Virus record (IMG/VR): IMGVR_UViG_3300023179_000123
Location: 1 to 58,516 of that record
Strand: one strand, 5' to 3'
From: a virus
Length of the DNA: 58,516 nt
The notes under the pieces were generated by a model. That model did not search any database. It saw only the letters and a program-made list of their open reading frames with translations, and was not told the origin of the DNA. Of this stretch, positions 1 to 58,516 are shown piece after piece (positions within the stretch are counted from its first letter, which is position 1; each line of letters begins with the position of its first letter). Position numbers and translations under genes: made by a program.

Positions 1-586
1 CTCCCCCTGCTACCAATAATGGGTTTCCTGATCTAAATATTCCACAATATCCACCACCTCCGCCGCCATATTGATTATCCCCGCCTGTAGTAGAGGATCC
101 TCCCCCAAATGGAGCATTAGTAGATCCTGGTCTGTTAAATCCTCCTCTTGGTACTCTGACAACTAAAGTTTCACTTGGGGTAACAGGTATTAAACCTCTT
201 GAATGGCCTCCGCCTCCGCCGTAGGATCCTCTTGACCATCCTCCAGAAGACCCTCCTCCTCCGCCTCCTGCCCATAATTTAACGTAAATATAATTTACTC
301 CGGCAGGTATAACGAAATTCTGGTCTGATGTATTAGATGTAAATGTTACTCTTGTTTTTCCTGAAGTATTAGCGAAACGACTGTTTAAATCTAATGGTAA
401 TGAGAATCCAACTACATTAGCGGTCAATCTAGAATTACTAGTGTCTAAAGATACTCCAAAATTAGAACCTATCGCATTTATTCTATTTGTTTGAACATTT
501 CCAGAAAATCCAGCCAATATAGTACCGTTTTCTATATAACTAGTTCCAGAAGTATCTTGAATTACATTAACTTTTAGTGTACTCAT
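1..586 (-). CDS. Glycine-rich tail fibre tip / adhesin protein (C-terminus off window)
   Basis: The start codon is at 586 and the frame stays open to base 1, so the protein is cut by the window edge (195 codons seen). The N-terminus (MSTLKVNVIQDTSG) is the opening typical of short fibre proteins of marine T4-like phages. From about residue 90 it has the pattern 'F.IPAGVNYIYVKLWAGGGGGGG' followed by long Gly-rich runs with aromatic residues. Gly-rich polyglycine-helix tips of this kind form the receptor-binding end of some T4-like long fibres. It is the last visible gene of a tandem adhesin array and follows the fibrinogen-like gene by 2 nt. The role as receptor-binding protein is inferred from composition and position. 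Confidence 0.75.
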   Translation of the reverse strand, partial: MSTLKVNVIQDTSGTSYIENGTILAGFSGNVQTNRINAIGSNFGVSLDTSNSRLTANVVGFSLPLDLNSRFANTSGKTRVTFTSNTSDQNFVIPAGVNYIYVKLWAGGGGGGSSGGWSRGSYGGGGGHSRGLIPVTPSETLVVRVPRGGFNRPGSTNAPFGGGSSTTGGDNQYGGGGGGYCGIFRSGNPLLVAGG

Positions 587-588
587 TT

Positions 589-1410
589 TTACCTAACATA
601 TATTTCTACTCTTGCGCTACGATTTATACCTGTAGTATCTTGACAGCAGCCTATATAATCTCCAGCTGAATATTGTGCGCCAGTATTTTGCTGATTACCT
701 AGTAGTCCTATTCCACCTATAACATCATCACTACCCATATCACCATTTGGATATAATCCTCCGCCGTTTTCATTCCAGCCAAATCCCCACCGTGTTCTAG
801 TATAAGGACTTTGATTATTGTAGTAGTTAAATCCATAGAAACGAACATCAGTTTGGCTACTAAATACTCCGCTAGCCCATCCACTAAAATTTTTAGCGTC
901 TCTAATAAAGTAGCGACTTACAGTATTCCATAATGTTATAGGTACTATTCTGGTTCCACTATTATAAAAATTATTTTCTAGCCATATCCAGTTGCCTAGC
1001 CCAGCTATACTGCCACCAGCACCTATATCTGGCCAGCGTGCCAACATATCTTTGGCGGAAAAATAATTCATAGTATGAAACTTTGCATCTCCATCATTTT
1101 GATTAGTTTCCGTAGGATTTAGTGTATTAACAGTAGTCCAATAACTTGAATTATAATTAAATGTATTACCACGAGTAGCTTTCATTATCATCATCCAGCC
1201 ACCGCCGTCATAACTGTTATTCATTATACAGTATACTGGCGTTGCACCTACTGTAGGTAAATCTATCCAATAAACACCATCAGTATTAGTTCCAGTTAAT
1301 GTTTTAATTGCAGCTGCACTTAGGGCTGCTCTAGCAGCACTAGATCCATCTCTGACTAGAGAAAATCTTTTACTGTATCCACCTCCAGAAAAACTACCCC
1401 AAAACGGCAT
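589..1410 (-). CDS. Fibrinogen-like domain (lectin-type) tail adhesin
   Basis: This 273-residue protein has a short Ser/Ala-rich N-terminus. From about residue 44 it resembles a fibrinogen C-terminal-related (FReD) domain: 'DGVYWIDL...PVYCIMNN..DGGGWMMIMKA', matching the family signature of Gly-x-Tyr, Cys-x-Met and GGGW. Near the end are 'GDYIGCCQD' and a short basic C-terminus. FReDs bind acetylated sugars or other surface glycans in animals and some bacteria. On a phage it would most simply act as a host-surface binding module. It sits in the tail-fibre operon, 2 nt from each neighbour. The fold is inferred from motifs only; the calcium site is not clearly seen. Confidence 0.65.
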   Translation of the reverse strand: MPFWGSFSGGGYSKRFSLVRDGSSAARAALSAAAIKTLTGTNTDGVYWIDLPTVGATPVYCIMNNSYDGGGWMMIMKATRGNTFNYNSSYWTTVNTLNPTETNQNDGDAKFHTMNYFSAKDMLARWPDIGAGGSIAGLGNWIWLENNFYNSGTRIVPITLWNTVSRYFIRDAKNFSGWASGVFSSQTDVRFYGFNYYNNQSPYTRTRWGFGWNENGGGLYPNGDMGSDDVIGGIGLLGNQQNTGAQYSAGDYIGCCQDTTGINRSARVEIYVR

Positions 1411-1412
1411 TT

Positions 1413-1961
1413 TTATACAAAACTTGTTTGAGCTGCGAAAACAGAATATGTGTTAGATGACGTTTTAATAACACTAACATTATAGATATCTGCCTTATTA
1501 GCTGTTCCGGTAGTAGGCGCACTACCTTGCCATCTTGTTACAACACCTGTTGTTGTACCATCAACTTGAATTGTATTACTAAAATACGCAGTAGAACCAT
1601 TATTAACTATGATAACATAGGATTCAGAAGTGCCTATAGGAAATACATTTAGACCAGTAAAATTCATAGCGAAATTAGCAGTATTATTTGCTGTATGTAA
1701 AACTATACCTCTTTCTGTACCATAAATTTGTACGGCACTTGGAGGAGTAGTTTCTATTCTAACTACCTCAGTCACACTAGATTGAAATATAACTTGAGGT
1801 GTTAAGGTTATAGTATTACTTTGCAATCTGACATAATCAGTACCAAGAGCAAATGGAACACCATTACTAATTACTAACCCTGAAGATTCGGGTCTTAAAG
1901 TAAAGTTATTTAGGCCTACTGTGTCTAGGCCAACTTGAACGTAATCTGTTTTAATTGTCAT
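1413..1961 (-). CDS. Putative tail fibre/structural protein, unknown fold
   Basis: The ATG at 1961 overlaps the upstream stop as ATGA, which favours it over a TTG start 12 nt earlier. The product is 182 residues, Asn/Thr/Ser-rich and predicted all-beta, with no membrane segment. The C-terminal half (TANFAMNFTGLNVFPIGTSE to SSNTYSVFAAQTSFV) is similar to the C-terminus of the protein encoded at 3154-3774, which also ends in FFVFAAQTRFA with the same 'RWQGSAPTTGTANKADIY' style motif. The two are therefore paralogues. The function is unknown; context makes it a tail fibre or fibre-attachment protein. Confidence 0.65.
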   Translation of the reverse strand: MTIKTDYVQVGLDTVGLNNFTLRPESSGLVISNGVPFALGTDYVRLQSNTITLTPQVIFQSSVTEVVRIETTPPSAVQIYGTERGIVLHTANNTANFAMNFTGLNVFPIGTSESYVIIVNNGSTAYFSNTIQVDGTTTGVVTRWQGSAPTTGTANKADIYNVSVIKTSSNTYSVFAAQTSFV

Positions 1962-2383
1962 ACTATTGTCCAATCGCCCAAAACTGTTACTGTAACGCCG
2001 GGTGTGATAGAAATAGGACCAGCACTTACTGCATTTTTATCTGCTGCTACAGTATAACTTACTGTTACTGTTTTATTATTTTCATAAAATATTTCATCAT
2101 TACCACCACCTGTTGCTCCCCCACCAATTGATCCCCAAGTTCCTCTGTATCCCTCAAAACGGGTAGTTGTGGTATTGTAACGTAACATGCCATTGGCAGC
2201 AGAACCTGGTCTACTTGAAGTAGTACCATTTGGGACAGTAATGTATTCGCCAGAAAAAGAAATATTAGATGCTAAATCTGCAGAAACAACTGCCTGATTT
2301 TGTATCATTGAAGTAGTTATAGCATTGGCCTGTATCATGGCACTTGTTATAACATTTGGTGTTAATACTTTTAGAATAGGCAT
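1958..2383 (-). CDS. Short tail fibre-like structural protein
   Basis: This 141-residue protein begins with a shaft-like segment (ITSAMIQANAITTSMIQNQAV). It continues with the motif 'GMLRYNTTTTRFEGYRGTWGSIGGGATGGGNDEIFYEN' and ends 'GPISITPGVTVTVLGDWTIV'. This fibre-tip pattern recurs in cyanophage and other marine T4-like genomes, where it closes long fibres. Here it is encoded as a small separate protein. It overlaps the next gene by 4 nt and abuts the LamG-like gene upstream, so translation is probably coupled. Confidence 0.7.
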   Translation of the reverse strand: MPILKVLTPNVITSAMIQANAITTSMIQNQAVVSADLASNISFSGEYITVPNGTTSSRPGSAANGMLRYNTTTTRFEGYRGTWGSIGGGATGGGNDEIFYENNKTVTVSYTVAADKNAVSAGPISITPGVTVTVLGDWTIV

Positions 2384-3154
2384 TTAAACTCCAAATCTAG
2401 CTCGTTGTGCGTTAAAATTAGTCGCAATTTCCGTAGCATCAAGTACTCTATTATAATATCTTACTATATAATAATAACCATTATACGAACCATAATCACC
2501 ATACCCTATTCTCGAACCTGAACTTAAAACCCTTGATCTGCCAGATGTTCTTACACTACCGCCAACATTTGTAGCATTAACATACATAATAGGTGTTTTT
2601 CCAGAATAAACGAAAACTACATGTGACGGTACAGAACTGGATATAGAAGTTGATACATTGGAAGATACTGATAGATAACTGTTAGCATGTTCGTTACCCA
2701 TAATACCATTTGTACCTACACTAAAACCTGCTCCACAATCACTGTTTCCTCTATTATCAGATGATATGACATGTCTGTGATTTGTAGAAAAAGTATTTAA
2801 TCCATGTAAAGGGGTTGTGTCTGTGGGTCTGCACCAAATCTCATAAGTAAAATCATCTGGTGCTCCAAAATCGACAGGCCATGACCAACCATTACCACCC
2901 CCATTATTAGAAAAACTTCCTCCATAATCCGCAGCTGAAAATGGGGGACTACCCTGCATATTCCATGCAGCTGACCCTGCTACTAAATTATTCCATGATG
3001 ATCCGCTACCTGGATAACTGGCTGGATTACCTGCGTCCAAATGAACAGTTAGACCCGAAGTAACTCCGGTGAATGTTAATCCACCGCCTCCTGTACTACC
3101 CCTTTGTCCATATCCTCTAGAGCTACCTGGCCCAATAGCCTGCAAAAATGGCAT
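2384..3154 (-). CDS. LamG / concanavalin A-like lectin domain fibre protein
   Basis: After a Gly-rich linker, residues about 30-256 form a LamG-type beta-sandwich pattern: 'LTVHLDAGNPASYPGSGSSWNNLVAG' at the start, 'FTYEIWCRPTD' in the middle, and 'SRIGYGDYG..NGYYYIVRYYNRVLDATEIATNFNAQRARFGV' at the end. The last motif is the diagnostic C-terminus of phage-borne LamG/ConA-like domains. Such domains bind polysaccharide, so a host-surface recognition role is likely. It shares one base with the upstream stop and directly abuts the downstream gene, as part of the adhesin operon. Confidence 0.75.
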   Translation of the reverse strand: MPFLQAIGPGSSRGYGQRGSTGGGGLTFTGVTSGLTVHLDAGNPASYPGSGSSWNNLVAGSAAWNMQGSPPFSAADYGGSFSNNGGGNGWSWPVDFGAPDDFTYEIWCRPTDTTPLHGLNTFSTNHRHVISSDNRGNSDCGAGFSVGTNGIMGNEHANSYLSVSSNVSTSISSSVPSHVVFVYSGKTPIMYVNATNVGGSVRTSGRSRVLSSGSRIGYGDYGSYNGYYYIVRYYNRVLDATEIATNFNAQRARFGV

Positions 3155-3774
3155 TAAGCAAACCTCGTTTGAGCAGCAAAAACAAAAAATGATGTAGGTG
3201 ACAATGCACTATCTATAGCATATTTAACTATAGTATATGAATAAAAATCAATAGAATTAGTATTACCTGACGTAGGTGCAGATCCACCTTGCCAGAATAA
3301 CGGATAAAATGCTCCATCTACTCTGACTCTATTTGCAAAATATGCAGTTCCCCCTTGCCTAGCAGCCACTACTACCGTTATGCCTTGATTAATTTTAATT
3401 AAACTTGACAATGCTACATCAGTTGCCGCTATAAAATTAGGAGTCCATGCTGCGGTTGAGGGTTGATTATAGATTACCACCCCTCCCTCTAAAACATTTA
3501 TATCAACATTACCTGATAAACTATTATTTAATACTTTTATATTTTCTATAACTCTATTCAAACCATTTAGAATGACAATATCACCAAGAGAAACATTTCC
3601 TGTTGCGGTCACGTTTCCTGCTAACGTAGTATTAGAATATGAGAATGTATTAGGTGTACTAATAGTCCCGCCCATAGCAAGATTTTTATCTATATAAACA
3701 CCGCCGCCGCTGGTTGACAGTTGGTTTCTACCAACCATCAAACCATTTTCTTCTAATACTATTTTAGTTAACAT
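3154..3774 (-). CDS. Putative tail fibre/structural protein, paralogue of the 1413-1961 product
   Basis: This 206-residue protein has the fibre-style segment 'GGTISTPNTFSYSNTTLAGNVTATGNVSLGD' in the N-terminal half. Its C-terminal domain (SLIKINQGITVVVAARQGGTAYFANRVRVDGAFYPLFWQGG..PTSGNTNSIDFYSY) parallels the C-terminus of the 1413-1961 gene. No enzymatic motif is visible. Start and stop each share one base with the neighbours, so the operon is translationally coupled. The role is inferred as fibre or adhesin from context. Confidence 0.65.
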   Translation of the reverse strand: MLTKIVLEENGLMVGRNQLSTSGGGVYIDKNLAMGGTISTPNTFSYSNTTLAGNVTATGNVSLGDIVILNGLNRVIENIKVLNNSLSGNVDINVLEGGVVIYNQPSTAAWTPNFIAATDVALSSLIKINQGITVVVAARQGGTAYFANRVRVDGAFYPLFWQGGSAPTSGNTNSIDFYSYTIVKYAIDSALSPTSFFVFAAQTRFA

Positions 3775-6700
3775 TATGCTTGTGCTTCAGTCCAGCTTAA
3801 ACGAGCTTGAATATTTGCAGGACCTGTTCCCGCATTTCTTGCAGCAACAGTTACAACATCAGGTCCATCTGGATACAATCCTGTTAACCCTGGGGCCGAG
3901 CCAACGCCTCCGCCTAAAATTGAATTTGCTAAATCCCTAACTTGATTCAAATCCTGTTGAATTGTTTCAAACGCTGTAGAACCTGCACTATTAACAGCAT
4001 AGAAACCATAAATTACTTCACCCCCTGTTACAGAAGCCGCGCCCGAATGATCGCAAACTTGAGACAAACTAGAAGTACCAGTTGCAATCGATCCAAACGT
4101 TCCTGGAGTACCACCTGATACCACACCATTTAATACTAAAGTAACAAGAAAACGACCATTAGTCACAACATCCAATTGTCTTAGAGTTACCTGCATTCTA
4201 TTAACTAATTCTTTTAAGCCGAATGTGCTAGGAATACCACCATCAACTGAAGGGGCTGCTCTTAAACTAAACAATGCATAATTAGAACCTTGGGGGATAG
4301 CTGTATCAGTAGTTTCACCATAAGTAAATATAAAAGATTTATCATCATCAAATCTACCATCCATAATAACAGATGTTCCCCAATGGCTTACTGTTGGAGC
4401 AAATTGTGGAGAATGTAAGAATATTGGAATTGGTAAAGTATTTGAAAAATTGTGATTAGTTGCAGTTTGACCCATAGGTCTGATTGTATATGTAACAGAG
4501 CTATTGGTCGAAATGGCACCTGTACTCATAGTTAATATACTAGGAGATCCTAATACTTTTCTTACTACAAATGTTCCTCCCGGCACGCCTGGGCCGTAAA
4601 TATATGCACCTTCTTGTATGGCAGTTAAATCAGATGAGGTTGATACATTGGGACTATTCAAAGTTGTCGATCCTGTAATAGTTCCTCCCGCTAATCCTCT
4701 AGTTAACCCAGTAAATGTCGTAGTAGTTTTGCCAGTGTAATTAACAAATTCGCACCCTCTTGGATTATCTATGAATAAAATACCACTGCTTGGGAATAAA
4801 GATGTATTAGCAACAGTTACAGAGGTATCTACGTTAGCTAAATTAGCAGTAAGAACAGTGTTTAATGCATTAGTATGGGTTTCATATCTAGCAGGCAAGT
4901 TGCCCGAGCGCATATATGCTTCATAATTAACATTATTGTTTACAAATCTATGGCAATAAAATACCCTACCTGCAGTATCTCTAAATCCAAATCTAATGGC
5001 ACCTGCACCGTACCAAGAGTAGTCTATATAAAACATTTGCATCTTGGTTAAGTCTAAATTATATCCAGACGATCCTGTACCATCACACCTATCTATATTC
5101 CATTGTGATTGAGGTATTTTAGTTTCAGTAGTTTTAGTGACTATACATTGAGAAGGTTGAGCTATTGATGGTCCTCTATATGCCGGCAATATATTCATTA
5201 CAGTATCTGATTCTATATTGTCTACTCTATATGACTGCCCCCTTATAACAATATAGTCTCCAGGAGACAACTGTTTAGCAAATTTAGTTGTTGTATTATT
5301 TACCGTAGCACCTACTACACGAGAACTTCCCTGCGTAACATTAACAAATCCCGATAATTGTTCAATTGATCTACGACGAACAGCATATATCTGTTGCCCA
5401 TCATATTCAAAGAATACTCCGTTTTGAGAGTCAAATAATCCAAGTCTAATAGCTGCTCCATACCAAGTACTTACTGATACTGTTATAATACCAGTAGCTA
5501 TTGAACTTGAGGGGGTTGTGATTGCTACATAATTAAAACTATTTGGGTTTATAACTTCATTTACTATAAATGTGCCATTGTAACCAGATTCAGTGGCTCC
5601 TGTAACTACTACAGTAACACCTGGTAAAAGTTGATGTGTAGTTTTAGTAATTACTGTTACTAGAGTACCCGATGATCTCATATCGTCAACATTGAAATTG
5701 GGTTTTACAATAGTTCCTGTACTTACCTGAATACCTTTACCCGATTGATAACGAAAATATCTACGAGTTTGCCTAATAGTTTGTAAATTATGCCCTGGAT
5801 TGCCTGTAGTAAATTGTACACCACCGTCAAATGGTCTATGAATATAAGTGCCATCTGGTCTTGGATATACAGATGCTGCGGAAATTGTTCCTGTAGGAGT
5901 TAAATCTGCAACCACTTCAAATGTATTAGCAGTTAGCACTCTAGAAACCGTCCACGATCCATTGGGCGGATTGGACGATGCTGAAGCGCCAGTAATAAAC
6001 ACCCCGTTTCTCAAAGTTAATCCATGGGGTTCCTCTGTTTGAATACTAATAACGTTGCCTGAATATGTGGGTTGTGTTGCTAAATTGTAATTAGCATTGG
6101 AATAGAACGTACCAGTATACGCAGTTGTTAACGATAAATTATAGATATTAGTGTCCATTGTTGCACTAAATGCTGGCGTAAATGGAAATTTAGCATTATA
6201 GGAAAATGAAGTGCCCGCTACGTTACTTGAAACAATAAATCCGCCATTAGCACCTGAAAAATCTGTATCATTGATTAAGATAGGTGTGCCAATTGCAGGA
6301 GGATTACTTGTATTAAAGGTAATGACAGATGAGTTAGCAGTAGCATTAGCACCAGTAATTACAATAGGATTTTGTGTATTGGTGAAAAAACAAGGTTTAT
6401 TGTTTAAAAGAGTTAATGTTTCCCATTTAGTAGGTTGTAATCCATATTCAAAGTCGGTATCAATTAATGATTGAGGGGTGGATACTCTAAATTTACCTAC
6501 CGGATCTTGATATTCTTCAGATGGGTCAAATTTTTCATTTATTTCATCATAGGTTATTTGCAATCTATCAGTACTAGACATACTTGTAGTATTATATGAC
6601 AATACTAAAGTAGTGGTAGCGCTTGTAGTAGAAGTATTTTGAGCAATGGTATAACTAGTGGCCGTTAGAGTCGGATCACTAAAATTATAAATTACAGTAT

Positions 6701-6818
6701 TATTAGTTACATTAGTAATAAGTAATAATCTTTCTCTTTGAATTACTCTAGTAATTACTAATGTTCTAGTAGATGGTACAAATACATAATCTGTTTCTGG
6801 AAGGACTCTTCTTGCCAT
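3774..6818 (-). CDS. Large tail fibre / structural protein (1014 aa)
   Basis: The protein is long, Thr/Asn-rich and predicted all-beta. The N-terminus (MARRVLPETDYVFVPSTRTLVITRVIQRERLLLITNVTN) resembles the attachment domain seen in large structural proteins of cyanophages. At least three copies of a beta-module with the pattern 'h.TGA..SGYNGTFIV..V....FNYV' are visible (around residues 170-210, 270-310 and 400-440). A related copy sits inside gp53 of this phage. The C-terminus contains 'VYGFYAVNSAGSTAFETIQQDLNQVRDLANSILGGG', a likely helical segment. No catalytic motif is seen. It probably forms part of a fibre shaft or of the baseplate periphery. Confidence 0.65.
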   Translation of the reverse strand: MARRVLPETDYVFVPSTRTLVITRVIQRERLLLITNVTNNTVIYNFSDPTLTATSYTIAQNTSTTSATTTLVLSYNTTSMSSTDRLQITYDEINEKFDPSEEYQDPVGKFRVSTPQSLIDTDFEYGLQPTKWETLTLLNNKPCFFTNTQNPIVITGANATANSSVITFNTSNPPAIGTPILINDTDFSGANGGFIVSSNVAGTSFSYNAKFPFTPAFSATMDTNIYNLSLTTAYTGTFYSNANYNLATQPTYSGNVISIQTEEPHGLTLRNGVFITGASASSNPPNGSWTVSRVLTANTFEVVADLTPTGTISAASVYPRPDGTYIHRPFDGGVQFTTGNPGHNLQTIRQTRRYFRYQSGKGIQVSTGTIVKPNFNVDDMRSSGTLVTVITKTTHQLLPGVTVVVTGATESGYNGTFIVNEVINPNSFNYVAITTPSSSIATGIITVSVSTWYGAAIRLGLFDSQNGVFFEYDGQQIYAVRRRSIEQLSGFVNVTQGSSRVVGATVNNTTTKFAKQLSPGDYIVIRGQSYRVDNIESDTVMNILPAYRGPSIAQPSQCIVTKTTETKIPQSQWNIDRCDGTGSSGYNLDLTKMQMFYIDYSWYGAGAIRFGFRDTAGRVFYCHRFVNNNVNYEAYMRSGNLPARYETHTNALNTVLTANLANVDTSVTVANTSLFPSSGILFIDNPRGCEFVNYTGKTTTTFTGLTRGLAGGTITGSTTLNSPNVSTSSDLTAIQEGAYIYGPGVPGGTFVVRKVLGSPSILTMSTGAISTNSSVTYTIRPMGQTATNHNFSNTLPIPIFLHSPQFAPTVSHWGTSVIMDGRFDDDKSFIFTYGETTDTAIPQGSNYALFSLRAAPSVDGGIPSTFGLKELVNRMQVTLRQLDVVTNGRFLVTLVLNGVVSGGTPGTFGSIATGTSSLSQVCDHSGAASVTGGEVIYGFYAVNSAGSTAFETIQQDLNQVRDLANSILGGGVGSAPGLTGLYPDGPDVVTVAARNAGTGPANIQARLSWTEAQA

Positions 6819-6828
6819 TTCTTTTCCT

Positions 6829-7308
6829 TTAATAACCCAACATAATATTTATTGGTGAATAAGGTGTTTGTTTAGTTGTAATATTTTGTGCTGTTAGATA
6901 TTTAATAGTACCATTAAATGACATCCAACGAAGCGGTGGTGTGGAGAATACTATATTAGATGAACTTATCTCATACCCTGAATTGAAGGGTTCAATCTCA
7001 GATAAATTTAAATAATCATGTAAATGTTCTGTAGCTTGTATGGGAAAATTTCCTAGATAAATTTTTAATGCATATGGGCTTTTAGGTATAACCGATACGC
7101 CATTGACTTTTAGCGGAAAGATTTTATCAATACCATTAAATAACGGCGATATATCATCAAGTATATCTTCTGATCCTGCGCCAGTACTAGGAGAATTACT
7201 TACTGTTAAATTTCCAGTAAGTACTATATTACCTATTGTTACATTAGCTAATTGAGCAGAATTACCTAAAAGTTCTTTTACTAGATAGGTTGAATATTGT
7301 AATGCCAT
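6829..7308 (-). CDS. Small fibre-associated structural protein, unknown
   Basis: The ATG at 7308 overlaps the stop of the giant fibre gene as TAATG and gives a 159-residue protein. A longer reading to 7326 would need an unnecessary 19-nt overlap. The N-terminus (MALQYSTYLVKELLGNSAQLANVTIGNIVLTGNLTV) looks like a fibre-attachment segment followed by a shaft repeat. The C-terminal part contains 'LKVNGVSVIPKSPYALKIYLGNFP', a pattern also found in short structural proteins of T4-like marine phages. Co-translation with the 2247-residue fibre suggests a partner, adaptor or trimerisation chaperone of that fibre (inference). Confidence 0.6.
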   Translation of the reverse strand: MALQYSTYLVKELLGNSAQLANVTIGNIVLTGNLTVSNSPSTGAGSEDILDDISPLFNGIDKIFPLKVNGVSVIPKSPYALKIYLGNFPIQATEHLHDYLNLSEIEPFNSGYEISSSNIVFSTPPLRWMSFNGTIKYLTAQNITTKQTPYSPINIMLGY

Positions 7309-10300
7309 TAGTTTAACAATCTCCAACCATATGTTACGTTAAAATAAACAAATCCAAAATATGAATCTTCTGTATCAGATTCAAAATTATCGAATTGCCC
7401 CATGATTTTGCTACCGTTTCTTAAAATGGTCAATTTCTTAGTATCGAATGAACTGGTACCATCCAAGAAATAAACAGTATCCCCAAGTCTCGGATTTGGT
7501 GGTAAATTTATAAATGCAGGAACTGCTGCAGTGTTTACAATATATTTATATCCAGGTGCTGCAGTAGCATTCCCGGATATTTCTGCCCAACGTTCTGAAA
7601 CTGTAGCTATGGGCGCATTGCCCATATGAGTAACTTCAATTGATACATTTGCTGGAGGTGCTTCATTAAATGTTAGTACTGAACCAGATAAAGTATACTC
7701 TGTTTGGTGTTGTTTTAATCCATCAAACGATACTAATAATGCAGCTCCGCTACTTGGAGTTCTACTTAATGAAAACTGTGTGTTGGAACCGTTTGCTGTA
7801 AACGAATCTACTGCAAAACCTTCCCCCAAATCAACAAACGTGCCTACAGATAAAATATCACCTGCTTCTGCGCCCACTAATAAAGTAACTGCAGTACCGT
7901 TAGACGTATAATCTAATGTTGGTTCAAGTAATACACCATTAAGGTGTACTTGCATTCTTTGTGTACTAGGTATAATAAGTATCTGGGATGTATCATCAGT
8001 TCCAGCAAATATTGTTTGCGACGCATTAGCTGTATATCTGTATTTCTGGTAGGCAGCAACATTTGATGAAAGAGTAGCTGGTCCCCAAGTATTACCTAAC
8101 CATGTCAGTGCTTGTCCTGTTGTTGGCGCAGTGTTTGAAACATTTTTTAATTGTCCTATTACTAATTCGTTCTGTGAATTACTAAATGTTCTTACGAAAA
8201 TATTTGCGCCAGAATCAGGGGCGGAAGTAAATGCCAATACGCTATTAGTTATATTATAATTATAACTTGGTTGTTGTATAACACCATTAACGAAAACTAA
8301 AGCTTGATTTGAATCTCCACTAATATAACTTAAATTAAAGTTAGTATTACTACCATCTCCCAAGAATTCTTGGTTAGCTACTGTGCCAAGGAAAAACTTA
8401 GTATTATATACAGAGTCTGTGGAAAAATATTTTACAGAAATTACAGAATTGGATGAGGGTATTTCATCAAATACCAAATATTGACCTGAAGTAGTGTAAT
8501 TATTTGGATAATTTTGATTTATTCCATCCACATATACTAATACATTATTAGGTGTGGCTGGAGTGAATCCCATGTTAAAAGACGTGTTCGTCCCATCACC
8601 ATAGAATATAGATGTTTGTTGTGCTCCTATTAAAAGAACATTTGAACCCCCTCCTCCACCAGAAACAGTACCGGGTTGCCAGATATTACCTGACCATACT
8701 AATGCTTGTCCTGTGCTGGGTACAGTATTGCTTACATCTAAAAATATACTTAAGTTAGATGTAGCTAATCTAGCATCTACTCTAGCATTTGTAAAATATA
8801 GATTAGCGCCCTCTGATATATTAGATGTATTTAATACTATGGTGCCATTAGCACCATTAACTGAGGTGACGCCTCCAGTTACAGTTATAATACCATTTGC
8901 TTGGTCATAACTTCCTGATCCTGATACTGAAATGGCAGACCTAACTCTGCTGTTAGTGTAATATAGATTAGTGACTTCTGATACATTAGCAGTGGTTAAT
9001 AATGGACTTATATTAGCATAAACACGAGTATTTGTATAATAAAGATTAGTGACTTCTGATACATTAGCAGTGGTTAATAATGGACTTATATTAGCATAAA
9101 CACGAGTATTTGTATAATAAAGATTAGTGCCTTCTTCTATATCAGTTGTACTGGTTGCTAAATTATAATATGCAGTACCATTATTGGTAAATTGCCATCT
9201 ATCAGTACTTTCATTCCATTTTAAATCTACATTAGCACTTGATCCTCTGTTAACTAAAATTCCTGCGTCAAGTACAGGAGATCCGGTATGATTAGAATTT
9301 AGAACTACTTGATTATCTGCAACTGTTAATGTTTGAGAATTTAATGTAGTAGTATTACCAGATACTATCAAATTACCTGTTACTACAGCATCCCCCGCTA
9401 TAGTAATAGTTGTAGATGTAATATCATTACTATATAATCTACCATTAACTGTAATGTCATTTACAGTGACAAAATTAATGTTAGCCGCATTACCTAAAAG
9501 TGTGGTAATATTAGCACTATTTACAACCAATCCATCGGTCCTAGATTGTAGTAATGTCCCGCCCAAATCAATAGTGTTTCCTGAAAGATATAAATCTTTC
9601 CATCTATTTGTCGCATTACCTAAATTATAAACCGAATTCTGTGAAGGTATTATATTGCCATCGAATGCAGTGAAATAAGATTTAACTCTTGCATTAGTAT
9701 AGTAAAGATTTCCGCCCTCAGCGATATTGGTAGTAGTTAATACTACAGCGCCGTTCGCACCATTAACTGTTGTAACCCCGCCAGTAACTGTAATAATACC
9801 ATTCGCTTGGTCATAACTACCTGATCCTGTTACTGAAATAGCTGCTCTAGCACGAGCATTTGTGAAATATAGATTTGTGCCTTCAGCTATTTGAGTAGTT
9901 GTGGAATTTAAAACATTAGCTACAGGAGTAGGTTCCCATAAACTTGTTGCACCGTTATAAACTAAGATATTATTTGCAACAGGTGTAATATATGCTGCAA
10001 AATCGCCCAAATTGCTTAAGTTTAAATCTATTTGTTCTGATGAAAAATACCTATATGAAATATAAGCATTTGTTTCAGGCGGCGAAGTAAAGGTTAAAAC
10101 ATTTGAACTAACAGTGTAGTTTTGTATAGGTGTTTGTAAAACAGAATCTACAAATACTAATATAGCATTAGCAGATTGAGGAACAAAGGTTAAATTATAA
10201 TTTGAAGTACTATTATTTCCATAAAATTCACCAGTAAATAATCTACCTATTAAAAATGCATTAGATGTATCTGCTGAAATTACACCAGTATTGGAATTAT

Positions 10301-13300
10301 AAACTATACCTACACCTGCCGAAAGAGCTGCCCTTGCTCTTGCATTAGTAAAATATTGATTAGTTAATTCTACTACATTAGCAGTTGTTAAGTCTGCAGT
10401 TTTAGCATAACCTAAAAGATTGGCATCAAAACTTATTGATTGAGGAGTCGCATTAGTATTAAGAGTAATAACAATATTATTACCAGGTATAAATCTAACG
10501 GTATCTAATCCAGATGCTACAAGATTTGCTTGTCCTAGTACGTTCCAATATTTAAATGTTGAATTTAATTGTACTTTTGCTATACCATTCGCTCTATCTA
10601 AAACCTCAAATCCAGAATCAGAATCAAATTGTAAAGTATTTACGTTGGCAACACTGGTAGTAGCTACATTCGAAATATTAACTAACTGTACTTGTAACCC
10701 AGAAGTAATAATACCTGTAGTTACATTGTAGTTAATACCATTAGCAGCACTAATAGAGCTTCTTACTCTAGCATTGGTATAATATAAATTTGTACCTTCA
10801 GTTACATTACTTGTGGTTAAATCTACGACATTTGCTTTTAGGTTTAATAATCCAATTACATTGGAATAAACACGAGCATTTGTATAGTATAGATTTGTAA
10901 CTTCTGCAACATTGGCAGTAGTTAAATCTACGACATTTGCTTTTAGGTTTAATAATCCAATTACATTGGAATAAACACGAGCATTTGTATAGTATAGATT
11001 TGTAACTTCTGCAACATTGGCAGTAGTTAAATCGACTACGTTGGCTTTATTATTAAGTAATCCAATTACATTGGAATAAACACGAGCATTTGTATAGTAT
11101 AGATTTGTAACTTCTGCAACATTGGCAGTAGTTAATAATGGACTTATATTTGCATAAACTCTAGCATTAGTGTAGTATAAATTAGTACCTTCAGTAATAT
11201 TAGAAGTAGTAGCACCTTGAATTATATTTGCATATAATATATTAGCTCTTACTGCACCTGGAACAGTAATATTACCAGTATTGTCAAAAGTGAAGTTGTA
11301 ACTACCAGCAATAACTATAGTATTAGAGCCAGTGCCAATTAAATTGCCGCCAATATTTCCCGAATAGTTGGGAAGTAAAACAGTTACATTGGAATAAACT
11401 CTAGCATTAGTATAATATAAATTCGTTAATTCTGCAACATTAGCTGTAGTTAAAAGAGGACTAATATTGGAATAAACACGAGCATTTGTATAATATAAAT
11501 TCGTTAATTCTGCAACATTAGCTGTAGTTAAAAGAGGACTAATATTGGCATAAACTCTAGCATTAGTATAATATAAATTCGTTAATTCTGCAACATTAGC
11601 TGTAGTTAAATCTACTACGTTGGCTTTATTATTAAGTAGTCCAATAACGTTAGCATAAACACGTGCATTAGTATAGTATAGATTTGTTCCTTCAGTTACA
11701 TTGCTTGTAGTCAAATCTACGACATTTGCTTTTAGGTTTAATAATCCAATTACATTCGAATAAACTCTAGCATTAGTATAATATAGATTTGTGACTTCTG
11801 CTACGTTAGCAGTAGTTAAAAGAGGACTAATATTGGCATAAACACGAGCATTAGTGTAATATAGATTACTGCCTTCAGCTATATTTGATGTAGTAGCACC
11901 TTGAATTATATTTGCATATAATATGTTTGTTCTAATTGTACCTGGTGCAGAGAAAACACCTGTATTATCAAATACATAATTGTAACTACCAGCTAATATT
12001 ATTGTATTCTGCGTGGTTCCTACTATATTGCCGCCTATATTACCTGTGTAGTTAGGTAATAAAGAAATTACATTAGAGTAAACTCTTGCATTAGTATAAT
12101 ATAAATTTGTTACTTCAGAAACATTAGCTGTAGTTAATAATGGATTGATGTTCGCATAAACACGTGCATTGGTATAATATAAGTTAGTACCTTCAGTTAC
12201 ATTGCTTGTGGTCAAATCTACGACATTTGCTTTTAAGTTTAATAATCCTATTACATTAGAGTAAACTCTAGCATTAGTATAATATAAATTCGTTAATTCT
12301 GCAACATTAGCTGTAGTTAAATCGACTACATTAGCTTTTGCGGCGAAATTCGGTGTTAAATAAGCGCCTACTCTAGCATTTGTATAATATAAATTAGTGC
12401 CTTCAATTAAATTAGAAGTAGTATGATTTAATAAAGTACTTACTGTTCCTGTTACATTTCCAATAAAACCACTAGCTTGAACGTTTGCTAAACGAAATGT
12501 CGTATTACTTGTGTCTATAAATATCGATGTGTCCGGTTCTGGTTCGTAATTCTCAAAGAATTTCCATATACCATCTGTTGCATCTCTAAACAACCCAGAA
12601 TGATGATATATTCCGTCGTTATACCCACCCGCAAATCCTAGATCTGGATTCGCAGATGCTTTTATAAATGCATTGCCGCCTGTAACATATGAATCAGTGA
12701 CATTACTAGAAATAGTAATAGTATTAGCAGTAACAGCAATGATTGGAACGTATGAAGTATTAAAGGTAGAAGGATTCACACCTGTAACTCTAACTACGTA
12801 TCCTACCTGTTCATTATGTGTTCCTGCTACAGTGTATGTTACATTTGACCCATTTCCTACAGCATTAGTTATATTTTCAGCAACTGCCTCATTCAGATAA
12901 ATCATATTATCAGAAATGGATACCGATCTAGTGTTCAAAAGTGTCGCATTTCCAGCAAAGGTGACATTACCTGTAACTAATAAATCTTTGAATTCAACGG
13001 AAGATGATGTGGCAACATTCTGCCCGATGGATATGACACCTGTGGTATTACTATATGTTACACCAGTACCACCGGAAATAGCTGTTCTAACTCTACTATT
13101 AGTGTAATACAGATTAGTGGTTTCCACCACATTTGCCGTAGTTAATTTTGGAGTTACGAACGAGTCTACTCTATTATTTGTATAATAAAGATTAGTTCCC
13201 TCATTCAAATTTGATGTAGTATTGCCAGAAGTTAAGACAGAATTGCCTTTAACTATAATATTTTTATTAGATTCAAATGAATCCGACGCAGTTCTATATA

Positions 13301-14051
13301 AAAGATTAGCATTTACATAATCTATAACTATACCTGAACCATCAGTGGCGGCAGCATTTGGCGCACCATTGGACAATACAATTACTTTATTATCTACCTG
13401 CAATGTAGCAGAGATAACTAAAATATTTGAATTAATAGCTGTAATATTACCTAATACAGTAAGATTACCTTCTACGATTAAATCATGTAGTGAAAGATCG
13501 GTATTAGTTAGAGCTGCGCGCGCTCTTGCATTCGTAAAATATAAATTAGATAATTCAGCTACATTGGCTGTGGTTAATAATGGACTTATATTAGCATAAA
13601 CACGAGCATTGGTGTAATATAGATTACTACCTTCAGCCAGATTGCTTGTAGTAGCACCTTGAATCACATTAGCATAAAGAATATTAGTTCTTACCGCACC
13701 TGGAATAGTAATATTACCAGTATTGTCGAAGGTAAAGGAATAACTACCTGCTATTACGCTAGTATTAGTATAATTACCTATTAAGTTGCCTGCTCCTATA
13801 TTGCCAGTGTAATTTGGCAATAAACTTGTTACGTTTGAGTAAACACGAGCATTAGAATAAAAAAGATTGGCCGATCCCTCAATCAAACGATCTGTATTAC
13901 CAGCACCTAGTAAAAATATATTTCCAGTGCCATCTTTGGTAAAAAGTTGTCGATCAGCAAGATTAACCGCAAGTTCACCTACGGCCACGTTGGCAGCGTC
14001 AGGCACTCTCCCTGACACCGAGGAGCGTTTAATTTGAAATTGATTAGGCAT
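7308..14051 (-). CDS. Giant long tail fibre protein with YTNARV repeats (2247 aa)
   Basis: The N-terminal segment 'MPNQFQIKRSSVSGRVPDAANVAVGELAVNLADRQLFTKDGTG' is the standard attachment domain of T4-like marine phage fibres. I count 27 copies of a motif of the form L-Y-Y-T-N-A-R-V, alternating with 'PLLTTANVAEVTN' and 'GLLNLKANVVDLTTSNVTEGTN' linkers, spread over residues about 60-1765. The C-terminal third holds five copies of the 'FxGDGSxTxFxL..........VLVFVDGVxQ.P..NY' repeat common in phage fibres. The last domain (GDTVYFLDGTSSFDTKKLTILRNGSKIMG) is probably the distal tip. A T4-type late promoter lies about 50 nt upstream of the start. The role as long tail fibre is inferred from repeats and context. 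Confidence 0.8.
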   Translation of the reverse strand: MPNQFQIKRSSVSGRVPDAANVAVGELAVNLADRQLFTKDGTGNIFLLGAGNTDRLIEGSANLFYSNARVYSNVTSLLPNYTGNIGAGNLIGNYTNTSVIAGSYSFTFDNTGNITIPGAVRTNILYANVIQGATTSNLAEGSNLYYTNARVYANISPLLTTANVAELSNLYFTNARARAALTNTDLSLHDLIVEGNLTVLGNITAINSNILVISATLQVDNKVIVLSNGAPNAAATDGSGIVIDYVNANLLYRTASDSFESNKNIIVKGNSVLTSGNTTSNLNEGTNLYYTNNRVDSFVTPKLTTANVVETTNLYYTNSRVRTAISGGTGVTYSNTTGVISIGQNVATSSSVEFKDLLVTGNVTFAGNATLLNTRSVSISDNMIYLNEAVAENITNAVGNGSNVTYTVAGTHNEQVGYVVRVTGVNPSTFNTSYVPIIAVTANTITISSNVTDSYVTGGNAFIKASANPDLGFAGGYNDGIYHHSGLFRDATDGIWKFFENYEPEPDTSIFIDTSNTTFRLANVQASGFIGNVTGTVSTLLNHTTSNLIEGTNLYYTNARVGAYLTPNFAAKANVVDLTTANVAELTNLYYTNARVYSNVIGLLNLKANVVDLTTSNVTEGTNLYYTNARVYANINPLLTTANVSEVTNLYYTNARVYSNVISLLPNYTGNIGGNIVGTTQNTIILAGSYNYVFDNTGVFSAPGTIRTNILYANIIQGATTSNIAEGSNLYYTNARVYANISPLLTTANVAEVTNLYYTNARVYSNVIGLLNLKANVVDLTTSNVTEGTNLYYTNARVYANVIGLLNNKANVVDLTTANVAELTNLYYTNARVYANISPLLTTANVAELTNLYYTNARVYSNISPLLTTANVAELTNLYYTNARVYSNVTVLLPNYSGNIGGNLIGTGSNTIVIAGSYNFTFDNTGNITVPGAVRANILYANIIQGATTSNITEGTNLYYTNARVYANISPLLTTANVAEVTNLYYTNARVYSNVIGLLNNKANVVDLTTANVAEVTNLYYTNARVYSNVIGLLNLKANVVDLTTANVAEVTNLYYTNARVYSNVIGLLNLKANVVDLTTSNVTEGTNLYYTNARVRSSISAANGINYNVTTGIITSGLQVQLVNISNVATTSVANVNTLQFDSDSGFEVLDRANGIAKVQLNSTFKYWNVLGQANLVASGLDTVRFIPGNNIVITLNTNATPQSISFDANLLGYAKTADLTTANVVELTNQYFTNARARAALSAGVGIVYNSNTGVISADTSNAFLIGRLFTGEFYGNNSTSNYNLTFVPQSANAILVFVDSVLQTPIQNYTVSSNVLTFTSPPETNAYISYRYFSSEQIDLNLSNLGDFAAYITPVANNILVYNGATSLWEPTPVANVLNSTTTQIAEGTNLYFTNARARAAISVTGSGSYDQANGIITVTGGVTTVNGANGAVVLTTTNIAEGGNLYYTNARVKSYFTAFDGNIIPSQNSVYNLGNATNRWKDLYLSGNTIDLGGTLLQSRTDGLVVNSANITTLLGNAANINFVTVNDITVNGRLYSNDITSTTITIAGDAVVTGNLIVSGNTTTLNSQTLTVADNQVVLNSNHTGSPVLDAGILVNRGSSANVDLKWNESTDRWQFTNNGTAYYNLATSTTDIEEGTNLYYTNTRVYANISPLLTTANVSEVTNLYYTNTRVYANISPLLTTANVSEVTNLYYTNSRVRSAISVSGSGSYDQANGIITVTGGVTSVNGANGTIVLNTSNISEGANLYFTNARVDARLATSNLSIFLDVSNTVPSTGQALVWSGNIWQPGTVSGGGGGSNVLLIGAQQTSIFYGDGTNTSFNMGFTPATPNNVLVYVDGINQNYPNNYTTSGQYLVFDEIPSSNSVISVKYFSTDSVYNTKFFLGTVANQEFLGDGSNTNFNLSYISGDSNQALVFVNGVIQQPSYNYNITNSVLAFTSAPDSGANIFVRTFSNSQNELVIGQLKNVSNTAPTTGQALTWLGNTWGPATLSSNVAAYQKYRYTANASQTIFAGTDDTSQILIIPSTQRMQVHLNGVLLEPTLDYTSNGTAVTLLVGAEAGDILSVGTFVDLGEGFAVDSFTANGSNTQFSLSRTPSSGAALLVSFDGLKQHQTEYTLSGSVLTFNEAPPANVSIEVTHMGNAPIATVSERWAEISGNATAAPGYKYIVNTAAVPAFINLPPNPRLGDTVYFLDGTSSFDTKKLTILRNGSKIMGQFDNFESDTEDSYFGFVYFNVTYGWRLLN
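8760..13870 (-). repeat. YTNARV-type intragenic repeat array
   Basis: Within the giant fibre gene the motif LYYTNARV and close variants (YTNSRV, YTNTRV, YFTNARA) occurs 27 times by direct count. The densest part is about 10,740-12,420. At DNA level several units are nearly identical (for example the segments around 10,855-10,940 and 10,935-11,050), while third-position changes separate others. That pattern suggests repeated unequal exchange followed by drift. Such arrays would let fibre length change by recombination. Confidence 0.85.
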
Positions 14052-14077
14052 TATTTCCTTGCTATGTAGCCAATAAA

Positions 14078-14093
14078 TGCTCTATATAGAGCA
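14078..14093. promoter_or_regulatory. Perfect 16-bp palindrome in the giant fibre leader
   Basis: TGCTCTATATAGAGCA reads the same on both strands. It lies between the late promoter (14,101-14,108) and the start codon of the giant fibre gene (14,051). In the leader mRNA it could fold into a short hairpin, or act as an operator at DNA level. There is no T-tract for a terminator. Confidence 0.45.
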
Positions 14094-14100
14094 CATCATT

Positions 14101-14108
14101 TATTTATA
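14101..14108 (-). promoter_or_regulatory. T4-type late promoter
   Basis: TATAAATA, the exact T4 late -10 consensus read by gp55/gp33-modified RNA polymerase, lies on the minus strand. It starts 2 nt after the stop of the 459-residue gene and about 50 nt before the giant fibre start. It would give the fibre genes from 14,051 down to the left edge a separate late transcript. Confidence 0.7.
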
Positions 14109-14109
14109 A

Positions 14110-15489
14110 CTATGTATTGGTTATGGTAAATATTATTGGGTTTGATAAAGAAGGCAACGAAGCATTACTTGATGCGCTAAAACCTGTAGAATTAAAAGTA
14201 CAGTTATAAAGACCTACAGCAAGATAGTAAGTTCCTGCTGAAAGAGATACGGGAGAACTGGGCGCATTTTCCGAACCGGCTCCAGAACCTGGAATTTGGC
14301 TTTCTAAATTCCCAGCAGAATCATCATCTTTCACTATAAGATTGCCCGAAGAATTGTATAATGCTATTTCAGTATCATAACCATTGGTTGTGGGGGCAGT
14401 AGTAGCGGTAAATGTTCTTGTAGATCCTAAAATAAATTTGTACCAAGCGATATTATTTAATACGTGATTGCCGGAGGGATTCACTGACGCATTTGATTCA
14501 TTACTTGAAATAGTAATAGGCGCCAGAACAGTATGACTTATTGAACTTGATGATGATGTTGATACACTATTCCACGCTTGAATAGAAAAAGTGCAATCTT
14601 CAGTAACAGTTTCTGATACACTTGTAGTAGAAGAATTAAAATGTTTATAGATTGAGCCATTTTTATATAATCTAACTACATCTGCGTTTGATGTGGACCA
14701 TGATAATGTAGTACTTCCTCCGCCTATACCAAAACTACTTGTACTTGAAGAAAAGCTACTAATTGAAGGGCTACCTTCTGCGGTATAAGTATCATTTAAA
14801 CTAACAATAGTAGTTCCTACTAATGTGCCGCTATGGCTTCCAGTTCTTACTTGAAATGTTAGTGATTCTGTTCCTTCAGTTAATCTATCAGGAGTTACAG
14901 TAAATGTCTTACTTGCTGATCCAGAACTAACCGAAAAAGTACCAGTCTCAGTAGGCGTAGCCTCTAAAGTTGCATATTCTGGTTGATTCGCAACATCAGC
15001 TAAAAATTGATTTAAAGTATTGTAATTATCTATTAAAAAATTATTGGTGTGATAATCAACTGCTACGGTAGATTCTGGGAATCTACCCAACAATCTTGTA
15101 TATACCTTGTTAACTATACTTCCATATCCTGTTGCTCCGCTACTCGAATATGAAGTATTTTGATATGTATAATTAGCAGCATCTAAATCTCTAGTGTTAA
15201 CACCACTTAAAGTATAATATAGTGTAGTTCCATTTGCAACATATTTTGTAGTTGTGGTAAAGGTTAATGAATCGCCCTCATTAGCAGATGCTGCACTAGA
15301 AGATACAGTGTATGTTAAATCTTGTCCGCCGCAATCCGCACTAAGTCTTATTTGTCCTGTTGTAATTGAAGGATTTCTATTCGCACCTAGAGTTCCTCTC
15401 AATCCTAAATTAGAATAAGATGTACTTCCAGTAAAAAAGTTATAAACTTGACTAAATGTTATCTGTGAACCTACCGCGGGAGTACCCAT
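14110..15489 (-). CDS. Multidomain structural protein with Calx-beta-like, DUF4214-like and PPC-like modules
   Basis: 459 residues in several recognisable pieces. The first part is 'MGTPAVGSQITFSQVYNFF', a phage virion-protein opening found in cyanophages. Then follow Calx-beta-like halves (SANEGDSLTFTTTTKYVANGTTLYYTLSG and TPDRLTEGTESLTFQVRTGSHSG), interrupted by a DUF4214-like module (IVNKVYTRLLGRFPESTVAVDYHTNN to ADVANQPEYA). Next is an Ig/PKD-like strand set (GGGSTTLSWSTSNADVVRLYKNGS). At the C-terminus is a PPC-like sandwich (WYKFILGSTRTFTATTAPTTNGYDTEIALYNSSGNLIVKDDD). All are extracellular adhesive or scaffold modules. It lies between two fibre genes and shares one base with the upstream stop. 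The exact place in the virion is unknown. Confidence 0.65.
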   Translation of the reverse strand: MGTPAVGSQITFSQVYNFFTGSTSYSNLGLRGTLGANRNPSITTGQIRLSADCGGQDLTYTVSSSAASANEGDSLTFTTTTKYVANGTTLYYTLSGVNTRDLDAANYTYQNTSYSSSGATGYGSIVNKVYTRLLGRFPESTVAVDYHTNNFLIDNYNTLNQFLADVANQPEYATLEATPTETGTFSVSSGSASKTFTVTPDRLTEGTESLTFQVRTGSHSGTLVGTTIVSLNDTYTAEGSPSISSFSSSTSSFGIGGGSTTLSWSTSNADVVRLYKNGSIYKHFNSSTTSVSETVTEDCTFSIQAWNSVSTSSSSSISHTVLAPITISSNESNASVNPSGNHVLNNIAWYKFILGSTRTFTATTAPTTNGYDTEIALYNSSGNLIVKDDDSAGNLESQIPGSGAGSENAPSSPVSLSAGTYYLAVGLYNCTFNSTGFSASSNASLPSLSNPIIFTITNT

Positions 15490-18400
15490 TACTTAGCTAA
15501 CCTTTTAACTAATTCTTTTAGTTCTTCGATTTGAGATTGTTGTTCTTTAATTGCCTCGATTAACAACGGGACAATTTTTTCATATCTAACTGCTTTGTAG
15601 CCATCGTCTTTTTTCGCAACTACTTCTGGTAATACTTTTTCTATTTCTTGTGCAATAACACCAATATCTTGTTTTCTAACAAAATATCCATCCTCACCGC
15701 CTCTAGAATTAATATAATCTTCAGTCCAATCAAAGTTCACACCTCTGATACTTAGCAACTTTTCTAAAGGATTTTGAATGACCGCAACATTTTCTTTTAA
15801 TCTTTCATCTGAAGAATAATATGCTGTTATCTCACCTGTAGCAGTAATGGATCCCGTTACTGTTAAAGAACCAGTACTTAAAGATTGATTGGTAGATGTT
15901 CCTCTTGCAGTAACAGTAGCTAATGTATCAGTTTCTGAATAACTAGTAATATATCCCCTAGTAGTCACATAGTTTTCTGTGGCATATCCAGCAAGTGCCG
16001 AAGATGTTATAAAATTCGCACCATTAGTTAACTGGTTGGTATTAGTTGGTATTGTAATAACACCTGATCCACTATTGTACCCACCTGATCCTGCAGTAAA
16101 ACTTAATGAGGAAAGAGTAATGTAACCAGAACCATTAGTTAATTGATTTGTATTAGAAGGAATAGTTGGTTTATTACTTAAATCTGTATAGCTACCGCTG
16201 AAATTAGAATAACCATAACCAGCTGAAGCATGATTGCCCCAACCATATGCTGTATCCCAATTAGCAGTTTTTTCTGTACCGTTACTAACAAATCTTATAT
16301 TAGTGCCATCATTGTAAATTCTATTATTATTACTTACTGTATTAGAACTGGGTGGTATGAATAAATTATTGCCATATCTTAAAGTAATACCATCTGTAAC
16401 TAAACCATCGTCAAACGTCTTTACGCCACCAATAGTTTGTGTTCCAGAAGTACTTACGTCTCCCGTGCCTAGTTTAGTACCATCATAATATAATCCATCA
16501 GATTTACCGATTAAGTCTTTACTTACACCTCCAAATGTAAATTTAACATCAGTTGTATAAAGGTTTCCTGGGAAAGATGTTTTGCCATCTGAGCCATAAA
16601 ATGTAATCGCTTTATAACTAGTGGTACTAGGTGTCTTAACAGACAAACTTATATTATCCCCTACGTCTACCAAAGTTCCTGTTGGATAATTAGTATTTGC
16701 AGCAGCATTAATCCATAAAGCACTTTGTGACAATATCGGAGAAGTAAATGTCTTGACCCCGGTTAATGTTTGATTTGTAGCAGTCAAAACATATGAGGTA
16801 TTAGAAGTTAGTACATACGAAGTATTTGAAGTTCTAACAACTGAAGCATCAACTGCTACTGCATCCGCACTCACCGTGATACCATCACCTTGGCCGACAT
16901 TCAATGTTACATCTGGACCACCTTCACTAGACCCCGTTAATCCACTTCCCGCTGTAACAGAAGTAACATCACCTCCGCCGCCACCTGATCCAGTTATAGT
17001 AATGGTATTGGCATCTGTTCGAGCAATTGAAACTGTGCCTGCCCCTATTAAATTAACGTTGTCAATTGATGAATCTGATCCAGTTATTCTTATATTTGCG
17101 CCAGATGTAGCTGTTTCAGCACTAATACCGTAGGTCGTGTTAGTATCTGTATCAGGGGGGGTCGCCCAGGAACCATCTGCTCTCAAGAAGTTACTAGTAG
17201 AACCAGTTGCTTTAGGAAGCGTAGATGTGCCGTCAATAGTTATGCCTGTGGGTTGGAAAGTTACTACGTCAATTGCAGTGCCTGCTTTTGACAATCCATA
17301 TGTATTTGATGATAAAGAATAATATATTGAACCTTTATTATTAACAGCACCAAAATTTATAGTATTTGATGTTAAATACGTACTATTTAAATAAGTAGTT
17401 CCAGAAAATGTCTTTGTACCAGTTATAGTTTGCGTTCCTGCAATTAAAACGTATGAGGTATTAGAAGTTAGTACATACGAAGTATTTGAAGTTCTAACAA
17501 CTGAAGCATCAACTGCTACTGCATCCGCACTCACTGTGATACCATCACCTTGGCCGACATTCAATGTTACATCTGGACCAGATTCGCTAGTTCCGGTTAA
17601 TCCACTTCCCGCCGTAACAGAAGTAACATCACCAGTGCCACCTCCTCCTTGTAATCCAGTTATATCGAGGGTAGATGTGGCATTTTGAAAATAAAGACGC
17701 CCACCACTACCAAATATTCTATGTGTTGCTGATGTATTTAAGTTAATGAATCTATCATTAGCAATCAATATATTACCAGTAGTAGTAGTGTTAGCAGCAT
17801 TTAATTGTATCTGCCCTGTACTTCCTGCGGAATCTATGTAGATTACATTACCATCTGGGACATAAGCTTTTGGTCCTGAATTGGCTGATACACCATTAAA
17901 ACCATTTAAAGTTAGATATAGCTTATTAGTGTTCGGACCCAATCCATTCAAAACCACATCGCTTGAAAATGTTTTGGTTCCAGTAAATGTTTGACTTGTA
18001 CTTAGAGTTGCTAAATAATCAGTATTAGCTGCGAATGAACCACTAGACGTAATAGTGGTCGGATTAGCTATTATACCGGTTCCCGCAGTTAATGATACTG
18101 CACCTGAACTTGTGCCAATAGTACTACCATTTATAGTTGATCCTGCAGGTAAATTGACTATACCTGCGCCCGGAGATGTTATTTGCGCACTGCCTAGATA
18201 TATAGTAGAACCTGATAGATATAAATCTTTCCACCTAAAATTAGAAGCACCCAAATCAAATATATTGTTAGAGGACGGCAATAAATTAGAAGATATTACT
18301 GCCGAATTACCATTTGCATTAGCGTTTAGTTTAAATATAACATTACTATTAACACTAAATGCCATATGGTCATAAATATTGTCATAGTAAATACTAGTAT

Positions 18401-20939
18401 CAGCAGTATCATTTACATCATCTACAAAATTTAATGCTGCTCCGCCTGATTTATTTAAAATAATCATACCATTCGAATAGATACTATCTGCTACTAAAGT
18501 ATTAGCTATTCTAATTTCACCACTAACAAGCACATTGCCGGCCAATACGTTTCCAGTAATACTAGCATTTGAAATATTGGTGCTTGCAATACCCGCAGCT
18601 AATCTTGCATTTGATACTGCTCCTGTGGTTACATCTGATACTTGTGTAATAGAACCAGAGCCGCCACCGCCGCCTGCTCCTTCTAGGCCAGTTATATCTA
18701 ATGTATTTGTACTATTTTGAAAATAAAGACGCCCACCACTACCAAATATTCTATGTGTTGCTGCTGTATTTAAGCTAATAAACCTATTAGTACTGATTAG
18801 TATATTACCGGTTGAAGCAACATTGGCCGCATTTAATTGTATCTGTCCTCTACTAGCATTAGCATCTATGTAAATTACATTGCCATCTGGCGCAGTGGGG
18901 CTAGAATTCGCACTAATTTGGTTTAAAGAATTTAATGTAAGATATAATTTACTACCACCTGGGGCATCACCTTGCCCATCTAAAATAACATTATCATCAA
19001 ATACCTTCATACCAAAGAATGTTTGAGTTCCAGTAGTTAGATAGGTATTACCAGAAGTAGCAATAACATTATCAGTAACAAGAGTTACAGCACCAGTTTT
19101 GCCATTAACTGATGTTACACCTGCACCTGAAACTGCTTGAGTAATATTAATTGTGTCAGTTGTATTTTGAAAAAATAAACTACCACCGCTAGCAAATAAA
19201 CGATGAACTGATGAGGTATTAAGATTAAGGAATCTATTATTAGCAATCAATATATTACCGGTTGAAGCAACATTGGCCGCATTTAATTGTATCTGTCCTC
19301 TACTAGCATTAGCATCTATGTAAATTACATTGCCATCTGGCGCAGTGGGGCTAGAATTCGCACTAATTTGGTTTAAAGAATTTAATGTAAGATATAATTT
19401 ACTACCACCTGGGGCATCACCTTGCCCATCTAAAATAACATTATCATCAAATACCTTCATACCAAAGAATGTTTGTGTAGTATTACTTACAAACACATTT
19501 GAAACAGTTTGAATAATATTGTCTGTATATAAAGTTACAGCACCAGTTTTGCCATTAACTGATGTTACACCTGCACCTGAAACTGCTTGAGTAATATTAA
19601 TTGTGTCAGTTGTATTTTGAAAAAATAAACTACCACCGCTAGCAAACAATCTATGTGTTGCGTCTACATTTAAATTTAAACTTCTATTAGATGGTAAACT
19701 AATATTTCCTGTAGCTACAATATTATTAGCATATAGATTTATAGTTCCACCGTTTTGAAACGTACCTAAAGTTAATGTCTTAGTAACACCATCTCCATAA
19801 ATTGCAGTATTGCCTGGGACATCTAGGTATAAGGTTGGACCAGTTACACCTGTGCCAGCAATAAAAATATTACTTGAGGTTCTTACATTAGCTCCAAAAC
19901 TGATTGAATTACCATTTGCATTAGCCTTTAATGCTAATAATACATTTCCGTTAACACTAAATGCCATATGGTCATAAATATTGTCATAATAAATACTAGT
20001 ATCAGCAGTATCATTTACATCATCTACAAAATTTAATGCTGCTCCGCCTGATTTATTTAAAATAATAACAGCATTAGCACGTACATTATCTGCTAAAATA
20101 CTAGAATCAACTCTAATGTCACCTGTTACTAATACATTACCTGCATTGATATTTCCACTAGTCCCATTAGAAAGATTAATAGTACTAGTGGAATTTTTGA
20201 AATATAGTTGACCGCCAGATGCGAATAGATAATGAGAACTCTCCACATTTAATCTAAGTACTGCATTAGCTGGCATAATAACATTGCCATTAGCAACAAT
20301 ATTACTAGTATAAAGATTAAGTGTACCACCGTTGGTATTGTTACCAATTGTTATTACATTTGCGGCCGCTGGATCAGACGATGAAATAGAATTTGCCTGT
20401 ATAGCATTCCAACCAGGAATATCTAAGTATAATGTAGATCCTGTAGAATCTAATCCTTTACCATTTAAAAACACATCACCGTAAAAATATACTCTAGCAT
20501 TTGCATTATCTTGTATTACATTACCTCTAAGATATGCATTATCAGAAATATAGGTATTATAGGAATCAATAAAGACATTGCCTTGTCTTGAATTGGAATT
20601 GATATAGATGTAATTAGGACCAATAGAATATATTTGATCTACACTTGATGCTCCAAGAAACAAATTGCCCCGATAGTAATCACTAGATCTATCTAAAACT
20701 ACGTTTCCAGTAACGCCTATAGTATTTGGTGTTTTTAAGTAAAAACCTGTTCCTACATTGCCGCTCCATGCGTAACTTGGCCTAGTAGCAGATGAAGTAA
20801 TATTTGCTAGAAATTGTCCACCATTGTACAACCCCGCAAAATTACTATTAATTTTTTGAAAGGCAGTTCTTAAAGGATCACCAGTATTATCATTAGCTGC
20901 GCTTCCAACACCTATTACTAATACGTTACTTGTTAGCAT
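15489..20939 (-). CDS. Long tail fibre protein with C-terminal S74 intramolecular chaperone
   Basis: 1816 residues. The N-terminus 'MLTSNVLVIGVGSAANDNTGDPLRTAFQKINSNFAGLYN' is the conserved attachment domain of many marine myovirus fibres. The shaft is Asn/Gly/Ser-rich with long internal duplications. Residues about 1709-1816 form a peptidase S74 / endosialidase-type chaperone: 'SSDERLKENV', 'GVNFDWTEDY', 'DIGVIAQEIEKVLPEVV' and 'YEKIVPLLIEAIKEQQ', ending in a coiled coil. In this family the domain drives trimer folding and then cuts itself off at the Ser of SDERLK, using a Ser/Asp or Lys dyad. Here Ser1710 and Asp1711 are present. The distal shaft is therefore probably a trimeric beta-structure. 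Confidence 0.85.
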   Translation of the reverse strand: MLTSNVLVIGVGSAANDNTGDPLRTAFQKINSNFAGLYNGGQFLANITSSATRPSYAWSGNVGTGFYLKTPNTIGVTGNVVLDRSSDYYRGNLFLGASSVDQIYSIGPNYIYINSNSRQGNVFIDSYNTYISDNAYLRGNVIQDNANARVYFYGDVFLNGKGLDSTGSTLYLDIPGWNAIQANSISSSDPAAANVITIGNNTNGGTLNLYTSNIVANGNVIMPANAVLRLNVESSHYLFASGGQLYFKNSTSTINLSNGTSGNINAGNVLVTGDIRVDSSILADNVRANAVIILNKSGGAALNFVDDVNDTADTSIYYDNIYDHMAFSVNGNVLLALKANANGNSISFGANVRTSSNIFIAGTGVTGPTLYLDVPGNTAIYGDGVTKTLTLGTFQNGGTINLYANNIVATGNISLPSNRSLNLNVDATHRLFASGGSLFFQNTTDTINITQAVSGAGVTSVNGKTGAVTLYTDNIIQTVSNVFVSNTTQTFFGMKVFDDNVILDGQGDAPGGSKLYLTLNSLNQISANSSPTAPDGNVIYIDANASRGQIQLNAANVASTGNILIANNRFLNLNTSSVHRLFASGGSLFFQNTTDTINITQAVSGAGVTSVNGKTGAVTLVTDNVIATSGNTYLTTGTQTFFGMKVFDDNVILDGQGDAPGGSKLYLTLNSLNQISANSSPTAPDGNVIYIDANASRGQIQLNAANVASTGNILISTNRFISLNTAATHRIFGSGGRLYFQNSTNTLDITGLEGAGGGGGSGSITQVSDVTTGAVSNARLAAGIASTNISNASITGNVLAGNVLVSGEIRIANTLVADSIYSNGMIILNKSGGAALNFVDDVNDTADTSIYYDNIYDHMAFSVNSNVIFKLNANANGNSAVISSNLLPSSNNIFDLGASNFRWKDLYLSGSTIYLGSAQITSPGAGIVNLPAGSTINGSTIGTSSGAVSLTAGTGIIANPTTITSSGSFAANTDYLATLSTSQTFTGTKTFSSDVVLNGLGPNTNKLYLTLNGFNGVSANSGPKAYVPDGNVIYIDSAGSTGQIQLNAANTTTTGNILIANDRFINLNTSATHRIFGSGGRLYFQNATSTLDITGLQGGGGTGDVTSVTAGSGLTGTSESGPDVTLNVGQGDGITVSADAVAVDASVVRTSNTSYVLTSNTSYVLIAGTQTITGTKTFSGTTYLNSTYLTSNTINFGAVNNKGSIYYSLSSNTYGLSKAGTAIDVVTFQPTGITIDGTSTLPKATGSTSNFLRADGSWATPPDTDTNTTYGISAETATSGANIRITGSDSSIDNVNLIGAGTVSIARTDANTITITGSGGGGGDVTSVTAGSGLTGSSEGGPDVTLNVGQGDGITVSADAVAVDASVVRTSNTSYVLTSNTSYVLTATNQTLTGVKTFTSPILSQSALWINAAANTNYPTGTLVDVGDNISLSVKTPSTTSYKAITFYGSDGKTSFPGNLYTTDVKFTFGGVSKDLIGKSDGLYYDGTKLGTGDVSTSGTQTIGGVKTFDDGLVTDGITLRYGNNLFIPPSSNTVSNNNRIYNDGTNIRFVSNGTEKTANWDTAYGWGNHASAGYGYSNFSGSYTDLSNKPTIPSNTNQLTNGSGYITLSSLSFTAGSGGYNSGSGVITIPTNTNQLTNGANFITSSALAGYATENYVTTRGYITSYSETDTLATVTARGTSTNQSLSTGSLTVTGSITATGEITAYYSSDERLKENVAVIQNPLEKLLSIRGVNFDWTEDYINSRGGEDGYFVRKQDIGVIAQEIEKVLPEVVAKKDDGYKAVRYEKIVPLLIEAIKEQQSQIEELKELVKRLAK
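18801..19475 (-). repeat. Tandem 450-bp duplication inside the S74 fibre gene
   Basis: Bases 18,801-19,025 and 19,251-19,475 are identical over 225 bp, 450 bp apart. Flanking blocks (about 19,083-19,195 and 19,533-19,645) also match at the same spacing. The unit is therefore a 150-codon in-frame tandem duplication of shaft sequence. Two further direct repeats lie in the same gene: 16,792-16,920 with 17,452-17,580 (one mismatch) and 18,349-18,464 with 19,951-20,066 (one mismatch). The near-perfect identity points to recent duplication or ongoing gene conversion. Confidence 0.9.
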
Positions 20940-20975
20940 CTGTTTTTTCTCTAGTTGAACTTAGTTTAATCATTG

Positions 20976-22670
20976 TTATACTGTTTTAATATCCATTTTT
21001 CTAATGGAAGGAGATACTGCAGAATTGGTTGAAAGAAAATCTATTCGTATTACGAATTTATTAAATTTTCCATTATAAGTGATACCCGTATTAGTAGTAT
21101 AAGTTAATCCAGTCAATTTTTGATAGATATCCCTCACATATGTAGTTTTATCCGTCACGTTAACTAATGACACATCTTTTTTCCTTGGTAATTCCGTCCA
21201 TTCTTTACTAGCTAAATCATTATCACCTACAGCCAATACCTTGCAGTAAACTTTAATACTTGTATCTGTAGGTTTATTAACACTAACTTCTACACTTAAA
21301 CCACTGAATTCTTTACCATCTTCTACTGAATATAATTTAGAAACATATGTAGATTCATTTGGTAAAGTCGAAGCTGTACTAGTTGTTAAGGGCAAATCAT
21401 TTACAACAATGAAATTAGTAGTTTCAAGATCAAGTATAGGGCTTACGTATTGATTTTGATTAGTGAATGTTGTGCTAATTTTAACATCACCGACAACATT
21501 AGCAGTTCTATTGGAGTCAAGTATTGTCAAATATTCGGGTGCTAGACTAGTTGGAGTACCAGGAAAAGCACCATTTTTCTTAGTGTATATTGAATAATTA
21601 ATAGATGAAACACCTGTAAATACTTTCTCAGAAGGCTTAAAGGTATATTTATTGTAATAATCCGTAATCGATGTGTCTTTACTAATAATATTAAATGTAG
21701 CTGAACCTGTAGCAAAAGAAGCAATATTTATTTTAAAACAAATATCGGTATCTAAATCGGGATTAGCATAATCACCCGTATTAAATAACCTTCTTACATT
21801 TTGATTAGAAGAAACAGTATTAGTACTAAAATATTTTTCTTTACCTACCGTACCTGAGAAAAGTTTATAACTACCAGAGTCAGATAATACGCATATAGCA
21901 TACTCAGAATTCGGTAATAGATATATCGGTTTTTTAAAAGTAAATCTAGTGTACAATGCTCTTAGATCTTCTTCAGTATATAAAGTAGTAAAACCCCCAT
22001 ACGGTATGGTAACTTGCTGAGGACTTTTTACCACATAGCTTTCTGCTAATACAAAAGAGTTTGAAGGAACACCACCTGATACGTTTCTTAATTCTATAGC
22101 CACAGTTTTATTAGTAGTATCTTTATCATAAAAATATAAATCTACTGATGTTGCAAAAACCCCGTTTGGATATACTGCAGGATCAACATAAAATACCTGT
22201 GCTAAAGGTTCTACATATGCCTTTTTAGTTTGCCAATCAGCAACATCCACACTTAAGTCTTTAATGGTTGAATCGGCTGATCTTAATAATACATCAGTAC
22301 TTTCTAATGTTACTAATTTTACATCAGGTGAAACTATATATTGAGTAGTTGCGTATGATTTACTGCTCTCAAAACTAACACTTGAATCACCAAACTGTAT
22401 TTCAAGAACACCCGCAGGGAAATTTAAAGTATAATCACTTGGGAGAATAATTGTCCCAGTAGCCATTCCATAAGCATCCGTTCTTATCAAGGCACCAAAA
22501 TTTTGGCCGTTCTGTTTGGTATAATTCGAAATAGATTTTTTATTAATGTAAGGATAGATATAAGTATAGGCAGGCATACCATAAATTTCAAAATTTATGA
22601 TAGCAGACCCTGCTATGTTACTATATACTCCACCTTCAGTGCCACTAGTGTTATAAACCCCTGCAACCAT
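20976..22670 (-). CDS. Baseplate/virion structural protein, gp10-region (564 aa)
   Basis: It lies directly after the DUF4815-type gene, where T4 places genes 9-12. The protein starts 'MVAGVYNTSGTEGGVYSNIAGSAIINFEIYGMPAYTYIYPYINKKSI'. A 'VEPLAQVFYVDPAVYPNGVFATSVDLYFYDKDTTNKTVAIELRNV' block follows, which recurs in large baseplate-peripheral proteins of cyanophages. No enzymatic motif or membrane segment is visible. A baseplate wedge or fibre-connector role is inferred from synteny; direct T4 orthology cannot be claimed from motifs. Confidence 0.6.
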   Translation of the reverse strand: MVAGVYNTSGTEGGVYSNIAGSAIINFEIYGMPAYTYIYPYINKKSISNYTKQNGQNFGALIRTDAYGMATGTIILPSDYTLNFPAGVLEIQFGDSSVSFESSKSYATTQYIVSPDVKLVTLESTDVLLRSADSTIKDLSVDVADWQTKKAYVEPLAQVFYVDPAVYPNGVFATSVDLYFYDKDTTNKTVAIELRNVSGGVPSNSFVLAESYVVKSPQQVTIPYGGFTTLYTEEDLRALYTRFTFKKPIYLLPNSEYAICVLSDSGSYKLFSGTVGKEKYFSTNTVSSNQNVRRLFNTGDYANPDLDTDICFKINIASFATGSATFNIISKDTSITDYYNKYTFKPSEKVFTGVSSINYSIYTKKNGAFPGTPTSLAPEYLTILDSNRTANVVGDVKISTTFTNQNQYVSPILDLETTNFIVVNDLPLTTSTASTLPNESTYVSKLYSVEDGKEFSGLSVEVSVNKPTDTSIKVYCKVLAVGDNDLASKEWTELPRKKDVSLVNVTDKTTYVRDIYQKLTGLTYTTNTGITYNGKFNKFVIRIDFLSTNSAVSPSIRKMDIKTV

Positions 22671-22694
22671 TTTCGCCTCTTGATTTTAATTATT

Positions 22695-25600
22695 TTAGAA
22701 TTCTTTTAATTCAGTTTTCAAGGGATTGCCACCGCCCCCACCTCCCCCAATACCTGCCCCATTATGAATAAACACTATATTATCAAAATTGTTATATGCA
22801 GTTCTTATCGCATTGTCTAAGGCATCTAAATATGCTTGAGCATTGCTAGATGACGTAAAAGTATTTACAACATTTCCAACAAAAATAGGATCAGGAGAGG
22901 TGCCTTGATTTATTATATTGTAATTAACCGTAGTATATTCTGGAATGTAAGTTATGGATCTAACATCATTCACACCTGTTTCCAAAACAACATTATTTTT
23001 AGTAGATGCCTTCGGTGTAATAATTATTCTGCCCTGTTGAGATTTTAACTCAAAAGGATTAACAACTATAGGTCCATCGACCGAAGCCTCGACAAAATCT
23101 ATCATAGCCACTTGTGAATATCCCATACTAATTGTATTAGATGTATTTACTATCTGCGAAGGTAATGCGACGGTATCTAATTCAAACTCTAAATTGTCTG
23201 TTTGAGCAGTAGCCCCAATGGCGCCTGTTGACCCATCAAACGAACATGTTGTATTAACTAAATCTATTGATTTGCTTGGAGTACCATTTTGAAAGAATGA
23301 TTCTGACACAGAAGAAATAATTTGATATTGTATATTATCATCATCAGAAATGAATTGATTAGATTGGTTAAGATTCTTCAATAAATTAATTATCAATCCT
23401 TCCAACGTACCAATTCTAGTTTCCAAATCAGCTATATCCTTCATTGTATAGCGTTTTCTAGGAATTAAATTTATTATTACTTCATTTCTTGTCATAGTAT
23501 ATGGTGCCACATCTGCAATCCCTAGTACTATTTCCTCGGTTGGATTTAATTGCACTATAGGCAAAGGTCTTGACAAGGCAGGGATACCTTCTTTAACAAA
23601 TATTCTACCTCTTTTGTCTAATAACAATAAATCTTTTCTGCCAACGTAATAATTATAGTTAGTATTCAAATTATACTCATCTATGTTTGCAGGTGTAATA
23701 GCAGGAGCCATATTATATTCATAATTACGATAAGTGGCATCGAACACAGTAGCAGTCAAATCGTATCTTCTAGGTCTAAAGTCAATTACATCAGATAGAT
23801 CCACATAATTACTTGCATCTGTTTTATGTATGGGTATTTGATCGTATGTCAATCCAGCATTTAAATAAGTATTCGCAACTATTGGACCAGTGCCGGTATG
23901 AGTAAAATAATTGAATAAGAAAAATACGTTCGCTTTATTTGTGGTATTAGATACTGCACCATGGTCATAGTAACTATCTCTTTGCCCATTATCTAAAATA
24001 TAAAGATTCAAATTATCAGCGCCCAATGGTGAAAAATTAGCAGACGGGAATGAAGTATCAACTGTAGTAGTAACGTTACAATAATAAACTACATTATTAT
24101 AACCAACTACATTTCCTTTCACATAAGTGATACCTGAAGTCCAAACTCCACCGTAAGTATTATTGGTAGGAAGAGTATTTGCATATAATATTTTGTAAAC
24201 GTCACTTTTGCCCAAGGTTACAAAAGAATTGCCTACATTGCCTGCTCTTGTGAAGTTTAAAATTGCTGCTGCAGTAGTGACGGTTTTTGATCTGTAATTT
24301 ACTTGACTTATTGACCCTCGTACTCTTTTAGTCACTAATATGTCAGCCGCACCATTAAAACTTGCATCTTTAGTTCCTATTTCCAATTGAGTAGAAGTAT
24401 TTAATCTTAAATAGCTTGGATCAAGTCTAAAGGCACCTTTTACTGTAGAACCACTTGCAGTAGTAACAGTCATAGTATAATTAGTATTAAGCACTGTACC
24501 TATCATACTACCCGCACCTACATCACCTACCCATGTCTCATTTCCAGTTAAATTAATAACAGCATTTCCTGATGAAAATGCTTGATTTTTGATTGTCGTT
24601 CTATAGTAAAAATCTAATGTATTTGGATCGATACCAGATATACGTGTATTTAATAATCCAAAATATCCTTTCTTATTAAAAGAATCAAATAATTGAGTGC
24701 CGTCAGTCACATTTGTGAACGCTTGATTATTTACGTTGGCTTTAAAAGTATAAGCTCCGGAAATATTTGCAGCAAAACTTCTAACATTTGCAAAAGTATT
24801 AGTTTCCATATTAACACGATGGAAATATAACCTATATACCTTTTTAGCAACCGAAGATTTTACTGAATCAAGCTCTATAGATTTGATAGTAGCAGTACCG
24901 ATTTTATTATTAAGTGTGTAGCTACCATGAAGCTCTACGTTAGCATAGATGTCCACATTACTAGGATTTATAATGGAATTAGCGAAATCTTCTACTAAAG
25001 TGTAATGCCCAAATCTAGTTCCAATAGAAGAAGCAGTAGCTATTTTAAAATCTCTGCCTTTTCTAATTTTTACTATTTGAGAAGGTATTTTAACAAGATT
25101 ACCACCTATAAAATACATACCACCTTTAGATGTATATTCTACATTACCCGATTCAACGCTCCATGATTTTTGAAAATTAATTTCTTCAATATTATAGTTG
25201 CCAGATTCAAGATATGTTCTATCTGCAAGTTCTTTGGATAAAGGATTTTCAGTTTTTTGCCTGCTAACTAAACTAGTCTTATCACCAAGATAATTTTTGA
25301 TAGCAATAAAGTTATCATATAACCCTCGAGCAGGTTGTCCATATGTATCTAAATTAACAACTACGTACGCTACATTAGCTTTTAATCTATCAGCACCTGG
25401 GGCAAAGTAATTGGTGCTTCCTACCGCTGGATCTAATAAAGCTGGATCATCTTCATACCCCAGATTAACAAACTCTAAATTAATACCAGCACTCTTATAA
25501 GGAGTTGAATTATACTTATCAATTAAAACATTAGCAGCGGGCGATTGTATGAAAAAACCATTCTTATAAAATACGCCAGGTGTAATATATGAATAAAGAG

Positions 25601-26357
25601 GCAACTGTGTATTCTCTCGAATAAAACTTACCACACCTAGTGATGCATCTATTTCTATCGGTGATACTTTATTTAATTCCAATTCTGTAGATGAGACTAC
25701 TTTTGAAACATATAATCCAGTATCACCATTAGATATAACTAGGCTTGGATGATTTACATAATCACCTGCTTTAATATCTGTTGTGGCGGATGATAATGTC
25801 ACAATTCTTGAATATTGGTGGATATTACAAGTGCTAGTGTATATTATGTTAGCAGCAGTATTGGCAGTTGTGGCAGTAGCAGTAACAGTTGTGCATGCTG
25901 CAGCATTTTCTGTATTGTAAAAATACAACACCTCGTTAGGATTTAAAATACCAAGTTTGGATCTACCTGATGCTCCTTGACCTGTCCATCTAATAATTAA
26001 AGTTTGTGGATCACCTACTGTACCAGAATCTGCTGCATAAAATTGTAATACTTTACCCACTACATTCGAAGTAGTGCCTCTTACATACTTATTAACTACT
26101 GCTGAAGTAAGCGGTGTTGAATTAGAAATTCTAATAGAACGTGTAGAATAATCTTCAGTCAAAACAGCACCCTGTAATACTACACCATCATCTACCACAT
26201 AATTACCAAGTGTTTCTATTTGATTTTGAAGAATACTTTGAAGCTGAGTTAATTCCCTAGCTTGTACAGCTACTCCAGGTTTAAATAAAACCCTATGATA
26301 ATTATCAGTAGGGTCATAGTCATCATTATAAGGAAAATTATTAGTTATAACGGCCAT
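22695..26357 (-). CDS. DUF4815-type baseplate structural protein (1220 aa)
   Basis: The N-terminus 'NNFPYNDDYDPTDNYHRVLFKPGVAVQARELTQLQSILQNQIETLGNYVV' is the hallmark of the DUF4815 family. These are large virion proteins of cyanophages and related T4-like phages that sit in the baseplate gene block. The middle is beta-rich. Residues about 1000-1020 contain a short coiled coil (DIADLETRIGTLEGLIINLLKNLNQ). The protein ends in a poly-Gly run (GAGIGGGGGGGNPLKTELKEF). It follows gp8, so it occupies the gp9/gp10 position of T4. An outer-baseplate and fibre-attachment role is inferred. Confidence 0.75.
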   Translation of the reverse strand: MAVITNNFPYNDDYDPTDNYHRVLFKPGVAVQARELTQLQSILQNQIETLGNYVVDDGVVLQGAVLTEDYSTRSIRISNSTPLTSAVVNKYVRGTTSNVVGKVLQFYAADSGTVGDPQTLIIRWTGQGASGRSKLGILNPNEVLYFYNTENAAACTTVTATATTANTAANIIYTSTCNIHQYSRIVTLSSATTDIKAGDYVNHPSLVISNGDTGLYVSKVVSSTELELNKVSPIEIDASLGVVSFIRENTQLPLYSYITPGVFYKNGFFIQSPAANVLIDKYNSTPYKSAGINLEFVNLGYEDDPALLDPAVGSTNYFAPGADRLKANVAYVVVNLDTYGQPARGLYDNFIAIKNYLGDKTSLVSRQKTENPLSKELADRTYLESGNYNIEEINFQKSWSVESGNVEYTSKGGMYFIGGNLVKIPSQIVKIRKGRDFKIATASSIGTRFGHYTLVEDFANSIINPSNVDIYANVELHGSYTLNNKIGTATIKSIELDSVKSSVAKKVYRLYFHRVNMETNTFANVRSFAANISGAYTFKANVNNQAFTNVTDGTQLFDSFNKKGYFGLLNTRISGIDPNTLDFYYRTTIKNQAFSSGNAVINLTGNETWVGDVGAGSMIGTVLNTNYTMTVTTASGSTVKGAFRLDPSYLRLNTSTQLEIGTKDASFNGAADILVTKRVRGSISQVNYRSKTVTTAAAILNFTRAGNVGNSFVTLGKSDVYKILYANTLPTNNTYGGVWTSGITYVKGNVVGYNNVVYYCNVTTTVDTSFPSANFSPLGADNLNLYILDNGQRDSYYDHGAVSNTTNKANVFFLFNYFTHTGTGPIVANTYLNAGLTYDQIPIHKTDASNYVDLSDVIDFRPRRYDLTATVFDATYRNYEYNMAPAITPANIDEYNLNTNYNYYVGRKDLLLLDKRGRIFVKEGIPALSRPLPIVQLNPTEEIVLGIADVAPYTMTRNEVIINLIPRKRYTMKDIADLETRIGTLEGLIINLLKNLNQSNQFISDDDNIQYQIISSVSESFFQNGTPSKSIDLVNTTCSFDGSTGAIGATAQTDNLEFELDTVALPSQIVNTSNTISMGYSQVAMIDFVEASVDGPIVVNPFELKSQQGRIIITPKASTKNNVVLETGVNDVRSITYIPEYTTVNYNIINQGTSPDPIFVGNVVNTFTSSSNAQAYLDALDNAIRTAYNNFDNIVFIHNGAGIGGGGGGGNPLKTELKEF

Positions 26358-26368
26358 TTTCGATCTTT

Positions 26369-28048
26369 TTAGAATTTAATTACTAAATTAAATGATTCAG
26401 TTTGTGATGGACTTCTATTGATAGCAGGATAAATATTTTCTACAAAGAAAACTTCTCCAGAATCATGGTAGATACTTGGATTATTTTTAGTTGAAATAAT
26501 TCCAATGGCACCCGAACTTAGTCCAGTTATCCTCTCACCTATTTGAAATTCTTTAGAATTACTAGTAGAATCTTCTGATTGGATATATCTTAAATATTTA
26601 TTATCAGCCGATACATAAACTATGTACGCATTTGCTCCGGATATATTTCCAGAAATATATTCATCTGTTACAAATGTTACAATGGAATTGCTAGATAAGT
26701 TTAAGGAATAATTACCATTTATTGTATTTACTGTCGCCGTAGCATTAGTAGATCTTATTAAGGGGTTTTTAATAAGTCCTATTCTTCTATAATTATGTGG
26801 AATAAAATTATCTTCATTGTATGAAATGGATGAATACGCCATAACATAAAAAGCACCCAATTCTTGTTTTGGAGAAAACCCATGCCCGCCCTGTGGGCCT
26901 ATTATTGCCTTGGCTTTAGCATTTGCCCCGCCTGCAGTATCAGTAATAGTCACGTTTGCGAATCTGTACTTTGATCCAGTATTAGTTATATTTAATTTAT
27001 CTATAACATTATTCACAACATTTGCAGTAGCAGTAGCACCAGTACCATCTCCAGTAATAGTAACAGTAATAGTACTATTTGTAATATAATTGGATCCAGA
27101 ACTTATTATTTTTATATGATCAATTGATCCATCTGTAGCAGTTTCTACAACACTAACTTCGGAGTCTATTGGCATATAATTATTAGTCAGAAATACCTGA
27201 TCTTGACTTTCTATGGTATACAAATATTTCCATTTATAACCATCTGCATATTGTTCAACATAATTAGTTGTCAGTGTTGGTTCTACTGTAGATACACTAT
27301 TATTATTTGCAATACATTTAAAAACATTATTGGCAGAATTTACTACATAAAAAGCATTCCCCATTAATGTCAAATCTTCATTATCATAGATTCGATAGGC
27401 CGTATTATTTATCCAGTTATAGCGCGGGACTACCAATTTTAACCCAGTATTGGGTATTCGTTTTAGGGCAATAATTTCATCCCAAAATTTGTAATCATAC
27501 GTATCGGTTTCTCTGAAAGAAAATAAATCTTCTCCATTTATAAAATTAGACGTTTCCACTGTTCTTCTAGTAGATACACCTGCGCCTATAACTGTATTTG
27601 CCCAGTAATTTAATCCTGGAACATCGGGGGCTCGTAAAAAATACGTATTATATAATTGCGTAACAAATGCTACATTTGAGCCAGAAAAACTACCTGCTAT
27701 ATTTGCATCTGCAATATATTCGCGAGTCCATTTATTAGGCCTACCTGTAAACACATACAAAGTGTTTATGGTGTTGCCCTCGCCCTGTAGAAAGTTTAAT
27801 TCTACCTGTCTTCTACTAGACAAAGACGCACCTAAAACAGTATTCACCCAATAATTTAATCCCGGAGAATCAGGAGTTCTTCCTAGATAATATTCATATA
27901 ATTCAGTTACAAAATTAGTATCATTACCAACAAAAGTGCTAGCAATATTAATATCCTGCGGAACATTACTAGAAGCAGTGACTTGAAACTGATTTATAAA
28001 AGATTCGGCAGAAGCTACCTTTAACTTTAGGGATATTTTAGATGTCAT
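26369..28048 (-). CDS. 8: Baseplate wedge protein gp8 with two DUF4214 insertions
   Basis: The gp8 core is clear. It includes 'YVFTGRPNKWTRE' (residues 98-110), 'FWDEIIALKRI...LVVPRYNWINNTAYRIYDN' (about 189-225), 'VFKCIANNN..VEPTLTTNYVEQYADGYKWKYLYTI', 'RRIGLIKNPLI' and the C-terminal 'HDSGEVFFVENIYPAINRSPSQTESFNLVIKF', which matches T4 gp8 (HSGEMIYMENRPPI...TEEINILFTF). Two extra modules flank the first core segment: residues 37-90 (FVTELYEYYLGRTPDSPGLNYWVNTV...SRRQVELNF) and 119-172 (FVTQLYNTYFLRAPDVPGLNYWANTV...TRRTVETSNF). Both are DUF4214-like. T4 gp8 has 334 residues, against 559 here. Known role: dimeric wedge component that joins gp10, gp7 and gp6. Confidence 0.88.
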   Translation of the reverse strand: MTSKISLKLKVASAESFINQFQVTASSNVPQDINIASTFVGNDTNFVTELYEYYLGRTPDSPGLNYWVNTVLGASLSSRRQVELNFLQGEGNTINTLYVFTGRPNKWTREYIADANIAGSFSGSNVAFVTQLYNTYFLRAPDVPGLNYWANTVIGAGVSTRRTVETSNFINGEDLFSFRETDTYDYKFWDEIIALKRIPNTGLKLVVPRYNWINNTAYRIYDNEDLTLMGNAFYVVNSANNVFKCIANNNSVSTVEPTLTTNYVEQYADGYKWKYLYTIESQDQVFLTNNYMPIDSEVSVVETATDGSIDHIKIISSGSNYITNSTITVTITGDGTGATATANVVNNVIDKLNITNTGSKYRFANVTITDTAGGANAKAKAIIGPQGGHGFSPKQELGAFYVMAYSSISYNEDNFIPHNYRRIGLIKNPLIRSTNATATVNTINGNYSLNLSSNSIVTFVTDEYISGNISGANAYIVYVSADNKYLRYIQSEDSTSNSKEFQIGERITGLSSGAIGIISTKNNPSIYHDSGEVFFVENIYPAINRSPSQTESFNLVIKF

Positions 28049-28066
28049 CTTAAATTAAAATATTTA

Positions 28067-31060
28067 TTATGATATTGTTATAACTACATTACTAGATTTT
28101 TCAGCAACAGATGTTGTTTCTTTTACTATTTTAGAAAATTGTGCAAACCCTGCAGGGTGTAGTATATTATTAACAGTATCATTCCAAACTGATGAATCAA
28201 GTTTAGATGATATTTCATACGCAAATGGTTGATATTTAACAGGGCCTTCTTCAGTACTAGCTTTCGCCCTACCTTGTACTACCGTCAAATCTGATAATAA
28301 ACTATCCTGCTTATTCCATTTTCCTAAGTATGTTCCTATTACACCGGTGGATAAAGTAAGATTCGCTTTTTTACTTTTCAATATAAAAAGATATCCAGAT
28401 GTTGTGGATGGATAAGACGCACTAATGTCTGCAGTGAAGATAGTATTATCAGCGGTTATTACGTCAGAATCTGCATAGATTATTATATTTCCTAGAGGGG
28501 CACTGGCAACATCTATTGTAAATTTATTTCTTGCGGGTATATCGTTAATTTGATAAACGCTATATTCTTGAGATGCCGCCCGTTGTATTTCCTGTAAATA
28601 ACTAGCAGAATTTCCAGTAAACCTTATTAATACATTATCACCTGCATTCAAATCATGCTCATAAGACAACGTAGCATATAATACATTAGCATTGGAAGTA
28701 TAATAAGAACCACGAATTTTTACATTAGGTGTATAAACTGTAGCCTCAGGTATTGAATTAACTATGTAAGTTAAATTTTGCAAGTTAGCAAAAATATTAG
28801 GATTCACATTACTTACTGCTACTTTATTCCCTTCTATATAGTTACCTCTAATAGTAACAAATTTAGATGCCGGCCATGGATTATTTGTAACAGGTTCGCC
28901 ACCTGCATTCATAAACTCAATACCATATTTTTGAGTTTTAGCGTTCCCTTGTCTAGTGTCGCCTATGTAATTATCTATAATATATAAATTGGAAGTGCCA
29001 TCGAAAGCAATACCAGATTTGCTCCAATACTGAGGATTAATACTTATGCTAGTATTAGCACCATTATTGTATACTATACAATTGGCTACTGTAATGTTAT
29101 TAGAAAATCCTTCAGTTCTAATTCCTGTTAATCCATTATTATAAGTTACACATCTAGTAATAATAACATTTTCAGCTCTTAAATCTATACCCGACTCACT
29201 ATTACCAAAACATACAGCGTCTACAATAACAATATTCCCAATATTAGCAGAATAATTGCCATAGATACCAGCAGCACCTAGAGCTCCGCCTAGTGATGGA
29301 TAAGTGACTTTACCATTATTATAAAATCTACCACCATACACGTAGTTGCCACTTGTACCAAATATAAATCCATCTAGATCATTATTAGTACTTTCACAAT
29401 TAATATAATAATGATTTCCTACAGCTCCAGAATTTGATGCTCCGTTCCATAATCCAGATTTGACATTCCCGCTATTTTCCACCTTAACATTTTTGGCAAG
29501 ATTATGTGTTGAATCAGAAAATCCTAATCCTATACCGTATACGTTCGATACTAATACATTATCAACAATAATATTATTTGAAAGATACGTTAAAATACCA
29601 TAATTATCTTGATTCGCAACATTAGCAAAACTTTTATTTCCATCAACCTTTAAATCGGCAATATATACGTTTGAATTTAAAACGTTTCTAATAGCAAGAT
29701 TTGAAATTCTAGAAATATTACTACTTTTCTTTAATATTGTGGCAATGCCAGCACCAAATACAGTAACATTAGATGGGATATCTATATAATTAGATAAAAT
29801 ATACGTTCCTGAAGGGATATAAACATTTGCCCTACCAATAGATGTTGCCAATGTGCCTGCAGCATTAAGTGCTGATTGTATTGCACTATCATCTATAGTT
29901 ACACCATCTCCTGTTGCATTATATGGAGCTGATTTAACATTTATGGATTGAGAAGCTAAAACCGAAGGTATAAAGAAACCAGAGGGTATTGGGAATGAAT
30001 TAGGTTGAGTATAATTAGGCAAAGAAAAACCATTTGCCTTTGGAGCAAAGTATACTAATTTTGCTTCTTGTATAGCACCAAAATTACTAAGATCTCCATT
30101 ATCCTGTATCTTAGTTACTATACCTTTTCCTTTATATCCCTTACTATCTATGTAAATATCATCATTAATTTGATAACCAAATCCACCATCTATTATGTTA
30201 ATTTTAGTTAGAGTACTAAATGGTCTAACAAAACATGTCGATGTTTCACCTACAACAAATGTATCAAACTCGACCTGCCTTCTAGTGAAAATATTTCTAT
30301 CTAACAAATCAGTCCAGTAATCTACTCCAGCAGTTTCGCCTGTCCTCTTAAAATATGTAATATATAATTCTTTAACAAAATTTCGGTTGTTTCCTTTGAA
30401 AGAATACGCCAACCTTTGATCGTCAACTGATGTTCTTGTAACAAGTTTGGATCCCGCCACTAATTCATCCACTAGAAAATTTCCATCAATACTACCTGGT
30501 TGTATTAATAGTTCAACCACATCTAAGTTATTATCATTGTGTAAAGTAACTTCTATCACAGTGGCTTGCGCGGTGGATACCTGTCCCTTGATTCTAGTAT
30601 TTTTAAGTATAAAAGGATCTCCACTTATAAGGTATGCTTTAATTACCTTTGGCTCATTCCAATTTCCATCAGATGCCTTCAGAACATAATCATACGGTTT
30701 TTTTACTTCTACGTCTACACCATATAATATTCGAAACAAATACTTAAAGGATAAATTATTGCCTTTTGATTTAAAAAAATCTCTTAAATATTTTATTACT
30801 ACTTTTTTATTAGCAACAATTTCTAAAGGCAATCCGGGCCCATAGTTTTGTAAAAATACATTAATTAACGAATCTATAGTATTATCGAGGTCATGATATT
30901 TAACAGAATTTTGTAATAATTCTTGTGCGTATTCATCTTGTTCTAGATATTCATAGTATCTTTCTAAGAACGTTACAAATGTGGGATAATCCTCTCTTAT
31001 AAATTCGGGTAGTTGGGATGATACCCTGGTCGATATTCTTTCTGTTATTCTATTAATCAT
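28067..31060 (-). CDS. 7: gp7-like baseplate wedge protein with inserted DUF4214 and pectate-lyase-like beta-helix
   Basis: It sits between gp6 and gp8, the T4 place of gp7, and at 997 residues is close to T4 gp7 (1032). The N-terminal region 'LPEFIREDYPTFVTFLERYYEYLEQDEYAQELLQN...KVVIKYLRDFFKSKGNNLSFKYLFRILYGVDVEV' (to residue 120) is conserved in marine T4-like phages at this locus. Residues 226-275 are a DUF4214-like module. Residues about 372-770 form a right-handed parallel beta-helix that opens with the pectate lyase superfamily signature 'INVKSAPYNATGDGVTIDDSAIQSALNAA' and 'VYIPSGTYILSNYIDIPSNVTVFGAGIATILKK', followed by many 'NNIIVDNV' and 'NNITVANCIVYNNG' coils. The wedge-type sequence resumes to the C-terminus. 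It overlaps gp6 by 8 nt. A gp7 role is inferred from synteny. Confidence 0.75.
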   Translation of the reverse strand: MINRITERISTRVSSQLPEFIREDYPTFVTFLERYYEYLEQDEYAQELLQNSVKYHDLDNTIDSLINVFLQNYGPGLPLEIVANKKVVIKYLRDFFKSKGNNLSFKYLFRILYGVDVEVKKPYDYVLKASDGNWNEPKVIKAYLISGDPFILKNTRIKGQVSTAQATVIEVTLHNDNNLDVVELLIQPGSIDGNFLVDELVAGSKLVTRTSVDDQRLAYSFKGNNRNFVKELYITYFKRTGETAGVDYWTDLLDRNIFTRRQVEFDTFVVGETSTCFVRPFSTLTKINIIDGGFGYQINDDIYIDSKGYKGKGIVTKIQDNGDLSNFGAIQEAKLVYFAPKANGFSLPNYTQPNSFPIPSGFFIPSVLASQSINVKSAPYNATGDGVTIDDSAIQSALNAAGTLATSIGRANVYIPSGTYILSNYIDIPSNVTVFGAGIATILKKSSNISRISNLAIRNVLNSNVYIADLKVDGNKSFANVANQDNYGILTYLSNNIIVDNVLVSNVYGIGLGFSDSTHNLAKNVKVENSGNVKSGLWNGASNSGAVGNHYYINCESTNNDLDGFIFGTSGNYVYGGRFYNNGKVTYPSLGGALGAAGIYGNYSANIGNIVIVDAVCFGNSESGIDLRAENVIITRCVTYNNGLTGIRTEGFSNNITVANCIVYNNGANTSISINPQYWSKSGIAFDGTSNLYIIDNYIGDTRQGNAKTQKYGIEFMNAGGEPVTNNPWPASKFVTIRGNYIEGNKVAVSNVNPNIFANLQNLTYIVNSIPEATVYTPNVKIRGSYYTSNANVLYATLSYEHDLNAGDNVLIRFTGNSASYLQEIQRAASQEYSVYQINDIPARNKFTIDVASAPLGNIIIYADSDVITADNTIFTADISASYPSTTSGYLFILKSKKANLTLSTGVIGTYLGKWNKQDSLLSDLTVVQGRAKASTEEGPVKYQPFAYEISSKLDSSVWNDTVNNILHPAGFAQFSKIVKETTSVAEKSSNVVITIS

Positions 31061-32900
31061 TTCTAGCTACTATAGAATAAGCAATTCCTTTAGCTACATT
31101 ACTTACCGAATCTTCATTGGAATCATCTAGTACTAATATTTGTGCTTTATCTACTAAGATATCATAATAACCTGGTTGTAAATCGGCGTTTATTTTCAAA
31201 TTAGTTTGTCCCGACAAATAACCATCTGGCGAAATGGCTGTTATTTCTATATCTCCGCTATAATAATATACTTTGCCTATATTGTCTAATATCCTAGTAC
31301 CTGTTAGATAATTAAATAATGCCAGTGTGCCTGTCCCATTATTGTCAGGAATAGTGGAATCCGGGATATCTTTTATGACGCAACGTATTACTAATGTATT
31401 GGTTGTGACAGTAAATACTGAAGAATATATAGAATTTGGCAGTATTCTGTTATTAAATTTAATAATGTTATTTCCGTAATAGGTATTAACAGTATTTAAA
31501 ACAGGAGTTAATCTTTTTTGCAACTTTGGTACTATTGTGCATCCAAATATAGACGTATCTATATCGATTATATTGTTTAATAATTTTACTAAATAAAAAT
31601 TTAAATTAAATTTTTGTAAATTTAATCTAAAATATTCTTTTAATGCATTATCTGTGAAATTTTGAATTTGAACAGCAGATAAAGTGGTTAATTTTGGATT
31701 GTATTTTACTTCTACACTAAATCCTACGTAAATATATTCAGGATCAATAAATTCCGGCGTCAATCCGACTATTTGTTTAGTACTTAACAAATTATTTTTT
31801 ATATCATTTTTAACAGCATCGCTAATTACGTAACCGGTGAATGGTTTTAACGATATAATTACTTTACCATATTTAGGAGGCACATTATTTTCGCCGCCCC
31901 AAACCGAAACAGATTCAGCATATGGATAATATTGAAGAATTAACGTTTTATAATCATCTACAGTTACTGCTCTGTCAAGAGTTGCATATGCTTTGGGCGC
32001 ATTAAATTTTAATTCAGTAATCGTTTCTCGTACAGCTCCGCCTGTTGAATTACTCACTGTAGTAACAGTTACGGTTCCTCCCCCTATTGTTCCCCCGAAT
32101 GAGAAAGATTGGTCTAATACTGATGAATAATTAGCAGATGCCCCGAAAGATACAACATAATATATTGTTACTATATTTCCAGCTGATAATTTTTTGCCTA
32201 AAATACCATCACCAAAATAAATTTCATATTTTCCTTTAGTGTTTTCCTCAAGAAAAAATACTTTAGAATCTCCATCTATAGATAAAATACTAGAAACTTT
32301 TGTATATGTTGTAGTAGTAATATTGGTGGATGATTCTTGTACAGTAACATACAAGGAATTAGTGTCGATATCTAGATTAGGTATTTCATATTTTTCGTTG
32401 GGGCCTGGGTCGATAACATTAAACTTAAAAGATAAAGGAGACCCCTCTATAATTGTGACATTTTCAAATATGTAATTTCCATTTAATGGATTTATAGTAA
32501 CAGGATCAGTATTTACAAAGTTAAATGTTGTATCATCTATAGATGTAGTAAACTGAGAATATCTTGGTAATGTTAATGAAACAGGAGCCCCAGCCAAATT
32601 TGTTACTGTAATATCTACTACAGCGCTTGCACTTTTTATTGATCTAGGTAGATATCCAAATAATTTAGCAATAGAAACTACAGACTGTCTTTTAACTGCG
32701 GAATCAATAAACATCTCATTGGCAAGCATATTTGCCAAATATGCGTTGTAATGTGTATTATAAGATAATATATCCAATAATACCGACATAGTAGAACCTT
32801 CAAAATCATAATCTGTAAATTCAGATTGAGATTTTAAATAATTTTTAAGATTACTTTTGATAGCATCAAAGTCTAATTCTGCTATTCTAAGATTAGCCAT
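31053..32900 (-). CDS. 6: Baseplate wedge protein gp6
   Basis: 615 residues (T4 gp6 has 660). The N-terminus is diagnostic: 'LDFDAIKSNLKNYLKSQSEFTDYDFEGSTMSVLLDILSYNTHYNAYLANMLANEMFIDSAVKRQSVVSIAKLFGYLPRS', the conserved gp6 / phage J-like wedge domain. Further blocks are 'GDGILGKKLSAGNIVTIYYVVS', 'YATLDRAVTVDDYKTLILQYYPYAESVSVWGGENNVPPKYGKVIISLKP' and 'DSTIPDNNGTGTLALF'. gp6 forms the inner iris ring of the baseplate wedges. Stop and start overlap the neighbours by 1-8 nt, so the wedge operon is tightly coupled. Confidence 0.95.
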   Translation of the reverse strand: MANLRIAELDFDAIKSNLKNYLKSQSEFTDYDFEGSTMSVLLDILSYNTHYNAYLANMLANEMFIDSAVKRQSVVSIAKLFGYLPRSIKSASAVVDITVTNLAGAPVSLTLPRYSQFTTSIDDTTFNFVNTDPVTINPLNGNYIFENVTIIEGSPLSFKFNVIDPGPNEKYEIPNLDIDTNSLYVTVQESSTNITTTTYTKVSSILSIDGDSKVFFLEENTKGKYEIYFGDGILGKKLSAGNIVTIYYVVSFGASANYSSVLDQSFSFGGTIGGGTVTVTTVSNSTGGAVRETITELKFNAPKAYATLDRAVTVDDYKTLILQYYPYAESVSVWGGENNVPPKYGKVIISLKPFTGYVISDAVKNDIKNNLLSTKQIVGLTPEFIDPEYIYVGFSVEVKYNPKLTTLSAVQIQNFTDNALKEYFRLNLQKFNLNFYLVKLLNNIIDIDTSIFGCTIVPKLQKRLTPVLNTVNTYYGNNIIKFNNRILPNSIYSSVFTVTTNTLVIRCVIKDIPDSTIPDNNGTGTLALFNYLTGTRILDNIGKVYYYSGDIEITAISPDGYLSGQTNLKINADLQPGYYDILVDKAQILVLDDSNEDSVSNVAKGIAYSIVARND

Positions 32901-33301
32901 TATCTTACTCTATTAATTAGCGTGGTTAACTTTATTGGTTCTACTCTATTTTGTATTCTAAACTCTAAAGTAACTTGAATAGAATTTGCGTCTTCTTCGG
33001 TTAAAATTTGAACTCTATCTAATATAACTCTAGGTTCGAATTTTTTTACTGTATTGAAAATAGTCTGTTCCATGACCCTTTTCATTATCGGATCATAATT
33101 TTCAAACATTAGATAATACAATTGACAACCTATTTCTGGATGAAAGGGGCGCTCATAATTTTTAGTTAAAATTAAATTACGTAAGGAAGCCTTAATAGCT
33201 TCTTCGTCAAATTTTTTGGTAACATCCGCGGTTGCTGGATTTTTAGTAAATACTAAATTTAAATCTGAAAATTGCCTAACTTTTCTGTTAATAGTTGCCA
33301 T
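32900..33301 (-). CDS. 25: Baseplate wedge protein gp25
   Basis: 133 residues, the usual gp25 length. The gp25-like fold is shown by 'KKFDEEAIKASLRNLILTKNYERPFHPEIGCQLYYLMFENYDPIMKRVMEQTIFNTVKKFEPRVILDRVQI' and by 'IQVTLEFRIQNRVEPIKLTTLINRVR' at the end. The EPR-type core motif (KFEPRV) that links gp25 with gp6 and the sheath is present. It is a conserved component of all contractile injection machines and starts sheath assembly. It shares one base with each neighbour. Confidence 0.95.
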   Translation of the reverse strand: MATINRKVRQFSDLNLVFTKNPATADVTKKFDEEAIKASLRNLILTKNYERPFHPEIGCQLYYLMFENYDPIMKRVMEQTIFNTVKKFEPRVILDRVQILTEEDANSIQVTLEFRIQNRVEPIKLTTLINRVR

Positions 33302-33558
33302 TAATTTGCCAATACGTTGGTTGAACCACCTGTACTATCAGTTTTCATAGAGTCATTCCTACTATCTCTATCTCCTTGTCGACAAACCCTCTTGCCACCA
33401 ACAAACACTGTAGAACTTCCCTCGACCATTCTATCCCCTCTTGTATCAAGATCATTCTCAACTAGTATCGGTTGACCGTTAACAAGAACTGAAGTAATGC
33501 TACTTATTTTAGTATCATTACGAGTATCTTTGTCACCATTTCTAGATATACCAGGCAT
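33301..33558 (-). CDS. PAAR-type tail spike tip protein
   Basis: 85 residues with the PAAR pattern of repeated 'GD.DTRNDTKI...VLVNGQPILVENDLDTRGD' and 'VFVGGKRVCRQGDRDSRND'. PAAR proteins cap the central spike (T4 gp5.4) and sharpen the tip for membrane penetration. It lies directly beside the gp5 spike gene, as expected. The usual metal-binding histidines are not obvious; Cys59 is the only cysteine, so iron binding is uncertain. The spacing of 11 nt to the gp5 gene suggests joint expression. Confidence 0.85.
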   Translation of the reverse strand: MPGISRNGDKDTRNDTKISSITSVLVNGQPILVENDLDTRGDRMVEGSSTVFVGGKRVCRQGDRDSRNDSMKTDSTGGSTNVLAN

Positions 33559-33569
33559 TTTATTATTTA

Positions 33570-35909
33570 TTATGCTAGTTGTGTAAGTCCATCGCCGTAT
33601 TTGGCGTGATTGTTGAATGTCATAACTTGATTACGTCTTTGTTTTGGATTCACTGAAATATGTATCCAAGGATTATTTGTAGTAGAAGCGTATTCAAGTA
33701 ACAATTGGTCGTAATTTAAAACTTTAGCTAAAGCATTAGCTATTTTAAAATATTCCTTTTTACTGACACCTTTGAATTGAATATCAACTGCCAATCCTAG
33801 TGGATGTTGTGATGTTGCAGCTGAGCCTGCAGCGTATCTAAATCCAGAAGTTATATACATATTAGGATAAAGTTTCAATACTGGTTCACATATATTTAAA
33901 GCAACTGCTTGTAGGTTATACAATATTTCACCGTAACTTAATCCTCTCTGGGCAGTTAATTTAGCAGCACTAACTGCTGCTTTAGATGATAACATTGCCA
34001 AAGTAAAATTAGGTGATAATTGGAAATTATCTGGCGCAACTGACAATTTCTTCAATTCATTACTTGGCATAATAAAATCAGTTACTCCTGTTCTAGGAGA
34101 CTCTGATTCTAATCCAACAACAGGATCCTCGAATCTTTCTTGTTGAACTACACCAGCACAAATAGCATTGTTTTTTGTCTTTTCTATTTCTTCTTGGCTA
34201 GCACCAGGTTCTTCCGCAGTTAAACAATATTTATCTCGTAATGATAATGTTTGCGGATCATCAAGTTCAATATAGTTGATATCTTTTCTACCTTCAATCA
34301 ATCCAGCAAAAGAATTGTTTGCATTAGCAGCGTTGGCAGACCTTGAGGCATCAACGGACCCAGCAGCAGGAGTAGTTGGATTAAACTCTATTGGATTGGC
34401 GGTCACATAAAATTTATTTGCTTTTTGATATATTGTATCGCCTGTTTCTCTGTAAGAATTACTAGTAATTTTCTCAAATAATTCATCTGATGTCTCATAT
34501 AATGAACCGTCTACATACACATGCTTATCTATACCAACTTCTTCATATGAATTTTTAATAGTTTTATAATAACTAACATTAGAAGTATTATAAACAGTAT
34601 TAGATAATAGATGTAGATTACCTTCACTTTCTACATTTATTGTAGTATTAGATAATATATGCATTTCATTATCTGCTTCAATATAGACATTTGCACTTCT
34701 AATACTAACACTTTCAACTGCGGACAAGTTTAAAGTGCCGCCTGCTTGAGCAGTAATATCATTGTGGCATGTGATATTAGTGTCGCCCTCTACTTCAATG
34801 TTTGCGTCATTGCCAACGTAAATATTACAAGCACCATTAACTGAGATATCTGTTCTACCTGCTATAGCAATTTTACCATTACGATCTATAATCTCATAAC
34901 TAGAGCCAACTGCTCTTTTTACTACTGACCCATTTGCATCTATTTCAATAAATGTGCCAGATTTATGATATACATGTAATCTTTCTGCGCCTGGAGTGTC
35001 ATCTATTTCTATTATATGACCAGCTTCAGTTTGAGTAACTTTATTATATGGATATTCGCCTTTATATGGAGATTCCGGTTGATCCCATGCATCCCCACCG
35101 GGCAACTTGGCACCCCTCATTCTATTTTTATTCTTATCCTGAACAACTGTTCCTTGAGCATCACCTGTAGCCAACTTATTGGTATCTGGTTTTCCCTTAT
35201 ATTCCTGCGTAGGATAAGTTGCGGTTGGATCAGTGAATCCTTTTCTAGATTCTTCTAATTTTACTTTATTACTATCATTTAAAACATTAAATTGTTTTAC
35301 TTGAGTTAAGGTTTGTGTTGCTTGCGCATCATTATAGGTTTGTGTATATGACTGTATAGCTTGTGATGTATTTCCGCTGCTAAAAAGATTAACTGCGGAT
35401 TGTATAACAGGATTAACTACTGTACCTTTAGAAAATACACCATTAGAATAATTATTTAAAGATGCGGTAACAGATTGAGAAATAACTGGGAGTAAAGAAT
35501 TAATCAATCCATTTTTAATATTACCCAAACCTAAAATATTTTGTACGTCTTTAGGCGCATTGAATGAGATTAAATTATTCAATTCTTTTGTAGCAAGTCC
35601 AGATACTTGATTAGTAATACCTGGAGTCATTACTGGACCTAGAACGTTAGTAACGCCGGTTGGTCCTAAATTTCTTGATACTAAATCTAATGGATTATAT
35701 GGACCTACTGCACTTGCTGGTATTTGATTTAAATTTTTATTCCCCTGCGCAATTGTTTGATTAACAATTGTAGATGCTAGATTATTGGCAATACTGCTAA
35801 GTGATAGATCCATAGCTCTCGCTTGAATGGGAGAGACATTATAACTTGTCAAAGACGAAGTTAATGAATTTAGTATATTTATTTTTAGTGTGTTAGTTAT
35901 GTCGCTCAT
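33570..35909 (-). CDS. 5: Baseplate central spike protein (gp5 C-terminal type) with M15-like peptidase domain
   Basis: 779 residues. Residues about 1-230 are helical and Asn/Ser/Ala-rich and resemble no domain I recognise. Residues about 280-470 hold the triple-stranded beta-helix spike pattern of gp5/VgrG: 'GHIIEIDDTPGAERLHVYHKSGTFIEIDANGSVVKRAVGSSYEIIDRNG...INVNG.CNIYVGND.NIEVEGDTNI'. The C-terminal 150 residues carry an M15/VanY-type carboxypeptidase motif, 'SGFRYAAGSAATSQHPLGLAVDIQF' and 'WIHISV', with likely zinc ligands His702, Asp709 and His750 and catalytic Glu739. T4 gp5 instead carries a lysozyme in the same chain. It overlaps the OB-fold gene by 4 nt. Predicted role: spike that cuts peptide stems of peptidoglycan on entry. 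Confidence 0.8.
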   Translation of the reverse strand: MSDITNTLKINILNSLTSSLTSYNVSPIQARAMDLSLSSIANNLASTIVNQTIAQGNKNLNQIPASAVGPYNPLDLVSRNLGPTGVTNVLGPVMTPGITNQVSGLATKELNNLISFNAPKDVQNILGLGNIKNGLINSLLPVISQSVTASLNNYSNGVFSKGTVVNPVIQSAVNLFSSGNTSQAIQSYTQTYNDAQATQTLTQVKQFNVLNDSNKVKLEESRKGFTDPTATYPTQEYKGKPDTNKLATGDAQGTVVQDKNKNRMRGAKLPGGDAWDQPESPYKGEYPYNKVTQTEAGHIIEIDDTPGAERLHVYHKSGTFIEIDANGSVVKRAVGSSYEIIDRNGKIAIAGRTDISVNGACNIYVGNDANIEVEGDTNITCHNDITAQAGGTLNLSAVESVSIRSANVYIEADNEMHILSNTTINVESEGNLHLLSNTVYNTSNVSYYKTIKNSYEEVGIDKHVYVDGSLYETSDELFEKITSNSYRETGDTIYQKANKFYVTANPIEFNPTTPAAGSVDASRSANAANANNSFAGLIEGRKDINYIELDDPQTLSLRDKYCLTAEEPGASQEEIEKTKNNAICAGVVQQERFEDPVVGLESESPRTGVTDFIMPSNELKKLSVAPDNFQLSPNFTLAMLSSKAAVSAAKLTAQRGLSYGEILYNLQAVALNICEPVLKLYPNMYITSGFRYAAGSAATSQHPLGLAVDIQFKGVSKKEYFKIANALAKVLNYDQLLLEYASTTNNPWIHISVNPKQRRNQVMTFNNHAKYGDGLTQLA

Positions 35910-36991
35910 GCTTTTATTAATGATAATAATTTTTGTTTTTCGCTACGGTATCTTGTTCTAACACCTGCTTTAATTGAATCGTTGCTAGATTTGAATAAAG
36001 TATCAACACTTGCTATTTTATATTCAGAAACTACTTCAACGATTTCTTTATCAGTTAATTCTGCCTTATCTTTTAACGGCACGGTAAAAACACTAGTTGC
36101 GTTAGGACCCAATTGAACCGCAGTAGACCAAATTAAATCTTGAACAGCAGGACCAAATTTACTAACTAATAATCCTTTTCGTTCTAAATTAGCGACCATC
36201 ACATCATAATATTTTTCTTTAATATACGTATGTTGGTCATTTTTGAACGCTTGTGTATTTTTACCTGCTATTTCTTTCCATTTATTATCAAAAGCCGAGG
36301 TGCCCGGAACTAAATCAGTAAATTGATCTTTGAATTTAGAATATCTTAAATATTGTACTACAGGCGACACTTTCGCATTAGGTCTCGCTTTACCGTTCGA
36401 CATAACAGCAGGTAAATAAGATGCGAATTGGTATGTACCATAAGAAGCACCACCGAAATCTCCTTTGGCAGCTCCATTATAATCATTGATAGTTCCAGGA
36501 CCTTTGCCGCCCGATTCATATTGTTCTGAAGTTTGGCCAAGCTCCCACCCTTCAACTTGCGGTACCCCTGATCTAATTGGTTCGCCTTGACTATCCGTTA
36601 CCACATTGCCTTGCGAATCTTTTAATATTCCATCATTTTTATTTTGTACAGATTCTTTTTCATCAGGAGATAGAAAAGACTTTGGAGGAGTATTAGTAGC
36701 AATAGTACCCAACATTGCAAGTTGTTGCATATCCTCGCCATCTAGGAAAAATCCGAGTACCCAAGTTCCAGTTACAGGACCTAATGGTGTTGATCCTATT
36801 CCTGATATACCTGCAGATGTTATAGGTTGAATTGGCAAAGCCCAAGGCAAATCTTCAGTTGGCAATACTTCCTTATTATCTGTATGGTATCCAAATATTC
36901 TAACTCTACATCTACCTAATTTTTCAGGGTCCATCCTATCTTCAACGACCCCGATCCACCAGATAAATCCATCTTTACTAAAAATTCTCAT
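35906..36991 (-). CDS. 5: Baseplate hub OB-fold protein (gp5 N-terminal type) with muralytic domain
   Basis: 361 residues. Residues about 1-100 form the gp5/VgrG OB domain ('WWIGVVEDRMDPEKLGRCRVRIFGYHTDN' and 'LPWALPIQPITSAGISGIGSTPLGPVTGTWVLGFFLDGEDMQQLAMLGTI'). After a linker, residues about 157-330 carry 'YESGGKGPGTINDYNGAAKGDFGGASYGTYQFAS' and 'KDQFTDLVPGTSAFDNKWKEIAGKNTQAFKNDQHTYIKEKYYD'. This pattern is seen in VgrG-related phage peptidoglycan hydrolases with a lysozyme/chitosanase-like fold; Glu159 is the probable acid catalyst. With the neighbouring gene it makes a gp5 split in two. It overlaps the gp27-like gene by 4 nt (ATGA). The exact glycosidase class is uncertain. Confidence 0.78.
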   Translation of the reverse strand: MRIFSKDGFIWWIGVVEDRMDPEKLGRCRVRIFGYHTDNKEVLPTEDLPWALPIQPITSAGISGIGSTPLGPVTGTWVLGFFLDGEDMQQLAMLGTIATNTPPKSFLSPDEKESVQNKNDGILKDSQGNVVTDSQGEPIRSGVPQVEGWELGQTSEQYESGGKGPGTINDYNGAAKGDFGGASYGTYQFASYLPAVMSNGKARPNAKVSPVVQYLRYSKFKDQFTDLVPGTSAFDNKWKEIAGKNTQAFKNDQHTYIKEKYYDVMVANLERKGLLVSKFGPAVQDLIWSTAVQLGPNATSVFTVPLKDKAELTDKEIVEVVSEYKIASVDTLFKSSNDSIKAGVRTRYRSEKQKLLSLIKA

Positions 36992-38352
36992 CGACCAATA
37001 CCTCTAGATGCTACAGGTTTTAAATTATCTTTAACTACCTCACAAACCATTTTATGTTCTGATTTTTTTATCATATGATGTATCGCAGTTATAATATAGT
37101 ATCCTGAATATAAAGGATCTTCATATTCTTGTTCTGTTGTAGCATCATCTGTAGGTTTTAGTCCAGGAAAACTTAAATACATTTGCGACCCAACTTCTAC
37201 ATCTGTTCTGCCACTTATTGTAATATTCAATCTGAATTGAAGTAAATCTAAAAGATTTGATCTTCTATTTCCATAGATATCCTTCATCTTTTCATTTACA
37301 TTATCGTTAAATCCAGTAAATAATTTTGGTTGCACAGGATAAAAAGATATATTAGTTAAAGGATTTCTTATAATTTCTTCAGACTCTAAACTAAAAAATG
37401 GGGAGGGGTTAGCGTCCAAATGTGCATAATCAAAATATTTTTGGGTATGATCGTAGTCTACAGGGTCATAAATTTTATTATTTAAATCCAATGTTATAAG
37501 CCTATTTGCCAAATAACCATTGGTGTAATTTTTAAATATATCTAACCCATCTATCTGAGAAAAATTGTTAATAATAAATAATTCTTTACCAATATCTACA
37601 CTCGATGATGCTCTTATATTAGGTACTGCTAAATTATAGGTCCCGAGATATAGTTTATTTTTTCTAGCAGTTTCAAAAAGATATTCTATAGTAGTTAAAT
37701 AGAATGATTTATTTGATTCGAAGAAAAGAAAACTACATGCTTTGCCTTCAGCTGGAATTGCTTTAGATGCAAGCCATTGTATAATTTTAAAGGGAGTCCA
37801 TCCTGGACTTATAAATTTTACTTTATTCTTTGTTTCTACTAAAATTCTTAATTCTGAATTATCAAGTTCTTTAGCGATTTTTTCGGAAGTATCTAATTCC
37901 ATATTTTGAGAAATATAATTAGAAAATATTTCTCCAATGACATCGCTTATTAATCCTTCAAATTTTTTAAATATAGGAAGATTTACATCATATATTATTT
38001 CTGCGGAAACAAAATTTAATGTATATACTTGTGTATTTTTATCGCGTACTACTGATCTATTTTCTATACCTACTATTCTAAACATCTTTTTAATTTTTTG
38101 CTCAAATGAGGGAGTAACAACTTCAAGTAAAAGTAATTCCTCTCCCACAATGGGCAAAATTTCAATAAGGTTTCTGCTATCTGATAAGGTTATTTTTCCT
38201 CGCAAACAAGGTCTATAAATGTCCTCATACAAATTCAATTCCAAAAAGTAATCATCTAAATCAATTAGAACACCTGTTGAGCTAAAAATTTTGACAGTCT
38301 TGATATAAACATCACCAGCTTTCTCTAATTTTTGCGTATGATCTTTATCCAT
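36988..38352 (-). CDS. 27: Baseplate hub protein, gp27-like
   Basis: 454 residues (T4 gp27 has 391). 'IKTVKIFSSTGVLIDLDDYFLELNLYEDIYRPCLRGKITLSDSRNLIEILPIVGEELLLLEVVTP' and 'GWTPFKIIQWLASKAIPAEGKACSFLFFESNKSFYLTTIEYLF' are the tube-like domain pattern of hub gp27 homologues in T4-like marine phages. gp27 forms the trimeric collar that links the tail tube to gp5. The overlap with the gp5 OB-fold gene fits direct partnership. Catalytic motifs are absent, as expected. Confidence 0.82.
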   Translation of the reverse strand: MDKDHTQKLEKAGDVYIKTVKIFSSTGVLIDLDDYFLELNLYEDIYRPCLRGKITLSDSRNLIEILPIVGEELLLLEVVTPSFEQKIKKMFRIVGIENRSVVRDKNTQVYTLNFVSAEIIYDVNLPIFKKFEGLISDVIGEIFSNYISQNMELDTSEKIAKELDNSELRILVETKNKVKFISPGWTPFKIIQWLASKAIPAEGKACSFLFFESNKSFYLTTIEYLFETARKNKLYLGTYNLAVPNIRASSSVDIGKELFIINNFSQIDGLDIFKNYTNGYLANRLITLDLNNKIYDPVDYDHTQKYFDYAHLDANPSPFFSLESEEIIRNPLTNISFYPVQPKLFTGFNDNVNEKMKDIYGNRRSNLLDLLQFRLNITISGRTDVEVGSQMYLSFPGLKPTDDATTEQEYEDPLYSGYYIITAIHHMIKKSEHKMVCEVVKDNLKPVASRGIGR

Positions 38353-38358
38353 ATTAAA

Positions 38359-39096
38359 TTATAGAGGTCTTATTTTATTTTCTAATTCTTGTTCTATTGT
38401 AGAAACAAATTCAGGTTTTAGAATTCTAATTCTACGTTTACCCTCATTTAATCGTTCTTCGTATGTATAATTAGAAATAGAAGTTATTAATGCCCCAGCT
38501 GGCCCATTCACTTCATTGCCGTCGCCATTCTCATAGTGATGTGTTTTTCCTAAATGATCAGAAAACAATTTAATATAGGTTGATCCAGATTCAGCAGTGA
38601 AACTAGCACTGGATACATTAAAGCTAGTATAATTTCCATAAATGTAATTTACTGTATAATTACCATTATTACCAGAATTACTCGCACCAGAAATTTCTAC
38701 TATGTCGCCAATGTCAAGTGTTTTTATAAAACCTATAACAGCAGAATCAGAAGAAGAGACTGTGCTGCCAGTCATAGCAATATTTATTGATCGTACTGAA
38801 TGATATTTATCTTTGCAAAAATTAATTAAATCCAAATTAGATAACGGCCATTCAAAACGAGGATCCAAAATATCATTTGTAATTAAAATTACCCAATGTA
38901 ACAAAGGGTTGCCATAAACCTTGTCAGCTAATATTTCTGGAGTTTCGCCATCTTTTATGTCATATTCATCAAATGCAGTATAATTATTTTTTGTTTCTTG
39001 AGCAACAGCTACTCTACGAAATATATCGGTGACAATTTGACCAGACGCATAGTCGTCTAAAGTATAAATCATAAAAGGAAATTTTTCGAAATACAT
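38359..39096 (-). CDS. 53: Baseplate wedge protein gp53 with inserted beta-module
   Basis: The gp53 core is clear: 'YFEKFPFMIYTLDDYASGQIVTDIFRRVAV' at the start and 'FDEYDIKDGETPEILADKVYGNPLLHWVILITNDILDPRFEWPLS' (LysM-like region). The C-terminal 'YTYEERLNEGKRRIRILKPEFVSTIEQELEN' is also typical. Between them, residues about 118-175 form an extra beta-module (IGFIKTLDIGDIVEISGASNSGNNGNYTVNYIYGNYTSFNVSSASF). It is related to the 'TGA..SGYNGTFIV' repeats of the 1014-residue fibre. gp53 closes wedge-to-hub contacts in T4. The gene starts on the stop of gp48 (TAATG). Confidence 0.88.
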   Translation of the reverse strand: MYFEKFPFMIYTLDDYASGQIVTDIFRRVAVAQETKNNYTAFDEYDIKDGETPEILADKVYGNPLLHWVILITNDILDPRFEWPLSNLDLINFCKDKYHSVRSINIAMTGSTVSSSDSAVIGFIKTLDIGDIVEISGASNSGNNGNYTVNYIYGNYTSFNVSSASFTAESGSTYIKLFSDHLGKTHHYENGDGNEVNGPAGALITSISNYTYEERLNEGKRRIRILKPEFVSTIEQELENKIRPL

Positions 39097-40250
39097 TAGT
39101 AGCCTTCTCTAGCTTTTTCTCTAGTGATAAGTTCAAGTTCTCTAAATCTTAACGACATTATAATTTCTGTTGGAGCACCGTTTCTAAAGGTTGAAAATCC
39201 ATCCGTGCTTCCATATTCTATTTGCATATCTTCTAATGCACACGCACCAAATTTATGAAAATATGAATTTTCTTCATTACCAAAATAATATGTTATTTGA
39301 AATTCAGAAGGATAAATGAAAAACAATTTTTCGGGAGAAACCTCTGGAAGCATATGTTCTTTAAACATATCTATAATCTTTTTAATTGTTCTACTTTCCT
39401 TCTCACTCTTAGGTAAAAATCTATATTTAAAAGCAAACGTTCTAAAATCTATTTGTTCGAATAAAACTTCTCTAAATGGATTGGTGGTTACTTTCGCAGA
39501 TGCTCTTAGTAAATCTGTTGCTGGAATTCCTGCTATCTGGGGAATTTTACCTAAAGCCATTCCCATAGCTGCTTTGGCCTCACCAGACATTACAACATCT
39601 TTGGCTGTACCAGTAAGTGTGGATGATTGGCTTAAAAGACCAGCCAGTGCTCCTAAACTTTTGGTAGAATATTCTGCAGCATATCGAACAGCGGGTCTTT
39701 CTTCTACATGTAATGCGATTACCTGTTTTAGTCTCTCCATTTTATCGGGTTTCAAAATATCTATATTTTTTCTAATAGTACCGACGGCAGCAGCGGTTCC
39801 TTCAGCCGCAGCCAAAGTCGTTCCTGCTACAACAGCTCCTCTCGCTACGGTGCCACCAAGACCTTTACCACCTACCCCAGGTATCATTTTAAAAATATTC
39901 TTGGCGCCGAAATAACTAATCGCCCCTGCGCCTAGAGTAAGTGCTGCTACTTTATCGAAGGCATTACCTGCAGCTTCTGGAGATAATTGCGCTTGGTTAT
40001 CCCTTCTGACTTCATACCCCTCATACGTATCGTATTCTTTTTTAAACTTAGATTTACCTCTAACATTAATGGCAAATTCTACATAGTGCTGCAGATCAGA
40101 TGCGCCTAAATTGTCAGGATATTTTATTACATCTAACTCATGTCTATCTCTATATTTAGGATCCTGTAGAATCGGAGAAGTACGAGACCTCATTAGGTCC
40201 TGTTGTCTTTGCTCTTCTGCTGCGTCTTGTCGTGAGGTGGTATCTGCCAT
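39096..40250 (-). CDS. 48: Baseplate tail-tube cap protein gp48 (gp54-related)
   Basis: 384 residues. The C-terminal domain 'NPFREVLFEQIDFRTFAFKYRFLPKSEKESRTIKKIIDMFKEHMLPEV...LFFIYPSEFQITYYFGNEENSYFHKFGACALEDMQIEYGS..FSTFRNGAPTEIIMSLRFRELELITREKAREGY' is the tube-fold pattern of gp48, the protein that caps the hub and starts tube growth. An Ala/Gly-rich segment (about residues 100-160) is hydrophobic and is not found in T4. It is the first gene of the leftward baseplate operon and is preceded by a late promoter at 40,280-40,287. Confidence 0.8.
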   Translation of the reverse strand: MADTTSRQDAAEEQRQQDLMRSRTSPILQDPKYRDRHELDVIKYPDNLGASDLQHYVEFAINVRGKSKFKKEYDTYEGYEVRRDNQAQLSPEAAGNAFDKVAALTLGAGAISYFGAKNIFKMIPGVGGKGLGGTVARGAVVAGTTLAAAEGTAAAVGTIRKNIDILKPDKMERLKQVIALHVEERPAVRYAAEYSTKSLGALAGLLSQSSTLTGTAKDVVMSGEAKAAMGMALGKIPQIAGIPATDLLRASAKVTTNPFREVLFEQIDFRTFAFKYRFLPKSEKESRTIKKIIDMFKEHMLPEVSPEKLFFIYPSEFQITYYFGNEENSYFHKFGACALEDMQIEYGSTDGFSTFRNGAPTEIIMSLRFRELELITREKAREGY

Positions 40251-40259
40251 CGAGGCACC

Positions 40260-40267
40260 TATAAATA
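40260..40267 (+). promoter_or_regulatory. T4-type late promoter, rightward
   Basis: TATAAATA on the plus strand, 26 nt before the start of gene 4. It should drive the head-completion/tail gene block 40,293-44,631 late in infection. It faces a leftward copy 12 bp away. Confidence 0.75.
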
Positions 40268-40279
40268 AAGGATATTATT

Positions 40280-40287
40280 TATTTATA
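40280..40287 (-). promoter_or_regulatory. T4-type late promoter, leftward
   Basis: TATAAATA on the minus strand, about 30 nt before the start of gp48. It should drive the long leftward baseplate operon. It lies upstream (relative to its own direction) of the rightward promoter, so the two initiating polymerases must cross each other's promoter. Confidence 0.75.
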
Positions 40288-40292
40288 TCAAT

Positions 40293-40751
40293 ATGTACAC
40301 TAATACCTACAAGGGCAAGTATAGAGTTCAAAATCCTAAGAAATATCATGGGGATTTGAACAATGTAGTCTACAGATCACTTTGGGAATTGCGATTTATG
40401 AAATGGTGCGACATGAATCAGTCTATAATAGAATGGGGGTCAGAAACCATTGTTATTCCATATCGTTCTCCTGTAGATAGAAAAGTACATAGATATTTTG
40501 TGGATTTTTATATAAAAGTCCAAGACAAAACAGGTAAAATTAACCGATACTTGATTGAAATTAAACCGGAAAGATTCACTAAACCCCCTGCTATACCAAA
40601 AAGAAAAACTAAACAATTTATTGAAGAAGTTTTTCAATATGGAGTAAATGAAGCTAAATGGAAAGCAGCATTTGAATTTTGTGAAGACCGTAAATGGAAG
40701 TTTATGATTTTAACAGAAAAAGATTTGGGCATTGAAACTCTTAATAAATAA
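40293..40751 (+). CDS. 4: Head completion protein gp4 (nuclease-like fold)
   Basis: 152 residues, as in T4 gp4. Conserved blocks are 'YKGKYRVQNPKKYHGDLNNVVYRSLWELRFMKWCD', 'IIEWGSETIVIPYRSPVDRKVHRYFVDFYIKV' and 'YLIEIKPERFTKPP'. They show the PD-(D/E)XK-type arrangement of a TnsA-like nuclease: Glu32, Asp71 and Glu89-x-Lys91. gp4 finishes DNA-filled heads before tail joining. It is the first gene after the rightward late promoter and is 5 nt from the next gene. Confidence 0.9.
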   Translation: MYTNTYKGKYRVQNPKKYHGDLNNVVYRSLWELRFMKWCDMNQSIIEWGSETIVIPYRSPVDRKVHRYFVDFYIKVQDKTGKINRYLIEIKPERFTKPPAIPKRKTKQFIEEVFQYGVNEAKWKAAFEFCEDRKWKFMILTEKDLGIETLNK

Positions 40752-40756
40752 TAATT

Positions 40757-41320
40757 ATGGCAGAAGATATCTTTAAAAATATAAGGCAATCAGCAGATAA
40801 TACCGAGAAATCTTATTCTTGGTATCAAGAACAAATCAAAAAATTATCTGGTGTTAGCGCAAATAATCTTTTACGTAATTCAATTCTCACTAATAGATTG
40901 CGCCCCGGGGAAATGTATCTTTTTATGTATGATCCGAAGCACAAGGATACTTTGCCCTATTACGACAAATTTCCTTTAGTATTACCTTTTAGAGTAGTAC
41001 CAGATGGATTTTTTGGTATCAATCTGCACTATCTTCCCTATTTAGTAAGATATAAACTATTGGGTAGATTATCAGAACTTGCGACTGATAATAAACTTAA
41101 TGATAAAACCAGAATAGCAATTTCATGGAATATATTGCAATCGTCTTCAGTTTATTCACCAGTTAATGCTTGTGTCAAACATTACTTAGAAAAACAAATA
41201 AAAACTAGATTTCTCAAAATACCTTATCCAGATTGGTTAATTGCATCACAAATGCCTTTAGAAAAATTTGTGGGTAAAAGTAAAACCGAAGTTTGGAAAG
41301 AAAGCCAGAGTAAATATTAA
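40757..41320 (+). CDS. 2: Probable DNA end protector protein gp2-like
   Basis: 187 residues. The motif 'RPGEMYLFMYDPKHKDTLPYYDKFPLVLPFRVVPDGFFGINLHYLPYLVRYKLLGRL' and 'ACVKHYLEKQIKTRFLKIPYPDWLIASQMPLEKFVGKSKTEVWKESQSKY' is a conserved family in T4-like phages, annotated in some genomes as the gp2 DNA end protector. T4 gp2 (274 residues) blocks RecBCD at the injected end. T4 genes 2 and 4 are neighbours, and this gene follows gp4 by 5 nt. Assignment to gp2 rests on that synteny and on remembered family naming, so it is moderate. Confidence 0.6.
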   Translation: MAEDIFKNIRQSADNTEKSYSWYQEQIKKLSGVSANNLLRNSILTNRLRPGEMYLFMYDPKHKDTLPYYDKFPLVLPFRVVPDGFFGINLHYLPYLVRYKLLGRLSELATDNKLNDKTRIAISWNILQSSSVYSPVNACVKHYLEKQIKTRFLKIPYPDWLIASQMPLEKFVGKSKTEVWKESQSKY

Positions 41321-42027
41321 TGCCTACCTTCAATTTAGATAACTTTAAATCGACAGTTTTTAATACCGGATTAGCAAGAACTAATAGATTTGAAGTAATA
41401 ATTACTCCGCCGGCCGCACTACAAACATCTACGGAAACATCAAGATTGATAAGTTTGCTAGCAGAATCTACTAATTTTCCTCCCATTAATGTATCAGTTA
41501 CTTCTCAAAGAATTTTTGGCCCAAGTTATCAAAGACCCAAATTTATTGAATTTGGAGGAGACAGCATTATAATAAATTTTTTAGTTGATACTGATATGCG
41601 AGTTAAACGATTTTTTGAAGATTGGATTGAAACTATTATTGAACCCGAAACGTATCTAATTGGATATCAAGATGAATATGCTTCAACATTAACTATACAT
41701 CAATTAGATGAGGAAGAAAATACCGTTTATACTATAGATATTTTTGAAGTATTCCCCCGTTCTTTAAACATTATGGATTTAAACAACACAAATCAAAATA
41801 GTTTTCATAGATTAGCTGTATCTTTCGCATATAGATATTGGTCATCTAAAGGACCAACTGACGGCAAAAATCCTGTTATTATACCCCAGTCTAAATTCAG
41901 AGAAAACTATGATAAATTTACTGCCAATAAAAAGGCAGCATCAGAAAGAAACACTTTTGTAATACCGGATGGGACATCAAATCAGCCCGTAGGAGGCAAC
42001 ACTACGCAAACTATTCCGGGAGCTTAA
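41320..42027 (+). CDS. 54: Tail tube-fold protein, probably baseplate tube initiator gp54 (gp19 family)
   Basis: 235 residues. 'FNTGLARTNRFEVIITPPAAL', 'LLAESTNFPPINVSVTSQRIFGPSYQRPKFIEFGGDSIIINFLVDTDMRVKRFFEDWIETI' and 'IDIFEVFPRSLNIMDLNNTNQNSFHRLAVSFAYRYW' show the gp19-type tail-tube fold. The main tube gene normally sits beside the sheath gene gp18, which is not in this window. In addition, the neighbours here are gp2/gp4 and gp26/gp29. A gp54-type tube initiator is therefore more likely than the bulk tube protein. A Gly/Thr/Asn-rich tail ends the protein. Confidence 0.65.
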   Translation: MPTFNLDNFKSTVFNTGLARTNRFEVIITPPAALQTSTETSRLISLLAESTNFPPINVSVTSQRIFGPSYQRPKFIEFGGDSIIINFLVDTDMRVKRFFEDWIETIIEPETYLIGYQDEYASTLTIHQLDEEENTVYTIDIFEVFPRSLNIMDLNNTNQNSFHRLAVSFAYRYWSSKGPTDGKNPVIIPQSKFRENYDKFTANKKAASERNTFVIPDGTSNQPVGGNTTQTIPGA

Positions 42028-42042
42028 TTATTAGGAGTTATT

Positions 42043-42741
42043 ATGCCTTTACCAACACTTGAAGTACCTACTTATACAGCTAAACTACCTTCTACTAACC
42101 AACATATAATCTATAGACCTTTTCTAGTAAAAGAACATAAAATTCTTTTAACGTTATCCGAAGCAGATAATGAGGAAGTATCCAGAGTGATAGCACAATT
42201 AGTTGATGCTTGCACGTTTAAAAAATTAGATATTGAAAAATTAGCTAGTTTTGATTTGGAATATTTATTCTTATTGTTAAGAGCTAGGTCAATCGGCGAA
42301 ACAATGGATTTAGTTTTGACCTGCAAAAACTGTGGTCATAAAAATGATGTTAAAACTAACTTACTAGAAGCTAAAGTTGTAAGACCAGAAGACCATAACA
42401 AAATTATTCGAATTAATGAAGGTATTTCATTAGTTATGAGATATCCTAAGTTAAAAGATATATTGCATTTTTTTCAAAATACGAATCAAGAAGAAATTTA
42501 TAACTTTGTATTAGATAGTATAGAATCGGTGATAGTAGAAGAAGAAGTATTTGATACAAAAGATCAAACCAGAGAAGATCTGGATACATTTGTAAATAGT
42601 ATGTCAAAAGCGCAATTCGATTTAATCGAAAATTTTTTCAATACTATGCCAAAAGTAGTACAGCACATAGAAAAAGAATGCGAAAGTTGTAACTTTAAAA
42701 ATGAGGTCAATTTGGAGGGCCTCGAAAATTTTTTCGTCTAA
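42043..42741 (+). CDS. 26: Tail assembly chaperone / baseplate hub protein gp26 (T4_baseplate family)
   Basis: 232 residues. 'TAKLPSTNQHIIYRPFLVKEHKILLTLSEADNEEVSRVIAQLVDACTF...DLEYLFLLLRARSIGETMDLVLTC' is the signature of the T4 gp26 family. Two cysteine pairs (Cys94/Cys97 in CKNCGH and Cys213/Cys216 in CESCNF) form a likely zinc ribbon. An AGGAG-type ribosome site precedes the ATG. The last sense codons contain T_TTT_TTC, and a GGAGGG lies 9 nt before it. A fraction of ribosomes is therefore predicted to shift -1 and make a 293-residue gp26-gp51 fusion. It directly precedes that extension and the tape measure gene, like lambda G/GT. Confidence 0.85.
   Translation: MPLPTLEVPTYTAKLPSTNQHIIYRPFLVKEHKILLTLSEADNEEVSRVIAQLVDACTFKKLDIEKLASFDLEYLFLLLRARSIGETMDLVLTCKNCGHKNDVKTNLLEAKVVRPEDHNKIIRINEGISLVMRYPKLKDILHFFQNTNQEEIYNFVLDSIESVIVEEEVFDTKDQTREDLDTFVNSMSKAQFDLIENFFNTMPKVVQHIEKECESCNFKNEVNLEGLENFFV
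42714..42735 (+). promoter_or_regulatory. Programmed -1 ribosomal frameshift site (gp26 to gp51)
   Basis: The slippery heptamer T TTT TTC occupies 42,729-42,735 in the gp26 reading frame, two codons before its TAA. GGAGGG (42,714-42,719), a Shine-Dalgarno-like stimulator, lies 9 nt upstream, a spacing like that of the E. coli dnaX signal. After a -1 slip, ribosomes read CGT CTA AGT and stay open for 62 codons. That frame has no usable start codon of its own before an internal ATG at codon 20. No strong downstream stem was found by eye. Confidence 0.85.
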
Positions 42742-42923
42742 GTCTTTCTCAAGATAATCTAGCAAATTATTACAGATTAAACTTTTCTCTAATGCATCAT
42801 CATAAGTATTCATTAACTGAAATAGAGAATATGTTACCTTGGGAAAGAGATATTTATGTATTATTACTAACGCAGTATATAAAAGAAGAAAATGAGAGAA
42901 TAAAGAATCAACAAAATGGATAA
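42735..42923 (+). CDS. 51: gp51-like extension of tail chaperone, expressed by -1 frameshift
   Basis: 62 codons plus TAA in the -1 frame after the gp26 slippery site. They read RLSLSQDNLANYYRLNF, SLMHHHKYSLTEIENMLPW and ERDIYVLLLTQYIKEENE, which resembles the gp51 / GpE'-type chaperone extension (helical, 'W..e.d.y...L'). The preceding TGA in this frame (near 42,700) leaves no ATG, GTG or TTG before the overlap. The extension stops 8 nt inside the start of the tape measure gene, so without frameshifting this conserved coding stretch would be unused. In T4, gp51 is needed for hub assembly. Confidence 0.8.
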   Translation, partial: RLSLSQDNLANYYRLNFSLMHHHKYSLTEIENMLPWERDIYVLLLTQYIKEENERIKNQQNG

Positions 42924-44631
42924 CAATATTCCAAATCAAACCAATGATATTTCATGGAAATCCATTGTTGAACAACTAAAGAAAAATTCTGATAAACAGC
43001 ATAAGGATTTTATCGCCGGTGCTGCATTAAACAGAAAAGAGTTAAACGATTTAGAAGAAGGTATACTGCGCCTCAATAAAAATTTAGAAAAATTAACTAA
43101 AATTATTTCTAGTTCCACAGTTTTAGAAAAAGCCAATACGATAAACTCAAAAGGCATAAGTAGAACAAGTGGGACAAGTGTCAATGTAGTAACTAATCCT
43201 GAAATGAAACGGTCTATGCGAGAAGGCAATAGACCTGTCAATATTGGAGATGTATTTTCTAATTTTATTAATAAAGATAGCAGAAGCCCAGACAACTATT
43301 TCTTTCAATCTAATAAAGAAGCAAGACAAAGAGAAGAACTACGTATTCAGCTGAAGAAAGGTGAGATTAATCAGCAAGATTACGACGAACAAAATGAAAA
43401 GATAGGTAAATCTGGTGGATTTAAAGATTTCTTTAAAGATTTTAAAGAAGGATTAGTGGATGTTAAAAATTTCTTTACTAACAAAAATGTAGTTCAATCA
43501 GAACAATCCAAAGCATCTGTTAGTGAAGGGATAGATAAAACAAATATAGACCAAGTACAAAAAACAGATAATGTTCTATTAAATGAAGTAACTACTATAC
43601 GCAAAATACTTGAAAATAATTTTAAGAAAACTAAGCCGTCTGCTGATAGGAAAAATAAAGAACGTCCAGCGTCTAGTAATGATATAACAATCTATAAACC
43701 AAAACAAACAACTAACAGAAAATTAATAGGTGATAGTTCTAGAATTATTGATGTGCAGGCAAAAGAAGTAAAAAGTAAACCATTGTTATTAGGTTCTAGT
43801 GGACAAAATCAAATACAAAGTGCGCCGGCAGCATCTGTACCTATGTTACTTGCCCCATCCAAATCGGCTGACGTAATAGATGTAGAAGCTAAACCTGTAG
43901 AAGAAGCTAAACCTGGTATTAGTGTGGGAGATATTTCAATAGGCGGAGGAATAGCAAATGCAGCTAAAGCCGGGTCTAAGTTGGGCGGATTTTTAAAAGG
44001 TGCAGGCAGAGTGTTAGGTAAAGCAGCACTACCGTTGGCTGCTGCAACGGCTGCGTATGAGGGATTTACTGGTTACAATGAAGCTGCAGATAATTTGGAC
44101 ATAAAAGATAGAGAAGCAACATTCGGCGAAAAATTATCCTCAGCTGGCGGTAATATCGTATCGGGATTGACTTTTGGACTTATAGACAAAAAAGATGCTT
44201 CAAAAGGCATAGCTAATTTCTTTGGTGCAGGAGCAGACAAAAAAGATTCTCAGCCTAGTAAAAGTGAAACCAAAGATACTTTTATTGCAAATGAACCTGT
44301 AATAAAAGATAAGCCATTGTCAGAAAAACAACTAGCTGCTATGAAAATGTCTATGGATATGGGTAACACGTATTCGCCTGAAATCATGGCAAAATATAAA
44401 GAACAGACTATGTTACAGCCAATTAAGAAATCAGAGGAAGTGACCCCTTTAAGTGAGGAAAATCAAGCACTAAAGGGACAAAATACACAAGCAAACAATA
44501 CTACAGTTATTAATAACAACAATAATCAAACTCAAGCACCTGCTCAATCAGCAGTAGGTTCAGCCCCAGCAACAAGGCCAGAACAGTCCTCATTAGAAAA
44601 ATATTTAGATCGACAATCAGTGTACGCATGA
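42916..44631 (+). CDS. 29: Probable tail length tape measure / hub protein gp29
   Basis: 571 residues, close to T4 gp29 (590). Position directly after the frameshifted chaperone pair is the tape-measure position in contractile and siphoviral tails. The N-terminal 80 residues are helical (IVEQLKKNSDKQHKDFIAGAALNRKELNDLEEGILRLNKNLEKLTK). Long charged low-complexity stretches follow. Residues about 345-440 form a Gly/Ala-rich hydrophobic segment (GGIANAAKAGSKLGGFLKGAGRVLGKAALPLAAATAAYEGFTGYNEAADNLDIKDREATFGEKLSSAGGNIVSGLTFGL), typical of tape measures. A Gln/Asn-rich stretch precedes the C-terminus. Direct gp29 similarity cannot be judged by eye. Confidence 0.7.
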   Translation: MDNNIPNQTNDISWKSIVEQLKKNSDKQHKDFIAGAALNRKELNDLEEGILRLNKNLEKLTKIISSSTVLEKANTINSKGISRTSGTSVNVVTNPEMKRSMREGNRPVNIGDVFSNFINKDSRSPDNYFFQSNKEARQREELRIQLKKGEINQQDYDEQNEKIGKSGGFKDFFKDFKEGLVDVKNFFTNKNVVQSEQSKASVSEGIDKTNIDQVQKTDNVLLNEVTTIRKILENNFKKTKPSADRKNKERPASSNDITIYKPKQTTNRKLIGDSSRIIDVQAKEVKSKPLLLGSSGQNQIQSAPAASVPMLLAPSKSADVIDVEAKPVEEAKPGISVGDISIGGGIANAAKAGSKLGGFLKGAGRVLGKAALPLAAATAAYEGFTGYNEAADNLDIKDREATFGEKLSSAGGNIVSGLTFGLIDKKDASKGIANFFGAGADKKDSQPSKSETKDTFIANEPVIKDKPLSEKQLAAMKMSMDMGNTYSPEIMAKYKEQTMLQPIKKSEEVTPLSEENQALKGQNTQANNTTVINNNNNQTQAPAQSAVGSAPATRPEQSSLEKYLDRQSVYA

Positions 44632-44653
44632 AAAAGGGGCAGGCCCCTTTTTC
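44631..44653. terminator. Bidirectional intrinsic terminator
   Basis: AAAAAGGGGC - AG - GCCCCTTTTT forms a perfect 10-bp hairpin arm with A and T tracts on the two sides, so it can stop both strands. It starts on the last base of the tape measure stop and lies 11 nt from the stop of the leftward gene at 44,664. It separates the convergent blocks. Confidence 0.92.
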
Positions 44654-44663
44654 CGATTGCTAA

Positions 44664-44894
44664 TTATTTCTTAGCTTGTTCCGCTGGTTTTTTGTCATCA
44701 ACTGGTTTCCCATCTTTACCAACTGGCTTAACCTTTGGCTTATCGTTATCTTTCTTAGAATCTTCTTTCTTTGGCTCTTCCTTCTTAGCTTCTGCTTTAG
44801 CAGGTTCAGCTTTTTTAGCATCCTCTTTTTTGGCGTCTGCTGCATATGCGAAGGAAAGACCAAGTGCTGCGAATAGTGCAATTAAAGTTTTCAT
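44664..44894 (-). CDS. Small exported Lys/Ala/Glu-rich protein
   Basis: 76 residues. Residues 1-18 are a classic Sec signal peptide (MKTLIALFAALGLSFAYA), with cleavage likely after AYA. The mature part is almost only Lys, Ala, Glu, Asp and Pro (DAKKEDAKKAEPAKAEAKKEEPKK, then KVKPVGKDGKPVDDKK). Short exported proteins of this composition are common in betaproteobacteria and rare in T4-like phages, so host origin is likely. It ends at the bidirectional terminator, downstream of gp32. The function is unknown; a periplasmic role during infection is a guess. Confidence 0.75.
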   Translation of the reverse strand: MKTLIALFAALGLSFAYAADAKKEDAKKAEPAKAEAKKEEPKKEDSKKDNDKPKVKPVGKDGKPVDDKKPAEQAKK

Positions 44895-44987
44895 TTTTTA
44901 TTTCCTTAAAATTAAAAATTGACAATTCGTCATCCTTCAGTCGATCCAAGGTCACTATTAGTGAACGGGAGTCGAATCCAGCTAAGA
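44895..44987 (-). other. Intergenic leader between gp32 and the exported-protein gene
   Basis: 93 bp without a gene. It contains the inverted repeat TCACTAATAGTGA (one central base), two similar short words (GGATTCGACT and GGATCGACTG) and a CCTT/AAGG pair. These suggest a folded RNA, but no tRNA or other known RNA could be assembled. The start codon of the small gene is preceded by AAGGAAAT as a weak ribosome site. Confidence 0.4.
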
Positions 44988-45917
44988 CTACTCGTCGTTT
45001 GCTAGTTTAGCGAAGTACGAAATAGACTCTGAGTCGTCATCAAAATCTAAGTCCTTAGCTGGAGCATTAGATTTAGTAACAACTTGAGTCTTTGGAGGAC
45101 GTACTCCTTCTCCTCCGGACGTTGGGTCATCCAAGTCCACATTTTCTGCTTTTTTGCCAGATGTAGTAACACCTGAGGTAAGAACCATATTCAATTTGGT
45201 TTTTAATTCATCGTATGATTTAAAATTCTTGGGGTCAAGAAATTCTTTTAACGAGTATTCGGATTTCCATACAGATTCAATTTTAGAATCATCATCTGAA
45301 ACTGACGAAACAGATTCAAATTCTGATTTATCATAATTACGATATCCTTCAACGTTGCGAATTTTTAGTTTAAAATTTGCACCTTCCCAAAAGTCAAACA
45401 CGTTAACTGGTTTTTCATCCTCGAATTGAGGCTCTGCCTGATCTTTAATTTTTTCCCAAATTTTCTTGCCATATTTAAACAGAAACACTTTGCCCTCATT
45501 CTCTGGATGAGCGGGGTCCTTTAATACTAGAATATTTGAGATATAAGTTAGACGTCGTTTCTGTTTTCGAGCAATTTCTTTATTGGATTCAATACCAGAA
45601 TTCCAAAGTTCAGTATTAAGCTCGGATACGGGATCGGTCTTGCCGATTGTGGTCAAAGAATTTTCAATATACCATTTTCCGCCTGGTCCTTGAAAACCAT
45701 GATTCCAAATTTGGACAAAGGGTAGATCTTCACCAGAAGGCGCTGGAAGAAATCTAATTACTGCGTAACCATTCCCAGCTTTGTCTACTTCCGGTTGCCA
45801 GAAGCGATTGTCCTCAGATTTGCCTTGGCCTGGATTAGAGATCTTTTCAACTTCTTTCATCAGGGCATCAAAGCCACCACGAGATTTACGAAGTTCAGAT
45901 AGAGATGTAAATGCCAT
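44988..45917 (-). CDS. 32: Single-stranded DNA-binding protein gp32
   Basis: 309 residues (T4 has 301). 'MAFTSLSELRKSRGGFDALMKEVEKI' is the N-terminal cooperative-binding arm. The OB core includes 'GYAVIRFLPAPSGEDLPFVQIWNHGFQGPGGKWYIENSLTTIG', 'LTYISNILVLKDPAHPENEGKVFLFKYGKKIWEKI' and 'FWEGANFKLKIRNVEGYRNYDKSEF'. The C-terminus is acidic (DLDFDDDSESISYFAKLANDE) and would recruit replication partners. The T4 zinc ligands (three Cys in the loop after WYIE) are absent; the loop reads NSLTTIGKTDPVSELNTELWNS, so no zinc is bound there. The leader carries tandem repeats that may serve autoregulation. Confidence 0.95.
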   Translation of the reverse strand: MAFTSLSELRKSRGGFDALMKEVEKISNPGQGKSEDNRFWQPEVDKAGNGYAVIRFLPAPSGEDLPFVQIWNHGFQGPGGKWYIENSLTTIGKTDPVSELNTELWNSGIESNKEIARKQKRRLTYISNILVLKDPAHPENEGKVFLFKYGKKIWEKIKDQAEPQFEDEKPVNVFDFWEGANFKLKIRNVEGYRNYDKSEFESVSSVSDDDSKIESVWKSEYSLKEFLDPKNFKSYDELKTKLNMVLTSGVTTSGKKAENVDLDDPTSGGEGVRPPKTQVVTKSNAPAKDLDFDDDSESISYFAKLANDE

Positions 45918-45930
45918 TTTAATGCTCCTT

Positions 45931-45961
45931 TATAAGCGACTGTATAAGCGTTGTATTAGCG
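45931..45961 (-). repeat. Three tandem short repeats in the gp32 leader
   Basis: TATAAGCG (45,931), TATAAGCG (45,943) and TATTAGCG (45,954), spaced 12 and 11 bp on the plus strand, lie between the stop of the 63-residue gene and the gp32 ribosome site (AAAGGAGC). T4 gp32 represses its own translation by cooperative binding to an unstructured AU-rich leader behind a pseudoknot. This repeat may be the analogous element (inference). Confidence 0.6.
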
Positions 45962-46147
45962 TTTTTTAATTTTTGAATTACTAAATGCATAATCATAAAA
46001 TTCATCAAACGCATCATCTGTCTCTTTATTTTGAGATAATGCCATATTATAAAATAAATTTCTATGCTTGTCAATACGATGTTTACCTTTTTCTATTTTT
46101 TTAATTTTGACTTCTTTGTCAAATTCATCACGTTTTGTCTTACTCAT
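45956..46147 (-). CDS. Conserved small basic/acidic protein upstream of gp32
   Basis: 63 residues, highly charged: 'MSKTKRDEFDKEVKIKKIEKGKHRIDKHRNLFYNMALSQNKETDDAFDEFYDYAFSNSKIKKR'-type composition with alternating Lys- and Asp/Glu-rich halves and no membrane segment. Small genes of this type lie directly upstream of gp32 in marine T4-like phages. No function is known. The last codons overlap the first gp32-leader repeat unit, so the repeat is partly coding. Confidence 0.65.
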   Translation of the reverse strand: MSKTKRDEFDKEVKIKKIEKGKHRIDKHRNLFYNMALSQNKETDDAFDEFYDYAFSNSKIKKR

Positions 46148-46165
46148 TTTTAAAAACTCTATCTC

Positions 46166-46390
46166 CTATGCGGTATCGTCTTCTCTATTAGCAACTACAA
46201 TATATGGCCACTGAGAAACACGTTTAGTAATTTCCTGTTGATTAACTGCAAGTTTAACTAAATATCTTTGAGTTTCTTTCAAAGATTCTGATAATTGAGT
46301 AATATTATCTTGAATTATTGCCATATTCTTCTCAATATCAACTATCTTTTGTTGGGTTATATCCAATGATTGTTCTAAAAATTCGCTCAT
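46166..46390 (-). CDS. Conserved small coiled-coil protein
   Basis: 74 residues, mostly one predicted amphipathic helix (ITQQKIVDIEKNMAIIQDNITQLSESLKETQRYLVKLAVNQQEITKRV), followed by the short motif 'QWPYIVVANREDD'. This layout (coiled coil plus WPYI) recurs next to gp59 in cyanophage-like genomes. It overlaps the end of gp59 by 53 nt. The ribosome site is weak, so expression may depend on coupling. The function is not known. Confidence 0.6.
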   Translation of the reverse strand: MSEFLEQSLDITQQKIVDIEKNMAIIQDNITQLSESLKETQRYLVKLAVNQQEITKRVSQWPYIVVANREDDTA

Positions 46391-46961
46391 ATTTTTCTAA
46401 ATCTACTTTAAGAAAAGGTTTATATTTGTCTATTAGTCTAGATATGTCTGGCCATAATACTGTATCAGTTATATGATGATTAAAACTATCTCTATAATTT
46501 AATATTTGTTCTAGTATTACTAAAGTTTCAATATTAATAGTTTTTCTTAAATATGCTTTTATTATATATGGATGTTGACCTTTGGTAATGGAAAATAAAT
46601 GGTTCAAATCAAATTTATTATCTTCCATTTCTTGAACAAGTTTATTTAAATCATTTTCAAAATTATAGTGAAGTGCTTCCAATCTTTTTTTCCATTGAAT
46701 ATATCTTTCGTTTGCCTCAGTATCAAACACACCTCCCCATCTATCACCTGATACAAAATTAGCAATTAAAAAGTTCGCTACTTCTTCATCAGAATAATTT
46801 TTAGCAATTTTGTTAATTGCGTATAAATCTTTTCTTTTTAAAAACGCTGTTTTTGTTGCCCTCACCTTGCCTTTTTGCTTAACTACATCATATTTATCTG
46901 TAGTAAAATGTAATTTTAATGCTAGATAAAATCTATAAACTTCAAACGCATCCATTATCAT
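46338..46961 (-). CDS. 59: Helicase loader gp59
   Basis: 207 residues (T4 has 217). 'MDAFEVYRFYLALKLHFTTDKYDVVKQKGKVRATKTAFLKRKDLYAINKIAKNYSDEEVANFLIANFVSGDRWGGVFDTEANERYIQWKKRLEALHYNFENDL' is the conserved N-terminal DNA-binding domain, and the rest is helical as in T4. gp59 loads the gp41 helicase onto gp32-coated forks. The gene lies next to gp32 and gp33, as in T4 (33-59-32). The start could be Met1 or Met3; the overlap with the gp33 stop (46,958) fits Met1. Confidence 0.92.
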   Translation of the reverse strand: MIMDAFEVYRFYLALKLHFTTDKYDVVKQKGKVRATKTAFLKRKDLYAINKIAKNYSDEEVANFLIANFVSGDRWGGVFDTEANERYIQWKKRLEALHYNFENDLNKLVQEMEDNKFDLNHLFSITKGQHPYIIKAYLRKTINIETLVILEQILNYRDSFNHHITDTVLWPDISRLIDKYKPFLKVDLEKYERIFRTIIGYNPTKDS

Positions 46962-47209
46962 AAAGGAAGTTTGCCTCGTTTTTTCAAAAAATTCTGCTCT
47001 TCAGCTTCCAATTGTATTTTATCCTTTAAAGATTTATTAATAAGTCCTGCAATATTTTCAATATCAATATCTATTTCTTCACAATAAGAAATAACTGCTT
47101 CCATATAACCAATTTTTGTATCCTGCACTTTTTTCTCAATGTACAAAGAAAATTCGTTTGGTGATCTAAACTTCTTGGTTATTATTAAACTATCTGTTAT
47201 GGGTTTCAT
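46958..47209 (-). CDS. 33: Late transcription coactivator gp33
   Basis: 83 residues. 'FSLYIEKKVQDTKIGYMEAVISYCEEIDIDIENIAGLINKSLKDKIQLEAEEQNFLKKRGKLPL' matches the short gp33 form of marine T4-like phages, in which the C-terminal 'LEAEE.NFL....KLPL' is the sliding-clamp-binding tail. gp33 bridges the gp45 clamp and RNA polymerase at TATAAATA late promoters, several of which are visible in this window. It overlaps gp59 by 4 nt. Confidence 0.82.
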   Translation of the reverse strand: MKPITDSLIITKKFRSPNEFSLYIEKKVQDTKIGYMEAVISYCEEIDIDIENIAGLINKSLKDKIQLEAEEQNFLKKRGKLPL

Positions 47210-47250
47210 TCTATTTCTTATTTTAATATATTAAGGTATAAAAGTCTATA

Positions 47251-47586
47251 CTATTTGAACAAAATCAATGATAACATTACAGCATGGACAACAAATCCAA
47301 AACCAATAGTGATAATCATTAACATATCTTTTAAAATAGCTGCGCGCACAAAAAACATTATTAAACCACCCCAAATAAACAATACTAATTCTATAGGTGG
47401 GGTCTTATCAGACAGCCCAGCCATTAGACCCACTAAAGTTGGGATAGTTGCAGCATGTACTAGTAAAATACCAATCCATGAAATAGTTTCGGCAGTTGCT
47501 TGTGTTAAGTTATTTTTACAGTAATCAATAACTTTATGAAGATCAAATTTTGGTAGTTTAATTTTAGATTGTATAGGTAAGTTCAT
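47251..47586 (-). CDS. Three-helix membrane protein, holin candidate
   Basis: 111 residues with a soluble N-terminus of about 30 residues. Three predicted membrane segments follow, at about 36-57 (WIGILLVHAATIPTLVGLMAGL), 65-83 (IELVLFIWGGLIMFFVRAA) and 88-110 (MLMIITIGFGFVVHAVMLSLILF). It is 4 nt downstream of a SleB-type cell-wall hydrolase gene. The three-helix layout and the hydrolase neighbour suit a class I holin, but similar membrane proteins of unknown role occur at this place in other marine T4-like phages. Experimental support is absent. Confidence 0.65.
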   Translation of the reverse strand: MNLPIQSKIKLPKFDLHKVIDYCKNNLTQATAETISWIGILLVHAATIPTLVGLMAGLSDKTPPIELVLFIWGGLIMFFVRAAILKDMLMIITIGFGFVVHAVMLSLILFK

Positions 47587-47590
47587 TTTA

Positions 47591-48121
47591 TTATTTGTAA
47601 AAAATATGGTTTCCGATAACTGCTACTTTTTCTTTTCGCCATCTAGGTTTAACATAATTGGCATGATAATACATAGCTTCGTTGAGAATTTCTAAGCGAA
47701 ATCCTTCCAACAAAACCTTTTTTGCTACAGCATAACATTCACTATACGAATCTTGGAATAATACCTTTTTATTTGCCTGTGGTTCACAGTACCAACTAAA
47801 TTGACACACTATTCTTTCCATAAAAATATTTTTTTGATAAATTACTTTACAAATATCGCTAGGGAAAATTCCTGATTCTGATCTATTAATAGTAACCTGT
47901 GCTACAGCTACCTTGCCTTCAAACGATTCTTTCCCTGCTTCAAAGTAAATATTTCTAGCCAAACATTCAAGTTGTCTTTCACGTTCTGCCATAGTAGTAT
48001 ACTTAGTTTCTACGTTTTCTGTTCTTAAATTTTCAAGTTTATAGTTTATATACTTCAAAAGTAAATTACCAACAAGTAAAGCAGAAAGACAAGTTAGTAA
48101 TATTTTTATTATTTTGTCCAT
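47591..48121 (-). CDS. SleB/CwlJ-type cell wall hydrolase, membrane-anchored
   Basis: 176 residues. Residues 5-25 are a hydrophobic signal anchor (IIKILLTCLSALLVGNLLLKY). From residue 50 the Hydrolase_2 pattern is clear: 'LECLARNIYFEAGKESFEGKVAVAQVTINRSESGIFPSDICKVIYQKN', 'CQFSWYCE' and 'AMYYHANYVKPRW...IGNHIFYK'. The catalytic Glu is Glu61 in YFEAG. The family cuts peptidoglycan glycan strands as lytic enzymes. The anchor suggests export through Sec without a classical holin (SAR-like). The gene start is preceded by GGAG immediately behind a perfect 22-bp palindrome. Confidence 0.85.
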   Translation of the reverse strand: MDKIIKILLTCLSALLVGNLLLKYINYKLENLRTENVETKYTTMAERERQLECLARNIYFEAGKESFEGKVAVAQVTINRSESGIFPSDICKVIYQKNIFMERIVCQFSWYCEPQANKKVLFQDSYSECYAVAKKVLLEGFRLEILNEAMYYHANYVKPRWRKEKVAVIGNHIFYK

Positions 48122-48130
48122 AGAATCTCC

Positions 48131-48152
48131 AACAGGGGGTATACCCCCTGTT
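48131..48152. promoter_or_regulatory. Perfect 22-bp palindrome before the SleB gene
   Basis: AACAGGGGGTATACCCCCTGTT is fully self-complementary. On the plus strand it is followed by TTTT, so it would terminate rightward transcripts. On the minus strand, where the genes lie, it has no T-tract and ends right before the GGAG ribosome site of the SleB gene. There it may act as a translation-controlling hairpin, an RNA-processing site or an operator. Confidence 0.6.
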
Positions 48153-48154
48153 TT

Positions 48155-48421
48155 TTACTGCCTAATTGGTTTTTCAGCCGATGGGATTTGTGAAACAAAT
48201 CCATTAAGCATATTTGCCTTTTTTATAACAACTTCTTCATGAGGAAAGGCTGGAAGATCTGGTTGGAGGGGTAAAGGTTCGCCGCGCTGTCTTGCATTTT
48301 CACAAGCGGTTTGCCAGTTGTTTTCTGATACTGTACGCTTAGCAAAATAATCCTCACTAAGCATGTCTTTCGACAACTTTAATAACTCTAAACGAATTTC
48401 GAATGGTGTCATATTACTCAT
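48155..48421 (-). CDS. Conserved small phage protein, unknown function
   Basis: 88 residues. The start 'MSNMTPFEIRLELLKLSKDMLSEDYFAKRTVSENNWQTACENARQ' is a recognisable small family in T4-like marine phages. The C-terminal half is Pro-rich (GEPLPLQPDLPAFPHEEVVIKKANMLNGFVSQIPSAEKPIRQ). There is no membrane segment or catalytic motif. A strong ribosome site (AAAGGAGAAG) precedes the ATG, just after the tmRNA terminator hairpin. Confidence 0.7.
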   Translation of the reverse strand: MSNMTPFEIRLELLKLSKDMLSEDYFAKRTVSENNWQTACENARQRGEPLPLQPDLPAFPHEEVVIKKANMLNGFVSQIPSAEKPIRQ

Positions 48422-48452
48422 TTACTTCTCCTTTGTGTTTGTGTGTAATAAT

Positions 48453-48488
48453 AAAAAGGCAGTTCTTTGGGTAACAAGGTGAACTGCC
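48453..48488 (-). terminator. Terminator hairpin after the tmRNA
   Basis: On the minus strand GGCAGTTC ... GAACTGCC is followed by TTTTTATTATTA, an intrinsic terminator or 3'-processing hairpin at the end of the tmRNA coding piece. The arms are at 48,481-48,488 and 48,458-48,465, with a 15-nt loop. Confidence 0.75.
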
Positions 48489-48690
48489 AATGCCCCGTCA
48501 GGTTTAAGCGGCTAGCTTAAGGTCCTGATAAAAATAGTCGTCGTTTGCGTCTATTTGCTTTTGCTAGGATTACGTCCTTCGCCTGTCGAGCAGCCTCAAA
48601 AGATACTTTACAGTCAATCGATACCAATTCATCCCCCTCGTCTTGGAGATGCCGAGATTCGAACTCGGGTCTTGCCCAGATTTCTCAATT
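48489..48690 (-). ncRNA. ssrA: Circularly permuted (two-piece) tmRNA
   Basis: Read on the minus strand. The acceptor piece comes first: GGGCAAGA, then a T arm of CCGAG-TTCGAAT-CTCGG (48,668-48,652), then the acceptor 3' strand CATCTCC (48,651-48,645) and discriminator A (48,644). After a 7-nt spacer (48,643-48,637) the coding piece begins with GGGGATG (48,636-48,630). This pairs with CATCTCC in seven base pairs, including G3-U70, the alanine identity pair. A D-loop-like TTGGTATCGATTGAC follows. The tag frame, after TAGAC, encodes ANDDYFYQDLKLAA and ends in TAA (48,548-48,504). The tag lies in a P5-type helix (TCAGG/CCTGA and TTAAGC/GCTTAA). tmRNA rescues stalled ribosomes with SmpB. The 5' end is approximate. 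Confidence 0.93.
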
Positions 48691-48701
48691 TTGGTTTACT
48701 G

Positions 48702-49370
48702 CTATTCTTTAGTTAATCTTTCATATTCGTTTCTATACAATAACAAATACTTAACCCAATTATCCCTTTTTTCAAAAAATACTTGCGGGTAATCATTTTC
48801 TACAGCAATGATTATAACTAATCTATTTATTGGAACACCGGTTAATTCTTCGTACATTATGGAATATGCTGCACATTGCATAAAGTATGAATGGATATGA
48901 TCTTTTTCTTTTCTTCTCGATGAAGTTTTAAAATCAATTACCGCCAATTTGCCTTTATACTCACCTATACAATCAACTGTACCAGAAAGGCGCAGGTGAT
49001 TAGAATACATTTGTTGTTCTTGACAATGAACATTATCTATGTTTTCTAGTATAGGTTGAATAGATAGAAAATTTTTAAGATCGAAAGGATTTTTAATTTC
49101 ACAATCTTCATTATTAATGTATTTTTCAACTATACTGTGTAATCTTGTCCCTCTACTGGCAGCCGTTTTTGAGATTCTTAACGCCTCAGCTTCTCCAACT
49201 CTTTTACGCCATTCTATAAGTCCTTGTTTATTGTGTAAAGAAAGAATTGTAGTAACTGAAGGATACTTATTGCCGTCAGGTGTTATATAGTATCTGGTAC
49301 CATCTGGTCTTGTTACTCTTTCCAATTTAGGTATGGGCTTCGTTGTCCCAACATGATAAAATTGCTTCAA
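48702..49370 (-). CDS. PD-(D/E)XK exonuclease, Cas4/MGME1-like
   Basis: 222 residues. The N-terminus has 'YYITPDGNKYPSVTTILS'. The nuclease motifs follow in order: 'RGTRLHSIVEKYI' (His78), 'EQQMYSNHLRLSGTVDCIGEYKGKLAVIDFKTS' (Glu118, Asp133, Asp146-x-Lys148) and 'QCAAYSIMYEE' (Gln165...Tyr169). This order matches RecB-family single-strand exonucleases such as Cas4 and MGME1. No iron-sulfur cysteine cluster is visible, so it is nearer to the MGME1-like form known in cyanophages. Likely role: recombination or end processing. It overlaps nothing and ends just before the tmRNA acceptor piece. Confidence 0.82.
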   Translation of the reverse strand: MKQFYHVGTTKPIPKLERVTRPDGTRYYITPDGNKYPSVTTILSLHNKQGLIEWRKRVGEAEALRISKTAASRGTRLHSIVEKYINNEDCEIKNPFDLKNFLSIQPILENIDNVHCQEQQMYSNHLRLSGTVDCIGEYKGKLAVIDFKTSSRRKEKDHIHSYFMQCAAYSIMYEELTGVPINRLVIIIAVENDYPQVFFEKRDNWVKYLLLYRNEYERLTKE

Positions 49371-49373
49371 GTA

Positions 49374-50006
49374 CTATCCCTGCAATATTTCAATAGCATG
49401 ATTATAATGTTTAACACGATCTTCTAACCCAATGAAGCCGCCATTAATACGTTTTGTTATCATTTTTAAATCTTGAATATCTGCCAATTCATTTAATTTA
49501 TTAGAAGTCCAGAACCAACAGGCAGAATGAAGCGCATAATATGGTTGTGTTAGTACATCTGGGTTCTGAAGTAAGGTATCATCCTCAAACATAGCCATAC
49601 TGCATCTTTGATAATTTGATTTACCGGTAAGTTGAATCAGACCTCTGCCTCTATATCTATAGCCTTCGCCTGAAGCTTCAGGTCCATTACCCATTCTATT
49701 TGCATAAACCCGGTTAGCAATTTTTTCAGGTTGTCTGTGGTATTGTTGTGCAATCTCAGCAGTTGGGAAATATTTTGGGAAAACTTTTCTTAAACCATCA
49801 GCAGAATAATTTAAATTCTCAGATAATAAAGTGAAACCGCCAGATTCATGCGCACATTGGGCAATGAATGCAGCAGTTCTAGCAATATCATTAATCTCAT
49901 ACTGAGGCAACACATCAACTAATGATTCATACCATTCACTTAAATTTTTGACACGAGGTATAAGATGTTGTAGTTGTTCCTCAGTAAAATCGAAATCAAA
50001 TGACAT
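49374..50006 (-). CDS. GH19 chitinase-like endolysin
   Basis: 210 residues. 'IARTAAFIAQCAHESGGFTLLSENLNYSADGLRKVFPKYFPTAEIAQQYHRQPEKIANRVYANRMGNGPEASGEGYRYRGRGLIQLTGKSNYQRCS' is the full GH19 catalytic pattern. Glu54 (HESGG) is the acid catalyst, Glu63 the probable base, and YRGRGLIQLTG the binding motif. No signal peptide or binding domain is seen, so release would need a holin. Phage GH19 enzymes cut peptidoglycan between MurNAc and GlcNAc. It overlaps the end of the IscU gene by 11 nt. Confidence 0.93.
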   Translation of the reverse strand: MSFDFDFTEEQLQHLIPRVKNLSEWYESLVDVLPQYEINDIARTAAFIAQCAHESGGFTLLSENLNYSADGLRKVFPKYFPTAEIAQQYHRQPEKIANRVYANRMGNGPEASGEGYRYRGRGLIQLTGKSNYQRCSMAMFEDDTLLQNPDVLTQPYYALHSACWFWTSNKLNELADIQDLKMITKRINGGFIGLEDRVKHYNHAIEILQG

Positions 50007-50382
50007 TGTTTTTCTCCTTAAAATCTTTTATAGCAGCCTTGATCGCATCCTCTGCCAATATGGAGCAGTGTATTTTAACGGGTGGTAACGCAAGTTCTTC
50101 TGCAATTTGAGTATTGCGAATAGTGCCGGCTTCGTCGAGACTCTTACCCTTGACCCATTCCGTAACGAGCGAACTAGACGCAATCGCTGAACCACATCCA
50201 TATGTTTTAAATTTAGCATCCGTAATGATTCCATTTTCATCTACCTGTATTTGTAGTTTCATTACATCTCCGCAAGCAGGTGCGCCAACCATGCCTGTAC
50301 CTATTCTTTTCACTTCTTTAGCAAAAGAGCCAACATTACGAGGATTTTCGTAGTGATCTAATACTTGAGAAGAGTAAGACAT
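49996..50382 (-). CDS. iscU: Iron-sulfur cluster scaffold protein IscU
   Basis: 128 residues. The ATG at 50,382 follows the IscA-type stop after 1 nt and gives the standard IscU start (MSYSSQVLDHYENPRNVGSF); a longer reading from 50,412 is unlikely. All scaffold residues are present: Cys37 (GAPACGD), Asp39, Cys63 (YGCGSAIASSS), His105 and Cys106 (KIHCS). The LPPVK motif (99-103), which HscA uses for cluster transfer, is intact, so it should work with the host machinery. The sequence is very close to betaproteobacterial IscU and is probably host-derived. It is expressed with the ErpA-type gene, consistent with cluster supply during infection. Confidence 0.95.
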   Translation of the reverse strand: MSYSSQVLDHYENPRNVGSFAKEVKRIGTGMVGAPACGDVMKLQIQVDENGIITDAKFKTYGCGSAIASSSLVTEWVKGKSLDEAGTIRNTQIAEELALPPVKIHCSILAEDAIKAAIKDFKEKNNVI

Positions 50383-50383
50383 T

Positions 50384-50704
50384 TTATGCAGCGAAAGATG
50401 AGCCACAACCACAAGTAGTTGTAGCGTTAGGATTTTTGATTACAAACTGTGCAGATGCTATATCTTTTTTATAATCTATTTCGGCTCCATCCAGATAGGA
50501 CATGGACATGGCATCAACTAATAATTTTACCCCATCTTTTTCTAATACAAAATCATCATCACCTTGTTTTTCATCAAATGTAAAACCATACTGAAATCCC
50601 GAACAACCTCCGCCCTGAATAAAAACTCTTAAAGGTGATGATTCATTTTCTTCTAATTGAACTTGTCTGATCTGATTGAAGGCTTTGTCTGTAACTGTTA
50701 ACAT
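50384..50704 (-). CDS. erpA: A-type iron-sulfur carrier, ErpA-like
   Basis: 106 residues. '[21 protein letters not shown]' (Cys34) and 'TTCGCGSSF' (Cys98, Cys100) give the three cluster cysteines. [15 protein letters not shown] and '[22 protein letters not shown]' are ErpA-like rather than IscA-like. A-type carriers take a cluster from IscU and hand it to target apoproteins. It starts on the stop codon of the 48-residue gene (TAATG) and is followed after 1 nt by IscU, so the three genes form one unit. Confidence 0.93.
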
Positions 50705-50850
50705 TATTCTACCCTAGTATAATTGAGAATATTACCGACACCATATTGGGCTTCTCCGAGCATTTTAGCTTCATAATCATTATTTGCCCAAATAATAGTT
50801 TCTGCAGTTTGTAAACTATTTATTCTTACCCAAAGTTTATATTTGTACAT
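50704..50850 (-). CDS. Small conserved protein (48 aa) coupled to ErpA
   Basis: Too short for usual gene cut-offs but clearly coding: [17 protein letters not shown], then [20 protein letters not shown], then [11 protein letters not shown]. The pattern 'W.AN.DYEAK.L.EAQYG..N' recalls a family of small proteins of cyanophages and marine myoviruses. Its stop overlaps the ErpA start as TAATG. The leader holds a late promoter and a 10-bp hairpin. The function is unknown. Confidence 0.75.
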
Positions 50851-50858
50851 TTTAAAAT

Positions 50859-50886
50859 AATAATAGGGCCATCTGACCCTATTATT
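50859..50886 (-). terminator. 10-bp hairpin after PhoH, overlapping a late promoter
   Basis: On the minus strand AATAATAGGG - TCAGATGG - CCCTATTATT is followed by ATTTT. It can end the PhoH transcript. It also overlaps the late promoter at 50,883-50,890 by four bases, so transcripts from that promoter would start within the hairpin's first arm. Confidence 0.65.
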
Positions 50887-50890
50887 TATA
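50883..50890 (-). promoter_or_regulatory. T4-type late promoter for the isc unit
   Basis: TATAAATA on the minus strand, right after the PhoH stop and about 33 nt before the 48-residue gene. It would place the 48-residue gene, ErpA, IscU and GH19 in the late class. Confidence 0.7.
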
Positions 50891-50895
50891 CCTCC

Positions 50896-51636
50896 CTAAT
50901 TGCCATATTGTTCTTCGTAATTCATCCTAGCTAAGATATACTCTTTTACAATTTGAGATCTAACTATATCATCCACTCCAAATTCGAAAGTTTTAACTGA
51001 TGGCATCATATCTGCGATGACCATAAATTTTTTGAGACCAGACATATCTGTTTTCTTATATAAATCAGTTTGTCTAAAATCTCCGCAGAAAATAATTTTT
51101 GATCTTTCCCCTATTCTAGTGAATATTGAGTTAAGTTCCATATCTGTCATATTCTGGCATTCATCAACTATAATTATAGCGTTATCTAATGTAATACCTC
51201 TGACAAAAGATGTTATTAAAAATTGAATCGCTCCTTGTTCTGATAGTCGTTGATAAGCATCATGTCTTCCAAATAGATCATGACATATTTCTATATAGGG
51301 TTCAGTATAGACTTCTGTCTTTTCTTTTTCGTCACCTGGTAGATGACCAATATCTCTACTTGGAACTGCTGATCTTACAATAACTACTTTTTCATATGGA
51401 TTCGATCTATCAAGCACCTCCTCTAATGCGTGATATAATGCGATAAATGTTTTTCCTGTTCCAGCCACACCATGAAGTAGCATGACTTTTGATTTATTAT
51501 AATACTCGAAAAATCTCCTTTGATTTTCTGTCAATGGCTCAATTACTTTTAACTGATCTAGTCTTATCTTTAGTTTATTATTAGCTAAAGTAAGTTGAGG
51601 CTCAGATTGTAATTGAAATTGTTTTTGTTTTGCCAT
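50896..51636 (-). CDS. phoH: PhoH-like ATPase
   Basis: 246 residues from the ATG at 51,636, chosen because GAGGG lies 5 nt before it. Walker A is GVAGTGKTF (about residues 56-64). The PhoH block 'KVVIVRSAVPSRDIGHLPGDEKEKTEVYTEPYIEICHDLFG' follows. Walker B is IIIVDECQNM, followed by 'MTDMELNSIFTRIGERSKIIFCGDFRQTDL'. PhoH proteins are ATPases, often with helicase/RNase-like activity, and very common in marine phages; their role is unsettled. No phosphate-box promoter is seen here. Confidence 0.93.
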   Translation of the reverse strand: MAKQKQFQLQSEPQLTLANNKLKIRLDQLKVIEPLTENQRRFFEYYNKSKVMLLHGVAGTGKTFIALYHALEEVLDRSNPYEKVVIVRSAVPSRDIGHLPGDEKEKTEVYTEPYIEICHDLFGRHDAYQRLSEQGAIQFLITSFVRGITLDNAIIIVDECQNMTDMELNSIFTRIGERSKIIFCGDFRQTDLYKKTDMSGLKKFMVIADMMPSVKTFEFGVDDIVRSQIVKEYILARMNYEEQYGN

Positions 51637-51658
51637 GTAGCCCTCGTAAAAAGTAAGC

Positions 51659-51686
51659 GAGGACAACAGAATTATCTATTGTCCTC
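51659..51686 (-). terminator. Hairpin between FmdB-like gene and PhoH
   Basis: GAGGACAA and TTGTCCTC (51,659-51,666 and 51,679-51,686) form an 8-bp stem with a 12-nt loop. On the minus strand it lies after the zinc-ribbon gene and before the PhoH ribosome site, with a nearby TTTTT. It may be a terminator or attenuator. Confidence 0.5.
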
Positions 51687-51713
51687 CAGGAGATGAATTG
51701 TTGAAAAAGTCAT

Positions 51714-51974
51714 TTATCGTCTAGATAGTTTGTTCGCCAAGTTACTTCGATAATTGTTACTATGTATCTTAGACAGAACTTCTCTAAAACCATCGTCAAC
51801 CGTTTTGACTCCTAGACGAACCGAGTCTCCTATAGCGGCGGATGACGACTGAAAATGGGTTTGATTATTTTTAGATTTACATTCTGGACACTCTTGATTT
51901 GTTCTTTCAGTCATAGAACAATATAAGTTAAATACGTGTCCACAATCATCACACTTTAGATCATAAAATGGCAT
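51714..51974 (-). CDS. FmdB-type zinc ribbon protein
   Basis: 86 residues from the ATG at 51,974, which gives the normal family start MPFYDLKCDDCGHVFNLYCSM. Two CxxC pairs (KCDDCG and ECPECKS) form a zinc ribbon. The C-terminal part is basic (RSNLANKLSRR). FmdB-like proteins are presumed regulators; several T4-like marine phages carry one. Its start overlaps the end of the next upstream gene by 14 nt. Confidence 0.8.
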   Translation of the reverse strand: MPFYDLKCDDCGHVFNLYCSMTERTNQECPECKSKNNQTHFQSSSAAIGDSVRLGVKTVDDGFREVLSKIHSNNYRSNLANKLSRR

Positions 51975-52512
51975 AGGTTTCCTGCATAAAATTTGGTATA
52001 GGTCGTTTTTTCCATGATGCCAAATGCTGCTTGGCACCTACGTAATAATTTATATATGATCTGATGCTATCTCCAGTAACCTTATATTGATCAGGCATAG
52101 CAGGAGTCGGTTGAGTAAAAGGGCCTTTAGGAATATTTATCGGATAAGGATAAAAATGTGTCATCAATCTTTCTGCTGAATGATGTTTACCATATCTATG
52201 GGTATATTCTTGTAGGAGGTAAAACCAAAGCCTGTACAACCATTTATAATTTTCATTAGATGCTCTAGTCCAAATACCCGAAGGATGGAGAATATGGCTT
52301 GCCTTCCATAACACATTTTCTCGTTCATCTGGTAATAACCAACGTTTAATATTTCTATTGTTGGCAGTCTTACCATAATATTCTTTGCCGTCTAGTACTC
52401 TATGGGCAGTAGACATTAGCTGCCCATATTCTAGAATCATTTTTACAACATGTTTATCATTATGCAGTTTAGCACACTCTGCAGGATCGGGGTGCAGATA
52501 AAAAATATTCAC
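51961..52512 (-). CDS. Conserved phage protein, unknown function (183 aa)
   Basis: 'MNIFYLHPDPAECAKLHNDKHVVKMILEYGQLMSTAHRVLDGKE' is a family that is widespread in T4-like phages of aquatic bacteria. Conserved His/Asp/Trp residues (HNDKHVVKM, ASHILHPSGIWTRAS, NYKWLYRL) suggest an enzyme or nucleic-acid-binding protein, but I do not recognise a catalytic pattern. A perfect sigma70-like promoter lies upstream within the preceding gene (52,621-52,649). It overlaps that gene by 4 nt. Confidence 0.75.
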   Translation of the reverse strand: MNIFYLHPDPAECAKLHNDKHVVKMILEYGQLMSTAHRVLDGKEYYGKTANNRNIKRWLLPDERENVLWKASHILHPSGIWTRASNENYKWLYRLWFYLLQEYTHRYGKHHSAERLMTHFYPYPINIPKGPFTQPTPAMPDQYKVTGDSIRSYINYYVGAKQHLASWKKRPIPNFMQETYAIL

Positions 52513-52844
52513 ATATACTCCCTTAAAGGAATTTCTTCAACATTAGATAAAATTTTAGTTATAAGTTTTTCAGCAATGAAGGAAAATAATTTACTTTCCC
52601 TAGCTTCTCTTAATGAGTTTATTATAATGATAGGATCAGTTTTTGTCAAGTTATCTTGACAAACTTTAAAAGATAGGTTACCAAAATGGTTAACTACTAA
52701 AATAGTTATTTCTATTTCCTCGTCTGTATACAAGGGAATTTTATAACCTTTAGTGACGTTGATATCTGGAAATTTATATAATTTAGCTGGCATTTTTTTG
52801 CGAGTATATTTGTATTTATATCTCGCATGCCTTTTTAGTCCCAT
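52509..52844 (-). CDS. Hypothetical protein with basic N-terminus (111 aa)
   Basis: Two starts are possible. The ATG at 52,844 has GGGG 5 nt upstream and overlaps the previous stop; its first 17 residues are strongly basic (MGLKRHARYKYKYTRKK). The ATG at 52,793 (MPAKLYKFPDINV) would suit a transcript from the late promoter at 52,813-52,820. The remainder is 'IEITILVVNHFGNLSFKVCQDNLTKTDPIIIINSLREARES', of no known family. The two starts may give early and late forms. Confidence 0.6.
   Translation of the reverse strand: MGLKRHARYKYKYTRKKMPAKLYKFPDINVTKGYKIPLYTDEEIEITILVVNHFGNLSFKVCQDNLTKTDPIIIINSLREARESKLFSFIAEKLITKILSNVEEIPLREYM
52621..52649 (-). promoter_or_regulatory. Perfect consensus sigma70-type promoter inside a gene
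   Basis: Minus strand TTGACA (52,649-52,644), 17-bp spacer, TATAAT (52,626-52,621), exactly the bacterial consensus. It lies in the 111-residue gene and would drive the conserved gene starting at 52,512 and those beyond it early in infection. Confidence 0.7.
52813..52820 (-). promoter_or_regulatory. Candidate late promoter within the start of the 111-aa gene
   Basis: TATAAATA on the minus strand, enclosed by a GCGAG/CTCGC stem. It lies between the two possible start codons of the gene, 20 nt before the second. Confidence 0.5.
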
Positions 52845-53461
52845 AATCCCCGATAGTATTTTCCAAATAGGCGAAGTCCGTTATCAATACGTTTTTCATG
52901 CGCATCCAAACCTTCTCTATCAACTTTGATAGCCTCCATATGATCTTTAAAATTATCAAATTTTTCTGTAGGATGCGTATAAAATTGTTTAGTACTATCT
53001 TCCATAGCACATTGTTCAAATGTCCAGATTAATTCCTCCATCACCCAATCCCAACGCTTAAAATGATTTTCATCTACGTCATAATCATTTTCTTTTGGGG
53101 GAGCAGCAGTGGATTTAAGATGTTCAGGGACATCCTCATCATCAACTTGGGGAGCACCATGTTTGGTTGCATGAAGTTGTTTAAGCATGGGGACAATAAT
53201 CATTGCAAGGGTATGATCCATACCCCACGTGTCCCATTTATCAATATGAATTTTGATATTACGTTGTCTTTTGCTTTGAACCCACTCACAGAAATCATTT
53301 ACCCAAGTAGATGCCAACCACTCTGATAACTTATCATGTAGGCGATAATCCCAACGTTTTTCTAGTTCGTCGCTTGGATATTTCTCGTGCCAAAAGAACA
53401 AAGCATCGACAATTTGATATGGGCCGACCCAATTTTTATATGGACCTATTTTTACTTTCAT
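52835..53461 (-). CDS. Conserved T4-like phage protein, unknown function (208 aa)
   Basis: The pattern 'MKVKIGPYKNWVGPYQI' at the start, 'KRQRNIKIHIDKWDTWGMDHTLAMIIVPMLKQLHATKHGAPQVDDEDVPEHL' in the middle and 'HFKRWDWVMEELIWTFEQC' is a well-conserved family of T4-like phages with no known role. His/Asp-rich motifs (HIDKWDTW, DHTLA, VDDEDVP) are invariant-looking and could bind metal. No membrane segment. It overlaps its upstream neighbour by 4 nt (ATGA). Confidence 0.8.
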   Translation of the reverse strand: MKVKIGPYKNWVGPYQIVDALFFWHEKYPSDELEKRWDYRLHDKLSEWLASTWVNDFCEWVQSKRQRNIKIHIDKWDTWGMDHTLAMIIVPMLKQLHATKHGAPQVDDEDVPEHLKSTAAPPKENDYDVDENHFKRWDWVMEELIWTFEQCAMEDSTKQFYTHPTEKFDNFKDHMEAIKVDREGLDAHEKRIDNGLRLFGKYYRGLWD

Positions 53462-53772
53462 TTTTGTATAGCTACTCTAAGTAATTGAACTTGATCTGAA
53501 GGCGCAATGTAAACATGAGCCATATATTGAGTTTCATATGTTTTTGGATCTACAAATTTTGTAAACTTTATAAAATTATCTTGAATCAGTTTATTCGCAA
53601 TAAATCTTGATAATTTTTCTTTTATTTCTTCAGCTGGATTATCACTAGTTATTGTGGCCAAAGCAGGTTGAGTATATCTAGCAGCTAATAGTTTACCTTG
53701 AATGGGTATGTCTTTATATGTATAACTTATCTCAGAATAATCATCCTTATACTGATTTGGCCAATTCATCAT
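53458..53772 (-). CDS. Hypothetical protein (104 aa)
   Basis: A soluble mixed alpha/beta protein ('GKLLAARYTQPALATITSDNPAEEIKEKLSRFIANKLIQDNFIKFTKFVDPKTYETQYMAHVYIAPSDQVQLLRVAIQK'). GGAG lies 8 nt before the ATG. Start codons at 53,772 and 53,769 are both possible. I do not recognise the family. It overlaps the upstream gene by 26 nt. Confidence 0.65.
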   Translation of the reverse strand: MMNWPNQYKDDYSEISYTYKDIPIQGKLLAARYTQPALATITSDNPAEEIKEKLSRFIANKLIQDNFIKFTKFVDPKTYETQYMAHVYIAPSDQVQLLRVAIQK

Positions 53773-54178
53773 TTACTTCTCCTCTGAATACTCTACATTT
53801 CCAATGTCCATAGTCTGTTTGTGACAACGTATAGGTTAAATTCTTTAAGCCTTTTAATTTATCAATAGAAGATATTTGAAGATTTGCTATTAAATATGGA
53901 TCCTCTACATCACCGATTGCGAATTCATGTAAAAACTCTCCATGAGATTTTTCTTCTTCCTTTTTAGGATCCCTTAATAATTTCCATGTATCATTAAAAG
54001 CCTCAGATAAACTATTATCAATTAATTCAAATTGATCTGATAATTCGTATAAAACTGTTTTTATTTCATCCTTCGACATTTCCTCAGCAGAAATACTTAA
54101 TGCCTTAAGCATTTTAATTCTAGTATGTAATTCCATGAGATTAGTTTCAAGAGTAGAAAGTGGTCTTTGTAATTTCAT
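53747..54178 (-). CDS. Hypothetical helical protein (143 aa)
   Basis: Mostly helical in the N-terminal 80 residues (LSTLETNLMELHTRIKMLKALSISAEEMSKDEIKTVLYELSDQFELIDNSLSEAFNDTW), then a short beta-rich end (LTYTLSQTDYGHWKCRVFRGEVNDELAKSV). No known family is recognised. The start overlaps the DNA ligase stop by 4 nt, so it is translated with the ligase. Confidence 0.65.
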   Translation of the reverse strand: MKLQRPLSTLETNLMELHTRIKMLKALSISAEEMSKDEIKTVLYELSDQFELIDNSLSEAFNDTWKLLRDPKKEEEKSHGEFLHEFAIGDVEDPYLIANLQISSIDKLKGLKNLTYTLSQTDYGHWKCRVFRGEVNDELAKSV

Positions 54179-55506
54179 TTAATCCTCTTACTATCATCAG
54201 CAACATTTTTATCTTCGCGTAATTCAATAAAAGTCGGCAAGAATAAACTTTCTACGTTGCCACCTTTGTCCTGAATACGAGCATTATATTTGACTGTGGC
54301 AATCTTTCCTACAGTATAGTCAACCGTAAATATATCTCGTTGTTCATCGGAATACCCTGAACCAACATTTACTCGAATCGCACCATCCGCTGATTCACAA
54401 ATTAATGCGCCAAGACGATTTTTATTCTTACCAGTACCTTTTTCCCAACCAACAATCATTAGATCGCATTCAAGTTCTGCTTTAAATTTAACTTGATCTT
54501 TACTTCGTTTGTCTTCCCAAATACCATGCATGGACTTAAGAATAATACCTTCTTGCCCTTCATCCAAAAACTTATTAAATAACTTATCTGCAGTATATTG
54601 ATTATCTACTACAATAGTTTCCACAATGTTAATTAGATTCTTAAGAGCAGACTTTTTTTGAAACTTAGCATGTTTATCAACTAATTCGCTGAAACGAGTC
54701 TTGTATGGAACATTGTATTTGCCTTCGAGAAAACCATTAATAGGAATCACATCCCATAAAGTAGCACGAACCATCTCGCCTTCTTTTTGAGACTGGGTAC
54801 CTTTAATTGCTTTGGTAAGAATACCATTGCCTGTTTTACGATCAAGTGGTTTGCCTGCACTATCAACAACTAAAAGCTCACCATCAAATACACAATCAAT
54901 ACCGTAAACTTCTGCAAAGTGAATAAATGCTTTACCAAATAAATCTGAAGCAATATCTAATTGTCTACCATTGCGACTTCTAAATTCTACTTTTCCACCA
55001 CGGACGATAGCGTTGAAGCGCATGCCATCCAACTTAAGCTGGACATAGGACGGGAATCCAATTTTATCGACAAGCTTCTGTTCGAATCCAGAAGCCAACA
55101 TGACTGGGTAGGTTTTGATAAGACCCGGCCAGATTTTGTTGATAGTGGGTTCACCGACTCCGCAACGAAGGTCTTGTTTGATGATCCTCTCAATAACGCT
55201 GGCATCTTTTTCATTTAGCGATTCCAAAATATAGGTTAGGTGTTCAATGGCGGCGTTGCCTGTCTTTTTACGAGTAGCGAATTCTTTTTCAAGTTCATTC
55301 ATTGCCCAATATAAGGTCGGAACAGGGATATAGACTTTGGATTGATATACTGGGATTTTTCGAATATAAAAACTAATCATCGGATCATATGCTAAACGAA
55401 ATGCATTTTTAAGTACATCGTTGCCAGCATGTTGCCGAAGAATCGCTTCTTTGGCAAGGCGCGAATTATCTGCAGCAAGAGCTTCTAGAATTTCAAATAC
55501 GCTCAT
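54175..55506 (-). CDS. 30: ATP-dependent DNA ligase gp30
   Basis: 443 residues (T4 has 487). The nucleotidyl-transfer lysine is Lys158 in 'VQLKLDGMRFNAIV' (T4 Lys159). Further motifs are 'EFRSRNGR', 'CVFDGELLV', 'EGIILKSMHGIWEDKRSKDQVKFK' and 'MIVGWEKGTGKNKNRLGALIC', covering ligase motifs I, III, IIIa, IV and V. The N-terminal helical domain 'MSVFEILEALAADNSRLAKEAILRQH' is that of gp30. It seals Okazaki fragments together with the RNase H encoded nearby. Confidence 0.95.
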   Translation of the reverse strand: MSVFEILEALAADNSRLAKEAILRQHAGNDVLKNAFRLAYDPMISFYIRKIPVYQSKVYIPVPTLYWAMNELEKEFATRKKTGNAAIEHLTYILESLNEKDASVIERIIKQDLRCGVGEPTINKIWPGLIKTYPVMLASGFEQKLVDKIGFPSYVQLKLDGMRFNAIVRGGKVEFRSRNGRQLDIASDLFGKAFIHFAEVYGIDCVFDGELLVVDSAGKPLDRKTGNGILTKAIKGTQSQKEGEMVRATLWDVIPINGFLEGKYNVPYKTRFSELVDKHAKFQKKSALKNLINIVETIVVDNQYTADKLFNKFLDEGQEGIILKSMHGIWEDKRSKDQVKFKAELECDLMIVGWEKGTGKNKNRLGALICESADGAIRVNVGSGYSDEQRDIFTVDYTVGKIATVKYNARIQDKGGNVESLFLPTFIELREDKNVADDSKRIK

Positions 55507-55517
55507 TATAGTACCTA

Positions 55518-55658
55518 TTAAGAATAAAATACGTTAGCTTGTTTGTTGTTCTTTATTTTGCGTTTATACGCAGTCTTATCCTCTACAATACGAGGACGAT
55601 ATTTTGGCGTACGAAGATCTTTTGCTACAGGATTACGTCTTTTTACGGTTTTCATCAT
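55518..55658 (-). CDS. Small basic conserved phage protein (46 aa)
   Basis: The ATG at 55,658 (or 55,655) follows a GGAGAAG ribosome site. Readings that start further upstream would run through the consensus promoter at 55,677-55,705. The product is very basic: 'KRRNPVAKDLRTPKYRPRIVEDKTAYKRKIK'. The motif 'RNPVAKDLRTPKYRP.VV..K..Y.RK' is a recurrent small-protein family in T4-like phages, of unknown function (nucleic-acid binding is plausible from charge). Confidence 0.75.
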   Translation of the reverse strand: MMKTVKRRNPVAKDLRTPKYRPRIVEDKTAYKRKIKNNKQANVFYS

Positions 55659-55676
55659 CTTCTCCACTATTTCATT

Positions 55677-55705
55677 ATTATATAGTAAAATGATAGCCGT
55701 GTCAA
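55677..55705 (-). promoter_or_regulatory. Perfect consensus sigma70-type promoter
   Basis: Minus strand TTGACA (55,705-55,700), 17-bp spacer, TATAAT (55,682-55,677). The -10 context (TTTACTATATAATAAT) is the same as at 56,963. It drives the 46-residue gene and DNA ligase. Confidence 0.88.
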
Positions 55706-55735
55706 CCGAAGGGTTATACATTATTTGCTTATTTT

Positions 55736-55927
55736 TTAAGCATGGAATGGTTGGATTTCAGTATTCACACCAAACGTTACAGATGCAAACGTGTGGTGCT
55801 CTTGTAAAATTCTATCTTTTTCTTGTTCCAATCTAGTTAGAGAATCATACACTCCAACAATTAAATTTTTTCTTACCCGGCCCTTTTTATCGTTCCATTT
55901 TGCTTCCAAAATATACAAATGTTTCAT
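55736..55927 (-). CDS. Hypothetical small protein (63 aa)
   Basis: 'MKHLYILEAKWNDKKGRVRKNLIVGVYDSLTRLEQEKDRILQEHH' then a short beta end. It resembles small phage proteins that start with a beta strand and one helix; no function is known. It overlaps the upstream gene by 4 nt (ATGA). Confidence 0.65.
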   Translation of the reverse strand: MKHLYILEAKWNDKKGRVRKNLIVGVYDSLTRLEQEKDRILQEHHTFASVTFGVNTEIQPFHA

Positions 55928-56271
55928 TTAATCATATCCTCTAAGGTAATGGAATCACCTGGTTGAACTTCAGCAATATGTTCCCATGTAGTAACATTAT
56001 CTGAAAACAAATCTACAATTTGAATAGGACTAAGTGCTTGGATATTTCCAGTAGTGTAACTATGGGTTGAATTCATACTTCCCCCACCTGTCAACACAGT
56101 ATATTGATTGGAGTTAAAAATACTAGATGAGGATAATGTATTTTTACTCGGAGCGTCTATCATTTTAAAAAATTTATCAACAGCATTTTCTAAGTCTTCC
56201 TTGAAATAGATACTCGAATCCTCATACGCGAATTTTTTCTGATCAGAATCAAACTCAATTTTGAACTTCAT
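55924..56271 (-). CDS. Hypothetical protein (115 aa)
   Basis: Acidic N-terminal half (MKFKIEFDSDQKKFAYEDSSIYFKEDLENAVDKFFKMI), a Ser/Thr/Asn-rich linker and a C-terminus 'IQIVDLFSDNVTTWEHIAEVQPGDSITLEDMIK'. No family is recognised. It overlaps the DsbA gene by 4 nt, so it is co-translated with it. Confidence 0.6.
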   Translation of the reverse strand: MKFKIEFDSDQKKFAYEDSSIYFKEDLENAVDKFFKMIDAPSKNTLSSSSIFNSNQYTVLTGGGSMNSTHSYTTGNIQALSPIQIVDLFSDNVTTWEHIAEVQPGDSITLEDMIK

Positions 56272-56543
56272 GCTACTTCCCTCATAGTTGCAGAATTGGT
56301 AATTGTTTCATATAGTGTTTCAAATTCTTCATGCTCTTCAATTTCAGCATTAAAATTTTGCTTATGATATACTTTTGCCATACGACGAAAAGTTTTCTTC
56401 GAAAGATTCTGCTCGTCGCAAATATTTTTAATTGCTTCTCGAATGAAATCTCTTTCTGCTTCAATACGAGTCATTGATCCACTAATTTCTTTCATGCAAT
56501 CAAGAATTGCTTTACGATCCGATGGACTTGATGGGATTGTCAT
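56268..56543 (-). CDS. dsbA: Double-stranded DNA-binding protein DsbA-like
   Basis: 91 residues. 'MKEISGSMTRIEAERDFIREAIKNICDEQNLSKKTFRRMAKVYHKQNFNAEIEEHEEFETLYETI' matches the DsbA family (T4 DsbA: 'ELIKDIRIRAKDELGVDGKMFNRLLALYHK...ETEEVVELYDTVF'). DsbA binds late promoter regions in T4 and modulates late transcription. It lies in the same operon as RNase H, as in T4 (rnh-dsbA-33-59-32 neighbourhood). Confidence 0.78.
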   Translation of the reverse strand: MTIPSSPSDRKAILDCMKEISGSMTRIEAERDFIREAIKNICDEQNLSKKTFRRMAKVYHKQNFNAEIEEHEEFETLYETITNSATMREVA

Positions 56544-56557
56544 AATATACCTTTAAA

Positions 56558-56938
56558 TTAGCGACGCATACTTGCAAAGTCTTTTGCCTGTTCGTCGCTG
56601 AAGACAGGTTGCAGACAAGATTTATGAACAATAGAAACACCCAGTACCTTGTTGCCAGTATAAACAGGATTTTCTTTTTTAGCAGCAACAGACGCACCAC
56701 TGTCATGACTTTTGATATGAGATGTAGTATCTCTACCCGGAGGAATCTTAGGTAGACTAATTGATCTAGTGATGAAACGAGGGATCCCAGTTTTCTTGGT
56801 CTCAAGTTTTTTCTGCAACTGAGACCATTCAATTTCAAGTTCTAATGCTTTGCGTTTTGCCTCAGCAGAGGCAAACTTAATCTTACCTTTTTTCTTTCCA
56901 GTTGTGGAAAGCCAGGGACCAACTAGATGCATTGTCAT
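56558..56938 (-). CDS. Conserved phage protein, unknown function (126 aa)
   Basis: 'MTMHLVGPWLSTTGKKKGKIKFASAEAKRKALELEIEWSQLQKK' is a conserved opening in a family of T4-like marine phages. The C-terminal part 'VYTGNKVLGVSIVHKSCLQPVFSDEQAKDFASMRR' is also conserved. The protein is basic and probably virion- or DNA-associated, but no role is known. It is the first gene after the perfect promoter at 56,963-56,991, with AGGAG before the ATG. Confidence 0.75.
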   Translation of the reverse strand: MTMHLVGPWLSTTGKKKGKIKFASAEAKRKALELEIEWSQLQKKLETKKTGIPRFITRSISLPKIPPGRDTTSHIKSHDSGASVAAKKENPVYTGNKVLGVSIVHKSCLQPVFSDEQAKDFASMRR

Positions 56939-56962
56939 AACAAACTCCTATCAATAACGATT

Positions 56963-56991
56963 ATTATATAGTAAACAGTATTACTTGTCAA
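56963..56991 (-). promoter_or_regulatory. Perfect consensus sigma70-type promoter
   Basis: Minus strand TTGACA (56,991-56,986), 17-bp spacer, TATAAT (56,968-56,963). It starts inside the end of the frameshift extension of the DUF6433-type gene and drives the 126-residue gene, DsbA and the following small genes. Confidence 0.88.
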
Positions 56992-57139
56992 ATGCCCTGT
57001 ATTTCATAAAACCTATTGATCTAGAATCATAAACTGGATCTTTAGGTATTATTCCAGAAATTGACCACTCACTTGGTTTAGGTAGGTCCCTTTTGGGTGG
57101 TCTAAAGTAGTCTATTATTTTTTGGAAGGGACCGAAGGC
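56981..57139 (-). CDS. Frameshift extension of the DUF6433-type protein (52 codons, -1 frame)
   Basis: This frame has no ATG, GTG or TTG start but is open from the slippery site to TAA at 56,983-56,981. It reads AFGPFQKIIDYFRPPKRDLP, then KPSEWSISGIIPKDP, then VYDSRSIGFMKYRAFDK. Codon third positions are A/T-rich like the real genes. It is preceded by A_AAA_AAG in the zero frame and followed by a possible stem. Without frameshifting it would be unread. Function unknown. Confidence 0.65.
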   Translation of the reverse strand, partial: AFGPFQKIIDYFRPPKRDLPKPSEWSISGIIPKDPVYDSRSIGFMKYRAFDK

Positions 57140-57145
57140 TTTTTT
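57085..57145 (-). promoter_or_regulatory. Putative -1 frameshift signal (A_AAA_AAG plus stem)
   Basis: On the minus strand A AAA AAG (57,145-57,139) is in frame as GCA AAA AAG. Five bases later GGTCCCTT (57,133-57,126) can pair with AAGGGACC (57,092-57,085) in eight perfect base pairs over a 33-nt loop. The slippery heptamer is the same as in E. coli dnaX. Confidence 0.65.
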
Positions 57146-57612
57146 GCTAGTTTTTTCTTTTCTTCAACTACAGGATTTTCTGTCGGTGGCGGCAGTAATC
57201 CGGGGAAAGCCTCAAAAACTAATTCATAACTAAGAGAGGAATACTTGGTTTCAAGTTTACGATCTTTTGCTAAGCACAATGCTTCAGCTTCTTGCCAATG
57301 AATACCCTCTAGTAATTGAACAAACAATTGTTCTTTACGAATCTTGGTCAAATTTACATCATCACGAGTCCAGATGTAAATTCTTCTAAATTCAGCATAC
57401 AAATTAGTTTCTGAATATCCGTATGGAATTTCTTTATCCTTTTTAAAAGGAGGTTCACCCTCAGGTAAATTTACTTTAGCAAGAGGGTGGTAATTAATCT
57501 CAAGAAGCCCCTTTAGAGGAAGGGACTCATACTTTCGCAATACTGCAATTTTATCTTGTTTGGTTTTTACTTTTTCAACTTCCTCAAATACTTGAGGTAC
57601 AAATGTTTTCAT
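57115..57612 (-). CDS. DUF6433-type conserved phage protein (zero-frame form)
   Basis: 165 residues. 'MKTFVPQVFEEVEKVKTKQDKIAVLRKYESLPLKGLLEINYHP' and 'LYAEFRRIYIWTRDDVNLTKIRKEQLFVQLLEGIHWQEAEALCLAKDRKLETKYSSLSYELVFEAFPGLLP' are the conserved family blocks in T4-like marine phages; the role is unknown. The Lys-rich C-terminus (EEKKKLAKKPSVPSKK) covers the slippery site, so a -1 product of 210 residues is predicted. The start is 1 nt from the RNase H stop. Confidence 0.8.
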   Translation of the reverse strand: MKTFVPQVFEEVEKVKTKQDKIAVLRKYESLPLKGLLEINYHPLAKVNLPEGEPPFKKDKEIPYGYSETNLYAEFRRIYIWTRDDVNLTKIRKEQLFVQLLEGIHWQEAEALCLAKDRKLETKYSSLSYELVFEAFPGLLPPPTENPVVEEKKKLAKKPSVPSKK

Positions 57613-58502
57613 TAAAAATCTCCAATAACATCCATCATGTTCTTCATTTTGTTCATGATGAAATAGTTAAGCAAATGGCTTCTATCTTTTGATGGTTGAT
57701 CCACAAAGTTATTTATAATAGCTTCTTTTACATTTGATGGAATCATTGTAAAATCTACAAGTTGCTTATTTCTGTTATAGTTTTTAATAAAAATGTCATC
57801 TGTAGGCATTGAGGATGGATTATCTAACCACGACGATAACCTTTTTGAGGAAATTGGCTTTTGTCGTTCCCCAGCAACGATTGAGTCGTCTCCGGATAAG
57901 ACATTTGGGACTCCATCACCTTTATCGCCCCGGATTGTATGTTCCAATACATATCTCTCCGGCGTTGTGTCAGCTTTAACATATTTCTTTTGAATCGAAG
58001 AGAATTGTTTGACATTCTTGTACCTCTGCAATTGAATGAAATCATGATCGCCAGAAATAATCAAAAATGGTTTTGGATCTCCATCAGCAAAAGGTGAAGC
58101 GTTTACTAGATCATTTGTCTGAGACCACTCTGCAAGAACAGCAATGACATCATCAGCTTCTGCTCCGTCGACATTTACAACTCTGTATGGAAATACTGCA
58201 GCAATTTCATCTCTAATAGTAGACAAGGTCTCAAAGATCATCTTCCAGTCATAACCAGATTCTTCTCTTGCCTTTTTTCGCATTGCTTTGTAGTATGGAA
58301 AAACATCTCGGCGCCAGTAATTACGATTATCGCAAGCAATGACAATATTGCCAAATTCTTGACCGAATTTGACCTTGTAACTTCTAATCGAATTGATAAT
58401 CATATGTCGAATCAAACCAACATTGATCTCTACATCTGTTCTGCCGCCAAGTTCCATCATTAGATTGGAAATAGCGGTTTGATTGTAATCAACTACTATC
58501 AC
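57612..58502 (-). CDS. rnh: RNase H / 5'-3' exonuclease (FEN family)
   Basis: 296 residues from a GTG at 58,502; T4 RNase H has 305. Metal-binding acidic residues: Asp5 (VVDYNQ), Asp58 (ACDNRNYWRRD), Glu115, Asp117 and Asp118 (GAEADDV), Asp152 and Asp154 (SGDHDF), Asp193 and Asp196 (GDKGDGVPN, the H3TH loop). It removes RNA primers before gp30 ligation. The frame is open upstream to the window edge (AGG CTA AAG AAA GTG), so an ATG just outside the window may be the true start. A late promoter-like TATAAATA lies inside at 57,717-57,710. Confidence 0.92.
   Translation of the reverse strand: MIVVDYNQTAISNLMMELGGRTDVEINVGLIRHMIINSIRSYKVKFGQEFGNIVIACDNRNYWRRDVFPYYKAMRKKAREESGYDWKMIFETLSTIRDEIAAVFPYRVVNVDGAEADDVIAVLAEWSQTNDLVNASPFADGDPKPFLIISGDHDFIQLQRYKNVKQFSSIQKKYVKADTTPERYVLEHTIRGDKGDGVPNVLSGDDSIVAGERQKPISSKRLSSWLDNPSSMPTDDIFIKNYNRNKQLVDFTMIPSNVKEAIINNFVDQPSKDRSHLLNYFIMNKMKNMMDVIGDF
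57710..57717 (-). promoter_or_regulatory. Candidate late promoter inside RNase H gene
   Basis: TATAAATA on the minus strand about 100 nt before the DUF6433-type start. An exact match to the late consensus, but in coding sequence of an AT-rich genome, so chance is possible. Confidence 0.4.
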
Positions 58503-58516
58503 TTTCTTTAGCCTCA

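Follow-up and report, generated by a model that had tools for sequence, protein, structure and literature searches.

tmRNA is the RNA that rescues stuck ribosomes; G3-U70 is the pair for its alanylation by AlaRS, and the roles of RNase P, the 3' processing enzyme, the CCA-adding enzyme, AlaRS, SmpB and ClpXP belong to established tmRNA knowledge. A two-piece tmRNA, alphaproteobacterial in type according to the authors, has been described in the Methylophilales phage Melnitz (MZ577097), and in the same paper, among 133 distinct phage tmRNA structures, ARAGORN gave a two-piece form for 53, of which 50 came from marine or aquatic phages (PMC9004378, 2022). The tmRNA database paper contains 79 phage sequences (PMC11915505). 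As two-piece phage tmRNAs have been in print since 2022, the tmRNA described here is of an already known kind. Melnitz, a T4-like phage, carries its permuted tmRNA in a slot between a PDDEXK exonuclease and gp33-gp59-gp32, and its order of PhoH, exonuclease, tmRNA, gp33, gp59 and gp32 is the order found here; unlike the present gene, that of Melnitz encodes CCA, its spacer is 145 nt long, its T loop differs and its tag is ANDNYVPVDYALAA.

The window, meaning the whole stretch of 58,516 nt analyzed (IMG/VR record IMGVR_UViG_3300023179_000123), is a linear virus record and a fragment of a T4-like phage, with baseplate, head closure, gp32, gp59, gp33, PhoH and DNA ligase families. Its structural region includes two very large reading frames (7308-14051, 2247 aa; 15489-20939, 1816 aa). 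The initial annotation had proposed a phage-encoded circularly permuted tmRNA on the minus strand, to be checked by covariance search, and this proposal is confirmed: the Rfam model RF04321 gives a full-length match at 48504-48703 (minus strand) with 111.4 bits against a cut-off of 47, far beyond chance (E 6.1e-21), and relatives' matches and covariation agree (see below). The betaproteobacterial model RF01850 is barely over its cut-off (84.6 vs 84 bits), while the closest sibling, L002, whose tmRNA is 97.6% identical, passes the alpha model RF01849 instead (52 vs 50). The alpha or beta subtype is therefore ambiguous, the window being marginally beta and its sibling alpha.

The order of parts on the minus strand is permuted, with the T arm and acceptor 3' strand (48668-48645) preceding the acceptor 5' strand (48636-48630), and every part named in the initial annotation is present on the reading strand. 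The AGCAG strand of the long stem beneath the tRNA-like domain (48699-48703) is paired in the RF04321 alignment with CTGCT (48589-48593). Between these lie the T arm CCGAG-TTCGAAT-CTCGG (48652-48668), the acceptor 3' strand CATCTCC (48645-48651, with U70 at 48647), the discriminator A (48644), an intervening sequence of 7 nt, AGACGAG, without an encoded CCA (48637-48643), the acceptor 5' strand GGGGATG (48630-48636, with G3 at 48634) and a D-loop-like element, AATTGGTATCGA (48618-48629), which contains TATCGATTG in place of the TTTCGAC of most relatives. All seven acceptor pairs form, the G3-U70 pair singled out earlier among them. The lack of an encoded CCA had gone unmentioned in that first description. 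The tag reading frame, ANDDYFYQDLKLAA followed by TAA, occupies 48504-48548.

The limits first given to the gene, 48489-48690, should be moved to about 48703-48458, and two features at its 3' end stand only in part. A P5-type helix had been proposed around the tag end; the pairing TCAGG/CCTGA does exist (48498-48528), but across 59 tags such pairing shows no excess over shuffles in a crude test (6.42 vs 6.44). A terminator had also been proposed, and there is indeed a hairpin, GGCAGTTC-ACCTTGTTACCCAAA-GAACTGCC (48458-48488), with TTTTTATTATT next to it and TTTTT directly after the hairpin; however, a pattern scan limited to loops of 3-8 calls no terminator here, and the loop, CCUUGUUACC, is that of the last conserved hairpin of the RF01850 beta tmRNA model (beta-model loop CCTTGTTACC). 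Because it equals this conserved hairpin, the structure is probably part of the RNA; judged by sequence and alignment, the 3' end of the tag-bearing piece probably lies here, and the hairpin may also serve as a terminator. A promoter scan found fewer sites than in shuffles. The folding energy of the strand is not unusual (z -1.2, in an energy model without pseudoknots), which we count against a working two-piece tmRNA.

The gene sits in a conserved slot. On the minus strand the order is PhoH, an Fe-S protein, a NifU-like protein, a GH19 endolysin, a PD-(D/E)XK exonuclease (48702-49370; PF12705, phrog_298) directly upstream of the tmRNA, the tmRNA itself, an 88-aa ORF, a cell-wall hydrolase, a 111-aa ORF, and then the slot markers gp33, a late-transcription coactivator-like protein (46958-47209; PF16805), and gp59, a helicase loader-like protein (46338-46961; PF08993, PF08994), followed by gp32. 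The adjacent genes for NifU-like scaffold and Fe-S biosynthesis proteins (49996-50412 and 50384-50704) likely play an auxiliary part in building iron-sulphur clusters during infection. The last two bases of the exonuclease stop codon TAG (48704-48702) are the first two of the AGCAG stem, and because of this overlap exonuclease and tmRNA are probably co-transcribed. Across related phages the tmRNA lies on the exonuclease's strand wherever it could be located (70 loci, L002 and L004 being one contig and the window not counted), and of the 62 informative loci, 61 have every visible cell-wall hydrolase, gp33 and gp59 gene downstream of it; the sole exception is Melnitz, with its cell-wall hydrolase upstream. 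In L002, 4.8 kb separate exonuclease and tmRNA, and the immediate neighbours are other than those in the window.

Relatives were gathered through the exonuclease, which gave 80 related loci, and RF04321 was run on 82 records (80 IMG/VR contigs, Melnitz and phage C48C1). It scores above cut-off in 70 of the 82 (41/50 and 29/32); C48C1 has no match, and many loci without one end within about 2 kb of the exonuclease. Such a frequency shows that the gene is not a private acquisition of this phage, and permuted tmRNAs are apparently regular equipment, not a curiosity, in a large aquatic group of T4-like phages. After a truncated match (L144) had been left out, 70 tmRNAs were parsed (the window, Melnitz and 68 contigs), with 21 distinct T-arm/acceptor sequences; counts over these 70 are not independent, because many contigs are near-copies. 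ARAGORN, run independently, likewise calls a permuted tmRNA in 65 of these 70. The seven acceptor pairs, G3-U70 and discriminator A are kept in 70/70. Over 23 distinct sequences, 99.3% of cells are paired, a percentage inflated by a search model and parsing rules that reward pairing, which do not inflate the variety of pair types; both sides have changed in 7 of 12 pairs, and the covariation score is 0.522, against 0.118 when shuffled and at most 0.148 in slid controls. G3-U70 is invariant in this set while the adjacent pairs covary. The tmRNA structure is thus under selection. Three tight DNA patterns in viral contigs matched only L002, and blastn of the tmRNA and the surrounding 12.5 kb against 50,697 phage records returned no match.

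We infer, with a probability of roughly 0.7, that the product of the locus is a T4-like phage's circularly permuted tmRNA, processed into two pieces and active in trans-translation with host SmpB. A single precursor would be transcribed, probably from upstream, given the overlap with the exonuclease stop. Host RNase P, together with an enzyme of 3' processing (RNase Z, for example), would excise the 7-nt loop, the missing CCA would be supplied by the host CCA-adding enzyme, and AlaRS would charge the product through G3-U70. The RNA would then enter stalled ribosomes with SmpB and add the tag ANDDYFYQDLKLAA, which ends in LAA and should thereby lead to ClpXP; ribosomes would be kept free and truncated proteins cleared during infection. 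The RNA would depend on the host for SmpB, since 15 phage records, among them the window and several fragments, yielded no SmpB gene; this counts against the reading.

A part of the gene that fits this reading poorly is the spacer, counted here after the discriminator and with CCA included. With a 7-nt loop and no CCA, the acceptor stem of the window closes as a hairpin, and this, together with the CCA and longer spacers of nearly all close relatives, most of them with a terminal helix, counts against a working tmRNA. Among the 70 parsed tmRNAs, 67 encode CCA and have spacers of 32-180 nt, AGA with a 7-nt spacer occurs only in the window and L002, and in L132, whose tRNA-like part is of the window's type, CCA is encoded and the spacer measures 91 nt. 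ARAGORN, too, misses the window type: the five of the 70 that escape it are the window, L002, L003, L132 and L018, which is truncated by the end of its contig. A deletion of spacer and CCA might accordingly have disabled the gene and left a decaying tmRNA. We regard such decay as quite improbable, since the rest of the gene is intact, the window and L002 agree at 97.6% in the tmRNA but at only 88% and 84% in the flanks, and the same form is found elsewhere. L164 and L204 share the window's D region, a 7-nt spacer (AAACAGG) and the lack of CCA, with compensatory changes on both sides of two T-stem pairs (CCGAG/CTCGG to CCCGG/CCGGG). A targeted scan for short spacers retrieved 65 viral contigs, 49 of them with 8 nt or less; 42 of these 49 (L002 included) lack CCA, ARAGORN nevertheless reports a tmRNA in 32 of the 42, and several short-spacer contigs have cyanobacteria-like ANNIV or ANKIV tags. 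The Rfam cyanobacterial consensus RF01851 likewise has no CCA and a spacer of about 12 nt. The short CCA-less form is thus recurrent and seems maintained. AGA instead of CCA is not disqualifying either, as CCA is not always encoded at this position of the tmRNA (PMC11915505). The remark in the initial annotation that the spacer is unusually short holds among the window's own relatives (2 of 70), but short spacers recur in other phages, in the RF01851 consensus and, together with CCA, in two bacterial genomes. The gene might instead encode a decoy that binds SmpB, AlaRS or the ribosome and so blocks host tmRNA rather than tagging proteins; in E. coli the endogenous tmRNA is reported to be inhibited by a tmRNA of phage DS6A that has no tag (PMC11915505), and the form seen here may be slow to process. 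A decoy, however, needs no tag, whereas the tag frame of the window is intact, closes with a stop and encodes a canonical AND...LAA peptide, which makes this reading very unlikely.

The other two explanations concern the tag and the history of the gene rather than its spacer. Whatever codons are allowed for, an exact copy of the 14-aa tag occurs in none of 84,980 bacterial and archaeal species genomes, and tags vary widely among the phages (24 distinct peptides in 69 complete frames), so that the main benefit might lie in retagging, with the phage's own degron sending chosen proteins to another protease or sparing them. Set against this, every complete tag of the exonuclease-linked set has a final AA, in most cases LAA, like the tags of cells, and no selectivity for particular proteins is known; retagging as the main benefit is therefore unlikely, although compatible with the working two-piece tmRNA preferred here. 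The 14-aa tag recurs in 7 of the 70 parsed tmRNAs in three versions that differ only synonymously, yet near-neighbour tags overall show 24 synonymous vs 33 non-synonymous differences, which gives no general sign of strict tag conservation. The gene could, alternatively, be kept as a site of flank exchange between homologous phages, or be left over from prophage integration into host ssrA. It does look mosaic: minus its spacer, 48706-48540 is about 82% like L054 (the locus of tmRNA L132), whereas 48590-48457 is 90-94% identical to L005, L006 and L023; over 45 nt the identity to L003, which has a tRNA-like half of another type, is 97.8%; and L102 (the tmRNA of L040) joins the window's tag half and downstream gene start to a different tRNA-like half. 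These similarities argue for exchange at the border of the tRNA-like and tag modules with a break near 48590, and comparison of the sequences points to a chimera of two phage tmRNA types. The differing neighbours of L002 and L003 would also suit a landing site. The gene is, however, complete, with covarying stems and a conserved strand and slot, and neither the window nor 12 related records, several of which are fragments, yielded a tyrosine integrase (PF00589), so that this explanation is the most remote of those considered. An attachment-site remnant was likewise rejected, on the grounds of completeness, covariation and the fixed slot. All four alternatives thus rank below a working two-piece tmRNA.

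The initial annotation had also supposed that the phage took the gene from its host lineage, a claim that our searches do not bear out: the tag has no match in the genomes, and the D-region pattern, searched in bacterial and archaeal genomes as exact patterns only, gave a single chance match, in Ferrimonas; the stretch that holds it is unrelated, and RF04321-type permuted tmRNA is not matched in that genome. A survey of the Ferrimonas class (369 genomes) with RF04321 returned one match, under strict filters that left few candidates scored and thus not as a fair census. Occurrence in a conserved slot of many phages instead suggests long residence in phages with module swapping.

Spacers elsewhere have features of their own. 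Most exonuclease-linked spacers have complementary ends of 5-14 pairs (e.g., AAAAGNATTCT...AGAATGCTTTT), which the window does not have and which, as far as the letters indicate, would hold the two ends of the precursor together. The spacers of L119/L121, L127/L128, L124, L131 and L133 hold an ATG frame of 22-54 codons, in most cases preceded by a Shine-Dalgarno-like GGAG or AAGG; it stops at the TGA within the conserved ..TGAT that immediately precedes the acceptor 5' strand, so that the frame exactly fills the spacer. Several of the products have the look of a single membrane helix, and comparison with PHROGs gave no clear match. L003 has CCT at the CCA position, a 54-nt spacer and another tag, ANDSAFEVRLAA; its exonuclease is 93% identical to that of the window. 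The permuted tmRNAs of the bacterial genomes L210 (1501-1691) and L211, from one order in the Ferrimonas class, have 7-nt spacers that include CCA (CCACTAT and CCACTTT), and L210 has an SmpB-like ORF less than 1 kb away.

Beyond this locus, T4-like phages may keep a modular trans-translation RNA in which modules are swapped, spacer and CCA have been pared more than once, and a phage-only degron marks proteins differently from host tmRNA; we advance this generalization tentatively, as a possible but rather doubtful one. The 7-nt CCA-less loop offers a sharp test of the minimal needs of RNase P and 3' processing enzymes, and a phage-only tag makes the question of why phages carry tmRNA testable by tag swap or breakage. 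Published counts are probably too low, because ARAGORN, the standard finder, misses the sub-type of the window: L164 and L204 are overlooked as well, and 5 of the 7 missed tmRNAs have the D region TATCGATTG instead of TTTCGAC.

Besides Melnitz, three known types can be set beside the gene. The isolated Stenotrophomonas phages Bhz51 (Menderavirus) and DLP_6 score 118.5 and 136.8 bits with RF04321 and 92.1 and 103.7 with RF01850, and so have a beta-like tmRNA; unlike the window, both encode CCA and have longer spacers, and the Bhz51 tmRNA sits in a tRNA cluster. The strong permuted tmRNA of DLP_6 (KU682439.2; L213, 3004-3225) is without annotation in the deposited record. With the betaproteobacterial type the window shares a score above cut-off and the last hairpin with its CCUUGUUACC loop, but the intervening stretch is 31 model positions in RF01850 and 7 nt in the window, and membership is marginal. 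The cyanobacterial type and its cyanophage-like copies are CCA-less with a short spacer, as in the window (5 nt in L166), yet have a tag domain ANNIV... and different stems. Measured against openly licensed papers, some details of the present gene appear to be new, namely a slot conserved across many phages, the make-up of the gene as a chimera, the ARAGORN blind spot and a CCA-less sub-type outside the cyanobacteria-like tmRNAs.
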